Part shown: positions 1 through 50,269 of the stretch, in pieces
Layout: each line of letters begins with the position of its first letter
Numbering within the stretch: position 1 is the first letter of the stretch
NCBI GenBank assembly: GCA_007125545.1
Contig: SLDA01000262.1
Coordinates: forward strand, 1 to 50,269
Length of the DNA stretch: 50,269 nucleotides
Source of the DNA: Thermoflexales bacterium
GTDB taxonomy: Bacteria; Chloroflexota; Anaerolineae; B4-G1; SLSP01
Direction: 5' to 3'
Program-made: the position numbers and the translations under genes
Notes under the pieces: generated by a model
Database searches by the model: none
Seen by the model: only the letters and a program-made list of their open reading frames with translations
Told to the model about the DNA's origin: nothing

Positions 1-1220
1 AGACGTTCGAAGAAAAAGAAGAAGAGGAAGAGGACGCAATACCTCTCGCTGATTACTTATCAGGCGAGGATCATCTTCTGGCGCTTGGCCATGAACGTGG
101 CTATGTAACGTATGAGGAAATCCTTCGAGTTTTTCCCGATGCCGAAGATGATGTCGGGCGCCTCGATCTGGCGATTTCCGCGCTGATGGAGGCCAATATC
201 GTTGTCGGTGGCCCTGGTGAGGAGCTTCCCGAGGAATTGACAAAAGCCGTGGAAGACGCTGAAGAAGAGGATGATGGCAAAGCGGAGGAGGATATTTACC
301 GCGCCATTGAAGTCGATGACACTATCGGTTTGTATCTGAAGGAGATCGGCAAGGTAGCTTTGCTCACAGCCGAGGAGGAAGTCTCTCTGGCGGTGCGCAT
401 GGAAAACGGGAAGAAAGCCCAGGCAAGACTGAGCACGGGCAGATATACGAGCGAAGATAAACGTTATGATCTTGAGATTCAACTAGATGACGGGATCCGC
501 GCGAGGGAGCATCTGATTCGCGCCAACTCCCGCCTCGTTATCAGCGTAGCCAAGAAGTATATTGGGCGCGGTGTTCCCTTTCTCGATTTGATTCAGGAAG
601 GCAACATCGGACTGATCCGAGCTTCGAACAAGTTTGATTACAAGCGTGGACACAAATTCTCCACCTATGCGACTTGGTGGATACGCCAGGCAGTGACCCG
701 CGCGATTGCGGATCAGAGCCGTACCATTCGCGTCCCTGTGCATATGGGCGATCAGATCAATAAGATGCTTCGCATTTCACATCAGCTCACCCAACGCTTG
801 GGTCGCAGCCCAACCCCCGAGGAACTCGCTGCCGATCTGGAGATCCCTGTACGCAAGGTCGAACAGATGCTGGATGTCGCTCGTCGTCCGCTCTCCCTTG
901 AGATGCCGACGGATGATGAAGGGGAAAGCACCCTGGGCGATTTCGTCGAGGACGTCGACAGCCCATCGCCACCCGACCGTGTCAGCACGGTGATGCTGCG
1001 GGATCAGCTTATGGAGATTCTCGTCGACCTGCCGCCTCGCGAGGTTAAGATTCTTCAGATGCGGTACGGGCTTCTGGACGGCGAAACCTATACACTTGAG
1101 CAAGTGGGGAAAAAGCTCGGGGTTACGCGCGAGCGGGTCCGGCAGATTGAAGCACAGGCATTGAGCCGTCTACGGCATCCCGCTCACGCCCGGCGTCTCC
1201 GGGATTTTTTGCGCAGTTAG
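1..1220 (+). CDS. sigA: RNA polymerase primary sigma factor (5' end outside window)
   Basis: Promoter-recognition subunit of RNA polymerase, housekeeping sigma-70 class. The reading frame is open from nucleotide 3 with no stop, so the gene starts upstream of the window; the first ATG inside it (186) is internal. About 61 codons precede that ATG. They encode an acidic stretch and a region 1.1-like segment ([14 protein letters not shown]). Then follow region 1.2 ([17 protein letters not shown]), regions 2.1-2.4 ([29 protein letters not shown]), region 3, and the region 4.2 helix-turn-helix ([15 protein letters not shown]) close to the C terminus. At least 405 residues are present. It ends at a strong hairpin shared with the converging tsaC. 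Region 1.1 and the full region 2-4 set argue for the primary factor rather than an alternative sigma. Confidence 0.96.
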
Positions 1221-1240
1221 CCGCTACGTTAACCTTGACC

Positions 1241-1280
1241 GGGGGGCACGCCACTTCTTGCAGAAGCGGCGTGGCCCCCC
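1241..1280. terminator. Bidirectional intrinsic terminator between sigA and tsaC
   Basis: An inverted repeat with arms of about 17-18 nt and a short loop (TTGCA) pairs GGGGGGC..CACTTC with GAAGCGGCGTGGCCCCCC, allowing one bulge and one G-U pair. It lies 20 nt after the sigA stop and 15 nt before the end of the converging tsaC gene, so it can serve both. The right flank AATTTGTG is only weakly T-rich. Confidence 0.75.
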
Positions 1281-1294
1281 AATTTGTGTAGCTG

Positions 1295-2371
1295 CTAGCT
1301 ATTCAGCGATTGCTCGCTCACTTTCACCACCCGCCCCGCCGCTGCTCGCGTCAACCGGTCACGAATCGCAAGGCCCAACCCGCATTCCCCAAAGTCCCGC
1401 GTTAAGATGACCGTGACCCCCTGCTCGTCCAGTGCTCGAAGAGAAGCGTAGAGCTGCTGCGCAATCTGCGCAAGCGAATCGAGAGAGCCCAGGAGCTGAG
1501 AACAGACTTGAAGGCCGGCAAACGCTGCCAAATCCTCCTCCGCGAGCAGAACACCCACACGTTCTCCAGCCGCGAGATACCGTTGTACTGCCTCACGCAT
1601 TGCGGTCAGCACCGTTTCACGCCTACCGGAGTAGAGAATCAGCTCGGCTTTCGGCGCGTAGTGCTTTTCCGTGGTTCCCGGTGAAGTCAGGGGCTCATCG
1701 CCGGAGAGAACCCGCCGCTGTACCTCCACCCGTCCGAGGAGCTGCTCCAATACTTCACGGCTTACCCCGCCCGGACGTAGAATCGTGGGAACTGAATCCA
1801 CGAGGGAGAGGACGGTTGATTCGAGTCCGACTGCACTGGGACCACCATCGAGCACCAGATCAATCCGCCCCCCAAGATCTGCCAGGACATGCTCAGCCCG
1901 GGTTGGGCTGACTTGTCCAAAGCGGTTGGCACTGGGCGCGGCGATGGGAACGCCGGCACATTCAACGAGCGCCCTTGCGACCGGATGCGCAGGAACACGT
2001 ACCGCCACAGTTGTACCACCGGACGTTACAATTGCGGGGATGCGCGATCCTCTCTCAAGCACCAACGTCAACGGACCGGGCCAGAGCTGCGCGGCAAGCT
2101 CCCACGCGATCTCCGGAATGTGGGCGACGACGAGAGGGAGTTGGCGCGGGTCGGAAAGATGGACGATCACAGGATCGTAAGCAGGACGCTCTTTAGCACG
2201 AAAGATGCCCGCCACGGCGTCAGCATCCAAAGCATTGGCCCCCAGACCGTAGACCGTCTCGGTCGGAAAGGCAACCAATCGCCCTTCCAAGATAATCGCA
2301 GCGGCCCGTTCAATCGCCTCGGGATCTGGATTCTCCGGATCTACCTTAAGGACTAATGTCTGGTTGACCAT
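1295..2371 (-). CDS. tsaC: Threonylcarbamoyl-AMP synthase, long Sua5 form
   Basis: Makes threonylcarbamoyl-AMP from threonine, bicarbonate and ATP, the first step of t6A37 modification of ANN-decoding tRNAs. The 358-residue protein has the YrdC/TsaC domain (about residues 15-215) with FPTETVYGLGANA, the KERP segment, and SANRFGQVSPT, followed by the C-terminal Sua5 domain (about 235-350) found in the long form of the family. It is the last gene of the minus-strand sugar/sulfate operon, and its start lies 26 bp inside the end of the GHMP kinase gene, so the two are probably translationally coupled. Its job is unrelated to its neighbours, as is common for this housekeeping gene. Confidence 0.95.
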   Translation of the reverse strand: MVNQTLVLKVDPENPDPEAIERAAAIILEGRLVAFPTETVYGLGANALDADAVAGIFRAKERPAYDPVIVHLSDPRQLPLVVAHIPEIAWELAAQLWPGPLTLVLERGSRIPAIVTSGGTTVAVRVPAHPVARALVECAGVPIAAPSANRFGQVSPTRAEHVLADLGGRIDLVLDGGPSAVGLESTVLSLVDSVPTILRPGGVSREVLEQLLGRVEVQRRVLSGDEPLTSPGTTEKHYAPKAELILYSGRRETVLTAMREAVQRYLAAGERVGVLLAEEDLAAFAGLQVCSQLLGSLDSLAQIAQQLYASLRALDEQGVTVILTRDFGECGLGLAIRDRLTRAAAGRVVKVSEQSLNS

Positions 2372-3563
2372 TCATCACATGGGCAGCTTCAGCGCTTTGG
2401 CAAAAGTGGATACTGTAGCAGTCAGCAATGTCGGGGTGTGCGATGGGATACCGTTCTCCGATATATGCGGTGATCTCATCGCGGTAGTCCGGATGACTAA
2501 GTCCGATACAGGATCCGCGGAATCCCCCCCCACTGAAACGCGCTCCATAGACGCCTGGACAATCGCACATAATCCGATATAGACTGGTTAGATGTGGACT
2601 ACCCGACTCATAGTTGTAGACCGAACTGGAGCCCGAATCGCGCATCAACTCGCCCAGCCTGCCGATATCTCCGGCACGCCACGCCTCAACTCCCTCGCGT
2701 ACGCGCTGCAACTCGGTAAAGAAATGCCGGGCACGGCGGTCAAGCGGGACTGGAAGGCGGTTGCAAAGGTCTTGGTACACCTCCGCAGGCACTTGACGCA
2801 AACGTGCAGCGCCGTTAGCGGTTGGCATCCCCGACCACTCAAGCAGCAGTTGCGCCGCCTGCTGGCATTCGGTCACCCGCTGATTGTAATCGGTGCCGAC
2901 CAACGTCTTGCGCACGCCGGAGTAAACGACCAGAATCTCGAACTCACCAGGATCGGCCGCCGTCGGCACTTTGATAGTGTCCATTGAACTGCAGTCCAGG
3001 TAGGTCAGGCAGTCCCGGTCGCTCAAGAGGATGACGGACTGATCGAGCACGCCATTCTTTAGCCCCAGGTAGACATTCTCGATATAACGATCCAACTCGA
3101 TGTTCTCAGCAGGGCTGACAGTCAGATCATTGACCGCCTCGAGGGCCAAAAGATAGGCAACGCCGACTGCGGCGGAAGAACTGAGGCCACCAATCGGCAT
3201 CGATCCCAAGACGACCGCGTCCATTCCTACTCGGAGCTGATGCGACTGTAACAAGGCCTGCGCCGCACCTCGCGCGTAGTTGCCCCAATCTTGATCCGTA
3301 CGTGGGGGGATGGCATCCAGGCTGAAAGCCATCCCCCCGGGGAAGTTCTCACTCTCCACGCGAACCTGCCGATCAGCGCGTGGCGCGAAGGCGAGGTAGA
3401 TCGCCCGATCCAATGCCATGCCTGTCACGAGGCCGTTTTGATGATCTACGTGCGCTCCAAGCGGCGAGACGCGCAACGGTGAACACACGACGCGAATCTC
3501 GCTATCATCGCAGCCGGATACGGCCTTCAGCCGATCCCTCAGCAACTGCACCTGCATATCCAT
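2346..3563 (-). CDS. GHMP sugar kinase, galacturonokinase-like
   Basis: Predicted anomeric sugar-1-kinase, about 405 residues. GHMP motifs are complete: galactokinase-type motif 1 (PLRVSPLGAHVDHQNG), ATP-binding motif 2 (GGLSSSAAVGVAYLLALE) and motif 3 (GVYGARFSGGGFRGSC). From memory it resembles plant D-galacturonic acid-1-kinase (GalAK) more than bacterial GalK: the motif-1 wording, the LTVSPAENIELDRYIEN stretch, and GLKNGVLDQSVILLS all recall the plant protein. The product would be GalA-1-phosphate or a related sugar-1-phosphate. I chose the ATG at 3563 because a GGAGGAGG sequence lies upstream and the plant-like N terminus starts there; a longer frame begins at 3611. It is cotranscribed with a GDP-mannose 3,5-epimerase-like gene. 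Substrate is inferred; a galactokinase or arabinokinase cannot be excluded. Confidence 0.82.
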   Translation of the reverse strand: MDMQVQLLRDRLKAVSGCDDSEIRVVCSPLRVSPLGAHVDHQNGLVTGMALDRAIYLAFAPRADRQVRVESENFPGGMAFSLDAIPPRTDQDWGNYARGAAQALLQSHQLRVGMDAVVLGSMPIGGLSSSAAVGVAYLLALEAVNDLTVSPAENIELDRYIENVYLGLKNGVLDQSVILLSDRDCLTYLDCSSMDTIKVPTAADPGEFEILVVYSGVRKTLVGTDYNQRVTECQQAAQLLLEWSGMPTANGAARLRQVPAEVYQDLCNRLPVPLDRRARHFFTELQRVREGVEAWRAGDIGRLGELMRDSGSSSVYNYESGSPHLTSLYRIMCDCPGVYGARFSGGGFRGSCIGLSHPDYRDEITAYIGERYPIAHPDIADCYSIHFCQSAEAAHVMNGQPDISP

Positions 3564-3622
3564 ATGAGGTACCCTATCCTCCTCCGCGCCGGTCCAGCAC
3601 CGGCCATTCAAGAAGTTAGCAC

Positions 3623-4588
3623 TTACGCTCCGTAGCTCTCACGCACTTGCTCAGCAATCCACGGGTAGGTTTGCTCGATGCCCTCGCGTAAGCTGATCCG
3701 CGCCTCCCATCCTAACTCGTTCATACGAGCCTTACTGAAGTTACGGGCGAGGACGCCGACCGGTCCGTCCACATGCTCGATGCGCACATCTTTGCCGGAC
3801 ACGTCGATAACCGTCTGAACAAGGTCATTGACCGTGACATATTCGTCAGCACCGATATTGGCCGACTTCTGCAGGTCGGACTGGGTAAGCAAGTAAATGC
3901 CATCGACCAAATCATCTACGTAGGTAAAGCCGCGTACGGCTTTGCCATCACCCCAGACCTCTACCACACCCCCGGGCTCGGCCATTGCAACCTTCCGGCA
4001 GATGGCAGCCGGTGCCTTCTCACGTCCACCTCGCCAAGTTCCGTAGGGGCCGTAGCAATTTTGGAAACGCGCTACGCGGATTTCGATGGGATAGTGTCGT
4101 CCGTAGGCCTGTGCCATCCGTTCAGCGTAGAGCTTCTCCCACCCATATTCATTGTCGGGATTCGCCGGAATAGCCTGGTCTTCTGTCATCATCGGATCAC
4201 CCGGCTTCATATCCGGATAGACACAAGCGGACGAGGAGAAGAAATACCGTGGCACGCCCAACTTCGCGGCGACGTCGATCATATGCACGTTAATGAGCGC
4301 GCTGTTGTGCATAATATCGCACTCTGCGGTGTGGATGAAACCCATGCCACCCATGTCCGCAGCCAACTGGTAAACTTCATCTGGAACCTCTCCACCCATA
4401 GACAGCGCTTCCCAGCAGTTCTCAGGACTGCGGAGGTCCAACAGCCGGAATTCATCCGCTTCCAGGGTCCGGAATTCGTGTTCCTTGATATCGACGCCCC
4501 TCACCCAATACCCTTCACGTTTGAGCTTTGCGACCAAGTGGCCCCCGATGAATCCACCGGCGCCACAAACCACAGCTTTTTTCATCAT
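3623..4588 (-). CDS. GDP-mannose 3,5-epimerase-like NAD-dependent epimerase
   Basis: Extended short-chain dehydrogenase of 321 residues. The Rossmann glycine motif GAGGFIGGHL is at residues 9-18, the catalytic Tyr-Lys pair is in EYGWEKLYAE, and the Ser is in FFSSSACVYP. Features shared with plant GDP-mannose 3,5-epimerase (GME) as I remember it are AADMGGMGFI, the SSACVYP segment, and YGPYGTWRGGREKAPAA, a signature unusual among ordinary UDP-glucose epimerases. GME interconverts GDP-mannose, GDP-L-galactose and GDP-L-gulose. SD GGAGAG lies 7 nt before the ATG at 4588. It sits between the galacturonokinase-like kinase and the sulfotransferase, consistent with making an unusual sugar nucleotide for a sulfated glycan. 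Another GDP-sugar or UDP-sugar epimerisation is possible. Confidence 0.85.
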   Translation of the reverse strand: MMKKAVVCGAGGFIGGHLVAKLKREGYWVRGVDIKEHEFRTLEADEFRLLDLRSPENCWEALSMGGEVPDEVYQLAADMGGMGFIHTAECDIMHNSALINVHMIDVAAKLGVPRYFFSSSACVYPDMKPGDPMMTEDQAIPANPDNEYGWEKLYAERMAQAYGRHYPIEIRVARFQNCYGPYGTWRGGREKAPAAICRKVAMAEPGGVVEVWGDGKAVRGFTYVDDLVDGIYLLTQSDLQKSANIGADEYVTVNDLVQTVIDVSGKDVRIEHVDGPVGVLARNFSKARMNELGWEARISLREGIEQTYPWIAEQVRESYGA

Positions 4589-4619
4589 GTATACTCTCCG
4601 AATAGAAGCTTCCGTAATC

Positions 4620-5228
4620 TCAACCGGAAGCTCGCTGGCGATAGAGCGAAGGATCGACCACCGTCGCCATCGCGGCCAGGTCCAGCCGCTTCTGCAGAAA
4701 TGCCTGAACTTCGGTCAGCACAGGCACGGGGTCGACCAGCAACGCATTGTAGTCCACATCCATATAGGTCAGGTTTGGCTGACCTGCCATCCAATCATAG
4801 ATCTGAGCCAGGTGCTTCTCAAAGAGCTGCGCCATTTCGACATCGTCAACAGCGCCTGCATCCTGATGCCGGCGCACGAGCATCTGCTTTTGTGAAGCAA
4901 GGATCTCGTCCATCCGCCGGCGCATGAAAAGTACTTGATAGGTATGTGACGGCGGCAAATGCATCAAGAGTGCACCGATGATCTTCACTGCTCTTCCCTC
5001 TGCATCTGGTAACCACGCCATATCTCCATCAGGCAGCTTCTTGACACGCTCAAACTCGTAATATCCCTTGGGATTGTCGATGTTCGGCGTTCGGATGCCA
5101 TCGACCAGCACCGGTACCCCGCCCAAATCGAGCATCCGCATCACCATGGAGGTTCCCGATCGTGGTAAGCCAGACACAATGATCACAGGTGGCTTGCCCC
5201 GCCCAAACAGCTTCTTTAGAACTCCCAA
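4620..5228 (-). CDS. Sulfotransferase family protein
   Basis: A short sulfotransferase of 202 residues. The 5'-phosphosulfate-binding loop is at residues 19-26 within VSGLPRSGTSMVMRML, followed by the PKGYYEFE segment that some bacterial sulfotransferases carry. The 3'-phosphate-binding region is less clear (around FMRRRMDEILAS). It would transfer sulfate from PAPS to a hydroxyl or amine of a glycan, lipid or protein. There is no signal peptide, so it is probably cytosolic. The start is a TTG with SD GGGAGG 6 nt upstream. It lies 30 nt after the PAPS synthetase gene, which would supply its donor. The acceptor is unknown; the adjacent sugar-nucleotide genes suggest a polysaccharide or glycolipid. 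Confidence 0.85.
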   Translation of the reverse strand: MGVLKKLFGRGKPPVIIVSGLPRSGTSMVMRMLDLGGVPVLVDGIRTPNIDNPKGYYEFERVKKLPDGDMAWLPDAEGRAVKIIGALLMHLPPSHTYQVLFMRRRMDEILASQKQMLVRRHQDAGAVDDVEMAQLFEKHLAQIYDWMAGQPNLTYMDVDYNALLVDPVPVLTEVQAFLQKRLDLAAMATVVDPSLYRQRASG

Positions 5229-5258
5229 TGCCTACCTCCCAAAAACTGAAGCTTGCAG

Positions 5259-6989
<1,731 letters not shown>

Positions 6990-7024
6990 TCAACCTCTTC
7001 TCTATCATTCTAACGCCACACGCA

Positions 7025-8449
7025 TCAGCTCGCGACTTGGCCACCATACGCCAACAAGGCGTCCACCTGGCTTGAGGACCGGCCCTCTGCGTAGACGCGC
7101 AGCAGCGGTTCGGTGCCCGACGGGCGAATCAGAAGCCAACTTCCATCTGCCAACCCGTACTTCACTCCATCAAGCAGACCGATGCTCACAACTGATTCGC
7201 CTGCTACGCTCGCCGGCGCGCCATCGGCGAGACGTTTCACCATCTCGGACTTGGCAACAGGACGTTTCAACGGAATATCCCGTCGCGCATAGCAAGTCGG
7301 TCCGGCAACACGCTGAATATCTTTCACCAGCTCAGATAGCGGCGCCTTGGCGTGCGCCATTACCTCCAACAGCAACATACCCATAAGGATACCATCTCCC
7401 TCGGGAATGTGGCCCTTGATCGACAATCCACCGGATTCCTCGCCACCGATAAGAACGTCCTCACACAGCATATAGTCCGCGATATAGTTGAAGCCTACGG
7501 GGGTTTCACGTAGCGGCAGCCCGTATTGCTGAGCCAGACGGTCCACCATCTGCGTCGTGGAGACCGAGCGCACAACCGATCCCGACCATCCGCGCTCTTC
7601 TACCAAGTAGCGAAGCAGAAGCGCGAATATGTGATGTGAATCCACAAAAGAGCCCGAGGCGTCCATCGCTCCAATACGGTCAGCATCCCCGTCCGTCGCC
7701 AGTCCCACGTCAGCATGTCGCGCCTGAATGGCGGCGACCAACGCTTGTAGATAGTGAGCCATCGGCTCTGGATGAATGCCACCAAAGCCAGGATTCATCT
7801 CGCCGCGAATGTCGTAGAGTTCACAGCGGGTGCGACTCAGTAAGTCTCGAAACGCACCACGTCCGGACCCGTACATAGCGTCGGCAACTACCCGTAGTTC
7901 TCCATTGGAGATACAGTCCAGATCTACCAAGGACGAGATGTGTTGATAGTAAGCCCACGCCGGGTCAAAACGTCGGATTTTCCCCTGCGCTAAGGCTTGG
8001 TCGTAGTCCATTAGGTTGGGTCCGCGACCCTCGAGCTGGTTGCGCTCAAGCAGCGCCTCAATTTGGCGTGCCTGCTCCGGCAAAGCAGAACCCCCGAACG
8101 AGGCCTTCAATTTCAGTCCATTGTAGCGGGGAGGGTTGTGGCTTGCCGTGATCATCACACCTGCCAGCGCATGCTTTTCCACCACAGCATAAGAGACAGC
8201 AGGCGTCGGAGCGTCGGCTCTCGTCAGGTGAGCAACGACCCCGTTGCCGGCCATAACGCGAGCGACTTCGCGCGCATACCGGTCAGAGAGGAAACGGGTG
8301 TCAAAGCCAACGATGACTTCAGCTGCATTCCCATGGTCCTGCTCAAGAATATAGTCGGCTATGGCTTGAGAGATGATACGCAGGTTCTCGAAGGTGAACG
8401 TGTCGCTGATAACCGCCCGCCAACCATCTGTCCCGAACCGGATAGGCAT
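7025..8449 (-). CDS. Phosphoglucomutase / phosphomannomutase
   Basis: Alpha-D-phosphohexomutase of 474 residues. It interconverts hexose-6-phosphates and hexose-1-phosphates, the entry to sugar-nucleotide synthesis. It has the four family landmarks: the phosphoserine loop TASHNPPRYNGLK, the Mg site DGDADRIG, the sugar-binding loop GEESGGLSIKGH, and the phosphate-binding loop RPSGTEPLLRVY. I chose the ATG at 8449 because SD GGGAGG lies 5 nt upstream and the family begins with the IRFGTDGWRA segment; a frame extending to 8560 overlaps the promoter and leader hairpin. It is the first gene of the sugar/sulfate operon. Glucose versus mannose preference cannot be read from the sequence. Confidence 0.94.
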   Translation of the reverse strand: MPIRFGTDGWRAVISDTFTFENLRIISQAIADYILEQDHGNAAEVIVGFDTRFLSDRYAREVARVMAGNGVVAHLTRADAPTPAVSYAVVEKHALAGVMITASHNPPRYNGLKLKASFGGSALPEQARQIEALLERNQLEGRGPNLMDYDQALAQGKIRRFDPAWAYYQHISSLVDLDCISNGELRVVADAMYGSGRGAFRDLLSRTRCELYDIRGEMNPGFGGIHPEPMAHYLQALVAAIQARHADVGLATDGDADRIGAMDASGSFVDSHHIFALLLRYLVEERGWSGSVVRSVSTTQMVDRLAQQYGLPLRETPVGFNYIADYMLCEDVLIGGEESGGLSIKGHIPEGDGILMGMLLLEVMAHAKAPLSELVKDIQRVAGPTCYARRDIPLKRPVAKSEMVKRLADGAPASVAGESVVSIGLLDGVKYGLADGSWLLIRPSGTEPLLRVYAEGRSSSQVDALLAYGGQVAS

Positions 8450-8477
8450 ATGAGCCTCCCTACAAGAATCGGACAGG

Positions 8478-8515
8478 AAAAAAGCCCATACCTGCCACGC
8501 CAAGGTACAGGCTTT
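8478..8515 (-). terminator. Intrinsic terminator in the leader of the mutase operon
   Basis: On the minus strand an 11-bp stem (AGCCTGTACCT paired with AGGTATGGGCT, two G-U pairs) with a nine-base loop is followed by six T. It lies about 12 nt after the predicted start of transcription from the 8533-8560 promoter and about 30 nt before the mutase ATG. It may therefore attenuate this operon, or it may simply end transcripts of the translin-like gene 110 nt upstream. Confidence 0.7.
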
Positions 8516-8532
8516 CCCTCCCCTATACTCGA

Positions 8533-8560
8533 ATCGTAACCCAAGCACGTCGCTTGTCAA
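8533..8560 (-). promoter_or_regulatory. Sigma-70 promoter of the mutase/PAPS/sugar operon
   Basis: A perfect -35 (TTGACA, minus strand 8560-8555), 16-nt spacer and -10 TACGAT (8538-8533). Predicted transcription starts near 8526, just ahead of the leader hairpin. The TACGAT -10 recurs at two other promoters in this window. Confidence 0.65.
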
Positions 8561-8625
8561 GGCAGGAACATCCCAGTCATCCGCAAGACATCGTGCAGGG
8601 GCGCCCGAGATAGGGCAACTACCGG

Positions 8626-9276
8626 CTACTCGCTCTTCGGAATCCGCCCATAGGTCTGAAGAGCATGTCGCAAGCGCACCATTTGTAATGTGCTGGTAAG
8701 GTCGCCTCGTGTGCGCTCCAGCACACCACGAAGCTGATCGACGCGGCGTCGCAGCCCTCGGGTAATCGCATCGGGATAGCCAATCGACATCAGCACTTCA
8801 TAGATAGCGTCCATAGCGGCGAGCAGTCGCTCCGCTTCGTCGAATTCCTCCTGGCGCAGCAGATCAAGGCAGCGGCGCCGCAACTCACTTGCAGCTTCGC
8901 ACACACCGTTGAGGTAGGTATTGAGGGGTATGCCGGCCTCCTCGACCGAAGGCAAGTCACGATGCGAGATCAAGCGCAATGTCACCCGTGCTTCGACCAA
9001 CTCCTTAAGTGCATCCTGAGTATAACCCGCATAGTACAGTTCCGGGTAAGGTGCAAGCAAAGTCTGCATAGCGCGTCCAACCTCATCAGCCTCAGCCAGT
9101 AAGGTCTCTGCCTGATCCCACTCCCCACGGTGTCCGGCGCGGATTGCATTAGAGCAGAGCCGAATGAGTTCACGGCTCTGCTGTAAGGCCTCATCGCGCG
9201 CCCGATTCTGCACACCCAAGTCCTCCTCGGCGAGAGAGGATAGGGCTTCTAACCAGGCTTGTAGCATATCATCCAT
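8626..9276 (-). CDS. Translin-family protein
   Basis: A 216-residue, largely alpha-helical protein. The family pattern is visible from about residue 85: YTQDALKELVEARVTLRL, then YLNGVCEAASELRRRCLD with a following acidic turn, then LRRRVDQLRGVLERTRGDLT, equivalent to the translin DYLxGL..ELxR and LRxxYDxLKxxVxxxxYDL segments. Eukaryotic translin and TRAX bind single-stranded RNA or DNA, and the C3PO complex degrades RNA; bacterial and archaeal members are barely characterised. I do not see enough acidic residues in the right places to claim TRAX-like nuclease activity. It follows the DUF3467 gene by 6 nt and lies in the same operon as ssb, which fits a nucleic-acid role. Confidence 0.75.
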   Translation of the reverse strand: MDDMLQAWLEALSSLAEEDLGVQNRARDEALQQSRELIRLCSNAIRAGHRGEWDQAETLLAEADEVGRAMQTLLAPYPELYYAGYTQDALKELVEARVTLRLISHRDLPSVEEAGIPLNTYLNGVCEAASELRRRCLDLLRQEEFDEAERLLAAMDAIYEVLMSIGYPDAITRGLRRRVDQLRGVLERTRGDLTSTLQMVRLRHALQTYGRIPKSE

Positions 9277-9282
9277 CGTACT

Positions 9283-9600
9283 TTACTCCGTCTCCGGGGA
9301 TGGCTGGGTACCAAAGAAGGAACGGACGAGGTCATCACCCTCGCCGGGTACCAGAATCTCCCCATAGTTAGCCTCATATTTGGCCAGGTTTTCCTGGAGT
9401 GCTCGCAATGTGAGTTTGGCATTGAGAGGGGTCATGATGATTCGCGAACGCACCCGTATCTTCGGCTGATTTGGCAGCATTTGCGCCAGATCGACGATGA
9501 CTTCGGAAGGCGTATGCGAGATCATGGCGAAGTTTGCGTACACCGGTTCGAGTTCGGCCGGCAACTCGACATTCAAAGATCGAGGTTTGGGCTGCGACAT
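9283..9600 (-). CDS. DUF3467 family protein
   Basis: A small protein of 105 residues, beginning MSQPKPRSLNVELPAELEPV. It matches the DUF3467 pattern, with VYANFAMISHTPSEVIVDLA near the start and a later basic segment KIRVRSRIIMTP followed by LTLRALQENLAKYEANYGEI. Function is unknown. Two ATGs are adjacent; the second (9600) is better placed after SD AGGAGG (4 nt), whereas the first has only 1 nt. The frame also extends upstream to 9756 but would run through the ssb terminator. It lies between ssb and the translin-like gene. Confidence 0.8.
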   Translation of the reverse strand: MSQPKPRSLNVELPAELEPVYANFAMISHTPSEVIVDLAQMLPNQPKIRVRSRIIMTPLNAKLTLRALQENLAKYEANYGEILVPGEGDDLVRSFFGTQPSPETE

Positions 9601-9616
9601 CATGCCTCCTGATAAA

Positions 9617-9646
9617 ACAACAGAGGGGAGCATTCCCCTCTGTTGT
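9617..9646 (-). terminator. Intrinsic terminator after ssb
   Basis: A perfect 13-bp stem (ACAACAGAGGGGA) with a 4-nt loop, followed on the minus strand by a T-rich run (TTTTATC). It lies 24 nt after the ssb stop and ends 13 nt before the Shine-Dalgarno of the DUF3467 gene, so it probably reduces rather than abolishes read-through into the two downstream genes. Confidence 0.8.
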
Positions 9647-9670
9647 CGACTATGATCTGGGCAAAGAACG

Positions 9671-10096
9671 CTAGAACGGAATATCGTCGTCCCGGGGTTG
9701 ATCTTCCAGCGCGCGCCCTCCCTCGGGTCCACTGGGACCTGCTTCACCACGTCCACCCAGCAAGACCAGGCGATCGGCCGTTAATTCAAAGCTGGCACCG
9801 TATGTCCCATCATTACGCTGATAGACTCGCGGCCCACCCGTGGCCTTATCCACCTGCAGGTATCCTTCTACCATCACCTGGCGTCCTTTGGCAAGGTACT
9901 GCGCAGCGACCTCGGCAGTGCGACGCCACGCTGTTACGCGGAACCAAGCGGTCTCCTCGCCACGAGAACCGTCGGGACTGTTCCAGACTCGGTTAACGGC
10001 TACATTTAAGGTGGTTACCGGTGTGCCGTCCGGCGTATAACGCATCTCGGGGTCGCGCCCCAGATTTCCTACAATGATCACTTTCTGGTAGGCCAT
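9671..10096 (-). CDS. ssb: Single-stranded DNA-binding protein
   Basis: A 141-residue SSB with an N-terminal OB fold (MAYQKVIIVGNLGRDPEMRY, AVNRVWNSPDG, WFRVTAWRRTAEVAAQYLAK) and the acidic C-terminal tail ending DDDIPF that recruits partner proteins. The linker is short (about residues 112-132). SD AAGGAG is 9 nt before the ATG. It is the first gene of a short operon with DUF3467 and translin-like genes and has its own promoter. Confidence 0.97.
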   Translation of the reverse strand: MAYQKVIIVGNLGRDPEMRYTPDGTPVTTLNVAVNRVWNSPDGSRGEETAWFRVTAWRRTAEVAAQYLAKGRQVMVEGYLQVDKATGGPRVYQRNDGTYGASFELTADRLVLLGGRGEAGPSGPEGGRALEDQPRDDDIPF

Positions 10097-10156
10097 GTAG
10101 CTGACTCCTTCCTGTCCAGAGGGCTGCTGCTTACTGTTGCGGGAGTGATGTCATTT

Positions 10157-10184
10157 ATTGTATACCAGCCGTCGCAAAGATCAA
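10157..10184 (-). promoter_or_regulatory. Sigma-70 promoter of ssb
   Basis: On the minus strand TTGATC, a 16-nt spacer and TACAAT (5/6 to consensus), about 60 nt upstream of the ssb ATG in the 115-nt gap after the amidase gene. Confidence 0.6.
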
Positions 10185-10211
10185 CCACCACGAACCCGTT
10201 CCGCGCACACC

Positions 10212-10976
10212 TCAGCGAGATTCTCCCTCGATAAAACAGACCAGTCCTGCGACGATGCCATTCGCTACCACATCGGGATGTTCCGTCAACAGCGCGCGAT
10301 CATCTAACATAAAACCTGCTTCGATAATGGCAGCGGGAGTATTCGGGTTGATCTCATAGAAAGCGTGGTATCGGGTCATATCATACGTAATCGTGTCTTG
10401 ATCAAAGGGGAGCCCGGTGATGCTACCGTAATGATGCCTGAGGCATTCCACGAACCGATCTTCAGGATGTGGAATGTAGCTGGCTTCCGCACGTGCCACT
10501 TTAAAACCGGTCTTACCTGGCACATTGCAGGAATCTGCATGGATGGAGAGCAGAGCATCAGCTTGATACCCGTTCAGCCGTACGTCGAACTCCTCCAACT
10601 GGTGCACTTGCCAACCGTATCCTGCCAAGAGACGGACAACTCGCTCGGCGACCGCCAAGTTGATCTCGACTTCCGTCAGTCCGTCGGGGCACATAGCTCC
10701 AACATCGCTGCCGGAGTGACCCGCGATGATGCCAATTCGGGGAACGTGCGGGGTAGGTGTGAATTCTGGGGTCGGCGTCGCCGTAGGCACGGGGGTTCCA
10801 AGCTGAATCACGATCACGCTTTCAGCCGGAGTGAGCTCACCGCTCGCATCTGTAGCAATAGCAACAATCGGTACAAGGCCGACCGGAACTGCAAAAGCAG
10901 CCAGGAACGTGACGAGCACGAGTCCCCGCACCAACCATCCGATTGCCCAAGGGTCTGCTTCCGTACCCTCTTTCAT
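10212..10976 (-). CDS. Membrane-anchored N-acetylmuramoyl-L-alanine amidase (Amidase_3)
   Basis: A zinc amidase that cleaves the bond between MurNAc and L-alanine in peptidoglycan. The 254-residue protein has one N-terminal membrane segment (about residues 13-42), a Thr/Pro linker (VPTATPTPEFTPTPH), then the Amidase_3 fold: IIAGHSGSDVGA (first Zn His), TEVEIN (Zn Glu), SIHADS (second Zn His) and AAIIEAGFM (catalytic Glu). The catalytic domain should face outside. SD GGGAGG lies just before the ATG. It is 34 nt downstream of the second alpha/beta hydrolase and may be the last gene of the large signalling operon, although its job looks like ordinary wall remodelling. Confidence 0.92.
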   Translation of the reverse strand: MKEGTEADPWAIGWLVRGLVLVTFLAAFAVPVGLVPIVAIATDASGELTPAESVIVIQLGTPVPTATPTPEFTPTPHVPRIGIIAGHSGSDVGAMCPDGLTEVEINLAVAERVVRLLAGYGWQVHQLEEFDVRLNGYQADALLSIHADSCNVPGKTGFKVARAEASYIPHPEDRFVECLRHHYGSITGLPFDQDTITYDMTRYHAFYEINPNTPAAIIEAGFMLDDRALLTEHPDVVANGIVAGLVCFIEGESR

Positions 10977-11010
10977 ACCCCTCCCATCACATCAAGGCAG
11001 GACTATCCAC

Positions 11011-11799
11011 TTACCGCATGCGGCGTTTCCATTCATCTTTGACCTTTATCTTATCCCAATTGTCGCCATAGGTCAAAAAATCTCGGAGCAAGCGGTTGAA
11101 CTTGCTACTTTCCTCCAGCATAGGGAAATGCTGTGACCCTTCAAACATATAGGCGTACGCATTGTATTCGAGGGTGCTCAGCGCGAACTCATCCGGCGGC
11201 TGAATGATCGTATCTTCCTGTCCACTCACAAGGAGCACCGGAACGTCCAAGCTTTGCACGGCACCAAGCACGTTCTGGCTGAGGATCGAGCGCACGCTCT
11301 GGACGACTGCCTCTCCATCCGTCTTGCCCGCCTCGAGATCTACTTCTTCATAGGATTTGAGCCGTCGGCCCAAAATAGCCCGGGCGGGATTTGCTCCACC
11401 GGCAAATGTGCTGAGGGGACGCGCGATATTCGCCGCAGAGAATGGCATATTGACCGTCATTATCTGCTCCACACGATCGGTGTGGGTGAGGGCGAAATAG
11501 ACGGCGACCACCGCACCAAGTCCATGCCCGATGATAGGCAATCGATTGAGCCCCATATGGTCCAGGAAGAGCTCAACCTGTGCGACATACCCAGACAAAC
11601 TGTAGCGCGCCCGGATTTTGTCCGAATCACCAAATCCCCAGAAGTCCACGGCATAAGCACGATAGGACGATGACATATCCACCATCGTCGGAACCCAGTA
11701 CCGCCACGAACCCAGCCAGTCGTGGAGGAAAAGTAAAGGTTTACCCCTTCCCAGGGCTTCGTAATGCACGAGGCTGCTGTCGAGTATAACTGCGCTCAT
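11011..11799 (-). CDS. Alpha/beta hydrolase homologue lacking the nucleophile serine
   Basis: A 262-residue alpha/beta-fold protein, paralogous to the gene at 21189-21980 (shared VHYE..GRGKP start, HDWLGSWRYW versus HCWLGSWNYW, VDFWGFG versus LDFWGFG, HFPMLEE versus HFPMLDE). At the nucleophile elbow it reads IIGHGLGAVV, so the serine of GHSxG is glycine (codon GGA). The acid (SGQEDTII) and histidine (GSQHFPML) positions remain. It is therefore probably not an ordinary serine hydrolase and could be a binding or sensing protein, as known for some alpha/beta-fold receptors. The C terminus is extended and very basic (KIKVKDEWKRRMR). It follows the response regulator by 27 nt. No clear Shine-Dalgarno sequence. 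Confidence 0.88.
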   Translation of the reverse strand: MSAVILDSSLVHYEALGRGKPLLFLHDWLGSWRYWVPTMVDMSSSYRAYAVDFWGFGDSDKIRARYSLSGYVAQVELFLDHMGLNRLPIIGHGLGAVVAVYFALTHTDRVEQIMTVNMPFSAANIARPLSTFAGGANPARAILGRRLKSYEEVDLEAGKTDGEAVVQSVRSILSQNVLGAVQSLDVPVLLVSGQEDTIIQPPDEFALSTLEYNAYAYMFEGSQHFPMLEESSKFNRLLRDFLTYGDNWDKIKVKDEWKRRMR

Positions 11800-11826
11800 T
11801 GACGTATGTGGGTTACAGCACCCAAC

Positions 11827-12204
11827 TCAAGCTTTCCCCATCTCCGCTAAGACTTGTCGCACGCGTTCGATCAGCTCATCCGGCGCAAAAGGCTTGAGTA
11901 TGTACTCTACAGCTCCGACCCCCAAACCTTCCTGAATCTCACTCTCCTGTCCTTTGGCGGAGAGGAAAATAATAGGGGTATCCTTTGTCTCGGGTAGAGA
12001 CTTGAGAGCTTCGCATGCCTGGTATCCCGTCATCCTTGGCATACGGACGTCCATAAGTATCAGATCGGGATTCAAGGATGGAGCCAGCTCGACCGCTTCC
12101 ACGCCATTGGAGGCGACGTGCACTTCAAAACCTGCAAACTGGAGCGTAAACGAGATCAGGTCCCGAATATCGCGTTCATCCTCAGCAACCAGAATTCTGG
12201 CCAT
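11827..12204 (-). CDS. Single-domain response regulator (CheY-like)
   Basis: A stand-alone receiver domain of 125 residues. It has the acidic pocket (VAEDERD), phospho-acceptor Asp in LILMDVRMPRMTG, the Thr/Ser switch in IIFLSAKG, and Lys in ILKPFAP, so it should be phosphorylatable. There is no output domain. The ATG at 12204 has SD AAGGAG 8 nt upstream; a slightly longer frame to 12237 lies inside the kinase gene. It begins 1 nt after the kinase stop and is the natural phosphotransfer partner, since both receivers fused to that kinase are degenerate. Confidence 0.94.
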   Translation of the reverse strand: MARILVAEDERDIRDLISFTLQFAGFEVHVASNGVEAVELAPSLNPDLILMDVRMPRMTGYQACEALKSLPETKDTPIIFLSAKGQESEIQEGLGVGAVEYILKPFAPDELIERVRQVLAEMGKA

Positions 12205-12205
12205 T

Positions 12206-15200
12206 CTACGACTCCTTCTCCACAGTATCCGCACCAAAGAAAGCAGATATACCCATCATCAACTCTTGAGTCTCGGAAACAAAGTGGACTCCTCCGAAGC
12301 CTTGTAACTTCTCGCGAACTTGCCCACCGTCCATCCCCGTGCCCCCGGCCAAGGCCGAGATCACGACCACCGGGATATCAGCCGTGCGCGCATCCCGACG
12401 CAAGCGATCCAGAAACTCACCGCCATCGATGTCCGAGGTACCCAAAACCAGCACCAATGCCGCCGGCTGTAGATCGCGGGCAAAACGGAGAGCTTGCTCA
12501 CTGCGCAACGTCGTGCGCACGGCAATCCCAGCTTGCTGTAATGAAGACCGAAGCCGGCCGAGGGCCTCACGGTCGCCTCCAACCGCCACAACCGTTTCAT
12601 GCCGCTGCAGCGTGCGCTGGACTACCCTCACCACCTGAGGTGCACTAAGCGGCTTGGTCAGGTAATCGAGTGCCCCCAGCGCCATCCCTCGTTCACGGTC
12701 GGCAAGGACGGACACGATCGCGACAGGAATGTCAGCGGTCTCGGGGTCGCGTTTGAGCAATTGCAGTACCTCCAGCCCATCCAAGTCCGGGAGACGCATT
12801 TCAAGAGAGATGAAATCTGGTAGCTTCTGCCGCGCCAACCGAAGAGCAGCCTCACCGGAGCTTACGGTCAGCACCTTCATCCCCTCAGCCTCGAGGGCAA
12901 CCCGCAGGAGTTGTCCGAATTCGGCATCGGCATCCACCACAAGAATTGTGGGTGCAGAGACGGAGAACGTGCAGGGTGGCAGATCCCCAACATCCGCGGT
13001 CGGTTCTCCTGCAGCCAGCGGCAGCGAGAAGGTGAAAATACTACCCTCCCCCAACTCACTCTCTAGCCAGATGCTGCCACCGTGCATCTGAATCAGGGAG
13101 AGCGATATAGCAAGCCCTAACCCCGTACCCGACACCTCGTATACTGCGGGGTCATCTTCCACCCGAGAGAACCGCTCGAAGATCCTTTTCTGATTCTCAG
13201 GTGCAATGCCGATGCCCGTATCTGCGATCGCTATATGCATCATGCCCGCGCGCACATAGGCATAGATTGTGATATCGCCCCCGATCGGCGTGTACTTGTA
13301 AGCGTTGCTGACCAGGTTGGTCAGGATCTGAGCCAGCCGGTCCGGGTCACAGAATACCTGAGGCAACTGGCTCGGCAAAACAGTCGCCAATGTCTGATTT
13401 TTCTCCTTGATTTTCGGTTGCACCAAGTCCATGATCTGGCTAATGAGCGCCTCAACGGATTGGGGTCTACACAAAAGCTCGATCCGACCCTGCTCGATCC
13501 GCGAGATATCGAGCAGATCGTTGACGAGATTTGTTAGCCGGTCTGCGTTCGTCTTGACCTTCTTCAAGAACTCGGCCTGCATCGGCGGAAGCTGGCCCAC
13601 CGCACCGTGGATCATCAGGTCAACATAGCCCACAATAGAGGTCATCGGGGTACGCAATTCGTGAGAGACCGTGGAGACAAAATCACTCTTGGCCCGGTCG
13701 GCTTCGATCTCTACGGTGATATCCCTAAACACGGATACCACACCCAAAAACTCCCTGGTCTCGGAGACCACCGGCGAGAGATGAATGCTCACGAATCGTC
13801 GTCCCACTTCCAGTCGATGTGCCAGGTAGGTCTCTGTCCCATGATGCTGAGGTTTATCACGCCAGACTGCAACCTGAGTCATCCATTCGTGTGTCTCACA
13901 CCCATATAATCCGAAAATCTCATCCTGCGAGCGCCCCAACGCCTGTTCTCTGGCAATGGACAGGATTCGCTCCGCCGCCACATTGAAAAGGATGATGCGT
14001 CCCGAGGCGTCAGCCACCATCACCCCGTCGGCGATGCCCTCAAGGATGGCTTCAGTCTTGGCAGCATCGATCTGCTGCACCCGGAGCATCGTCCCGAGAC
14101 GTTCAGCCTGCTCTCGAATCAACCGGTAGAGCTCCGCGTTGTTGAGAGCGTTGCCTAACTGCACCGCTGCGGCTTCAACGAGCCGCAACTGGGTCTCATC
14201 AAACACATCGACGACGGGTGATTGCAGCAGGATCACGCCCACGGATTCCCCACCACCACCCAGAATGGGAACCGCCATAACCGAGCGGGTCGTTTCATCG
14301 CACTCCAGCGCTAGCCGACCCTCTTTCAGTACGTCGGGGATGATGAGCGGTTCTCGCGTCTGCAAAACAGATCCAACGAGACCTTCACGGCGACCGGAGG
14401 GAACCACCTCTCCGCCCGGCGGGATCGGTTGCGTATGACCGATTGCTGCTCGATATAAGAGCTGCCCGGTATTATGATCCAGCAGAATGACGGCGCTACG
14501 CGACGCGCGTACGGCGCGCTGAAGCAATATCAAGGCTTGGCTCAGGACCCGGTCCATATCAAGACTTGCCACAAGTTCTGAAGCGATGCGGTACAGAATC
14601 TCCGACCGGTCCCGTTGGAACCGCAGCCGTTCAAGCGCTTCGCCTAACTCCTGCGTTCGATCGGCTACGTGCCTTTCCAATTCCTCGTTGAACCGTTTAA
14701 CCTCCTCAAAGAGACGCACGTTGTCCACAGCGACAGCGACCTGATCGGCCAACGCCGTGAGCGTCGCAACCTCCGCCGGAGAGAAGTCACCCGGCTCTTT
14801 ACGGTCTGCAGTGAGCACACCAACCGTCCTTCCCTCAACGCCGAGTGGAACCGCGACGGCGGATCCGACCGGGACACGCCAACCTGCATATCGCTTATCC
14901 TCAGGCGCGTTTTCCACTACTAGGGGCATAGCAGTGCGAACCACATCGCCGATAAATCCCATACTTTTGCTTACAGGGAAATCCGTGACGTAATCTAGCG
15001 TATACCCTGAAGAAGCCATCGGTGTGAACTGATCCCCACTGTTTTCAGCGAGAAAAATCGTCGAGTAGTCATAGCCAAGCAAATTCGTTACCGACTGGAC
15101 CACGGTATTGAGAACCAGAGGCAAATCGAGCTTGGTGGCAATTGACCGGCTCAGTTCGTTGAAGAGCTGCAGCGTCGACACCTGTCGACGCAAGTCCTCG

Positions 15201-17272
15201 ACCAGCCGGTGATTCTCAATCGCTTGCGACACCTGGGCTGCGAAGACCTCTACGACCTCGGCGGTTAGGGCCGTCGGCGCAAGTCCATCTTGCGGCATAT
15301 CCACCGACATAATCCCGATTGTATTGCCTCCGCTGTCTTTGAGGACAACGAAGAAGAAGTCCTCCAAATGCCACCGGTTGGGCTTATCGCTTGCGACGGG
15401 TAACTCGTGGACAAAGACATCCAAGTCATTTGTCAATGCGCGATGTTGCTCGGGAATATAATAGCACTGACCCATGCGGAACTGCTCCTGGCAGAGGCGC
15501 CGTACTCGCTCCCAGGGCAAGCGAAACTCTTTCCGCTTTTCGAGTTCCACCAAGGGCATGCCCGCCCCCGCCACACGCCGCAGATAATTGCCCTCGAGCA
15601 CACTTATCAGCACGACATCAAATCGCGTGCCCTCCTGAACTGCATAGGACACATCCGACAGAATATCCCCAAGAGAGCGGTCGGAACGCACGGTACGACT
15701 GATCTCCAACAACAGCGACATCTGCTCTGCCCGGCGGTGCATCAATTCGCCGCGGCGTAGTTGCTCCTGATAGCGTTGTGCATTCCCCACAGCCAAGGCC
15801 GTTTGGCCTGCCAAGCCTTCAAGGAACTCGACCGCGGCGGGCCCAAAAGCACTGACCCTGCGCGACTGGAGCAGAATCGCAGCCGCCATCCGCTGCTCAT
15901 AGAAGACAGGAACCATCACAAACGACTGGGCGCCGAGTAACCCGCACTCATTGTCGTCAGATTCCCTGTCCCCTTTCCAGTGAATATCGGTCTCGGACGT
16001 TGTTTGCTCGAACTGAAGCCATCTGGACAAGTGAGACTCCGGATTGGCCACAGCAGCTTCTGCAGCCGTCAATTCCGTGGCCGTATAGCCTCGCGATGCT
16101 CGAATTCGGCGAGAGTCCTCCAGCATAATGACAAAGCCGGCATCCGCCTCGGCATTCCTAATGCCTTCCTCCAGTACAACATTCAGGATACGATCGAGAT
16201 CAATAGTAGAGGTAATTTCGCGCGTGACGCGTTGCAGCGCTTCCAGAGCGGCAAAGCGCCTGCGGAGCTCGGCATCCGTCCGAGTATACAACCGGGCATT
16301 CTCGATGGCAGAAGCAGCCTGCGCGGCGAATAATTCCGTCAGTTCCCGATGGTGAGATGAAAAACGGGCCGGTTCCGCCGCCACGATCTCCAGAGTGCCG
16401 ACCAGTTGATTTCGAGCCATCAACGGAATGCCCAAGTACGAACGTGCCCGCGCGGCAAGTGTATGACCCGCCGGATAGATCATCCCGTCCGATGCGAGAT
16501 CCGCGATCAAAAGTGAGCTGTGATGCCGCACCAACCATCCAGATAGTCCTTCATCCGTCCCGTAGACGGCGTCGACGGAATCAGGACGATGGCTCAGCAC
16601 CTCGCTCGCGCGGTAGGCGCGTCGCACCAGAAGGTCTCGCTGAGAATCGTAGAGCGTGATCTCACCTTCGTCATAGGGGACCAAGGTATTCAACGCTTGC
16701 AGGACCTCGTCCAGGGTATCCTGCAGTTCGAGCGACTCATTGATTGTACGCCCTAAATAGTGTAGCGTTTCCAGTTCTCGAACCCGTTGGGCACGCGCCT
16801 GATTTATGCGATCTTGTCGGATAAGACTTGTAGCAGTCAAGCGGGCCATTTCGCTTATAAACAGTCCGGCATCCCAATCTGTAGCCTCGAACGGCCCCTG
16901 CGACCGCCGGAGCACAAGCCATCCCGCCCATGGATCGACCGTGATCGGTAGAAAGAGAAAATGCTGCGCCGTCTGAGGCGCCGTCTGAGGCGCCGTCCGA
17001 GATACCGGATCGGGCCGTGGCGTTAATGTCAAGCCCTTCGGCTCAATGGGAAACGCCGCTTTCGTCAGCGCCAGATTGAAGTCGCCGAAATCGTTGCTAC
17101 CGTTGCCCCCATAGCGCAGGACTTGAGCTTGGGGCGCAGACCAGATCCAGGCACCATCTTCTGCCCGGAGAAATCGCACAGCCAACGTCAACACCTCCGA
17201 CCACACCTCGTCGAGATGAGAAGCGGAGCCTAACTGCTGCTCAATGCCGGCTAACTCCGTCAGATGCGCCAA
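12206..17272 (-). CDS. Giant hybrid histidine kinase: six GAF, PAS, HisKA-HATPase, two degenerate receivers
   Basis: A 1688-residue soluble sensor kinase without membrane segments. Approximate layout: GAF domains at 20-155, 175-330, 345-510, 525-690, 705-860 and 905-1060, separated by short helices; PAS 1075-1190; HisKA with phospho-His in FVSTVSHELRTPMTS near 1203; HATPase_c 1310-1425 with N box (NLVSNAYKYTP), ADTGIGI, FERFSR and GTGLGLAIS; receivers at 1440-1560 and 1565-1680. Receiver 1 has Glu for the phospho-Asp (FISLEMRLPDLDG, codon GAA) but keeps Lys in LTKP. Receiver 2 has a hydrophobic residue there (LVLVLGTSDIDG) and no KP motif. The kinase itself looks active, and the response regulator immediately downstream is intact. 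The start is TTG with AAGGGG 5 nt upstream; an in-frame stop lies just before. GAF boundaries are by eye. Confidence 0.93.
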   Translation of the reverse strand: MAHLTELAGIEQQLGSASHLDEVWSEVLTLAVRFLRAEDGAWIWSAPQAQVLRYGGNGSNDFGDFNLALTKAAFPIEPKGLTLTPRPDPVSRTAPQTAPQTAQHFLFLPITVDPWAGWLVLRRSQGPFEATDWDAGLFISEMARLTATSLIRQDRINQARAQRVRELETLHYLGRTINESLELQDTLDEVLQALNTLVPYDEGEITLYDSQRDLLVRRAYRASEVLSHRPDSVDAVYGTDEGLSGWLVRHHSSLLIADLASDGMIYPAGHTLAARARSYLGIPLMARNQLVGTLEIVAAEPARFSSHHRELTELFAAQAASAIENARLYTRTDAELRRRFAALEALQRVTREITSTIDLDRILNVVLEEGIRNAEADAGFVIMLEDSRRIRASRGYTATELTAAEAAVANPESHLSRWLQFEQTTSETDIHWKGDRESDDNECGLLGAQSFVMVPVFYEQRMAAAILLQSRRVSAFGPAAVEFLEGLAGQTALAVGNAQRYQEQLRRGELMHRRAEQMSLLLEISRTVRSDRSLGDILSDVSYAVQEGTRFDVVLISVLEGNYLRRVAGAGMPLVELEKRKEFRLPWERVRRLCQEQFRMGQCYYIPEQHRALTNDLDVFVHELPVASDKPNRWHLEDFFFVVLKDSGGNTIGIMSVDMPQDGLAPTALTAEVVEVFAAQVSQAIENHRLVEDLRRQVSTLQLFNELSRSIATKLDLPLVLNTVVQSVTNLLGYDYSTIFLAENSGDQFTPMASSGYTLDYVTDFPVSKSMGFIGDVVRTAMPLVVENAPEDKRYAGWRVPVGSAVAVPLGVEGRTVGVLTADRKEPGDFSPAEVATLTALADQVAVAVDNVRLFEEVKRFNEELERHVADRTQELGEALERLRFQRDRSEILYRIASELVASLDMDRVLSQALILLQRAVRASRSAVILLDHNTGQLLYRAAIGHTQPIPPGGEVVPSGRREGLVGSVLQTREPLIIPDVLKEGRLALECDETTRSVMAVPILGGGGESVGVILLQSPVVDVFDETQLRLVEAAAVQLGNALNNAELYRLIREQAERLGTMLRVQQIDAAKTEAILEGIADGVMVADASGRIILFNVAAERILSIAREQALGRSQDEIFGLYGCETHEWMTQVAVWRDKPQHHGTETYLAHRLEVGRRFVSIHLSPVVSETREFLGVVSVFRDITVEIEADRAKSDFVSTVSHELRTPMTSIVGYVDLMIHGAVGQLPPMQAEFLKKVKTNADRLTNLVNDLLDISRIEQGRIELLCRPQSVEALISQIMDLVQPKIKEKNQTLATVLPSQLPQVFCDPDRLAQILTNLVSNAYKYTPIGGDITIYAYVRAGMMHIAIADTGIGIAPENQKRIFERFSRVEDDPAVYEVSGTGLGLAISLSLIQMHGGSIWLESELGEGSIFTFSLPLAAGEPTADVGDLPPCTFSVSAPTILVVDADAEFGQLLRVALEAEGMKVLTVSSGEAALRLARQKLPDFISLEMRLPDLDGLEVLQLLKRDPETADIPVAIVSVLADRERGMALGALDYLTKPLSAPQVVRVVQRTLQRHETVVAVGGDREALGRLRSSLQQAGIAVRTTLRSEQALRFARDLQPAALVLVLGTSDIDGGEFLDRLRRDARTADIPVVVISALAGGTGMDGGQVREKLQGFGGVHFVSETQELMMGISAFFGADTVEKES

Positions 17273-17307
17273 TGTAACCCCTTACTCAGTTAAGTGACCC
17301 CGTTGAC

Positions 17308-18198
17308 CTAGCTAATGCCCCGCCGCCGTGCCTCGGCGGCCGCTTCAGTGATTTCTCGAATATCGGTGAAGGGGCCATCGGCGGATCTCAATGTCCCGAC
17401 CGCCAAGTTCATAAGTGGAGCCTGCAAGGCATTATCCTCATCATCCTTCACAACCAGATATCCCTGCATTCGACTTATGAAATCATAATGGGTTCCCACG
17501 TCGTCATTGAACTGCTTAACGATCTCGTCGCGAAGGGGACCTACTCTATCAGCCTCACTGATCACGATAAAATCGTTGCCGCCGATGTGTCCGACAAAGT
17601 CACCGGGCGTGCCACGTTCCTCCACGGCATGGTTGAGAACCATACCCGTGAAACGCAGCACGTCTTCGCCTGCCACAAATCCGTAAGCTTCATTGAAGTC
17701 ATCCAGCCCGCGAATCCCAAGGTAGATAATGCCCCAGTCTTCTCTCAGCATAAGCTCACGCAGTTGCTGCTCAATCAAGCGCCCACTTGCCAAGCCGGTA
17801 CTGGGACTGGTCAAACTGGCGATCTCGGCACTCTTAATCGTGTTCCGCACACGCAAGCGCAGCTCTTCGACATCAAAGGGCTTCGTAATATAATCGTCCG
17901 CGCCCAACTCAAGCCCATGGATCTTGTCGCTCCGCTCATCCCTCTGAGTAAGGAAAATGATCGGGATATGACTCGTACGCAGGTTCGTCCGCAGCCTCCG
18001 GCACACCTCATACCCATCGAGGTCAGGAAGCATGATATCGAGCACAATCACATTGGGCATTTTCTGACGTGCCAAATCGAGCGCCACACCTCCTCGCAGC
18101 GCAACATGCACCTCATATCCCTGCGACTTGAAGTAAAGCTGCAGCATATTGGAGATATCGGCATCATCTTCTACTACCAGGATGCGACCCTCGCTCAT
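17308..18198 (-). CDS. Response regulator with divergent GGDEF-like output domain
   Basis: A 296-residue protein. The N-terminal receiver (1-120) is complete: VVEDDAD pocket, phospho-Asp in VIVLDIMLPDLDG, Lys in ITKPFD. The C-terminal half (about 135-290) has diguanylate-cyclase-like landmarks (TGLASGRLIEQQL, YGFVAGEDVLRFTG), but the signature loop reads GHIGGNDFIVIS, so GG[D/E][D/E]F has become GGNDF. Loss of the first acidic residue makes c-di-GMP synthesis doubtful; GTP binding or a purely structural role is possible. Its ATG overlaps the stop of the AAR-like gene (ATGA), with SD AGGAGG 7 nt upstream, and the giant kinase follows 35 nt downstream. Confidence 0.88.
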   Translation of the reverse strand: MSEGRILVVEDDADISNMLQLYFKSQGYEVHVALRGGVALDLARQKMPNVIVLDIMLPDLDGYEVCRRLRTNLRTSHIPIIFLTQRDERSDKIHGLELGADDYITKPFDVEELRLRVRNTIKSAEIASLTSPSTGLASGRLIEQQLRELMLREDWGIIYLGIRGLDDFNEAYGFVAGEDVLRFTGMVLNHAVEERGTPGDFVGHIGGNDFIVISEADRVGPLRDEIVKQFNDDVGTHYDFISRMQGYLVVKDDEDNALQAPLMNLAVGTLRSADGPFTDIREITEAAAEARRRGIS

Positions 18199-19280
18199 CC
18201 CATTCCTCCTGCGTAGGCTTGCGCCCTCACCTTCTGGATCACAATGTCATCAAGTTTCTGCTCATAGCTCCGCAGAGCTGCCAACGAGAACCCATGTCTG
18301 GTGGCGATAGCCTCGATGCGCCGGATGTTCGTCAGCGGAATATCCTTGCCCAACGAGTAATCCTCGAAGAGCCCTTCAAAGGTTAAGGCCATTGTCTCAG
18401 CCATACATCCATAGGTCATCCCTGCCGGAAGACCGTAGTCAAATCCAAAATCGACCGCTCCAGGAACTCTGACCAGCCCCCCGTCGATAACCAGCACGTC
18501 CTGTCTTTGCCGGCTCGTCTGCCACGACACATCACGTGGGCGAGAGACATCGCAGACTATGGCACCACGCTTCAGTATGTCGGGCGTTACTAGAGCACCA
18601 CCCGAGCTTGTGACGGTCACAACCACATCAGCCGTCTGGATCTCGTCCACATCGGTTGTCAGGGAAATGTTTGCGTTTCCTGCAGCGGTCACCGCCGCCG
18701 CGGTGACCTGCAGGCGCGCAAGATCGCGTCCCACAAGCAGCATATTCCCGCTTCGGGGCGCGAGTAGTTGCGACACCGCACGACCAATAGCTCCTGATGC
18801 ACCGACCACCGCAACCTGGGCAGAGCCAAGATCGAGGCCCATACGAAGCACCGCCTCAATCGTGGCCTCCACAGAGACGGCTACTGTATAACTATCACCG
18901 CTTGTGACCCCGATATCAAGCTCGCGAGCGATGGTCAAACCCCCGTCACCGACGACCGAGGTATACGCCCCGAGACCGAGCATCTTTGCACCCAGACGCT
19001 CTGCGAGGTGGCCGGCAGCAATGATTTTGCGATAGACCTCCGCGGGCGGAAGCTCCAGCATGCGGCGTGCTGTATAGGGGACGGCAATCAACCAGCCCTC
19101 AATCTCTTTCCCTGTGGCGATCGAGCGCGCTCCTGTGATCCGCGAAAGCTCAACCGGGGGCCAGAATTGTGACAAAAAGTGAATGGCCGATTCCGGCAGC
19201 ACCCTACCGAGAAGCGGGTACTTGCGTGACACATCGCGCTTGGGATCGAGGGGGTGAATGATGAACGCAAAGGAGTCCAT
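18195..19280 (-). CDS. Long-chain acyl-(ACP/CoA) reductase homologue, cyanobacterial AAR type
   Basis: A 361-residue NAD(P)-dependent protein resembling cyanobacterial fatty acyl-ACP reductase, which makes fatty aldehydes from acyl-ACP. Landmarks, compared from memory: LGLGAYTSVV (AAR ALGGFTSII) at 101-110, TSGDSYTVAV at 126-135, Rossmann loop VAVVGASGAIGRAVS at 156-170, and GCMAETMALTFEGLF (AAR ACFAEAMLLEFEG) at 291-305. Cys292 aligns with the Cys reported to carry the acyl-enzyme in AAR (Cys294 in Synechococcus). No aldehyde-deformylating oxygenase gene is in the window. I chose the ATG at 19280, 2 nt after the preceding stop, because family similarity starts there; a longer frame to 19355 lies inside the neighbour. 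Substrate (ACP or CoA thioester) and product (aldehyde or alcohol) are inferred. Confidence 0.78.
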   Translation of the reverse strand: MDSFAFIIHPLDPKRDVSRKYPLLGRVLPESAIHFLSQFWPPVELSRITGARSIATGKEIEGWLIAVPYTARRMLELPPAEVYRKIIAAGHLAERLGAKMLGLGAYTSVVGDGGLTIARELDIGVTSGDSYTVAVSVEATIEAVLRMGLDLGSAQVAVVGASGAIGRAVSQLLAPRSGNMLLVGRDLARLQVTAAAVTAAGNANISLTTDVDEIQTADVVVTVTSSGGALVTPDILKRGAIVCDVSRPRDVSWQTSRQRQDVLVIDGGLVRVPGAVDFGFDYGLPAGMTYGCMAETMALTFEGLFEDYSLGKDIPLTNIRRIEAIATRHGFSLAALRSYEQKLDDIVIQKVRAQAYAGGMG

Positions 19281-19282
19281 AG

Positions 19283-20536
19283 TCAATCCCGCGGATAGAG
19301 TCTGGGATGTAAGGTCTCTCCCTGAGCCAGCTTCAGGTGATCGCTTTCTTCCCACAGCACATTTTTGCGAATGACCCGGCGGTCGGCGGTCGCAAATAGG
19401 ATGACATCCGAGTCGATCATTCGCGCCGGGAAGATGACCAACCCGGATCCAATGCGAACGTTGTGTCCGACCGCCCCGCCAATTGCCGTCATGCCCGTCT
19501 CCTCCAACTTACCCCCGAAGTAGGAGCGAATTGGGCGATCGACCAAGTTGAAATCTGTAAAGGTGTTCCCGGCTCCGATGAAAGACCGCCGGCCCACCAC
19601 GCACATCTGTAGGCAGGTATTCTGCGCTACCATGCAATCCTCCATCAGTACACTGCGGTAAAGGGACGCGCGGAACGGCAAGAAACAGCCATCTCCCACG
19701 ACGCTGAGCATCAACTGGCAACCCTGATCGATGGTTACATTGTCACCGATGTAGCAATTGCCGATCACGACACCGGGGCCGATGTGGACGTTGTTGCCGA
19801 TGACAGTGGGTCCTTGGACTGTGACGGTAGGATCGATACTACAGTTCTTACCGATCTTGACCAACTCAGAGGTCTCAAGCACCTGTTTTCGTTCCAGCAT
19901 CCCGCGCCATAACAAACGCAGATTCAACTTCAGATCGCGTTCGGCGCTCTGCTCGAAACGGGCACCTACCGCAAAGATCCCAAAATCGATGTTAGCGTGG
20001 AGAACATGCAACCAGTGTTCGACCGACAGAAAGGGTTTCGTGGGCAGGTCGTAGACCAGATCGCCATATTGATTGGACATATGGGTCGGGATGTGGTAAA
20101 AGCCAATCTCGCGAGACTCTGTATCCATCACGAGTGGGCGCACCACCGGCTCAATACCGTAGGGATAGTACCAGAGGTCAGCTACGAAGTAATTACCCTG
20201 CTGGCGGATACCGCGTTGAAGAAAGACTGCGTGTCCCACAAGTGCGGGATCATCGAGAGCAAAAGCCACCTGACACGCCTTGCCGGATGCCTGCGCCCGT
20301 GTGACAAACTCCTTGATGAACACCTCATCGAAGTAGAGATTATCGCGGTAGACGAGCATCTCTTCTCGCTCCGCCTTGATCTCCAGGAGTGAGTTCACTT
20401 CGAGCTCTTCCGTGGTGTAGGTTGCCAACACATCACGCTGGTGCAACCAGAGCGGCTTCGTCAGCACACTCAGTTCACGCGCCGGCTCGTTGAAGGGTGC
20501 TATCTTACGGCGATCTCGCAGAATAATCTTACGCAC
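19283..20536 (-). CDS. Left-handed beta-helix (hexapeptide-repeat) protein
   Basis: A 417-residue protein. Residues about 225-390 form hexapeptide repeats typical of a left-handed beta helix (IGKNCSIDPTVTVQGPTVIG, NVHIGPGVVIG, YIGDNVTIDQ, VRIGSGLVIF). The N-terminal 220 residues are unlike a normal nucleotidyltransferase: I cannot find the GxGTRL-type loop, so the sugar-nucleotide assignment common for such proteins is not supported. The helix may be an acyltransferase or a scaffold, and acyl carriers are frequent partners of this fold. GTG start. It lies 11 nt after the V4R gene and 2 nt before the AAR-like gene, implying coupled expression. Function unknown. Confidence 0.8.
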   Translation of the reverse strand: MRKIILRDRRKIAPFNEPARELSVLTKPLWLHQRDVLATYTTEELEVNSLLEIKAEREEMLVYRDNLYFDEVFIKEFVTRAQASGKACQVAFALDDPALVGHAVFLQRGIRQQGNYFVADLWYYPYGIEPVVRPLVMDTESREIGFYHIPTHMSNQYGDLVYDLPTKPFLSVEHWLHVLHANIDFGIFAVGARFEQSAERDLKLNLRLLWRGMLERKQVLETSELVKIGKNCSIDPTVTVQGPTVIGNNVHIGPGVVIGNCYIGDNVTIDQGCQLMLSVVGDGCFLPFRASLYRSVLMEDCMVAQNTCLQMCVVGRRSFIGAGNTFTDFNLVDRPIRSYFGGKLEETGMTAIGGAVGHNVRIGSGLVIFPARMIDSDVILFATADRRVIRKNVLWEESDHLKLAQGETLHPRLYPRD

Positions 20537-20547
20537 GTCGTCACATC

Positions 20548-21192
20548 CTATGAAGCATGGTCCAGAGGAATCCTGTCAATGCAGAGCGTACACACAGGAT
20601 CGCCACACGCTATGCACGTCGTCTCTTCAACAACGAAATGACGACCGCGGCTGACCCAGAAAAGTGATTCTTCCAAGATGCCGACTGGAAAGGAACACGA
20701 AGGCTCATCCGAGTGCCGCTCCGAACAGAAACCACAGGCCTCCAAGGTGAAAAAGAAGCTGTCCCTGCCCTCACCCAGCGTCACCTGCTGACCCGAGTAA
20801 CGGTTGAAGATCTCGGCCAGAACTTCGATGCCGATTCGCACCCGCAGTACCGGTGGCAAGAGACGTAGAGCAACGTCGGCCACACTGATCGCGCCGCCAA
20901 ATCCCTCCATCCAGTACTTAAAGCTCTCCCTACCCGCCTGCCGCAGCAGGCGCTGCCCGCCGCTCACACCGTAGATGTCCTCAATAGCCTGGGATAACCG
21001 ACCAACCTCTGCAAAGGTTAGCCCTTTTTCAAAGTCAGGGGGCGGATAATTGCCGATCAGATGAGGCAATCGCGCCGTTGTTAGAACAGCACTGTGACCA
21101 TTAGCACCCAGAACATCCGCACTTGCCAACAAGAGTATGCGAGATATGCGGTTTGGAAAGCAAGCATAAAGGTGTGCCCGATCCTCGTTCAC
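20548..21192 (-). CDS. V4R-domain protein (small-molecule sensor type)
   Basis: A 214-residue protein whose C-terminal two thirds form a V4R (4-vinyl reductase) domain. The diagnostic end is visible: hydrophobic strand FFFTLEACGFCSER, then CSFPVGILEESLFWV, then FVVEETTCIACGDPVCTLCI with clustered Cys. V4R domains bind hydrophobic small molecules and often zinc, for example in the sensory half of DmpR/XylR activators and in BchJ. There is no DNA-binding domain. The GTG start overlaps the stop of the upstream hydrolase (GTGA), so the two are translationally coupled. In context it may be the ligand-binding part of the signalling operon. The ligand is unknown. Confidence 0.82.
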   Translation of the reverse strand: MNEDRAHLYACFPNRISRILLLASADVLGANGHSAVLTTARLPHLIGNYPPPDFEKGLTFAEVGRLSQAIEDIYGVSGGQRLLRQAGRESFKYWMEGFGGAISVADVALRLLPPVLRVRIGIEVLAEIFNRYSGQQVTLGEGRDSFFFTLEACGFCSERHSDEPSCSFPVGILEESLFWVSRGRHFVVEETTCIACGDPVCTLCIDRIPLDHAS

Positions 21193-21980
21193 AAGTCCTT
21201 GGCCAGAAATCCCAAAATAGCTTCGTGAAAACGGTGCATTTCATCCAGCATTGGAAAGTGCCCCGACCCATCAAAATAATGGATCGTCTGGTTGTTCACG
21301 CCACGCCGGAGCAATTCCGCTTGCTTCGGGCTGACAATATTATCCTTCCGCCCGTATATACCCATTGCAGGCACGCGACACTCGTGAAGCCGTGGGCGGA
21401 GATCAGCACGGCGCAAATCCCGAATGCTGCGCGAGAATGACTCCATCGTTGTGCGCGAAAGATCTTGGCTGAGCATATCCCAGAGCGTGCGCCAGTCTTG
21501 CGCATAGGTAGTCGACAGTAACCGAATCAGTGCCGGCAAGAGCCCCGGAACGCAGTACAGTAACCGAGCGACCTGTGCGTTACCCGCACACTTCAAGAGC
21601 AAACTCAATCCTGAGCCTACGATCGGCGAACCGACGACGGCAACTTTGGAGACCCGCTGAGGGTGTGAGAGCATCAGAGCCAACGAAACTGTCCCGCCCA
21701 TTGAGTGGCCCATCACCTGCGCGGATCCCAATCCCATGCGGTCCATAAATTGATCCACCATTTCGACATACTCGTCGACAGAGAAAGCACCCTGTTTGGC
21801 AGACTCACCGAAACCCCAGAAATCAAGCGCATAGGTCTTATACTGGTGCTGTGCCAGAAACTCCATGGTCGAAAGCCAATAGTTCCACGACCCAAGCCAG
21901 CAGTGTAGTAAGACTACGGGCTTGCCTCGCCCAAAAGTCTCATAGTGTACGATACCACGATCAGTAACGATTGAGCTCAT
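21189..21980 (-). CDS. Alpha/beta hydrolase with intact catalytic triad
   Basis: A 263-residue alpha/beta-fold hydrolase. The nucleophile elbow is VMGHSMGGTVSL, the acid is in YGRKDNIVSP, and the His is in GSGHFPML; the oxyanion region is LLHCWLGSWNYW. It probably cleaves a carboxylic ester or similar bond of a small hydrophobic substrate in the cytosol; there is no signal peptide. It is paralogous to the serine-less protein at 11011-11799 at the other end of the run. I chose the ATG at 21980 because the paralogue starts at the same point; a TTG at 22013 would add 11 residues. No clear SD is seen. It overlaps the V4R gene by 4 bp. Confidence 0.92.
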   Translation of the reverse strand: MSSIVTDRGIVHYETFGRGKPVVLLHCWLGSWNYWLSTMEFLAQHQYKTYALDFWGFGESAKQGAFSVDEYVEMVDQFMDRMGLGSAQVMGHSMGGTVSLALMLSHPQRVSKVAVVGSPIVGSGLSLLLKCAGNAQVARLLYCVPGLLPALIRLLSTTYAQDWRTLWDMLSQDLSRTTMESFSRSIRDLRRADLRPRLHECRVPAMGIYGRKDNIVSPKQAELLRRGVNNQTIHYFDGSGHFPMLDEMHRFHEAILGFLAKDL

Positions 21981-22030
21981 AGCAATAATGGCGCCCGCGC
22001 CACACCGGCTCAACGGAAGTGCGTTGCCTG

Positions 22031-22564
22031 TTATTCCTGGTCCATCAACTCGAGTATCGAGTAGAGCAATTCCAGTAAAACCTGCTTCACACTCTCCTTG
22101 TCATGAGCCACGCACGGCACAACTTTGATACCGGATTCCACTCGCAGCACAATTCGCAAGTCCTCAGGCGACCATGCATCGTCTAAGTCCTGTTTGTTTG
22201 CCGCTACGATATATGGAACGGTGGAGTAACTGCGAAACGTATCAAGAATACGCCGAGCTTCCCTGAAAGTCTCGGGTCGTGTACTATCAACCATCACCAC
22301 AAAGCCCAGCATTCCCTCTGACAAAATCTCCCACATAAAGTTGAAGCGCTTCTGACCCGGTGTACCGAATAGATAGAGGATTAAGTCGTCATCGATCGTG
22401 ATGCGTCCAAAGTCCATCGCGACCGTAGTATGGTTCTTGATCCGCTCTGATTCACTGCTAATCTTCCGCTCGGTCGAAACGACATCAATCTCGCTGATCG
22501 CTTGGATGAGCTCGGTCTTGCCCGATGAAAAAGGGCCGGTGACGACGATCTTCAACGTTTGCAT
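22031..22564 (-). CDS. Ras-like small GTPase (COG2229/MglA-like)
   Basis: A 177-residue GTPase of the prokaryotic Ras-like group. G1 is TGPFSSGKTELI, switch 1 is HTTVAMDFG, G3 is LFGTPGQKRF (Gly in place of the first Asp, as usual in this group), and G4 is ANKQDL. Such GTPases serve as switches: MglA in polarity and CvnD in Streptomyces conservons, normally with a roadblock-type partner. Here no roadblock gene is adjacent; instead the PATAN/DUF4388 gene sits 3 nt upstream, so that protein may be its partner or regulator. The gene is second in the operon. Confidence 0.92.
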   Translation of the reverse strand: MQTLKIVVTGPFSSGKTELIQAISEIDVVSTERKISSESERIKNHTTVAMDFGRITIDDDLILYLFGTPGQKRFNFMWEILSEGMLGFVVMVDSTRPETFREARRILDTFRSYSTVPYIVAANKQDLDDAWSPEDLRIVLRVESGIKVVPCVAHDKESVKQVLLELLYSILELMDQE

Positions 22565-22567
22565 CAG

Positions 22568-23419
22568 CTACAACTCCCGAATGCGCCGAATCAATTTATG
22601 AATGATGCCACGCTTCACGGCTGGACGATGCATCTCGGGTTTGACGGTTGAGGAAGCAGGTCCGCCATCGGACTTAGCCCCTGCCGGCGCTGCCATCGCG
22701 GCCCGCGGTGCACGAACCATCTCGACTAGCCCCGCTTGCAGCAACCCATAGACAATCTTCCGAATCTGGAGTTCGTCCATATTATTGTACTGGGCAACCT
22801 GTCGAATCGTGTTGCGGGGATTGATGAAGGAAATGACCCGCCATTCCTCTACGCTAAGCTTGATGTCGCGCAAGGGTGTTGAGGGCCTTTCGGCAAACTT
22901 GAGGGCCACATCGAGGTTGGGCAGCTCATCTCGCAGCAGTTCCCACTCTTTGAGCCGCCGGTTGCCCTCCATAATCACGTTCTCCAGGGCTATGGACGAG
23001 GTGATTCGACCCCGAATCGGCAACTCAGAGGTCTCAAATCGGAAGGTCCCCCGATTCCACGAGAAGACCTGATACACAACGCTGAGCGTATGGTCACGCA
23101 AGTGGCCCAAGACTACCTGCTGCTTGAGTCGTCCGCTGGTAATCAGCACCTTTGCCACGTCCTGATCGGACTTGCCGGCCATGTTCTGCTTGATCATACG
23201 GACATGCTCGGAGGTGAAAACACCAGCACCCTGCAAAACTATGGGGAGAGAATCATCAACGCCTGACATAGCCGCATAGACAAGCTTGCCCTCCCGGAAA
23301 CACAGGTGAGACTGCTTCTCCGGGCCTTCGAGGTACAGCGTACCGGTCTTGCGAGCCAAGTTGATAAGATTCAGTAGCTGGGTAATCCCAAAGTCCTCAA
23401 GCTTACCTTTTAGCGCCAT
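22568..23419 (-). CDS. DUF4388 (PATAN) domain protein
   Basis: A 283-residue protein starting with a PATAN/DUF4388 domain: LKGKLEDFGITQLLNLINLARKTG, then LYLEGPEKQSHLCFREGKLVYA and a helical segment with VYQVFSWNRGTFRFE. Residues about 185-240 look like a small winged-helix unit (IRQVAQYNNMDELQIRKIVYGLL). The tail is a low-complexity Ala/Pro linker ending in a basic patch (IIHKLIRRIREL) that could contact membrane or nucleic acid. In cyanobacteria and myxobacteria PATAN proteins act in signalling and motility by interacting with response regulators. It is the first gene of the operon, 85 nt downstream of a strong promoter. Confidence 0.85.
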   Translation of the reverse strand: MALKGKLEDFGITQLLNLINLARKTGTLYLEGPEKQSHLCFREGKLVYAAMSGVDDSLPIVLQGAGVFTSEHVRMIKQNMAGKSDQDVAKVLITSGRLKQQVVLGHLRDHTLSVVYQVFSWNRGTFRFETSELPIRGRITSSIALENVIMEGNRRLKEWELLRDELPNLDVALKFAERPSTPLRDIKLSVEEWRVISFINPRNTIRQVAQYNNMDELQIRKIVYGLLQAGLVEMVRAPRAAMAAPAGAKSDGGPASSTVKPEMHRPAVKRGIIHKLIRRIREL

Positions 23420-23503
23420 GTACGACCGTCCTTGTTTATCCTTCTAGAGCAGGAAGAGGCTTAACCTGGAACCCTGGCGAATCCCCTGGGAGACCGCAGA
23501 ACC

Positions 23504-23531
23504 ATTATAATGGTCTTCTAACAATCGGCAA
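23504..23531 (-). promoter_or_regulatory. Promoter of the PATAN-GTPase-hydrolase-kinase operon
   Basis: On the minus strand TTGCCG (-35), a 16-nt spacer, and a perfect TATAAT (-10). The -10 sits in the centre of a perfect 14-bp palindrome, ACCATTATAATGGT (23501-23514), which could also be an operator. I see no comparable promoter downstream before the ssb promoter. Confidence 0.7.
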
Positions 23532-23627
23532 ACACTGCTGACACCAGCATTGGCAAGTGGTCGCCGCGGTAGGATGGAGCACTCGACCGCAGCGCCACAT
23601 CGATACTGTCGATCAGCCGGCCTGACG

Positions 23628-25439
23628 CTAATCCGACTTCAGCTGAGTGGCCTGCTTCAGAATCTCATGTGCACCGCGCTCGGCTGAAGTACCCTGTGTA
23701 CCCAGCATCTGCGCCAACTCAGCGATCCGCTCCTCTGTCTCCAACGGCTTCACGTGGGTGACCGTGCGCCCGTCTGCCACTTCCTTGACCACTTTGTAAT
23801 GCACGTCCCCAAAACCGGCCAACTGGGGAAGGTGGGTGATGCACAAGACCTGGTGCTGCACTTCGGATGCTTCGTCGACGGCCGTCAGCTGCCACAGCTT
23901 GGTTCCCACGACCGCTCCTATGCGCCCTCCGATTCCCTGGTCAATCTCGTCAAATATGAGGGTAGGCGTCCGGTCGGCGCGCGACAGGACCGTCTTAAGC
24001 GCCAGCATCAGCCGCGCGGTCTCACCCCCGGATGCGGTACGTGCGAGCGGCTTCAGTCCCTCACCAACGTTGGGAGCAACCAAAAACTCTATGCGGTCGA
24101 TGCCGGTCGCGTCAAAGGCGATCCGGTCGGCGAGCGCACCCTCCGAATCTCCTAAGCCGGCGCTACTTATGGTCAGCTGGTGGGGCAGGGGCCTCACCAC
24201 GGGAAGACCGTCCTCGGCCGGTTGCCACGTGAAGGCAACTCCAAACTGCGCCCCCGCCATCCGGAGATCATTAAGTTCCATTTCTACTGCCGAGGCCAAG
24301 CGCTCCGCAGCCTCCTGGCGCTGCTGCGAGAGTTTTTGGGCAAACTCCGAGCAGCGGGCGAGGAGCGTGGCTTCTTCTTCCTGAAGCTGGGCAATGCGTT
24401 CGTCGCTGTGCTCCAAGGTGCCCAACTCCTCGGCGGCTCGCTCCCCGTAGGCCAGCACCTCGCCGAGATCTCCGCCATACTTGCGCTCCAGATGGCGCAG
24501 TACGATCAGACGTTCTTCTACCCAGGCCTGGCGCTGAGGGTTGAACTCCACCTCGAGCACATAATCGCTCAGGGCCCGGGCCAGATCCTCAATCTGGTAG
24601 ACAGTTTCATCAAGCATCTCTGCGTGCGGCTGCAGCGTGGCATCGATACGTGCCAATCCGGCCATATCTTTCTGACTGCGCCCCAGCATATCGAGTACCG
24701 AGGGTGCTCGCTCCTGGCCTTCTTCCAGCCGCGTAATAATTCCGGAAGCGAGATTGACGAGCTGCTCCACATTGCTCAACCGCACCAACTCCCCCTCCAG
24801 TTCCTCCTTCTCTCCCGGCTTGAGAGCTGCGGCCTGGATTTCCTCGACCTGGAAACGCAACAGATCAATGCGCTGCATCCTATCACGCTCACTGCTGAGG
24901 AGATCTTTGAGCGTCCGCCGGATTCGGCGAATCTCACCAACGGACTCAGCCAACTGCTTTTGCAGCGGTTCCAGCCCGGCGAAGCGATCCAGCAGCGTCA
25001 GATGTTCGCGCACGCGCAGGAGGCTCAGATGCTCACTCTGACCGTGCACGTCGACCAAAGTCTCGGCAATTTCGCGCAGCAATGAGAGCGAGACAGCCCT
25101 CCCGTTGACGCGTGCTACAGCACGTCCCGAGCTGCGCAGTTCGCGCGCGAGCCAGAGTGTGTCCGGCGTATCACCATCCAAACCTTCACGCTCAAGAGTG
25201 GGCATAAGAGACGCCTGAAGCGAGGGGGAGAGGACAAACATAGCTTCCACGCGCGCGGAATCTGCGCCCTGGCGAATGGCGGTGGTGTCTGCACGCCCGC
25301 CGAGGACCAAGGCAACAGCGTCGATGAGGATCGACTTACCAGCTCCGGTTTCGCCTGTGAGGATGTTGAACCCACGCTCCATCGTCAAGTGCAGGGCGTC
25401 AATGATGGCAAAATCCTCAATATGAAGTTCTCGTAACAC
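23628..25439 (-). CDS. recN: DNA repair protein RecN
   Basis: An SMC-like ATPase of double-strand-break repair, 603 residues. Walker A GETGAGKSILIDA is at about 30-42, the central region (about 160-400) is a long coiled coil, the ABC signature is TASGGETARLMLALK, and Walker B is PTLIFDEIDQGIGG. Length is typical (about 550-600). The start is GTG. It diverges from the HMG-CoA reductase gene across 214 nt that contain an inverted repeat, and ends 208 nt before the PATAN gene. Confidence 0.97.
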   Translation of the reverse strand: MLRELHIEDFAIIDALHLTMERGFNILTGETGAGKSILIDAVALVLGGRADTTAIRQGADSARVEAMFVLSPSLQASLMPTLEREGLDGDTPDTLWLARELRSSGRAVARVNGRAVSLSLLREIAETLVDVHGQSEHLSLLRVREHLTLLDRFAGLEPLQKQLAESVGEIRRIRRTLKDLLSSERDRMQRIDLLRFQVEEIQAAALKPGEKEELEGELVRLSNVEQLVNLASGIITRLEEGQERAPSVLDMLGRSQKDMAGLARIDATLQPHAEMLDETVYQIEDLARALSDYVLEVEFNPQRQAWVEERLIVLRHLERKYGGDLGEVLAYGERAAEELGTLEHSDERIAQLQEEEATLLARCSEFAQKLSQQRQEAAERLASAVEMELNDLRMAGAQFGVAFTWQPAEDGLPVVRPLPHQLTISSAGLGDSEGALADRIAFDATGIDRIEFLVAPNVGEGLKPLARTASGGETARLMLALKTVLSRADRTPTLIFDEIDQGIGGRIGAVVGTKLWQLTAVDEASEVQHQVLCITHLPQLAGFGDVHYKVVKEVADGRTVTHVKPLETEERIAELAQMLGTQGTSAERGAHEILKQATQLKSD

Positions 25440-25469
25440 CGTTGATATGCACTCCGGTCCCTGATGATC

Positions 25470-25490
25470 GTTGCATGTTTATGATGCAAC
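25470..25490. promoter_or_regulatory. Inverted repeat in the recN / HMG-CoA reductase intergenic region
   Basis: GTTGCAT, a 7-nt spacer and ATGCAAC form a perfect 7-7-7 inverted repeat about 31 nt upstream of the recN start codon. Its size and symmetry fit a dimeric repressor site. It is not a Gram-positive LexA box (GAAC-N4-GTTC type). The regulator is unknown. Confidence 0.4.
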
Positions 25491-25593
25491 CCCGTTTCGA
25501 GAATAACCCAAACTATGGAGAAAGCAAGGCATTTCAGGGTCAAGACCGTTAGAAATGCGTTACAAGAGTATGAAAAGGGTAAGAAATGCTATC

Positions 25594-25622
25594 TTGATAG
25601 CTTTTGGAAGAGCTGCTGTGAT
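25594..25622 (+). promoter_or_regulatory. Possible promoter of the mevalonate genes
   Basis: TTGATA, a 17-nt spacer and TGTGAT (4/6), ending 31 nt before the chosen HMG-CoA reductase start. It is only moderately close to consensus. Confidence 0.35.
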
Positions 25623-25653
25623 ATCATTGCTGCGAGGAGGGAGAGACCCAATT

Positions 25654-27051
25654 ATGGCGGCAGAACACGGTTCAGCTATCAGCGGCTTCTATCGGCGCAC
25701 ACTCCCGGAGCGTCTCGATCTGATTCGAGCGCGAGTTCCGTTATCAGATGAGGAAGTCGACCTACTCACGAAGGCGATGAGCCTGAACTTGGAGCGGGCC
25801 GACCATATGATCGAGAACGTCGTGGGACTCTACGCTTTGCCACTCGGCATTGCCACCAACTTCCTGGTCAATGGACGCGACGTACTAGTTCCTATGGTGA
25901 TTGAGGAACCTTCGGTCGTCGCCGGTGCATCCTTGGCGGCGAAACTGGCTCGCAGTGGCGGCGGATTCGAGTCGGACGCGGATGAGCCGGTGATGATCGG
26001 GCAGATACAGCTCCTGCATGTGGGGAATGCCGAGGCAGCGCGTCAGACCATCTTGGCGCACAAGCAAGCATTGTTGGAGCTCGCCGATGCGGTCGATCCG
26101 CTGCTCGTCGACTTGGGAGGGGGAGCTCGCGACATTGAGGTGCGCATTCTCGAGACCCGGCGAGCAACAATGGTGATCGTGCATCTGCTGTTCGACGTTC
26201 GAGACGCGATGGGGGCCAATGCGGTCAACACCGCCTGCGAAAGGCTGGGGCAGGAACTGGCAGCGCTCACAGGGGGGCAAGTTCACCTGCGCATCCTGAG
26301 CAATTTGGCCGACCACCGAATGGCACGCGCACGAGTCGCCATTCCGGAAGACGCTCTGGCGTTTGACAGCTTCACAGGGCGCGAGGTTGCGGAGGGCATT
26401 GAAATGGCCTGGGCATTCGCCGCCGCCGACCCTTACCGGGCAGCTACTCACAACAAGGGCATTATGAACGGAATCGATGCGGTTGTCCTGGCCACCGGTA
26501 ACGATTGGCGGGCAGTTGAGGCCGGGGCTCACGCTTACGCGGCACGAGATGGGGCCTACACAAGTCTCAGCACTTGGCGACGGGAGAGCGTGGCTAAACG
26601 CCAAAGTGCCAATGAGTGTGAAGTAACAGATATGCTCGTCGGCACATTGGAGCTCCCGCTAGCTCTGGGTACCGTAGGGGGCGCCACCCGCGTTCATCCC
26701 ACAGCCCAGATCGCGCTGAAGATTCTGGGCACGCAGACGGCAGCTGATCTCGCCCGTATCATTGTCAGCGTTGGTTTGGCCCAGAACTTCGCCGCGTTGC
26801 GCGCCCTGACCACCGAAGGGATCCAGAAGGGGCACATGGGACTCCACGCACGCCAAGTCGCCATCGCTGCGGGAGCTGACGGCGCTGAGATCGAGCGTTT
26901 GGCAAAGCAAATGGTTGCTGCCGGCAAAATACGTGTTGACTATGCCAGGTCTTTGTTGCAAGATACAGCGACTATAGAGTCGCAGGCCAAACGGGGTAGT
27001 AGAAGCACCGGCACGGGAAATGAGAATCGGAAAGGGGGGACGCGTGAGTGA
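25654..27051 (+). CDS. Hydroxymethylglutaryl-CoA reductase (class II-like)
   Basis: Reduces HMG-CoA to mevalonate. The 465-residue protein begins [16 protein letters not shown] and has [21 protein letters not shown] with the substrate Glu, the following [10 protein letters not shown] segment, AANKG-type lysine region ([13 protein letters not shown]), [18 protein letters not shown], and the catalytic His in [16 protein letters not shown]. Wording and length match class II enzymes. An upstream in-frame start at 25555 would add 33 unrelated residues, so I chose 25654, which is preceded by GAGGAGGGAG. The stop lies 8 bp inside the HMG-CoA synthase gene, so the two are coupled. It opens a block producing mevalonate for isoprenoids. 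Confidence 0.95.
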
Positions 27052-28105
27052 TTACCGTCTGATGAGACCGCAACGAGACGTAGGCGTGAGCGGGTATGGA
27101 TCGTATATTCCCATGTACCGCCTGCCTGGCGCCGAAATCGCACGTGTCTGGTCGGGCGGTGGACGCGGTCCGGTGAAGGAGAAAGCTGTGGCGGGACTCG
27201 ACGAGGACACGGTGACCATCGCCATTGAGGCAGCACGCAACGCAGTAGCCCGGGCCGAAATCGAACCCGGGGAGCTCCGTGCCATCTGGCTGGGCACCGA
27301 ATCGCCTCCCTACGCGGTGAAACCGTCGTCCACCATTGTCGCCGAGGCGCTGGGGGCTGCACCCTATCTCTTGGCTGCCGATTTCGAGTTTGCCTGCAAA
27401 GCCGGTACGGAGGCCGTCCAGGCAGCGATAGGGCTTGTGGGGTCAGGGATGGGTGACTACGCGCTGGCTATCGGTGCGGATACAGCGCAAGGACGCCCGG
27501 GAGATGATCTGGAATACACGGCCGCGAGCGGCGGGAGCGCATTTGTGATTGGTCCTGCGGAGAATGCGGTGGCGACGCTGATTGCTTCGCTCTCCTATGC
27601 GACCGACACACCGGACTTCTGGCGCCGCGGCTATCAACCCTACCCAAGCCACAGCGGACGTTTTACCGGCGAACCCGCATATTTCCACCACACCCTTGCC
27701 GCCGCGAGTGCGCTGATGGAAGAGTTGGATATGGCTGCGGCCGACTTCGACTATGCCGTCTTCCACCAGCCGAACGTCAAGTTTCCTATGCGCGCAGCTG
27801 GGCGTTTGGGGTTCACGCCGGAGCAAGTGCGTGACGGATTGCTAAGCAACGAGATCGGCAACACGTATGCCGGAGCCTCATTGACGGGCCTATCGGCGAT
27901 CCTCGACCGTGCCGAACCGGGGGCCATAATCCTATTGGTGAGCTTTGGCTCAGGCGCCGGCTCCGATGCCTTCGCCTGGCGCGTGACGGAGCGCATCGAG
28001 TCCCGGCGGGACAAGGCTCCAAAAGTGAGCGACTATATCGAACGACGTACCGAAATTGATTACGCGTCCTACGCGCGCTACCGGGGCAAGCTGCAAGGTT
28101 CCTGA
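27044..28105 (+). CDS. Hydroxymethylglutaryl-CoA synthase, archaeal type
   Basis: Condenses acetyl-CoA with acetoacetyl-CoA. The 353-residue thiolase-fold protein has the Cys nucleophile in [30 protein letters not shown] upstream, the catalytic His in [13 protein letters not shown], and [12 protein letters not shown] near the C terminus. Length and motifs match archaeal HMG-CoA synthases rather than the longer eukaryotic type. I chose the GTG at 27044 (GGGGGG 5 nt upstream), overlapping the reductase stop by 8 bp; an ATG at 27020 is also possible. In archaea this enzyme forms a complex with the thiolase and DUF35 proteins encoded next. Confidence 0.94.
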
Positions 28106-28140
28106 GACACGCGATACACGGATACATTGGGAGAGAGACC

Positions 28141-29301
28141 ATGCGGGATGTAGCGATCATCGGCATTGGACAGACATCCGTCGACGAGCATTGGGGTACG
28201 GGCATTCGCCATCTAATGCTCGACGCGGGACTGTCCGCCCTGCAGGATGCCAACGTGGATACAATAGATGCAGTCTATGTGGGCAATATGCTCTCGGGTG
28301 AGATTGCGGGGCAGTCGCATCTGGGTGCCCTCGCCGTCGATTTTATGGGCCTCGAAGGCGTCGAAGCCTATAAAGTGGAAGCCGCGTGCGCCTCAGGAGC
28401 CGCCGCGCTGCGCACAGGTTACATTGCCGTTGCGAGCGGGATGATGGATCTGGTACTGGCACTGGGCGTGGAAAAGATGACCGACACCTCAGGACGCGAG
28501 ACGACGGCAGCACTGGCTGCCGCAGCCGATGCAGAGTATGAAGTCAGCCAAGGTATCTCGTTCGTCGCCCTCAACGCACTCTTGATGCGCCGTTACATGC
28601 ACGAATACGGCTGGAAGCGAGAGGATTTCGCCAACTTCGCCGTTACAGCGCACGCAAATGGGGCCAACAATCCGAACGCGATGTTCCAGCGACCGATCAC
28701 GGCGGAAGCCTACGCTCGCGCGCCCGTGATCGCGTCACCGATTGGCTTGCTAGACGCCTCTCCGGTCTGCGACGGCGCCGCCGCCGTTATCCTGGCCCCC
28801 GTCGAGTATGCTCGCACCCTCAGCCCGGCGCCGGTCAAGATCCTGGCCTCAGCAGTCGGCATGGCACCTCTCGCCGTACACGACCGTAAAGATCCGCTCG
28901 CACTGGAAGCCGCCATCACCTCTTCCCAAAAGGCCTACAAGCAAGCTGGCCTCACGCCGCAAGACCTAGATTTTTTCGAGCTCCACGACGCCTTCACCAT
29001 CATGGCAACGTTGAGCCTGGAAGCCGCGGGCTTTGCCGAGCGGGGCAAAGGGGTGCAGATGGCGCTGGACGGCGAGATCACGCTGCAAGGACGTGTGCCC
29101 ATCGCGACGATGGGCGGCCTCAAGGCACGCGGACACCCAGTAGGAGCGACCGGGATTTACCAGATTGTGGAGTCAGTTCTTCAGCTACGCGGTCTGGCGG
29201 GACCAAATCAGATTCCAGGTGCTCGCTTGGGTATGGTACAGAACATCGGCGGCAGCGGCGCCACGATTATCACGCATATTCTCGAAGCGATGGGGTCGTA
29301 G
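28141..29301 (+). CDS. Acetyl-CoA C-acetyltransferase, archaeal-type thiolase
   Basis: Makes acetoacetyl-CoA from two acetyl-CoA, the substrate of the synthase encoded just upstream. The 386-residue protein has the nucleophile Cys in VEAACASGAAALRTG, the HDAF motif (FELHDAFTIMATLS), and the GGLKARGHPVGATG loop with the second His. It begins MRDVAIIGIGQT, like archaeal thiolases and SCP2-type homologues. The gap from the synthase gene is 35 nt, with GGGAGAG before the ATG. In archaea the thiolase, HMG-CoA synthase and DUF35 form a channelling complex, and the same three genes are adjacent here. Confidence 0.94.
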   Translation: MRDVAIIGIGQTSVDEHWGTGIRHLMLDAGLSALQDANVDTIDAVYVGNMLSGEIAGQSHLGALAVDFMGLEGVEAYKVEAACASGAAALRTGYIAVASGMMDLVLALGVEKMTDTSGRETTAALAAAADAEYEVSQGISFVALNALLMRRYMHEYGWKREDFANFAVTAHANGANNPNAMFQRPITAEAYARAPVIASPIGLLDASPVCDGAAAVILAPVEYARTLSPAPVKILASAVGMAPLAVHDRKDPLALEAAITSSQKAYKQAGLTPQDLDFFELHDAFTIMATLSLEAAGFAERGKGVQMALDGEITLQGRVPIATMGGLKARGHPVGATGIYQIVESVLQLRGLAGPNQIPGARLGMVQNIGGSGATIITHILEAMGS

Positions 29302-29372
29302 CAGCCTGCTTCTCTGGACATTTTCTGTAACGGAATGAATATCGATCGGCATTCAACGCTAAGGAGGATGCA

Positions 29373-29789
29373 ATGGATCCTAAAGTTGTCAACGATTGGC
29401 GGCTGCGCGGACAGCGCTATCGCCTAGAGGGAGAGGTCTGTGATCACTGCGGCGAGTCCATCTTTCCGCCGCGCGACATCTGCCCGGAGTGTAAGGAACC
29501 GGCGAAGACACCACACACGCTGAGCGGCAGAGGCGAGGTCTATACATTCAGTACCATCTACAGCGCACCGGAGGGCTTCGAAGCCTACACACCTTACACG
29601 GTCGCTCTCATTAAGCTCGAAGAAGGCCCCATCGTGACCGCGCAGTTGACCGACGTTGCTCCGACAGATGTTGCGATCGGCATGCCGGTCGAGATGGTCA
29701 CTCGCCGCTTGCGCACGCACGGCGATGAGGGGACCATCGTGTATGGCTACAAATTCCGACCGCTGCATTTGGGTCAAGCCGCAGACTAG
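29373..29789 (+). CDS. DUF35 OB-fold / zinc-ribbon protein
   Basis: A 138-residue protein. The N-terminal rubredoxin-like zinc ribbon is at about residues 22-45 (CDHCGESIFPPRDICPECKEP, two CxxC pairs), followed by an OB fold (GRGEVYTFSTIYSAPEGFE, IVTAQLTDV). In archaeal thiolase/HMG-CoA synthase complexes the DUF35 subunit bridges the two enzymes and shares the CoA-binding site. SD AAGGAGG lies before the ATG. As the last gene of the block it fits that bridging role. Confidence 0.92.
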   Translation: MDPKVVNDWRLRGQRYRLEGEVCDHCGESIFPPRDICPECKEPAKTPHTLSGRGEVYTFSTIYSAPEGFEAYTPYTVALIKLEEGPIVTAQLTDVAPTDVAIGMPVEMVTRRLRTHGDEGTIVYGYKFRPLHLGQAAD

Positions 29790-29954
29790 ATACGACAAGC
29801 GTGGAACTGGGTATTGGGAATATTAGTCAGCGGGACGGGGAGCTTTACCGGACGTTACATCGCTGCCGGCCTCTATGCTGGTGGGCTTAGCGCTGTGAGT
29901 GGCACACCGACCATATAAGCATCTCTCTAGACACCGGACAGTTTCACGACAGGG

Positions 29955-29994
29955 AACTAGAAAGCACCCTCAAGTTAAAGGGTGCTTTCTAGTT
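29955..29994. terminator. Bidirectional terminator between DUF35 and UbiA genes
   Basis: A perfect 16-bp inverted repeat (AACTAGAAAGCACCCT and its complement) with an 8-nt loop lies between the converging genes, 16 nt from the UbiA stop. Confidence 0.8.
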
Positions 29995-30010
29995 GCGCGC
30001 AATAGCGCGA

Positions 30011-30859
30011 TCACCATATGAACTGACCGGCCAAAAAAGCTACTATACACAATGTCGCTCCCAAATAGATCCCCCGCATAGCTTGGCGGCCCGACTCGGC
30101 ACTTTCGGATCTTAGTAGGCGGATCGTGAAAAACATGATCAAAGCATCGATGATCAGGATCATGATCAGGTACCCGGTTCCCATCCACCCCAACACAAGC
30201 GGCACAAAGCCTATCACAATCACCATGCTCCACAGTGCCGTGGACACACGCAGCGCGAACGCTTTTCCCTTCTTGAGGGCAATGGAACGCGAGCCCCGTT
30301 TCTTGTCACCCTCCATATCCATAGCGTCACCGGCGATCTCCTCACCAAGGTCGATAAAGAACGCCATCATGCTAAATACCCACACGATTCCACTCCACGG
30401 CTCAGACACCGTGATCGCTCCTAATAGAAAGGTAACGGCGACCGAAGCGCTGACCATCAGGTTTCCGAGTAGACCGCTCTCCTTATAACGCCAGTTGTAG
30501 AGAACGCCTATCAGCCAGAAAACAATGCTGATCACTAGGACGTCCCATCCCAGCGCTAGAGCAGCAACCAATCCTATTAACGTTGTCACTACAGTCAATA
30601 CAACCACATCGCTGCGGCTGACCATTCCCGATGGCAGAGGGCGGTCGGGATGATTGACCTGATCAACCTCAAAGTCGAAGTAATCGTTGAGAATCACCGC
30701 CGCGCTCGACAAAGAAAACGCACAAAGGAAGCCCAGAATGCCTACCCGCGTCGAGGGGAGTCCTCCTAAGGCAAGAATCTGGCCCGCAGCGACGCAGATG
30801 CCCGCAGCAAGAGACAATTCCAGCCGGAATAAGCGGACCATACCGATGAGCTTTCTCAT
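30011..30859 (-). CDS. UbiA-family prenyltransferase, DGGGP-synthase-like
   Basis: An integral membrane prenyltransferase of 282 residues with about eight to nine hydrophobic helices. The first Asp motif is NDYFDFEVDQVNHPDRPLPS and the second is GDAMDMEGDKKRGSRSIA. Both resemble archaeal (S)-2,3-di-O-geranylgeranylglyceryl phosphate synthase (NDYxDxExDxxNxPxRPxPSG; DxEDxEGDxxxG) more than ubiquinone or menaquinone UbiA as I remember them. The acceptor could instead be a quinone, chlorin or haem precursor. It faces the mevalonate block across a shared terminator, so substrate supply is a plausible link though not a shared transcript. Confidence 0.85.
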   Translation of the reverse strand: MRKLIGMVRLFRLELSLAAGICVAAGQILALGGLPSTRVGILGFLCAFSLSSAAVILNDYFDFEVDQVNHPDRPLPSGMVSRSDVVVLTVVTTLIGLVAALALGWDVLVISIVFWLIGVLYNWRYKESGLLGNLMVSASVAVTFLLGAITVSEPWSGIVWVFSMMAFFIDLGEEIAGDAMDMEGDKKRGSRSIALKKGKAFALRVSTALWSMVIVIGFVPLVLGWMGTGYLIMILIIDALIMFFTIRLLRSESAESGRQAMRGIYLGATLCIVAFLAGQFIW

Positions 30860-31435
30860 AAGTCTCCTGCAGTTATCATTTCTACTCTCAACTGCACTCG
30901 GCGTTTACGGGCCGTGCCAGTCGGATCGATCACTGGTAATTCCGCTACAGACAGGATCATCGGCTGGAAGAACCGGGTAACGCTTCCGGCTTCTCCGGAT
31001 CCTGCTCTTGACTAAGCGCTGATTCGCAGCAAGTATACACCCACTTCCTTAGGGACCCAGGTGTAGCGAGGGAACTGTCAGTCGCTATCGGGATTCCTCG
31101 GACCAGATGTTCTGAGTGCGCGAGGTCATGTCTCCCTCGTAGGAGTCAGCTTGATAAGGAAGCGAATGGGCGGCTTCATCTGCCCAAGCAGCTCCCTTAC
31201 ATTTTGACATTTATGCGAGCTTGTTGTATAGTTAATTGTAAGGTGTGCACCGTTGGGCACTCAAGACCCACTGCTTCAGCGCCCTGACGGCAGAGGAGCC
31301 AGCTAACTATACCGCGAAAATCAGTCGCAAGTCAGCACTCCCGTTCCTCAATATCGCTTGCTCTCTGCCACTTCCGGCCTTTCCACGCACGGGTGTCTTG
31401 CAGTTCATCTTAGCAATCTGCGGAAGGGAGCGGTT
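30860..31435. other. Intergenic region, 576 nt, no gene seen
   Basis: This lies between the starts of the UbiA gene (minus) and the BNR-repeat gene (plus). The first 340 nt hold short broken frames only. A strong plus-strand promoter is at 31204-31232, leaving a leader of about 200 nt without a convincing coding frame or strong terminator. Confidence 0.6.
31204..31232 (+). promoter_or_regulatory. Strong promoter of the secreted BNR-repeat gene
   Basis: TTGACA, a 17-nt spacer and TATAGT (5/6), about 200 nt before the ATG at 31436. Confidence 0.75.
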
Positions 31436-33520
31436 ATGCTAGGGAAGATTGCGCGTTGGTTGATTCTGATCCTCACCGTGATGAGCCTCTTGTCCTTGCA
31501 TTCCATCGCTACCGGCAACCGGGGGAACACCAGTCCTGGAGCATGGCTCGATCTTGGCCCGCGCGGTGGAATGGCGCACACGCTAGCGGTCTCGCCCGAC
31601 TTCGCCAACGACGGCGTCGTATTGGCAGGAGAGCACCAGACTTTACGTCACCCCATAAACCAGTGCGGCCTTGGGATCCGTCGCTCCACCGATGGCGGAT
31701 TGAGTTGGCACCCCACCACGATCGCTCCACCCGACGTCGCTCTGAACACCACGCTAGCCCTTCACGATCTCGCCTTCTCTCCAGCCTTCGCTGCCGATGG
31801 GATCATCTTTGCCGCCACCTGGAGCGGTCTCTTACGCTCCAGCGACCGGGGACAGAGCTGGAGCGCCCTCGCTGGAGCGCCCGATCTGTTTGTAACGAGC
31901 GTTGCGGTCGCGCCAGACTTCGCCACGAGTGGGCACGTGATGGCCGGCTATGGCTACGGCATGGCCGCGCTGCTCTACGTCAGCGACGACGGCGGACAGA
32001 CTTGGTCAGACCATCACGGTGTCTCCGCGCGGGCCGATATCGTCTACTCACCCCATTTCTTCGACGACGGCACCGCCTTGTCAGCCGGCGACGGTGTCTT
32101 CCTCACCACCGACCGCGGTATGTCGTGGACGCAGGTCCTGACGTCCGTCACGTTCGCTCTCGCGGTCTCACCGCAGTATGCCACGGACGCTACCCTCTTT
32201 GCAGCCGGAGTGGATGCAGTTCACGTTTCCAACGACGGTGGTACGGAGTGGATCACTCATACCGTGACGACGGGAGCCGCGCGCCTACAAGCCCTCGCCA
32301 TCTCACCTGACTTTACCACCGACGCTACACTCTTTGCCGGAAGCCAACACGGTCTCTACCGCTCCACCGACCGGGGAGAGCATTGGACTGCCGTCGCCAC
32401 GTATCCGGGGCCTGATGTCCACGCCGTCGCCTTGGCCTCCACCTGGCCCACGACGCCCACGCTCCTGGTCGGGAGCACGGCCGGCGTCTATCGCAGCGAT
32501 GATGGCGGGAACAGCTGGTATCAGGGTCAGGGTATCGCCCCCCTCACGGTGACCCGGCTGGTGAGGGGACCGGATGCGCTGCGACTCACCGCGGCGACAG
32601 CCCGTCACGGCATCTACCAGAGCGCTAACGGCGGCACGACGTGGCGCTTCGCCGGACTCAGTCGGCCGACGGGCATCTCCAACATCGCGCTCTCACCGGC
32701 CTTTATCCACGATCAGACCATGCTGGCAGCCGTCCCTGCCGGCGCAGGCATGGGCTTCAGTCGTTCGATTGATGGCGGCGCCACCTGGGAATGGCTCAGT
32801 TCTACCGACTACCCGGGCGGAGGGCTGGCCTTCTCACCTGGCTTCCCGGACGACCCCGTCGTCTTTGCCACCGGGCAGCACGGAAAGGTGCTACGCTCGA
32901 CCGACCTAGGCGACACCTGGCAACCTGTCGGCACCCCTCCCCCCGGCACCTACAGTCTGGGGGCGTGGCACGTAGCCCTTCCACCGAACTACCCGGAGGA
33001 TGGGTCACTCTTTGCAGGAGGTGCCGGTTTTTGGCGGCTGCCGGAGGGAGCAGAGATCTGGCAGCTTGCGGCAACGGAACTGCTTAGCCATATGCAAATC
33101 ACGTCGCTCGCAGTCTCACCCAACTACGTCGTGGACCAGACGCTCGTCGCGACCGCCCAACGCACCGAGCCCGGTTCGGTTACCCACAGCGGTGTATACC
33201 GCTCAACAGACGGCGGGGTGATCTGGACGCGTCTGACCACAGGATTAACCCCGGTTGACACGCCAACGCCACCCCGGCACGTTGCCTTCTCGCCAAACTA
33301 CGCCACCGACCGTATCATCTACGCGCAGTCCGAAGAACAGCTCTACAGGTCAGCCGATGGGGGTGACCACTGGACAGTCATTGAGGTGCCGCAGGATGCA
33401 CTACCGCTCAGGGATCTCAGCGCGGGGAGACAAGGCAGCGCATACAGCGGCGGAGAGACCGGCGTCTGGCACTACAGGATACTCACACAGCGCCTCTACC
33501 TGCCATTGGTGTCGAGGTAG
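31436..33520 (+). CDS. Secreted BNR-repeat (sialidase-like propeller) protein
   Basis: An exported protein of 694 residues. Residues 1-26 form a signal peptide (basic MLGKIAR, then a hydrophobic run). The rest is a chain of beta-propeller repeats alternating two motifs: a strand of the form LAVSPDFANDGVVLAG, and an Asp-box of the form STDGGLSWHP, YVSDDGGQTWS, RSTDRGEHWTA. About a dozen repeats are visible. The C terminus ends RLYLPLVSR, a short tail I associate with many secreted Chloroflexota proteins. SD AAGGGAG lies 5 nt before the ATG. I do not see the RIP motif or acidic residues that would argue for sialidase activity, so glycan or surface binding is more likely than hydrolysis. Confidence 0.88.
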   Translation: MLGKIARWLILILTVMSLLSLHSIATGNRGNTSPGAWLDLGPRGGMAHTLAVSPDFANDGVVLAGEHQTLRHPINQCGLGIRRSTDGGLSWHPTTIAPPDVALNTTLALHDLAFSPAFAADGIIFAATWSGLLRSSDRGQSWSALAGAPDLFVTSVAVAPDFATSGHVMAGYGYGMAALLYVSDDGGQTWSDHHGVSARADIVYSPHFFDDGTALSAGDGVFLTTDRGMSWTQVLTSVTFALAVSPQYATDATLFAAGVDAVHVSNDGGTEWITHTVTTGAARLQALAISPDFTTDATLFAGSQHGLYRSTDRGEHWTAVATYPGPDVHAVALASTWPTTPTLLVGSTAGVYRSDDGGNSWYQGQGIAPLTVTRLVRGPDALRLTAATARHGIYQSANGGTTWRFAGLSRPTGISNIALSPAFIHDQTMLAAVPAGAGMGFSRSIDGGATWEWLSSTDYPGGGLAFSPGFPDDPVVFATGQHGKVLRSTDLGDTWQPVGTPPPGTYSLGAWHVALPPNYPEDGSLFAGGAGFWRLPEGAEIWQLAATELLSHMQITSLAVSPNYVVDQTLVATAQRTEPGSVTHSGVYRSTDGGVIWTRLTTGLTPVDTPTPPRHVAFSPNYATDRIIYAQSEEQLYRSADGGDHWTVIEVPQDALPLRDLSAGRQGSAYSGGETGVWHYRILTQRLYLPLVSR

Positions 33521-33744
33521 CCAGGCGCTCCTGATCCACCATGCCAAGGAATGCTAGCAAGACATAGTTGAAGGTTTCGGGACTGTCCATATTAGCATTG
33601 TGCCCAGCTTCGAGGATCTCATAGTAACGGCTACCAGGGACTGATTCGTGCTAGCTGGTGACCCAACATCCATCCATAGACCATGCATCGAGGCAGTGCC
33701 TCTGAAGAGGGTGTTTGGGTCTGGTTTCTCATCCTCTCCACGAC

Positions 33745-33778
33745 GCAAGAGGGAGCAGATTCGTCCGCTCCCTCTTGC
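33745..33778. terminator. Inverted repeat between converging genes
   Basis: A perfect 12-bp stem (GCAAGAGGGAGC) with a 10-nt loop lies between the BNR-repeat gene and the converging aminotransferase gene. There is no long T run, so it is only a probable terminator. The 225 nt between it and the BNR stop hold nothing recognisable. Confidence 0.55.
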
Positions 33779-33806
33779 TCAAGTGTAGGGCAATACCCTC
33801 CAAGCG

Positions 33807-35099
33807 TCACACCATCGCGCGCAGGACCTCACCCAGTTGGCGGATCTCTTCGACTGTATTGTAGTGTACCGCGCCCACGCGTACCATCCCACCCTCACCC
33901 TCGACTCCCAGCCGCGTCGTGACCGCCAGCGCATAGTAGTTCCCATCCCACACGAAGATCCCACGCTTGCCAAGTGCCTCCGCGATCTCCCGAGGGTGCC
34001 GCGTGCCCCATGTAAAGGACACGGTAGGCACGCGTTCCTGCAACCGGGCGCGGTCAGTGATCCCGTGAATCCGGATGCCGGGCAACGTCTCCAGTTCGTC
34101 TAGCAATGCCGCGCTCAGCACATGGTCGTACTCGCGCAGCACGCTCATGCCTGTGTGGATGTGCAGCCGCCGGTTCGAGAGGTCTCCGGAGTGCTTCTCG
34201 TAAAGCGCACCATAGGCCTGGCCGATCTCAGCGAGGTAGTTCACTGCCGCCAGCGTGCCGGCGATTCCCTCATGGTTCTGTGTCCCGGTCTGATACTTAC
34301 CGGGCGGATCCTTGGGTGCGGGACGCACCTTGTAGGCTTGTAGCCGATCCAGCAGCTCATACTTGCCGTAGAGCACACCCTCGTGGGGGCCAAAGAACTT
34401 GTACGGCGAGACGGCTAGCAGATCGCAGTCTAGCGCCTGCACATCGATGGGCCCGTGCGGCGCATATTGCACGGCGTCGATGAAAGCCAGCGCCCCGACC
34501 TCGTGTGCCCATTTCACGATCGTCCGGACGTCGTTAACTGTGCCGAGTGCGTTCGAGGAATATCCCACGGCCACAATCTTCGTTCGTTCGTTGATCAGTT
34601 CGTGTAGGCCTACCATATCCAGGGTGTAGTCTTCAACATCGAAGTCGGCCCACCGCACAGTCGCGCCCCGGTCCTCGGCAGCAAGTAGCCACGGGGAGAT
34701 ATTGGCATCGTGATCCATCCGGGTGACCACGATTTCATCGCCGGGCTCCAGCTCGCGCGCCAGGGCGCGGCTGATACCCAGGGTCAGCGTCGTCATATTC
34801 GGACCAAAGACGATCTCATTTGGAGAGGCAGCATTGAGCATGTCGGCCATCGCCGCGTGCGCAGCGTCGAGGATCTCGTCGGACCGCAGACTGGTGGTAT
34901 ATGCTCCCCCGTGATTGGCGTTAGACTGAGTCAGATAGCTCACCATAGCGTCGACAACACATTGAGGCACCTGCGTACCGCCGGGTCCGTCCAGAAAAAC
35001 GGCCAGCTCTTCGGTCATACCGTACCCGGTTTGGACATGAGTCTGCATCAGCGCTGGAAACTGAGCTCGGATCTCGTTGGGGTCAAACAAATTAGTCAC
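33807..35099 (-). CDS. Cysteine desulfurase-like aminotransferase class V (SufS-like)
   Basis: A PLP-dependent fold-type I enzyme of about 430 residues. It has FLDGPGGTQVPQCV near the start, NANHGGAYTTSL, the THD-like segment TRMDHDANISPW, the FIDAVQYAPHGPID pocket, and the PLP lysine in AVSPYKFFGPHEGV. The wording matches the cysteine-desulfurase-like family TIGR01976 rather than SufS or IscS proper, and the usual active-site Cys loop near the C terminus is not apparent, so desulfurase activity is uncertain. I prefer the GTG at 35099 (AGGAG 8 nt upstream) over the GTG at 35108. It is cotranscribed with the unknown gene upstream. Confidence 0.88.
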   Translation of the reverse strand: MTNLFDPNEIRAQFPALMQTHVQTGYGMTEELAVFLDGPGGTQVPQCVVDAMVSYLTQSNANHGGAYTTSLRSDEILDAAHAAMADMLNAASPNEIVFGPNMTTLTLGISRALARELEPGDEIVVTRMDHDANISPWLLAAEDRGATVRWADFDVEDYTLDMVGLHELINERTKIVAVGYSSNALGTVNDVRTIVKWAHEVGALAFIDAVQYAPHGPIDVQALDCDLLAVSPYKFFGPHEGVLYGKYELLDRLQAYKVRPAPKDPPGKYQTGTQNHEGIAGTLAAVNYLAEIGQAYGALYEKHSGDLSNRRLHIHTGMSVLREYDHVLSAALLDELETLPGIRIHGITDRARLQERVPTVSFTWGTRHPREIAEALGKRGIFVWDGNYYALAVTTRLGVEGEGGMVRVGAVHYNTVEEIRQLGEVLRAMV

Positions 35100-35181
35100 T
35101 TCTTCCACTCCTGGTGTATATGCTGTTCAACTCAACCTACTTCGAATGATCTCTTACGACCTCGTGCGACAGCGGCTATAG

Positions 35182-35685
35182 CTATTGACGCTCCACCCGT
35201 GCCAGTTTGCCGCTGTAGCGCGATACACTGCGTTGAATGTCATCGCGGTACCGGTCTAGATAGCTTGCGACGATCCTTGGCAAATCCATCTCACCGGGCT
35301 GCTCGCAGAACAATCCCTCACTGTCAAGCTCGTGCAAGAAGCGCAGCAGGGCTTCTTCGAGCGCAATCGGCACGCCAGCTCCCCGCGCCGTCACCGAATA
35401 GCGCTTGTCCCCGAGGCTCTCAACCTCGGGTCTGCCACACCACAGCTGATATGGGTTACCGTAGCTGGAAAAAGTCACGGGGCGGGCACCTAGCAACGCC
35501 CCTACCGTACGCCGCACGCCCTGCTGCCCCCCGAGACCTTTCAACACCATATGCACCGAGTACCCGTGCTGACCAAAATCGCCCGCCACATCACGAACTT
35601 CGACGCTCTCCACGGTGAAGGTACACAGAGTGTCCCCGGCGAGCGGAAATTCCATCATAGCACGAAACTTCTTGGCAAATGGCAT
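35182..35685 (-). CDS. Conserved-looking protein of unknown function
   Basis: A 167-residue soluble protein that I do not recognise. It starts MPFAKKFRAMMEFPLAGDTL, has an N-terminal beta-rich half (TVESVEVRDVAGDFG, YSVHMVLKGLGG) and a helical C-terminal half (EEALLRFLHELDSEGLF, IVASYLDRYRDDIQRSVSRYS) with a basic end. No signal peptide or membrane segment. Two ATGs follow SD AGGAGG; the second at 35685 has better spacing. It has a good promoter and lies 82 nt upstream of the aminotransferase gene, so a shared pathway is possible. Confidence 0.7.
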   Translation of the reverse strand: MPFAKKFRAMMEFPLAGDTLCTFTVESVEVRDVAGDFGQHGYSVHMVLKGLGGQQGVRRTVGALLGARPVTFSSYGNPYQLWCGRPEVESLGDKRYSVTARGAGVPIALEEALLRFLHELDSEGLFCEQPGEMDLPRIVASYLDRYRDDIQRSVSRYSGKLARVERQ

Positions 35686-35756
35686 CATCGCCTCCTGACT
35701 ATCTTAATCGGTCTCAACGATGAAGAACCCCGTCCAATTGGATCAGGGCACGGCAC

Positions 35757-35785
35757 ATCGTAGCTCAAGCCGCGCTGCTTGTCAA
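35757..35785 (-). promoter_or_regulatory. Promoter of the unknown gene and aminotransferase
   Basis: On the minus strand a perfect TTGACA, a 17-nt spacer and TACGAT, about 72 nt before the start codon. It diverges from the aldo/keto reductase promoter 41 nt away. Confidence 0.65.
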
Positions 35786-35825
35786 CGACGCTATGTCCAA
35801 TGCAAGACGCCCCAGATCGCGTGCC

Positions 35826-35854
35826 TTGTTAGAAGCCATAAAAGGTGCTACGAT
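35826..35854 (+). promoter_or_regulatory. Promoter of the aldo/keto reductase gene
   Basis: TTGTTA, a 17-nt spacer and TACGAT, 35 nt before the ATG at 35890. Confidence 0.5.
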
Positions 35855-35889
35855 TAGCTTGTAAATTAACAGCCGAAAGGGGAGTATCC

Positions 35890-36825
35890 ATGAAACTCGG
35901 ATCATCATCACTGGAAGTATCGCCCGTGGCGTTGGGTTGTATGCGTCTGAGCGGCGACACTGAAGAGGCTATGGCGACGGTGCAGGCGGCCCTCGACCAG
36001 GGCATCAACTTCTTCGACCACGCCGATATTTACGGGGGCGGAGAGCGCGAAGCGGTCTTCTCGGCCCTCTGGGAGCGCGCCCCCTCCATACGCGAGAAGA
36101 TCTTCGTGCAGAGCAAGTGCGGGATCCGGCCCGGCGACGACTCAGGACTACCCACCCGCTACGACTTCAGCTACAATCATATCCTCCGTGCGGTGGAGGG
36201 CAGTCTGCAGCGACTTAAGACGGACTACCTGGACGTCCTGCTCCTGCACCGGCCCGATCCGCTGGTGGAGCCGGAGGAGGTGGCGCAGGCCTTCGACGAA
36301 CTGCAGCAAGCCGGCAAAGTCCGCTGGTTTGGTGTCAGCAATCAGACAACCGCACAGATGCAGCTGCTGCAGGCCTACGTGGAACAGCCGCTCGTCACGA
36401 ACCAGGTCGAGATCAGCGTTGTTCATAACCAGCTCTTCAATGACGGCGTCCAGTTCAATCGCGACGAGATGGGCGTGATCTCGCGCAGCGAGGGCACCGT
36501 GGAGTTTTGTCGCATGCAGAACATCACTTTGCAGGCTTGGGGTCCTCTGGCAGCGGGGAGAGTAACGGGCCGGCTGCCAGACAATCCCGATCCGCGCCTG
36601 GAGGCAACCGCCAAGGTCGTCGCGGAAATGGCGGAAGAGAAGGGAGTTCGTAAAGAGGCGATTCTGGTCGCGTGGTTGTTGCGCCATCCGGCGCAGATTC
36701 AGGTCATCATCGGCACGACGAACGCGGACCGTATTGCGGCATCGGCAAATGCGACGCAAATCGAAATGACGCGCGACGAGTGGTACCGGTTGTTCGCCGC
36801 GGGGCGGGGGAGTGGATTACCCTGA
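35890..36825 (+). CDS. Aldo/keto reductase
   Basis: An NADPH-dependent oxidoreductase of 311 residues with the (beta/alpha)8 AKR fold. The catalytic tetrad is visible: Asp and Tyr in FFDHADIYGGGERE, Lys in VQSKCGIRPG, His in LLLHRPDPLVEP. The NADPH-binding end is IQVIIGTTNADRI. It resembles the YdhF-like oxidoreductase group (start MKLGSSSLEVSPVALGCMRL). SD GGGGAG is 6 nt before the ATG. It stands alone on the plus strand and faces rny across a terminator. The physiological substrate is unknown. Confidence 0.93.
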   Translation: MKLGSSSLEVSPVALGCMRLSGDTEEAMATVQAALDQGINFFDHADIYGGGEREAVFSALWERAPSIREKIFVQSKCGIRPGDDSGLPTRYDFSYNHILRAVEGSLQRLKTDYLDVLLLHRPDPLVEPEEVAQAFDELQQAGKVRWFGVSNQTTAQMQLLQAYVEQPLVTNQVEISVVHNQLFNDGVQFNRDEMGVISRSEGTVEFCRMQNITLQAWGPLAAGRVTGRLPDNPDPRLEATAKVVAEMAEEKGVRKEAILVAWLLRHPAQIQVIIGTTNADRIAASANATQIEMTRDEWYRLFAAGRGSGLP

Positions 36826-36851
36826 TTAGCGGCGCTCGTGCCGTTCTGACG

Positions 36852-36880
36852 AAAAGAGGCGGCTCCAGTGGAGCCGCCTC
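36852..36880. terminator. Terminator between the aldo/keto reductase and rny
   Basis: A perfect 11-bp stem (GAGGCGGCTCC) with a 3-nt loop, followed on the minus strand by TTTTC. It is strongest as the end of the recX-rny transcript and may also serve the converging reductase gene. Confidence 0.8.
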
Positions 36881-36914
36881 GCGTATTCGATGCTACGCCG
36901 CACGCGCGTCGTCG

Positions 36915-38444
36915 CTACTTAGCATACTCGACGGCGCGTGTCTCCCGGATAACGGTGACTTTGATTTGCCCAGGATATTCCATTGTCTCTTCGATCTTTC
37001 GCGCGACCTCGCGCGAAAGGCGCAGGCTCTCGAGATCATCAATCTCGCCCGGCCGCACGATAATCCGAATCTCGCGTCCAGCCTGAATCGCAAAACTCTC
37101 CTCGACACCGTTGAAGGAACGCGCGATATCTTCCAGGCTGCGAATGCGCTTGATGTAGTGCTCCAGACTCTCGCGGCGTGCGCCGGGCCGTGCACCTGAG
37201 ATCGCGTCAGCCACCTCGACGATGACCGACTCCAACGTCTGCTGTTCGGACTCGTGGTGGTGCGATTCGATACAGTTAACGACGTTAGCCGACACCCCAT
37301 AGCGTCGCGCCAAATCGGCGCCGATAGTTGCGTGGGTGCCCTCAATCTCAAAGTCCACCGCCTTGCCGATGTCGTGCAACAGCCCACCCATTCGTGCGAT
37401 TTCCGAGTTGGCACCGATTTCGGCCGCGAGCAAGCTAGACAGCTTGGCAACTTCGATCGCGTGCCCCAACTGATTTTGTCCGTAACTAGTACGGAAGTAG
37501 AGCCGCCCCAACAGCTTCATCAACTCCGGATGAAGATTGGGCACTTCAGCTTCGTAGACTGCGTGCTCAGCCTGCTCGCGCATGATCAGATCGACTTCCT
37601 TCTGGGCCTTCTCCAACACCTTCTCAATGCGCGCCGGATGGATGCGACCATCCGAAACAAGATAATGCATAGCTCGGGCGGCAGCCTCACGACGCACCGG
37701 ATTGAACGACGAAATCGTAATCAGTTCGGGTGTATCGTCGACAATGACATCCACACCCGCCTTCTGCTCGAAGACACGAATGTTGCGGCCTCCACGACCA
37801 ATGATCCGCCCCTTGAGCTCGTCACTGGGGATCTCTAGCGTCTTAGTTGTCAGCTCGGCAACCGGTTCGGATGCCAAACGCTGTATCGCTGTAATGATGA
37901 TTTCGCGAGCGCGCTGATCCGAAGTCTCGCGCGCACGTAACTCCTCTTCACGAATCACACGCGCCATGTCCTGACGTGTGTCCTGTGCAACCTGCTCCAA
38001 AACCACCTCGCGCGCCTCTTCGGTCGTCAGGTTAGCAATAGCCTGAAGCTCCGCCTGCCGCTGTTCCTCGACCTGCTCCAACTGATTCCACCGCTTGTCC
38101 ATGGTGCTCTGACGCTTATTGAGCTGCTGTTCGCGATTATCGATGCGCTCTTGTCGCGCATCGACCTGCTCCCGGCGCTTCTGAAGGCGGTCTTCCTCGC
38201 GACGCAACTTCTGATTACGCGTCTCCATCTCACCCTCAAGCTCTTCGCGAATTCTGATTGCATCGTCTTTGGCGTTCAGTACGATGTCGCGGGCTTGCTT
38301 CTCCGCTTCCTCCAGCAGGCGGGTGCGCATAGCTTCTAGATTACCCAACTCTTCCTGGAAGCGCTGCTGGCGGTACAAGTACCCTAGTACCCCACCTGCG
38401 GCCAATCCGATGATTAAAGCAATGACACTAATCAACCATTCCAT
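36915..38444 (-). CDS. rny: Ribonuclease Y
   Basis: A membrane-anchored endoribonuclease that starts mRNA decay. The 509-residue protein has an N-terminal membrane helix (residues 3-23), a long coiled coil (about 25-200), a KH domain with IIGRGGRNIRVFEQ, and an HD phosphohydrolase domain with GGLLHDIGKAVD. Length is typical (about 520). SD GGGGGAGG lies 5 nt before the ATG. The start lies 17 bp inside the recX end, so the two genes form one unit, an order often seen in Gram-positive-like genomes. Confidence 0.97.
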   Translation of the reverse strand: MEWLISVIALIIGLAAGGVLGYLYRQQRFQEELGNLEAMRTRLLEEAEKQARDIVLNAKDDAIRIREELEGEMETRNQKLRREEDRLQKRREQVDARQERIDNREQQLNKRQSTMDKRWNQLEQVEEQRQAELQAIANLTTEEAREVVLEQVAQDTRQDMARVIREEELRARETSDQRAREIIITAIQRLASEPVAELTTKTLEIPSDELKGRIIGRGGRNIRVFEQKAGVDVIVDDTPELITISSFNPVRREAAARAMHYLVSDGRIHPARIEKVLEKAQKEVDLIMREQAEHAVYEAEVPNLHPELMKLLGRLYFRTSYGQNQLGHAIEVAKLSSLLAAEIGANSEIARMGGLLHDIGKAVDFEIEGTHATIGADLARRYGVSANVVNCIESHHHESEQQTLESVIVEVADAISGARPGARRESLEHYIKRIRSLEDIARSFNGVEESFAIQAGREIRIIVRPGEIDDLESLRLSREVARKIEETMEYPGQIKVTVIRETRAVEYAK

Positions 38445-39090
38445 TCAAACCTCCCCCGCTAAGTCCGTCGTTTAGTTGTGGGAATTCCTGAGAAGCGAGA
38501 GTCTCCTGGATGAGTTCGTACGGGAAGCCACGCCGGGCCAGTCGCTGAAAGAGTCGCCGGCGGCATTCGTCCGGCGGAAGGTGCTGGAGACGCCGCAGTT
38601 GCTGCTGCGCAGCGGCACGTACAGCGGCCTCCTCATCATACTCATTCAGTGCATCTTCTATTGCATTCGAAGATAGGCCCTTCTGCCGTAACTCGTATTG
38701 GAGCATGCGCTTGCCCCTAGGTCGGAACCGGGCGCGGTTATCGCGCCAGTAACGAGCAAAGGCAGCATCGTCGATTAACCCAGCGTCCTCCAAACGAGTT
38801 ATTACTTCTGTCACGACAGCCTCAGGAAATTCCTTCTCATCCAGATAACCGCGCAGCTCAGCTTCGCTGCGCGGCCGATAAGAAAGGTAGTCCAGAGCTC
38901 TGCCGTGCGCGCGCTCTAGCCCATCCGCAGCCTTCAACTCGGCGATGATCTCGTCCGACAGCCACTCCCCTACCTTGAGCTTCATGGCAACGAACCCGGC
39001 CAAGCCGAAAGCGAATTCATCATCCAGGTAAACACTCACTCGATCCTTGGACCGCTTCTGCGGTTCCAAGGACGTAACTGTACCGGCCAT
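38428..39090 (-). CDS. recX: Regulatory protein RecX
   Basis: A modulator of RecA filaments, 220 residues, mostly helical repeats. Typical segments are ALDYLSYRPRSEAELRGYL, VITRLEDAGLIDDAAFARYW and RGKRMLQYELRQKGLS. SD AAGGAA precedes the ATG. recA is not in the window. A terminator-like hairpin with a T run lies 22 nt upstream of the start codon, and the gene overlaps rny by 17 bp. Confidence 0.93.
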   Translation of the reverse strand: MAGTVTSLEPQKRSKDRVSVYLDDEFAFGLAGFVAMKLKVGEWLSDEIIAELKAADGLERAHGRALDYLSYRPRSEAELRGYLDEKEFPEAVVTEVITRLEDAGLIDDAAFARYWRDNRARFRPRGKRMLQYELRQKGLSSNAIEDALNEYDEEAAVRAAAQQQLRRLQHLPPDECRRRLFQRLARRGFPYELIQETLASQEFPQLNDGLSGGGLNGMVD

Positions 39091-39111
39091 CTTGTTCCTT
39101 CGGTTAGACGC

Positions 39112-39145
39112 AAAAAACGGCTAGGGCAGTGCACCCATAGCCGTT
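39112..39145 (-). terminator. Intrinsic terminator in the recX leader
   Basis: On the minus strand AACGGCTA-tGGG pairs with CCC-TAGCCGTT around a 7-nt loop, followed by a run of six T. The T run ends 22 nt before the recX ATG, so this element controls recX-rny or ends a small RNA transcribed from farther upstream. Confidence 0.75.
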
Positions 39146-39660
39146 GATCAACTAGGCTTAGACATGCCCAAGGATTCCGGCTTAACGGATATCCCTTGGC
39201 GCTTCTCGCATATACCTGGCTCGATCGCCAATGCGGCTATCGCCAAGTCTTCTATGTCAGAGCCATCTCGATTGTCATTAACACAACTGTAGGTTGCCCT
39301 ACAGTATGTGATACGCACAACAGCTAGCGCACCTACCGTACATCAGCCGCGTCTCGCCGGTCATTCACCGGATCGAGAACTCACAAGAGCGCCAGGAATT
39401 AGATTGAACGGAACTGTCAGCATCTGCTCCATCTTGAGTTCTACTGCAACCCAAGCTCCAATCATTCCTACGTAAAACACCCGAACGCTCGCGTCATTTC
39501 TAACTTATCTTAACTTCACCTATTTTACACTACTCTACAATAAAAGGAAGTCGGCAAAGACACTTGTACGAATCGCGTTTGCCGCGTGATGAACCCCTCT
39601 GCCGAAGCTTCCACGGCTTGGATACCAGAGGGCGCCGGGTTCGTAGGAAGCGTTTTATGC
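39146..39660. other. Intergenic region with a possible structured recX leader
   Basis: I see no coding gene here. On the minus strand, 39204-39155 can form a long hairpin (CCAAGG...CCTTGG enclosing TCCG/CGGA). ATAGCCG at 39240-39234 is complementary to CGGCTAT, the 5' arm of the downstream terminator. I cannot match it to a known riboswitch, RNase P, tmRNA, SRP RNA or 6S consensus from memory. The part beyond 39300 shows nothing. Confidence 0.45.
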
Positions 39661-39688
39661 TTGTCAATCCGATCCTTTTGTGTATAAT
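39661..39688 (+). promoter_or_regulatory. Promoter of tRNA-Thr
   Basis: TTGTCA (5/6), a 16-nt spacer and a perfect TATAAT, 41 nt before the mature tRNA 5' end. Confidence 0.75.
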
Positions 39689-39729
39689 ATGCGGCGCTGA
39701 GGTGAGAATGTGCATACCTTGGCCAGTGC

Positions 39730-39802
39730 GCCACCCTAGCTCAATCGGCAGAGCAGACGCTTCGTAAGCGCCAGGTTCTGGGTTCGATTCCCAGGGGTGG
39801 CT
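39730..39802 (+). tRNA. tRNA-Thr (anticodon CGU)
   Basis: A complete cloverleaf: acceptor GCCACCC/GGGTGGC, D stem GCTC/GAGC with an 8-nt loop, anticodon loop TTCGTAA, variable AGGTT, T stem CTGGG/CCCAG with loop TTCGATT, discriminator T. CCA is not encoded. The anticodon stem (GACGC/GCGCC) has one A-C mismatch at positions 28-42. It reads ACG codons. Confidence 0.95.
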
Positions 39803-39894
39803 CTCAGGAAACACCGCGAGACGAAAACTGAGGCTCGCCCCCACGTGTTGGGGTGTGTATGAAACATCGCCAGATCGTGCACGAGTATGGCACC

Positions 39895-39919
39895 AGCCCC
39901 GATCTATCGGGGCTTTTTT
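39895..39919 (+). terminator. Terminator downstream of tRNA-Thr
   Basis: AGCCCCGAT paired with ATCGGGGCT, then six T. It lies 92 nt after the tRNA; the stretch between contains a second small hairpin (CCCCCAC/GTTGGGG) and no gene that I can name. Confidence 0.85.
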
Positions 39920-40015
39920 GATTAAGGGACATCGACGTGATACTCTCTGCGCCGTGCGGGAAACGACGCGCAGGTGCGGGGAAATAAGTTTGATAGATCT
40001 TAAGGGACTTCTCTA

Positions 40016-41059
40016 GTGATGCAGGTCAGACGAATCGCGAATCGAATCTGGGAGGGACTAGCATCTCCAAGAACGACGCTTCTGATTCTTGTTGTTCTGT
40101 CCCTGACCCAGATCACGGCACTGGTCCTACCCCAGATACCGGTCTCCCCCTCTCAGAGCACAGCCTATACTCGTTGGCTGGCTGAGTTCCGCCTCCGACT
40201 GGGGCCGGAAACTGAGATGCTCGCTTCTCTGGGCTTGCTCACAGTGCGAACCGCACCTGGAATGCGTGTGATACTGGGCATTCTCGGGCTATTGGTTGCC
40301 GCCAATCTCGATGGCTTGCGCGAAGCCCGGCAGGATGGTGCGTCGTCTCGCGAGTTCGCCGGCTACGGGTTGCTTGCTTTGGGAGGTCTCCTCGTCATCG
40401 GGGGGTGGATGGCTCAGATGCTTTGGGGCTGGAAAGAGCCAGGCACTATCGTCTGGCCTGGCAGCCGCATCGAACTGGCCCAACACAGCTTGAGCCTCGA
40501 ACCGCCCACTGGTTTTCTCGGCATCTGGAACGACAAACCTGGCCTCTACGCGTTGAATCGTGGAAAACACACGGGGGTCGAGGTCGAAGCCAGGCGCGTG
40601 GATGAGCCCATGCTGCTGTTGCCCTCCGTGGATGAAGAACCCCAAGAGATGTTGCGTCTGACGCTTGCAGCCCAGGAGCCAGAGGCTTTCTTTGCCACCG
40701 AAGAAGCTACGCTCATCTTCCGACTCATTCGCATTCCCGGTGAGATACAGGTCCAGATCTACCGTAGTCCGAGTGGCGAGATCGTGGGAGAAACCGTGCT
40801 CTCCGGATCGGAGGAACCACGCGTCCTGATGGTGGATGATGCAGAAGTCACATTCACGCCTGTGGTGCTCCCCACTTTCGAGGTGATGTACAACCCCGGT
40901 GCTATGTTCGAAACTCTAGGGATGGTCTGCCTCGCCGCCGGAACCGTTCTTCGAATGAAGTTTCTCAAGACGAAGGGCCCGGCAGATTTCGAAGCCCTGG
41001 CGTCATCCGACGAAGCGGAAGATAGCGACTCCTTGGAAGTGGATCCTAAAGATGCATAG
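40016..41059 (+). CDS. ResB-like membrane protein
   Basis: A 347-residue membrane protein. There are hydrophobic helices at about 20-42, 80-100 and 115-140, a large hydrophilic domain (about 145-305) rich in strands, and a last helix (about 308-325) followed by an acidic tail. The opening LASPRTTLLILVVLSL and the membrane-extracytoplasmic-membrane plan recall ResB of cytochrome c maturation (system II), but conserved residues are few and no ResC/CcsA gene is adjacent, so this is a weak assignment. GTG at 40016 and ATG at 40019 are both possible starts, after AAGGGA. Confidence 0.55.
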   Translation: MMQVRRIANRIWEGLASPRTTLLILVVLSLTQITALVLPQIPVSPSQSTAYTRWLAEFRLRLGPETEMLASLGLLTVRTAPGMRVILGILGLLVAANLDGLREARQDGASSREFAGYGLLALGGLLVIGGWMAQMLWGWKEPGTIVWPGSRIELAQHSLSLEPPTGFLGIWNDKPGLYALNRGKHTGVEVEARRVDEPMLLLPSVDEEPQEMLRLTLAAQEPEAFFATEEATLIFRLIRIPGEIQVQIYRSPSGEIVGETVLSGSEEPRVLMVDDAEVTFTPVVLPTFEVMYNPGAMFETLGMVCLAAGTVLRMKFLKTKGPADFEALASSDEAEDSDSLEVDPKDA

Positions 41060-41069
41060 GGTAAGGCCA

Positions 41070-41092
41070 GGCGCAGATGCGAAGTCTGCGCC
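41070..41092. terminator. Hairpin after the ResB-like gene
   Basis: GGCGCAGA and TCTGCGCC form a perfect 8-bp stem with a 7-nt loop, 11 nt after the stop. There is no T run, so termination is uncertain. Confidence 0.4.
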
Positions 41093-41139
41093 ACATAACG
41101 TTGTCTGCGCCCTGCCACCTCAAGCTGGCTGCCTCAGAT

Positions 41140-41169
41140 CTGACAACAGGCAGCGAGCTATGGTATGGT
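41140..41169 (+). promoter_or_regulatory. Possible promoter of udk
   Basis: CTGACA (5/6), an 18-nt spacer and TATGGT (4/6), 20 nt before the GTG start of the uridine kinase gene. Confidence 0.4.
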
Positions 41170-41188
41170 CCATTGTAAGGAGTAGAGT

Positions 41189-41809
41189 GTGCAGATTGTA
41201 GTCATTGGGGTGGCAGGAGGCACAGGGTCAGGGAAGACAACCGTTGCCCATCGCGTTCTGGAGCGGGTGGGGGCTGATCATATCGCCTATATCCCGCACG
41301 ATGCCTACTACAAAGACCTTAGCGATCAACCTCAGGAAGTGAGCGCCGGCGTCAACTTCGACCATCCAGACTCACTCGAGAGCAGTTTGCTTGTCGAGCA
41401 TCTGCACCAGCTGCGCCAGGGCCAGCCGGTAGAGGTTCCTATTTACGATTTCACAACCCACTCTCGCACCAGCCGGACTCGGCGCGTCGCGCCGGCACCG
41501 ATTGTCTTGGTCGAGGGTATCTTGATTTTCGTCGAACCTCAGTTGCGGGATCAACTTGATGTCAAGATCTTCATCGACACTGATGCTGACCTGCGCTTCA
41601 TTCGCCGATTGCGGCGCGATATTATGGAGCGGGGTCGTTCCTTTGACTCAGTCATCGCACAGTACCTGAAGACAGTACGCCCCATGCATCTGGAGTTCGT
41701 GGAACCTAGCAAGCGCTATGCCGACGTCATTATACCGGAAGGCGGGTTCAACGAAGTCGCGATCGAGATGGTGGCCGCAAGAATACGAGGACTACTGGAG
41801 GAAGGCTAA
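41189..41809 (+). CDS. udk: Uridine kinase
   Basis: Phosphorylates uridine and cytidine in pyrimidine salvage. The 206-residue protein has Walker [15 protein letters not shown] at residues 7-20, [31 protein letters not shown], the strand VLVEGILIF, and [15 protein letters not shown]. It is typical in length and motif order. The GTG start has AAGGAG upstream. The next gene starts 1 nt after its stop. Confidence 0.95.
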
Positions 41810-41810
41810 T

Positions 41811-42554
41811 ATGAGCAGGGGTTCCGAGCCTGTTGTTCGCGTTATTGTCCCCACGTACAATGAGAAGGAGAACCTGGAGCCGCTCGTCCAGCGTCTGCTC
41901 GCACTACCGATCGACCTTGGCGTGATTGTCGTCGACGATAACTCTCCAGACGGAACCGGCGAAATCGCCGATAGGCTAGCAGCAGAGTATAATGGCCGGG
42001 TACAAGTGCTGCATCGCTCGGGTAAGCTCGGGCTGGGTACCGCCTATGTGACCGGCTTCCAACAAGCCATTGCAGATAGTAGCAGTTTCATCATTACGAT
42101 GGATGCTGACTTCTCACATCCGCCGGAGCGGATTCCGGAACTGGTAGCGAAGACACAGAATGGCTACGACCTGGTCATTGGAAGCCGTTACGTACCAGGC
42201 GGGCGGGCTGTGGAATGCACCCTCCCGCGCAAAATACTTAGTTGGGGCGCCAACGTTTTCTTCGCGCGAACCTTGCTGAGCCTCAAGGCTCGCGATGCAA
42301 CCGCAGGGTTCCGGTGCTACCGGCGGGAGGTTCTGGAGTCGGTCGCCCTCGATCAGATTCTCTCAAACGGCTACTCATTTCTCATCGAACTGCTCTATCG
42401 CGTACAGCGGGCAGGCTGGCGCGTTGGGGAGATGCCGATTATCTTCCACAACCGGCAACAGGGCATCTCCAAAATCTCCAGGAGCGAGATCTACAAAGCT
42501 CTCTACACTGTCTTCCGCCTCTTCAGCGAACGCGTGACCACTCGACGCCGATGA
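41811..42554 (+). CDS. Glycosyltransferase family 2, polyprenol-phosphate mannose synthase-like
   Basis: A 247-residue GT-A glycosyltransferase resembling dolichol-phosphate mannose synthase (Dpm1). It has [47 protein letters not shown], the DxD-like [10 protein letters not shown] and IGSRYVPGG. There is no C-terminal membrane segment, as in the short Dpm1 forms. It would move mannose (or glucose) from a nucleotide sugar to polyprenyl phosphate at the inner face of the membrane. The ATG at 41811 has GGAGGAAGG upstream. The stop overlaps the next start (ATGA). Confidence 0.92.
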
Positions 42555-43486
42555 ACACGACCCGAAAGACAGCCGGCAAGCCGGCATGCAACTTATGCGG
42601 CGCTGGCGATGCAGTAGAGATCATACCGGCGACTGTCCCTGATACGGCCCCCGCTAGTCCTAACCAAACCTATGCCTGCACCAGCATCGGGTACGGACAG
42701 CACGGTTCGATTGTACGCTGTCGGAGCTGCGGTCTTGTCTATGCTGTGCCCCGCGAACAGACGCAAAACGTCCTCGACTTCTACGCCGCAGTACAGGATC
42801 CCCTCTATGTCGCCGAGCGTGCCGGACGTATCCTCACGTTCGATCACCACCTCAAGCCTATGGAGCGCTTCACAGGTCCGGCAGGCGGACGCAAGCTCCT
42901 GGACGTAGGTGCGTATACGGGTGTGTTCGTTGAGATCGCAGCGCAGCATGGGTGGGACGCGTGGGGGATAGAGCCGAGCGCTTGGGCGATCGGCGAAGCT
43001 CAAAGCAACGGGCTGCAGATGATTCATGGCACCCTGGAAAGCGCACATTTACCGGAGGCAAGTTACAGCGTCGTGACTATGTGGGACGTAGTCGAGCACC
43101 TTACCGACCCCCTGGGAACCCTCCGTGCCGGCTGGCAGGCCCTCGAGCCGGGAGGATATCTGATCGTCCACACGATGGACCTCGATAGCCCCTTCGCGAA
43201 AGTGATGGGACGCCGTTGGCCCTGGTTTATGGAGATGCACCTCTATTACTTCTCTCGAAAGACGCTCCGGTTCATGCTAGAGAAGGCAGGCTTCTCTGTG
43301 AGCTGGATGGGTGCCCAGGGACGGTATCTCCACGCGGGGTATCTCAGCAGTCGAGTAAGCGCACTATTACCCCGAATCGGACGAGTTCTCGAATGGACGG
43401 TTGCGAAACTCGGGCTCACCAACCGCGCGCTGCGTGTCAATTTGGGTGATCTCTTCACCGTCTACGCCCGCAAACCGGAAACCTAA
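42551..43486 (+). CDS. SAM-dependent methyltransferase with N-terminal zinc-binding Cys pairs
   Basis: A 311-residue class I methyltransferase. Two CxxC pairs at the start (ACNLCGAGD and [10 protein letters not shown]) probably bind zinc. The Rossmann core has [20 protein letters not shown] (motif I), GIEPSAWAI (the acidic strand end), and [13 protein letters not shown] (motif IV). This plan is common in methyltransferases of polysaccharide clusters and in C-methyltransferase-like proteins. The ATG overlaps the stop of the glycosyltransferase gene by 4 bp, so a role in the same glycan or lipid-sugar pathway is likely. Acceptor unknown. Confidence 0.88.
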
Positions 43487-43658
43487 GTCGTTCCCCCTCC
43501 AATTCTCCTAACGGACGTAAGAAGAAAATCCAACTCAAGCCACCCGCAAAGTCGCCTCGTTTGCACGTAGGATAGATGCGTAGGTTCGATCTCAAATATA
43601 TGCGACGTGTCGGAGGTCGCTATAGAGATGACCCCTGTCATCCGACGAGGAGTGGGAA

Positions 43659-44054
43659 ATGGATACAGTGATCGTACAGCAGGATAGTGAGTTCCGCGTT
43701 GCAGTTCAGGCCCAGTCAGAGGGTGAGGAGGAATTGCACCAAGTCATGCACATCCACGAGCTCTCACCGTACACAATGCTTCTCGTAAGCGTGGGACTGT
43801 GCACTACCGTGGTGCTTCACACTTACGCGCAGCACCATGGTATTGGCCTGGATCTGGCAGAGGTAACCGTCTCCTATCATCGGAAAGAGGAAGCGGATTC
43901 CAAATCAGGGAGGACTTATACGGAGTGGCTGGAAGAGAGCGTCCAGCTCGAGGGCGAGCTCTCGGACTCGCAGCGTGACCGGCTGGAGCACGTCGGGCAC
44001 CAATGCTCCATTCGGAAGATGCTGGAATCAGGTATTGAAGTTCGGGTTGCTTGA
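43659..44054 (+). CDS. OsmC-family protein
   Basis: A 131-residue protein of the OsmC/Ohr superfamily. It has SPYTMLLVSVGLCTTVVLHT with the first Cys on the central helix, AEVTVSYHRKEE, and the second Cys in GHQCSIRKML. This two-Cys pair is the thiol site of peroxide- or hydroperoxide-reducing OsmC/Ohr proteins. SD GAGGAGTGGG precedes the ATG. It stands alone; the 172 nt upstream hold no clear promoter. Confidence 0.9.
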   Translation: MDTVIVQQDSEFRVAVQAQSEGEEELHQVMHIHELSPYTMLLVSVGLCTTVVLHTYAQHHGIGLDLAEVTVSYHRKEEADSKSGRTYTEWLEESVQLEGELSDSQRDRLEHVGHQCSIRKMLESGIEVRVA

Positions 44055-44390
44055 GACGGTGCGACTCGCACCCGTAGTGGAGGATGTAACCAAACAGACG
44101 ATTGTTGTCGATGGCGGACAGACTCTGCCGGAATCTCGTGCCGCGATCTAGCTCCCGCCAAGCAGCGGACCGCAGTGTGAAGAGATTTGACGCACTGTAA
44201 CGCCGGATGCAGGCAGCCGTCGGAGGTGTGGAGCCAGATAAGCCTGTTCGATGGTTGTACAGCTTTTATCAAAGCGTATTCGTGTTTGTGCCGAACTCAA
44301 AGCCAGTTAGAATAGTGCGAGCAATGACATATACGCTATGTGTATGCGCCGAGAACGGAAGAACGTGATATTGTAACAGGGAGAGAACAG
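44055..44390. other. Intergenic region, 336 nt
   Basis: It contains a short hairpin just after the OsmC stop (GGTGCG/CGCACC, no T run) and, at its end, a promoter for the next gene (44286-44313). I see no gene between them. Confidence 0.55.
44286..44313 (+). promoter_or_regulatory. Promoter of the ferredoxin-fused aldo/keto reductase
   Basis: TTGTGC, a 16-nt spacer and TAGAAT (5/6), about 78 nt before the chosen TTG start. Confidence 0.5.
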
Positions 44391-45509
44391 TTGATCTACC
44401 GAACGCTTGGACGTACAGGACTCAAAGTCTCACAACTTGGCTTCGGCGCGATGCGCCTGCCTATGACCGAGGTGGACGGGAAACAGGTTGCGGACCGCGA
44501 GCTGGCAATTCCGATGATTCACCGTGCTTTTGAAGAAGGTCTGAACTATATCGATACTGCGGTCGGCTATCTCAATGAGGATAGCCAAAGAGTAGTGGGT
44601 GAGGCGCTGAAAGGTTGGCGCGAAAAGATCGTGGTCAGCACCAAGAATCCGTATTACGGCGATGAAGAAAAAGCCTGGTGGAAGAACCTCGAAGATAGCC
44701 TAGAGCGGCTGGATGTCAGCTACATCGACGTCTACAACCATCATGGCATCAACTGGGAGCGCTACGTCAATGATGTCGAGCCGCGAGTGAGCAAATGGAT
44801 GCTGAAAGCCAAGGAACAGGGCTTGATTCACCATATCTGCACCTCCTTTCACGATGACAATGAAGCGCTGAAACGCCTGGTCGATACAGGGTACTTTGAG
44901 TCGATCACCCTCCAGTACAATCTCCTCGACCAGAAACTCGCTGACGGCATCGCCTATGCTCACGCCAACAATGTTGGCGTCGTCGTGATGGGTCCGGTTG
45001 CGGGCGGACGGCTAGGCGGCCCGTCGGAGATCCTCACGGGACTTATTCCCGGTGTCGAGCGTGTTCCAGAACTGGCTTTACGGTTCGTCCTGGCAAATCC
45101 CGGCGTGACCCTGGCCCTCTCGGGCATGAGTACGCTTCAAATGGTCGAGGAAAACCTCGCAACGGCAGCCGACGAAATCAGCCTGACCGAGGAAGACCAG
45201 ACTATGATCGCGACACACATTCAGCAGCTAGCCGAGATGGAGAAACTTTACTGCACCGGCTGCAAGTACTGCCAGCCATGCCCCGAGGGTGTCAACATCC
45301 CGTACATTTTCGATATGTATAATCTGGGCAAGGTCTACGGCCTTTGGTCTGTGGCGCAGGAGAACTACGCAGCCTTTCCAGAACAGCAATGGCAAGGCGG
45401 AAAGCAGGCCGATGCTTGCATCGAATGTGGAATCTGCGAGGAGAAGTGCCCGCAGCACATCCAGATCCGCGAGCAACTGAAGGCAGCCCACGCCGCCCTG
45501 GCAAGCTAG
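44391..45509 (+). CDS. Aldo/keto reductase fused to a 2x[4Fe-4S] ferredoxin domain
   Basis: A 372-residue protein. The AKR barrel (about 1-285) has Asp and Tyr in YIDTAVGYLNED, Lys in VVSTKNPYYG, and His in DVYNHHGIN. The C-terminal part has two cysteine clusters, CTGCKYCQPCPEG (about 290) and CIECGICEEKCPQHI (about 350), able to hold two [4Fe-4S] clusters. The fusion is a known family of iron-sulfur aldo/keto reductases, probably exchanging electrons between a carbonyl substrate and ferredoxin-type carriers. I prefer the TTG at 44391 (AGGGAG 6 nt upstream) because similarity starts with IYRTLGRTGLKVS; a GTG at 44340 would add 17 residues. Confidence 0.92.
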   Translation: MIYRTLGRTGLKVSQLGFGAMRLPMTEVDGKQVADRELAIPMIHRAFEEGLNYIDTAVGYLNEDSQRVVGEALKGWREKIVVSTKNPYYGDEEKAWWKNLEDSLERLDVSYIDVYNHHGINWERYVNDVEPRVSKWMLKAKEQGLIHHICTSFHDDNEALKRLVDTGYFESITLQYNLLDQKLADGIAYAHANNVGVVVMGPVAGGRLGGPSEILTGLIPGVERVPELALRFVLANPGVTLALSGMSTLQMVEENLATAADEISLTEEDQTMIATHIQQLAEMEKLYCTGCKYCQPCPEGVNIPYIFDMYNLGKVYGLWSVAQENYAAFPEQQWQGGKQADACIECGICEEKCPQHIQIREQLKAAHAALAS

Positions 45510-45540
45510 CCGATCTCAGCCAGTAGGCCGGATTCCTTAT

Positions 45541-45571
45541 GGTCGCCGCGCCCTCTTATGACGCGGCGGCC
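45541..45571. terminator. Hairpin between converging genes
   Basis: GGTCGCCGCG paired with CGCGGCGGCC (one G-U) around an 11-nt loop, 31 nt after the reductase stop and 50 nt before the APP1-like stop. The flank is only weakly T-rich. Confidence 0.5.
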
Positions 45572-45621
45572 ATTCTACCCTCAACACGATGCCTCCCTTG
45601 GCTGGGAGGAACTGCCGCGAC

Positions 45622-46797
45622 CTACTCTTGATCAAGCCATTGCTCCAGGCCTTCGGGCACTCCTTCATCACGCGCCTTCTCTCCTTCAATATCCGGCATC
45701 GAGTCGGGGGAAATCCAACCCTGCTCGAGAGCATGCTCCGCTATCGCAAGACTGTTGTCGGCCAGGCGTAGCATGCTACCCGCCTCAACCACCTCCCGCC
45801 TCAACGTTTCGATGGAGGCACTACGCTTGGCTTCTTTTGTTACATCCCGGATATAGACCGCCAGAATTCGGTCGGGGTAGAGATCCACGATGTCTGTGTA
45901 GATTTCAGGGTCCTCCTGGCTGCTATCACCGATCAAGATGAAACGCAAATCGGGATATAGATCGAGGATCCGGCGAACGGCCTCGGTCTTGTAAGGACGG
46001 TTGTTCAGCGGTAGGATCTCATCCTCCGTAATGCCATAGTTTCGCAGCGCGAGAACTGGTCCATTGGGAATGTCGTGGAGACGGAAGAAATCCACAAGTA
46101 GGTCGTAGAGATTCCACGGACTGCTCGATACATAAAAAAGCGGATTCTGCTTGACTCGCTCTTCAGAACCGGCGTGAAAGGCGCGATAGAGTGCGGCCAC
46201 ACCGGGGAACGGCAACCGGGTGCGTGCGTTTCCGAGGAAGACCGTGCGCGCAGCCCGGAGCAAGTCTCCTACATTCATCTCAATTACGGTATCGTCAATA
46301 TCACTGATAACGCCATAGTCCGCATCGGATGGCGGAATGAAGGCTCTACCCTCCGCCCTCACTGTTTCCTTCTGTTTCGGTGATTCAGGACTGAGCAACT
46401 CGTAGTTGACCGGCTGCCATCGTCGATCTTCGGGCAAGGGATCGTCGAACTCAAGCCAAACTTCGAATTGCCCCTCCTCATCCGCCTGAATTTCCTTGGC
46501 AACGCCTTCCGAGCGGGCAACCAACCGCGCCAAAGGTATTTCGTCGCTCTCCATACGCTTGTACGTATTGAGCAGGTTTTCCCACAACGTATCGTTATCC
46601 GTGGCTCTGGGGATGTCTTGATCCTCTAGCACCCGCCCCTGCAGAAAAACCCGCGTCCGATTTCCATAGCCTGTATAGGGTACTATCTTGATCGGATCGA
46701 ACCCGCCCAGCCGTTGCTTCAAGCTGTACTTGAGCCTGTCAAATTCCGTCTCGACGTCATCGACGAGGTGGTGCAACACCTTCCGCCAATCTCCCAT
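45622..46797 (-). CDS. DUF2183 / APP1-like phosphatase
   Basis: A 391-residue HAD-type phosphatase. The DxDxT nucleophile motif is in VISDIDDTVIEMN (about residue 165), motif II Ser in FYVSSSPWNLYD, Lys in NRPYKTEAVRR, and the acidic motif in ILIGDSSQEDPEIY. This is the DUF2183 (APP1) family; the yeast member is a phosphatidate phosphatase. No membrane segment is seen. SD AGGAG is 7 nt before the ATG. Substrate in this bacterium is unknown; a phospholipid or diacylglycerol phosphate is the family-based guess. Confidence 0.9.
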   Translation of the reverse strand: MGDWRKVLHHLVDDVETEFDRLKYSLKQRLGGFDPIKIVPYTGYGNRTRVFLQGRVLEDQDIPRATDNDTLWENLLNTYKRMESDEIPLARLVARSEGVAKEIQADEEGQFEVWLEFDDPLPEDRRWQPVNYELLSPESPKQKETVRAEGRAFIPPSDADYGVISDIDDTVIEMNVGDLLRAARTVFLGNARTRLPFPGVAALYRAFHAGSEERVKQNPLFYVSSSPWNLYDLLVDFFRLHDIPNGPVLALRNYGITEDEILPLNNRPYKTEAVRRILDLYPDLRFILIGDSSQEDPEIYTDIVDLYPDRILAVYIRDVTKEAKRSASIETLRREVVEAGSMLRLADNSLAIAEHALEQGWISPDSMPDIEGEKARDEGVPEGLEQWLDQE

Positions 46798-46922
46798 CTG
46801 ATCACTCCTATCCGCTGGTGAGACACGTTACGGTTGTGGCCTATACCACCGAGAGCCGGCAAAAAAAAGACGCTAGCCCGCGCCGTAGTGGCTTCCTCCG
46901 ATAATAAGGTATACTTACTTAT

Positions 46923-46951
46923 ATTCTAATACTATCGCTTCCAAAAACCAA
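46923..46951 (-). promoter_or_regulatory. AT-rich divergent promoter region, APP1 side
   Basis: On the minus strand TTGGTT, a 17-nt spacer and TAGAAT (5/6). The AT-rich island around it (46905-46945) also holds TATACT on the plus strand, which could serve the DUF523 gene. Confidence 0.35.
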
Positions 46952-46998
46952 AGACTATGGATGGACGATATGCACAAATTTCTGGAGTGTGGAATACT

Positions 46999-47985
46999 AT
47001 GAAGACCTTCGCACGACCCCAAGTAGTTGTGAGCAGATGCTTGGGCTTTGAAGCCTGTCGCTACAATGGCGTCACAATTCCAGACACATTCGTTGAGGCA
47101 TTGAGCCGGCACGTGACCTATGTGACAACCTGTCCCGAGGTGCAGATCGGGCTGGGCGTGCCGCGAGATCCCATACGGGTTGTGGTTGTCGACGGTGAAC
47201 CGCGGCTGATGCAACCAGCATCGGGCCGGGACGTAACCGAGCAGATGCGTACCTTTGCCGAAGAGTTCTTCAACGGTCTGGAATACGTTGACGGTTTCAT
47301 TCTGAAGGGACGATCGCCTTCTTGCGGCATCAAGGATGTCAGGCGATACCGAGCTGAAGTTGGAAAAGACGGCAAGCAGAGCGTCATCGACAAAACCGGC
47401 CTCGGTATCTTCGGCAGTATGGTGAAGGCTCGTTATCCACAGTTGCCTATCGAAGAGGAGGGGCGGCTCACCAATTTCGTGATCCGCGAGCACTTTCTTA
47501 CAGCGCTCTTCACCTTGGCAAGCTTCCGAGCTGTCAAGGTTGCCGGATCAGTTGGAAGCTTGGTGGAGTTCCATAGCAACAATAAGCTGCTCTTACTAGC
47601 ATACAATGAATCGCAACTCCGCAAGATGGGACCTGTGGTTGCGAATCCTGACAAGAAAGCAGCCGGTGACGTCATTGCAATCTACGAGGCCCATCTGTGG
47701 CAAGCGCTGGCCCGTCCTCCGCGGACTACGACCGCTATTAACGTTCTAATGCATGCCCTGGGTTACTTCTCCGAGAAGCTATCCTCAGAGGAAAAAGCCT
47801 TCTTTCTCGATAGCCTGGAGCGCTATCGAGAACGCAAAGTTCCCCTGAGCGTTCCACTCAATCTAATGGGCGCCTGGATTGTCCGTTTCGATGAACCCTA
47901 CCTCGCACGGCAAACTTTCTTTGCGCCATACCCAGAGGAACTTATAACGATCAGTGACTCCGGTAAAGGCCGGGATCTGCGCTAA
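46999..47985 (+). CDS. DUF523-DUF1722 fusion protein (TudS/YbgA-like)
   Basis: A 328-residue fusion. The N-terminal DUF523 domain (about 1-160) keeps the family cysteines: SRCLGFEACRYNG, TCPEVQIGLGVPRDP and KGRSPSCGIKDV. DUF523 includes the thiouracil desulfidase TudS, which holds a [4Fe-4S] cluster on such cysteines. The C-terminal DUF1722 (YbgA-like, about 185-310) has REHFLTALFTL, FHSNNKLLLLAY and a helical end. I chose the ATG at 46999, where similarity begins; a start at 46957 is possible. Whether it removes sulfur from a base or does something else is not known. Confidence 0.88.
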   Translation: MKTFARPQVVVSRCLGFEACRYNGVTIPDTFVEALSRHVTYVTTCPEVQIGLGVPRDPIRVVVVDGEPRLMQPASGRDVTEQMRTFAEEFFNGLEYVDGFILKGRSPSCGIKDVRRYRAEVGKDGKQSVIDKTGLGIFGSMVKARYPQLPIEEEGRLTNFVIREHFLTALFTLASFRAVKVAGSVGSLVEFHSNNKLLLLAYNESQLRKMGPVVANPDKKAAGDVIAIYEAHLWQALARPPRTTTAINVLMHALGYFSEKLSSEEKAFFLDSLERYRERKVPLSVPLNLMGAWIVRFDEPYLARQTFFAPYPEELITISDSGKGRDLR

Positions 47986-48000
47986 GCGAGGTACTAGCCT

Positions 48001-49506
48001 GTGACACCGAGCCGGTCACGAATAACAGGAGGAGGCGTTCTCCGTGTCGCATCCTATGCCGCGATCATCCTAACCTCGCTCGTTCTGTTGTCGACATTGG
48101 GGAGTTGCATGCCTTTTGTCGAGGGCGCACGTGCGCCAACCGCGTCGTCGATTACACATCGCGTGGACGCCCAAGCGGCTGCCACGCCCTCTCCCACACC
48201 GCTCGGCGATCCCACGGACACAAGCATACCAAGCTCGATGTTAGAAGCCGAACCCGACGAGACGACGGCTGATAGCGTTTCCATCGGGCAAGACTACTAC
48301 CTCGATAGTACTAGCGGATCGGACTCCAACTCGGGACTGTCTCCTGATGAAGCGTGGCAGACATTCCAACCGCTGGCGGACCAAGAGCTCCAGCCGGGCG
48401 ACACGGTCCATTTCAAAACAGACTCGGCCTGGACCGGGGCTTTGTTCATAGACGACCACGGCTCACCCGAGCATCCGCTGACCTTCACGACGTATGGGTC
48501 GGGAAACAAACCGGTCTTTGAGAATCCGCGCGGCAGATCGGCGATTACAATCCGGGGCGACTGGGTCGTTGTGGAGGGCATGAAAGTGCGCAATGTTGTT
48601 GAGGCTGGCGTCACAATCGCCGCGGACCATGCCATCGTTCAGGATATGCAGGTGACGGATGCCGGCATGGGAGTTGCCGTCCGTGGTCAGCACAACATCA
48701 TCCGGAACAATTACATTCATGATCTAAAGATGGTGCGAAATACCCCTGGCGGTGACGATGACTATGGCGCCGTAGGCGTCTGGCTCTTCGACTCGTACAA
48801 CGAAGTGGCGGGCAACCTGATGGTAAACTGCCAGGCTCCCAGCTATGACTATGGGACGGATGGAGGGGGTGTTGAAATCTTTGGGGGAGATATTCACGGC
48901 TCCTACATTCACCACAACTGGATTATTGACAGCGATGGCGGCCTGGAAATCGGTGGCGGTTCGGCCCGCGACCATGTCATCGCGTACAACGTCTTCATCA
49001 ACAATTCATGGGCTATCGTCTTTCACCTCGGAGGACGCTATGCCAGCGAGGTTGACAACATCCGCTTCGAGAATAACGTGGTCATCGAGACACAACCGGA
49101 CCATCGACCATTGTTCAACTTCTTCAGAGGCGAACCCTCCGAAGATACGCTGTCGGTCACGAATAACATATTCTACGTCTTGGAAGGGGCGGTCGCCGAC
49201 CATGATGCTTTCCGACGGCAGAACAACCTCTACTACCTTGGTGAGGGTGCGCTGCTTGGCTTCCAATTGGCATCCGGGGAGCTGGTAGCACATCCGCGCT
49301 TTGTGGACCTCGACAATCATGACTTCCGGCTACGGGAAGGCAGCCCCGCAATAGAAGCAGGCGTCGATCTAGGGTATGAGATGGATTTTGCCGGTCGTCC
49401 GGTGCCGCATGGCGCAGCTCCGGATCTCGGCGCCTTTGAATTCAGCCCCGCCAGCTTGACCGAAGAGGCCTATAAGCCAACCTATCCGGATTTGCAGCTG
49501 CCCTGA
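48001..49506 (+). CDS. Right-handed parallel beta-helix lipoprotein
   Basis: A 501-residue exported protein. The signal ends in a lipobox (LGSC, Cys36), so it should be lipid-anchored outside. A Thr/Pro/Ala-rich linker follows, then from about residue 98 the SGSDSNSG-LSPDEAW module typical of parallel beta-helix proteins, then repeats such as GMKVRNVVEAGVTI, NIIRNNYIHDL, YIHHNWIIDS, HVIAYNVFINNS and IRFENNVVIE. It ends with a module reading SPAIEAGVDLG and PDLGAFEF, frequent in these proteins. Such helices bind or cleave polysaccharides; no lyase catalytic residues can be assigned. GTG start with GAGG upstream, 15 nt after the DUF523 gene. A paralogue starts at 49999. Confidence 0.87.
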   Translation: MTPSRSRITGGGVLRVASYAAIILTSLVLLSTLGSCMPFVEGARAPTASSITHRVDAQAAATPSPTPLGDPTDTSIPSSMLEAEPDETTADSVSIGQDYYLDSTSGSDSNSGLSPDEAWQTFQPLADQELQPGDTVHFKTDSAWTGALFIDDHGSPEHPLTFTTYGSGNKPVFENPRGRSAITIRGDWVVVEGMKVRNVVEAGVTIAADHAIVQDMQVTDAGMGVAVRGQHNIIRNNYIHDLKMVRNTPGGDDDYGAVGVWLFDSYNEVAGNLMVNCQAPSYDYGTDGGGVEIFGGDIHGSYIHHNWIIDSDGGLEIGGGSARDHVIAYNVFINNSWAIVFHLGGRYASEVDNIRFENNVVIETQPDHRPLFNFFRGEPSEDTLSVTNNIFYVLEGAVADHDAFRRQNNLYYLGEGALLGFQLASGELVAHPRFVDLDNHDFRLREGSPAIEAGVDLGYEMDFAGRPVPHGAAPDLGAFEFSPASLTEEAYKPTYPDLQLP

Positions 49507-49628
49507 TCCTGCATAGTGACAAGTCCACGGTCATATTGGAGTCAGCCCGCCCTTGGTAGATGAGCTTGCGGGTATCCTGTGACTCAAGCAGAGACGAAGC
49601 ACGCCCTCGCCTGACAATCGATTTTACG

Positions 49629-49666
49629 AACGCGCCTGCCGGGGTACGGTCCCGGCAGGCGCGTTT
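49629..49666 (+). terminator. Strong terminator after the beta-helix lipoprotein gene
   Basis: A perfect 15-bp stem (AACGCGCCTGCCGGG) with a 7-nt loop, then TTTCTGCCTTTT. It lies about 120 nt after the stop codon. The rest of 49507-49998 holds the promoter and leader of the next gene and no coding region. Confidence 0.85.
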
Positions 49667-49767
49667 CTGCCTTTTCGCTGTCTGCCTCAGTTCAACCGCT
49701 TGACCGGTTAGCATCACCGCGACAGCACCCTCCTCGATGGCATCCAAACCCTATTCCGACTTGCCCC

Positions 49768-49797
49768 TTGACAGGATTGGCAAACCTGTGGTATGAT
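49768..49797 (+). promoter_or_regulatory. Promoter of the second beta-helix gene
   Basis: TTGACA, an 18-nt spacer and TATGAT (5/6). A leader of about 195 nt follows, with hairpins TTAACCAA/TTGGGTTAA near 49826-49855 and GACGG/CCGTC near 49947-49960. No known riboswitch is recognised. Confidence 0.65.
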
Positions 49798-49998
49798 GGA
49801 TTCTGTTCAGGTTAGAATATAGCTTAATTAACCAAAACAGCCTGCTTGGGTTAAAAACTTCATACCCGCCCCTTCGTAGTCACACCATCACCCTCCACTA
49901 CACTCTTGCACTCCCTGCATTAGTGGCTGGCCTGAACTCCCGCCAGACGGAAATCCGTCCGCTCCAAGGGTGGGCAACCTATCTCAGGAGACAAAGTG

Positions 49999-50269
49999 AT
50001 GCTTAACATCAAGACTATGATGCGCGTTCGAGCTGGCTGGCGCGGAGCAGCGATGTTAGTACTGCTAGCCCTGTTGGTCGTCACCAGCGTACCTCACACG
50101 GGATCGATTCTTCCTCAAGTCGTTGCAGCAGAGGTCTTGGCACCTAACGCCACCTCATACTACGTGAACAGTATCAGCGGTTCTGACTCCAACTCGGGGA
50201 CATCTCCCGACCGCGCGTGGAGGTCTCTCTCCCCCGTGCGCTCGCATCCCTTCGCTCCCGGTGACACGA
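49999..50269 (+). CDS. Secreted beta-helix protein, start only (cut by window end)
   Basis: The first 90 codons of an exported protein, open to the last base. It has a long signal peptide (basic MRVRAGWRGAA, then MLVLLALLVVTSV) and then, from about residue 59, YYVNSISGSDSNSGTSPDRA, the same module as in the lipoprotein encoded at 48001. It lacks the lipobox of that paralogue. SD AGGAG lies 8 nt before the ATG; an adjacent GTG at 49996 is possible. The strong promoter upstream suggests high expression. The likely fold is a parallel beta helix. Confidence 0.8.
   Translation, partial: MLNIKTMMRVRAGWRGAAMLVLLALLVVTSVPHTGSILPQVVAAEVLAPNATSYYVNSISGSDSNSGTSPDRAWRSLSPVRSHPFAPGDT

Follow-up and report, generated by a model that had tools for sequence, protein, structure and literature searches.

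A candidate transcription attenuator upstream of recX-rny in Anaerolineae, probably descended from a recA-recX terminator

A terminator hairpin lies directly upstream of recX and rny in the window (i.e. the whole stretch of 50,269 nucleotides that was analysed), and its stem sequence recurs before recX across the class Anaerolineae. The element most probably works as an attenuator or partial terminator rather than as a metabolite riboswitch, and it probably limits the amounts of RecX and RNase Y. A more specific reading, in which it descended from a recA-recX terminator, attenuates transcription of recX-rny and, in the window's family, acts together with an antiterminator helix, is given about an even chance of being correct. 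No description of the recX-rny leader was found in the literature.

On the minus strand upstream of recX, the sequence reads AACGGCTATGGG-TGCACTG-CCCTAGCCGTTTTTTG. The stem (39145-39117) pairs a 5' arm beginning at 39145, AACGGCTA(T)GGG, with the 3' arm CCCTAGCCGTT (39126-39117) around the loop TGCACTG, and contains one bulged U. It runs into a U-tract of six T (39117-39112) whose end is 22 nt from the recX ATG at 39090. The combination typical of an intrinsic terminator, a G+C-rich hairpin with a U-tract immediately after it, is present at 39145-39112 as in most relatives, so that the terminator described in an earlier note on this DNA is confirmed at the level of sequence. A terminator scan of the window did not list the recX-leader hairpin, probably because of the bulge. 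Terminator and leader are present as a single copy in their own genome. The stretch that links the U-tract to the start codon of recX (39091-39111, minus strand) carries a Shine-Dalgarno-like GAAGGAA, and a purine-rich GGA-type site is retained between hairpin and start in family relatives.

The recombination regulator gene recX (38428-39090, minus strand) was recognized by NCBIfam RecX models with E-values down to 2e-41, without reaching their curated cut-offs, and rny, encoding ribonuclease Y (36915-38444, minus strand), by TIGR03319, whose cut-off of 454 bits is well exceeded by its score of 640.9 bits. The two genes overlap by 17 nt, and in Anaerolineae rny follows directly 3' of recX at almost all loci with sufficient flanking sequence. 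Upstream, the first gene is a tRNA-Thr(CGT) in divergent orientation (39730-39803, plus strand), an arrangement shared with sister species L007 and L008; the terminator is therefore not the end of a co-directional upstream gene. A strong sigma-70-like promoter match (11/12; 39661-39688, plus strand) faces the tRNA-Thr gene, and a sigma-70 scan found no promoter on the minus strand. The tRNA gene is itself followed by a terminator (39895-39914, plus strand) with a GCCCCG stem that is also kept within the genus (L007 and L008), so conservation of a stem at genus level is, on its own, unremarkable.

Folding of the 170-nt leader is more stable than that of its shuffles (z ~ -2.9), and there are hairpins around and between the terminator and an upstream segment, ATAGCCG, which is considered below (CTTGGCG..CGCCAAG and CCAAGGGAT..AATCCTTGG). 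Further upstream, the hairpin ACTGTAGG-GCAA-CCTACAGT (39286-39305, minus strand) recurs in four species of the genus, whose stems differ by wobble changes and by a double change from A-U to G-C, and its conservation suggests a transcript start upstream of 39305. By inspection, this inverted repeat was rejected as a LexA-type operator, having a spacing unlike CTGT-N8-ACAG that varies among species, as well as wobble pairs.

Conservation of the terminator was examined through RecX searches of 99 related genomes and of named GTDB genomes from Anaerolineae and Chloroflexota, for which recX upstream regions were collected. The core GC-Y-R-TGG(C) was found in the best hairpin near recX at 62 of 91 loci, nearly all from Anaerolineae, a count inflated by relatedness among genomes that are mostly metagenome assemblies. 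As these 62 loci were picked by the 5'-arm core pattern, constancy of their outermost pairs is partly selection; the inner pairs vary in relatives on either strand of the stem, by exchanges of the kinds A-T/G-C and T-A/C-G. The core hairpin lies within a few tens of nucleotides of the recX start (for the window's family, the distance to the start codon is 13-41 nt) and is usually followed by T-rich sequence, although the U-tract is poor in several relatives (L016, L017 and L029). A scan of 98 genomes with the core pattern returned few copies per genome, many at recX and others scattered; on these grounds, and given the one leader copy in the window's own genome, a generic repeat or common terminator sequence was rejected. 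For a terminator, it is unusual that the stem sequence itself is conserved throughout a class.

Other arrangements were also met. Two related genomes with short recA-recX gaps (L095 and L098) are without the hairpin. One Anaerolineae family (L109-L119) and two single-contig genomes of about 1.5 Mb from another class (L130 and L134) have hairpins before recX with other stems (CACAGCCGAGGC..GCCTCGGCTGTG and GGGGCTGAGGC..GTCTCGGCTTT). Hairpins with T-runs just before recX but with different stems were found in several other groups of the phylum, and it seems that the device of a hairpin before recX is phylum-wide while its stem differs.

The gene order of relatives points to the origin of the element. 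In 51 genomes, all outside the window's family, a co-directional recA precedes recX at a distance of at most 0.9 kb (one further genome has 5.8 kb), so that the hairpin region is there intergenic between recA and recX. In the window's family the arrangement is different, recA being on another contig in 22 of 22 members with a recX match. Because recA stands directly upstream in those 51 relatives, the element is most simply explained as a descendant of a recA-recX intergenic terminator. In the family, recA 3' flanks have unrelated hairpins or none and differ among genera, and a hairpin belonging to recA itself was rejected there. The hairpin thus stayed with recX and not with recA, which argues that it acts on recX-rny. 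Joint control of RecX and RNase Y by the leader terminator, as put forward in the earlier note, is well supported by comparison, since the hairpin is class-wide, was kept with recX after the loss of recA and has a divergent tRNA-Thr gene upstream.

A precedent exists in E. coli, where a terminator between recA and recX lets 5-10% of recA mRNA read through (Pages et al. 2003, as related in PMC6662834). The two systems share a terminator directly before recX, expression of recX by read-through (predicted here) and, in the 51 relatives, the gene order. They differ in that recA of the window's family is elsewhere and the terminator stands in a free-standing leader, in the presence of rny after recX, in the class-wide conservation of the stem sequence and in the complementary upstream strand of the family. 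If the proposed descent is correct, the E. coli-type recA-recX terminator would be an old control device that outlasted separation of the genes and that determines, in addition, how much is made of RNase Y, one of the main enzymes of mRNA decay. The family would then provide a natural experiment separating two roles of a terminator, ending recA and limiting recX.

The earlier note had seen an antiterminator layout in which CGGCTAT of the terminator 5' arm (39143-39137) is matched by an upstream complement, ATAGCCG (39234-39240, minus strand). This complement is present and exact, lies about 91 nt away and is the best contiguous 5'-arm complement in the upstream leader of the window; however, it does not stand out from dinucleotide shuffles (p = 0.25), is not kept in three sister species in the genus alignment and is probably incidental. 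The layout itself gained moderate support at family level, but with another strand, CTAGCTGTTG (39318-39327, minus strand), which can pair over 9 bp, including one G-U, with CAACGGCTA of the 5' arm. In a MAFFT alignment made without use of complementarity, this candidate antiterminator strand (39327-39318) was aligned with GCTGTAGCTGTTG (L008), GCGCTGTTG (L007) and TATAGCTGTAG (L009).

Enrichment of such strands was assessed from the best contiguous helix that the 5' arm can form with leader sequence upstream of it, relative to dinucleotide shuffles; this test was used in place of an earlier energy-based duplex test with bulges, which was too noisy. Upstream complements to the 5' arm were commoner than in shuffles over 11 genera of the window's family (Stouffer p = 0.0006) and in a second family (p = 0.019), the p-values given here coming from tests chosen after the data had been inspected. 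The family complements are clustered about 125-205 nt upstream. A control with the terminator 3' arm against family leaders gave no signal (z = -0.45), and no excess of complements to the 5' arm was seen at 20 other loci or in a third family from the order. As the complementary strand is absent from that third family and from the rest of the class, it does not account for conservation of the stem sequence.

An unbiased search for 10-mers in the family leaders ranked GCTATAGCCG and AGCTGTAGCC at the top, both corresponding to the antiterminator strand, and 2 of 200 shuffles scored as high. In ensembles of partial transcripts cut after the 5' arm, the arm was paired with the antiterminator strand in most family members; for the window, it favoured a different partner, located about 37 nt upstream. 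The long-range helix has two double compensatory changes when genera g11 and g2 are compared, an outcome matched by 17 of 500 shuffles and based on few events. Covariation in relatives, which the earlier note had named as a check, was thus found for the terminator stem and weakly for the antiterminator helix, but not for ATAGCCG. The antiterminator is accordingly proposed for the family as a whole and is weak in the window's own genome.

Under the preferred reading, i.e. an attenuator descended from the recA-recX terminator, RNA polymerase that initiates upstream of the leader would run into the hairpin with its U-tract, 22 nt ahead of recX. A large fraction of the transcripts would stop at the U-tract, and read-through would yield the recX-rny mRNA. 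In the family, the strand about 125-205 nt upstream would pair with the 5' arm once this is made and before the 3' arm appears, so favouring read-through, presumably in response to some trigger. Antiterminator/terminator attenuators and the expression platforms of riboswitches form a general class of elements with switching folds. The leader resembles these in that two mutually exclusive pairings are possible for the 5' arm of the terminator in the window's family; unlike in known attenuators, no sensor domain, ligand, leader peptide or protein is assigned here, and the evidence for switching is comparative.

The strongest competitor, appreciably less probable than the preferred reading, is a constitutive partial terminator that keeps RecX and RNase Y low relative to the promoter, as in E. 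coli, with no switching and with the upstream strand as a by-product. Conservation of the terminator well beyond the families with a complementary strand, the hairpins with T-runs before recX in other groups of the phylum and the E. coli recA-recX precedent (PMC6662834) all fit this account. It would, however, require another cause for the enrichment of the strand in the family and for its top rank among leader words, and the family leaders are long and structured.

Alternatively, the main role of the hairpin could be in setting mRNA stability, as a site at which RNase Y or another RNA-binding protein binds or processes the transcript, with termination being secondary. Such a site would suit a stem whose sequence is conserved beyond pairing and which has a poor U-tract in some members, and in B. 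subtilis the rny transcript with its 5' UTR is a cleavage target of RNase Y itself (PMC10303841). In most members, however, the U-tract comes right after the stem, which is needless for binding, and this explanation is judged quite improbable. The B. subtilis system resembles the outcome proposed here, in that rny would be controlled through its own transcript, 5' UTR included, but differs in its means, which are cleavage of the rny transcript there and a terminator here. Autogenous control by RNase Y is no more than a hypothesis drawn from this analogy. An extended version, somewhat less doubtful than a binding or processing site but still unlikely, would be a class-wide family of Anaerolineae recX-rny attenuators whose sequence-conserved hairpin lets RNase Y (or RecX) sense its own abundance, with a long-range antiterminator where linkage to recA was lost.

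A long folded segment with a terminator at its end could also be an independent small RNA gene, recX being expressed by read-through or from its own promoter. This is very unlikely: the leader sequence is poorly conserved among genera, has no match in Rfam and keeps a short distance between hairpin and recX start. Searches with Rfam 15 at the gathering score returned only tRNAs, and nothing credible was found in the leader at a permissive threshold or at recX in 18 relatives. A strongly conserved aptamer core was also sought by a word search of the family leaders, which gave only the antiterminator strand, slightly above shuffles. The ligand-binding riboswitch that the earlier note had considered, with no Rfam match, no conserved core common to genera and no metabolic gene context, is not upheld. 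A metabolite riboswitch with a leader aptamer and the terminator as its expression platform is the least probable reading of all, as the sole inter-genus leader word above shuffles is the antiterminator strand, recX-rny is not metabolic and neither the window's genome nor the 98-genome pattern scan showed the leader at a second locus, against which stands only that one genus and a neighbour could form a long helix enclosing a multi-branched domain.

Folding of mixed-genus alignments with RNAalifold gave no reliable fold for the whole leader. A second common word, TCTCTTAGCC, was seen in family leaders (e.g. L020 and L027); it is complementary to GGTTAAGAG further downstream, and the two may form an internal helix.
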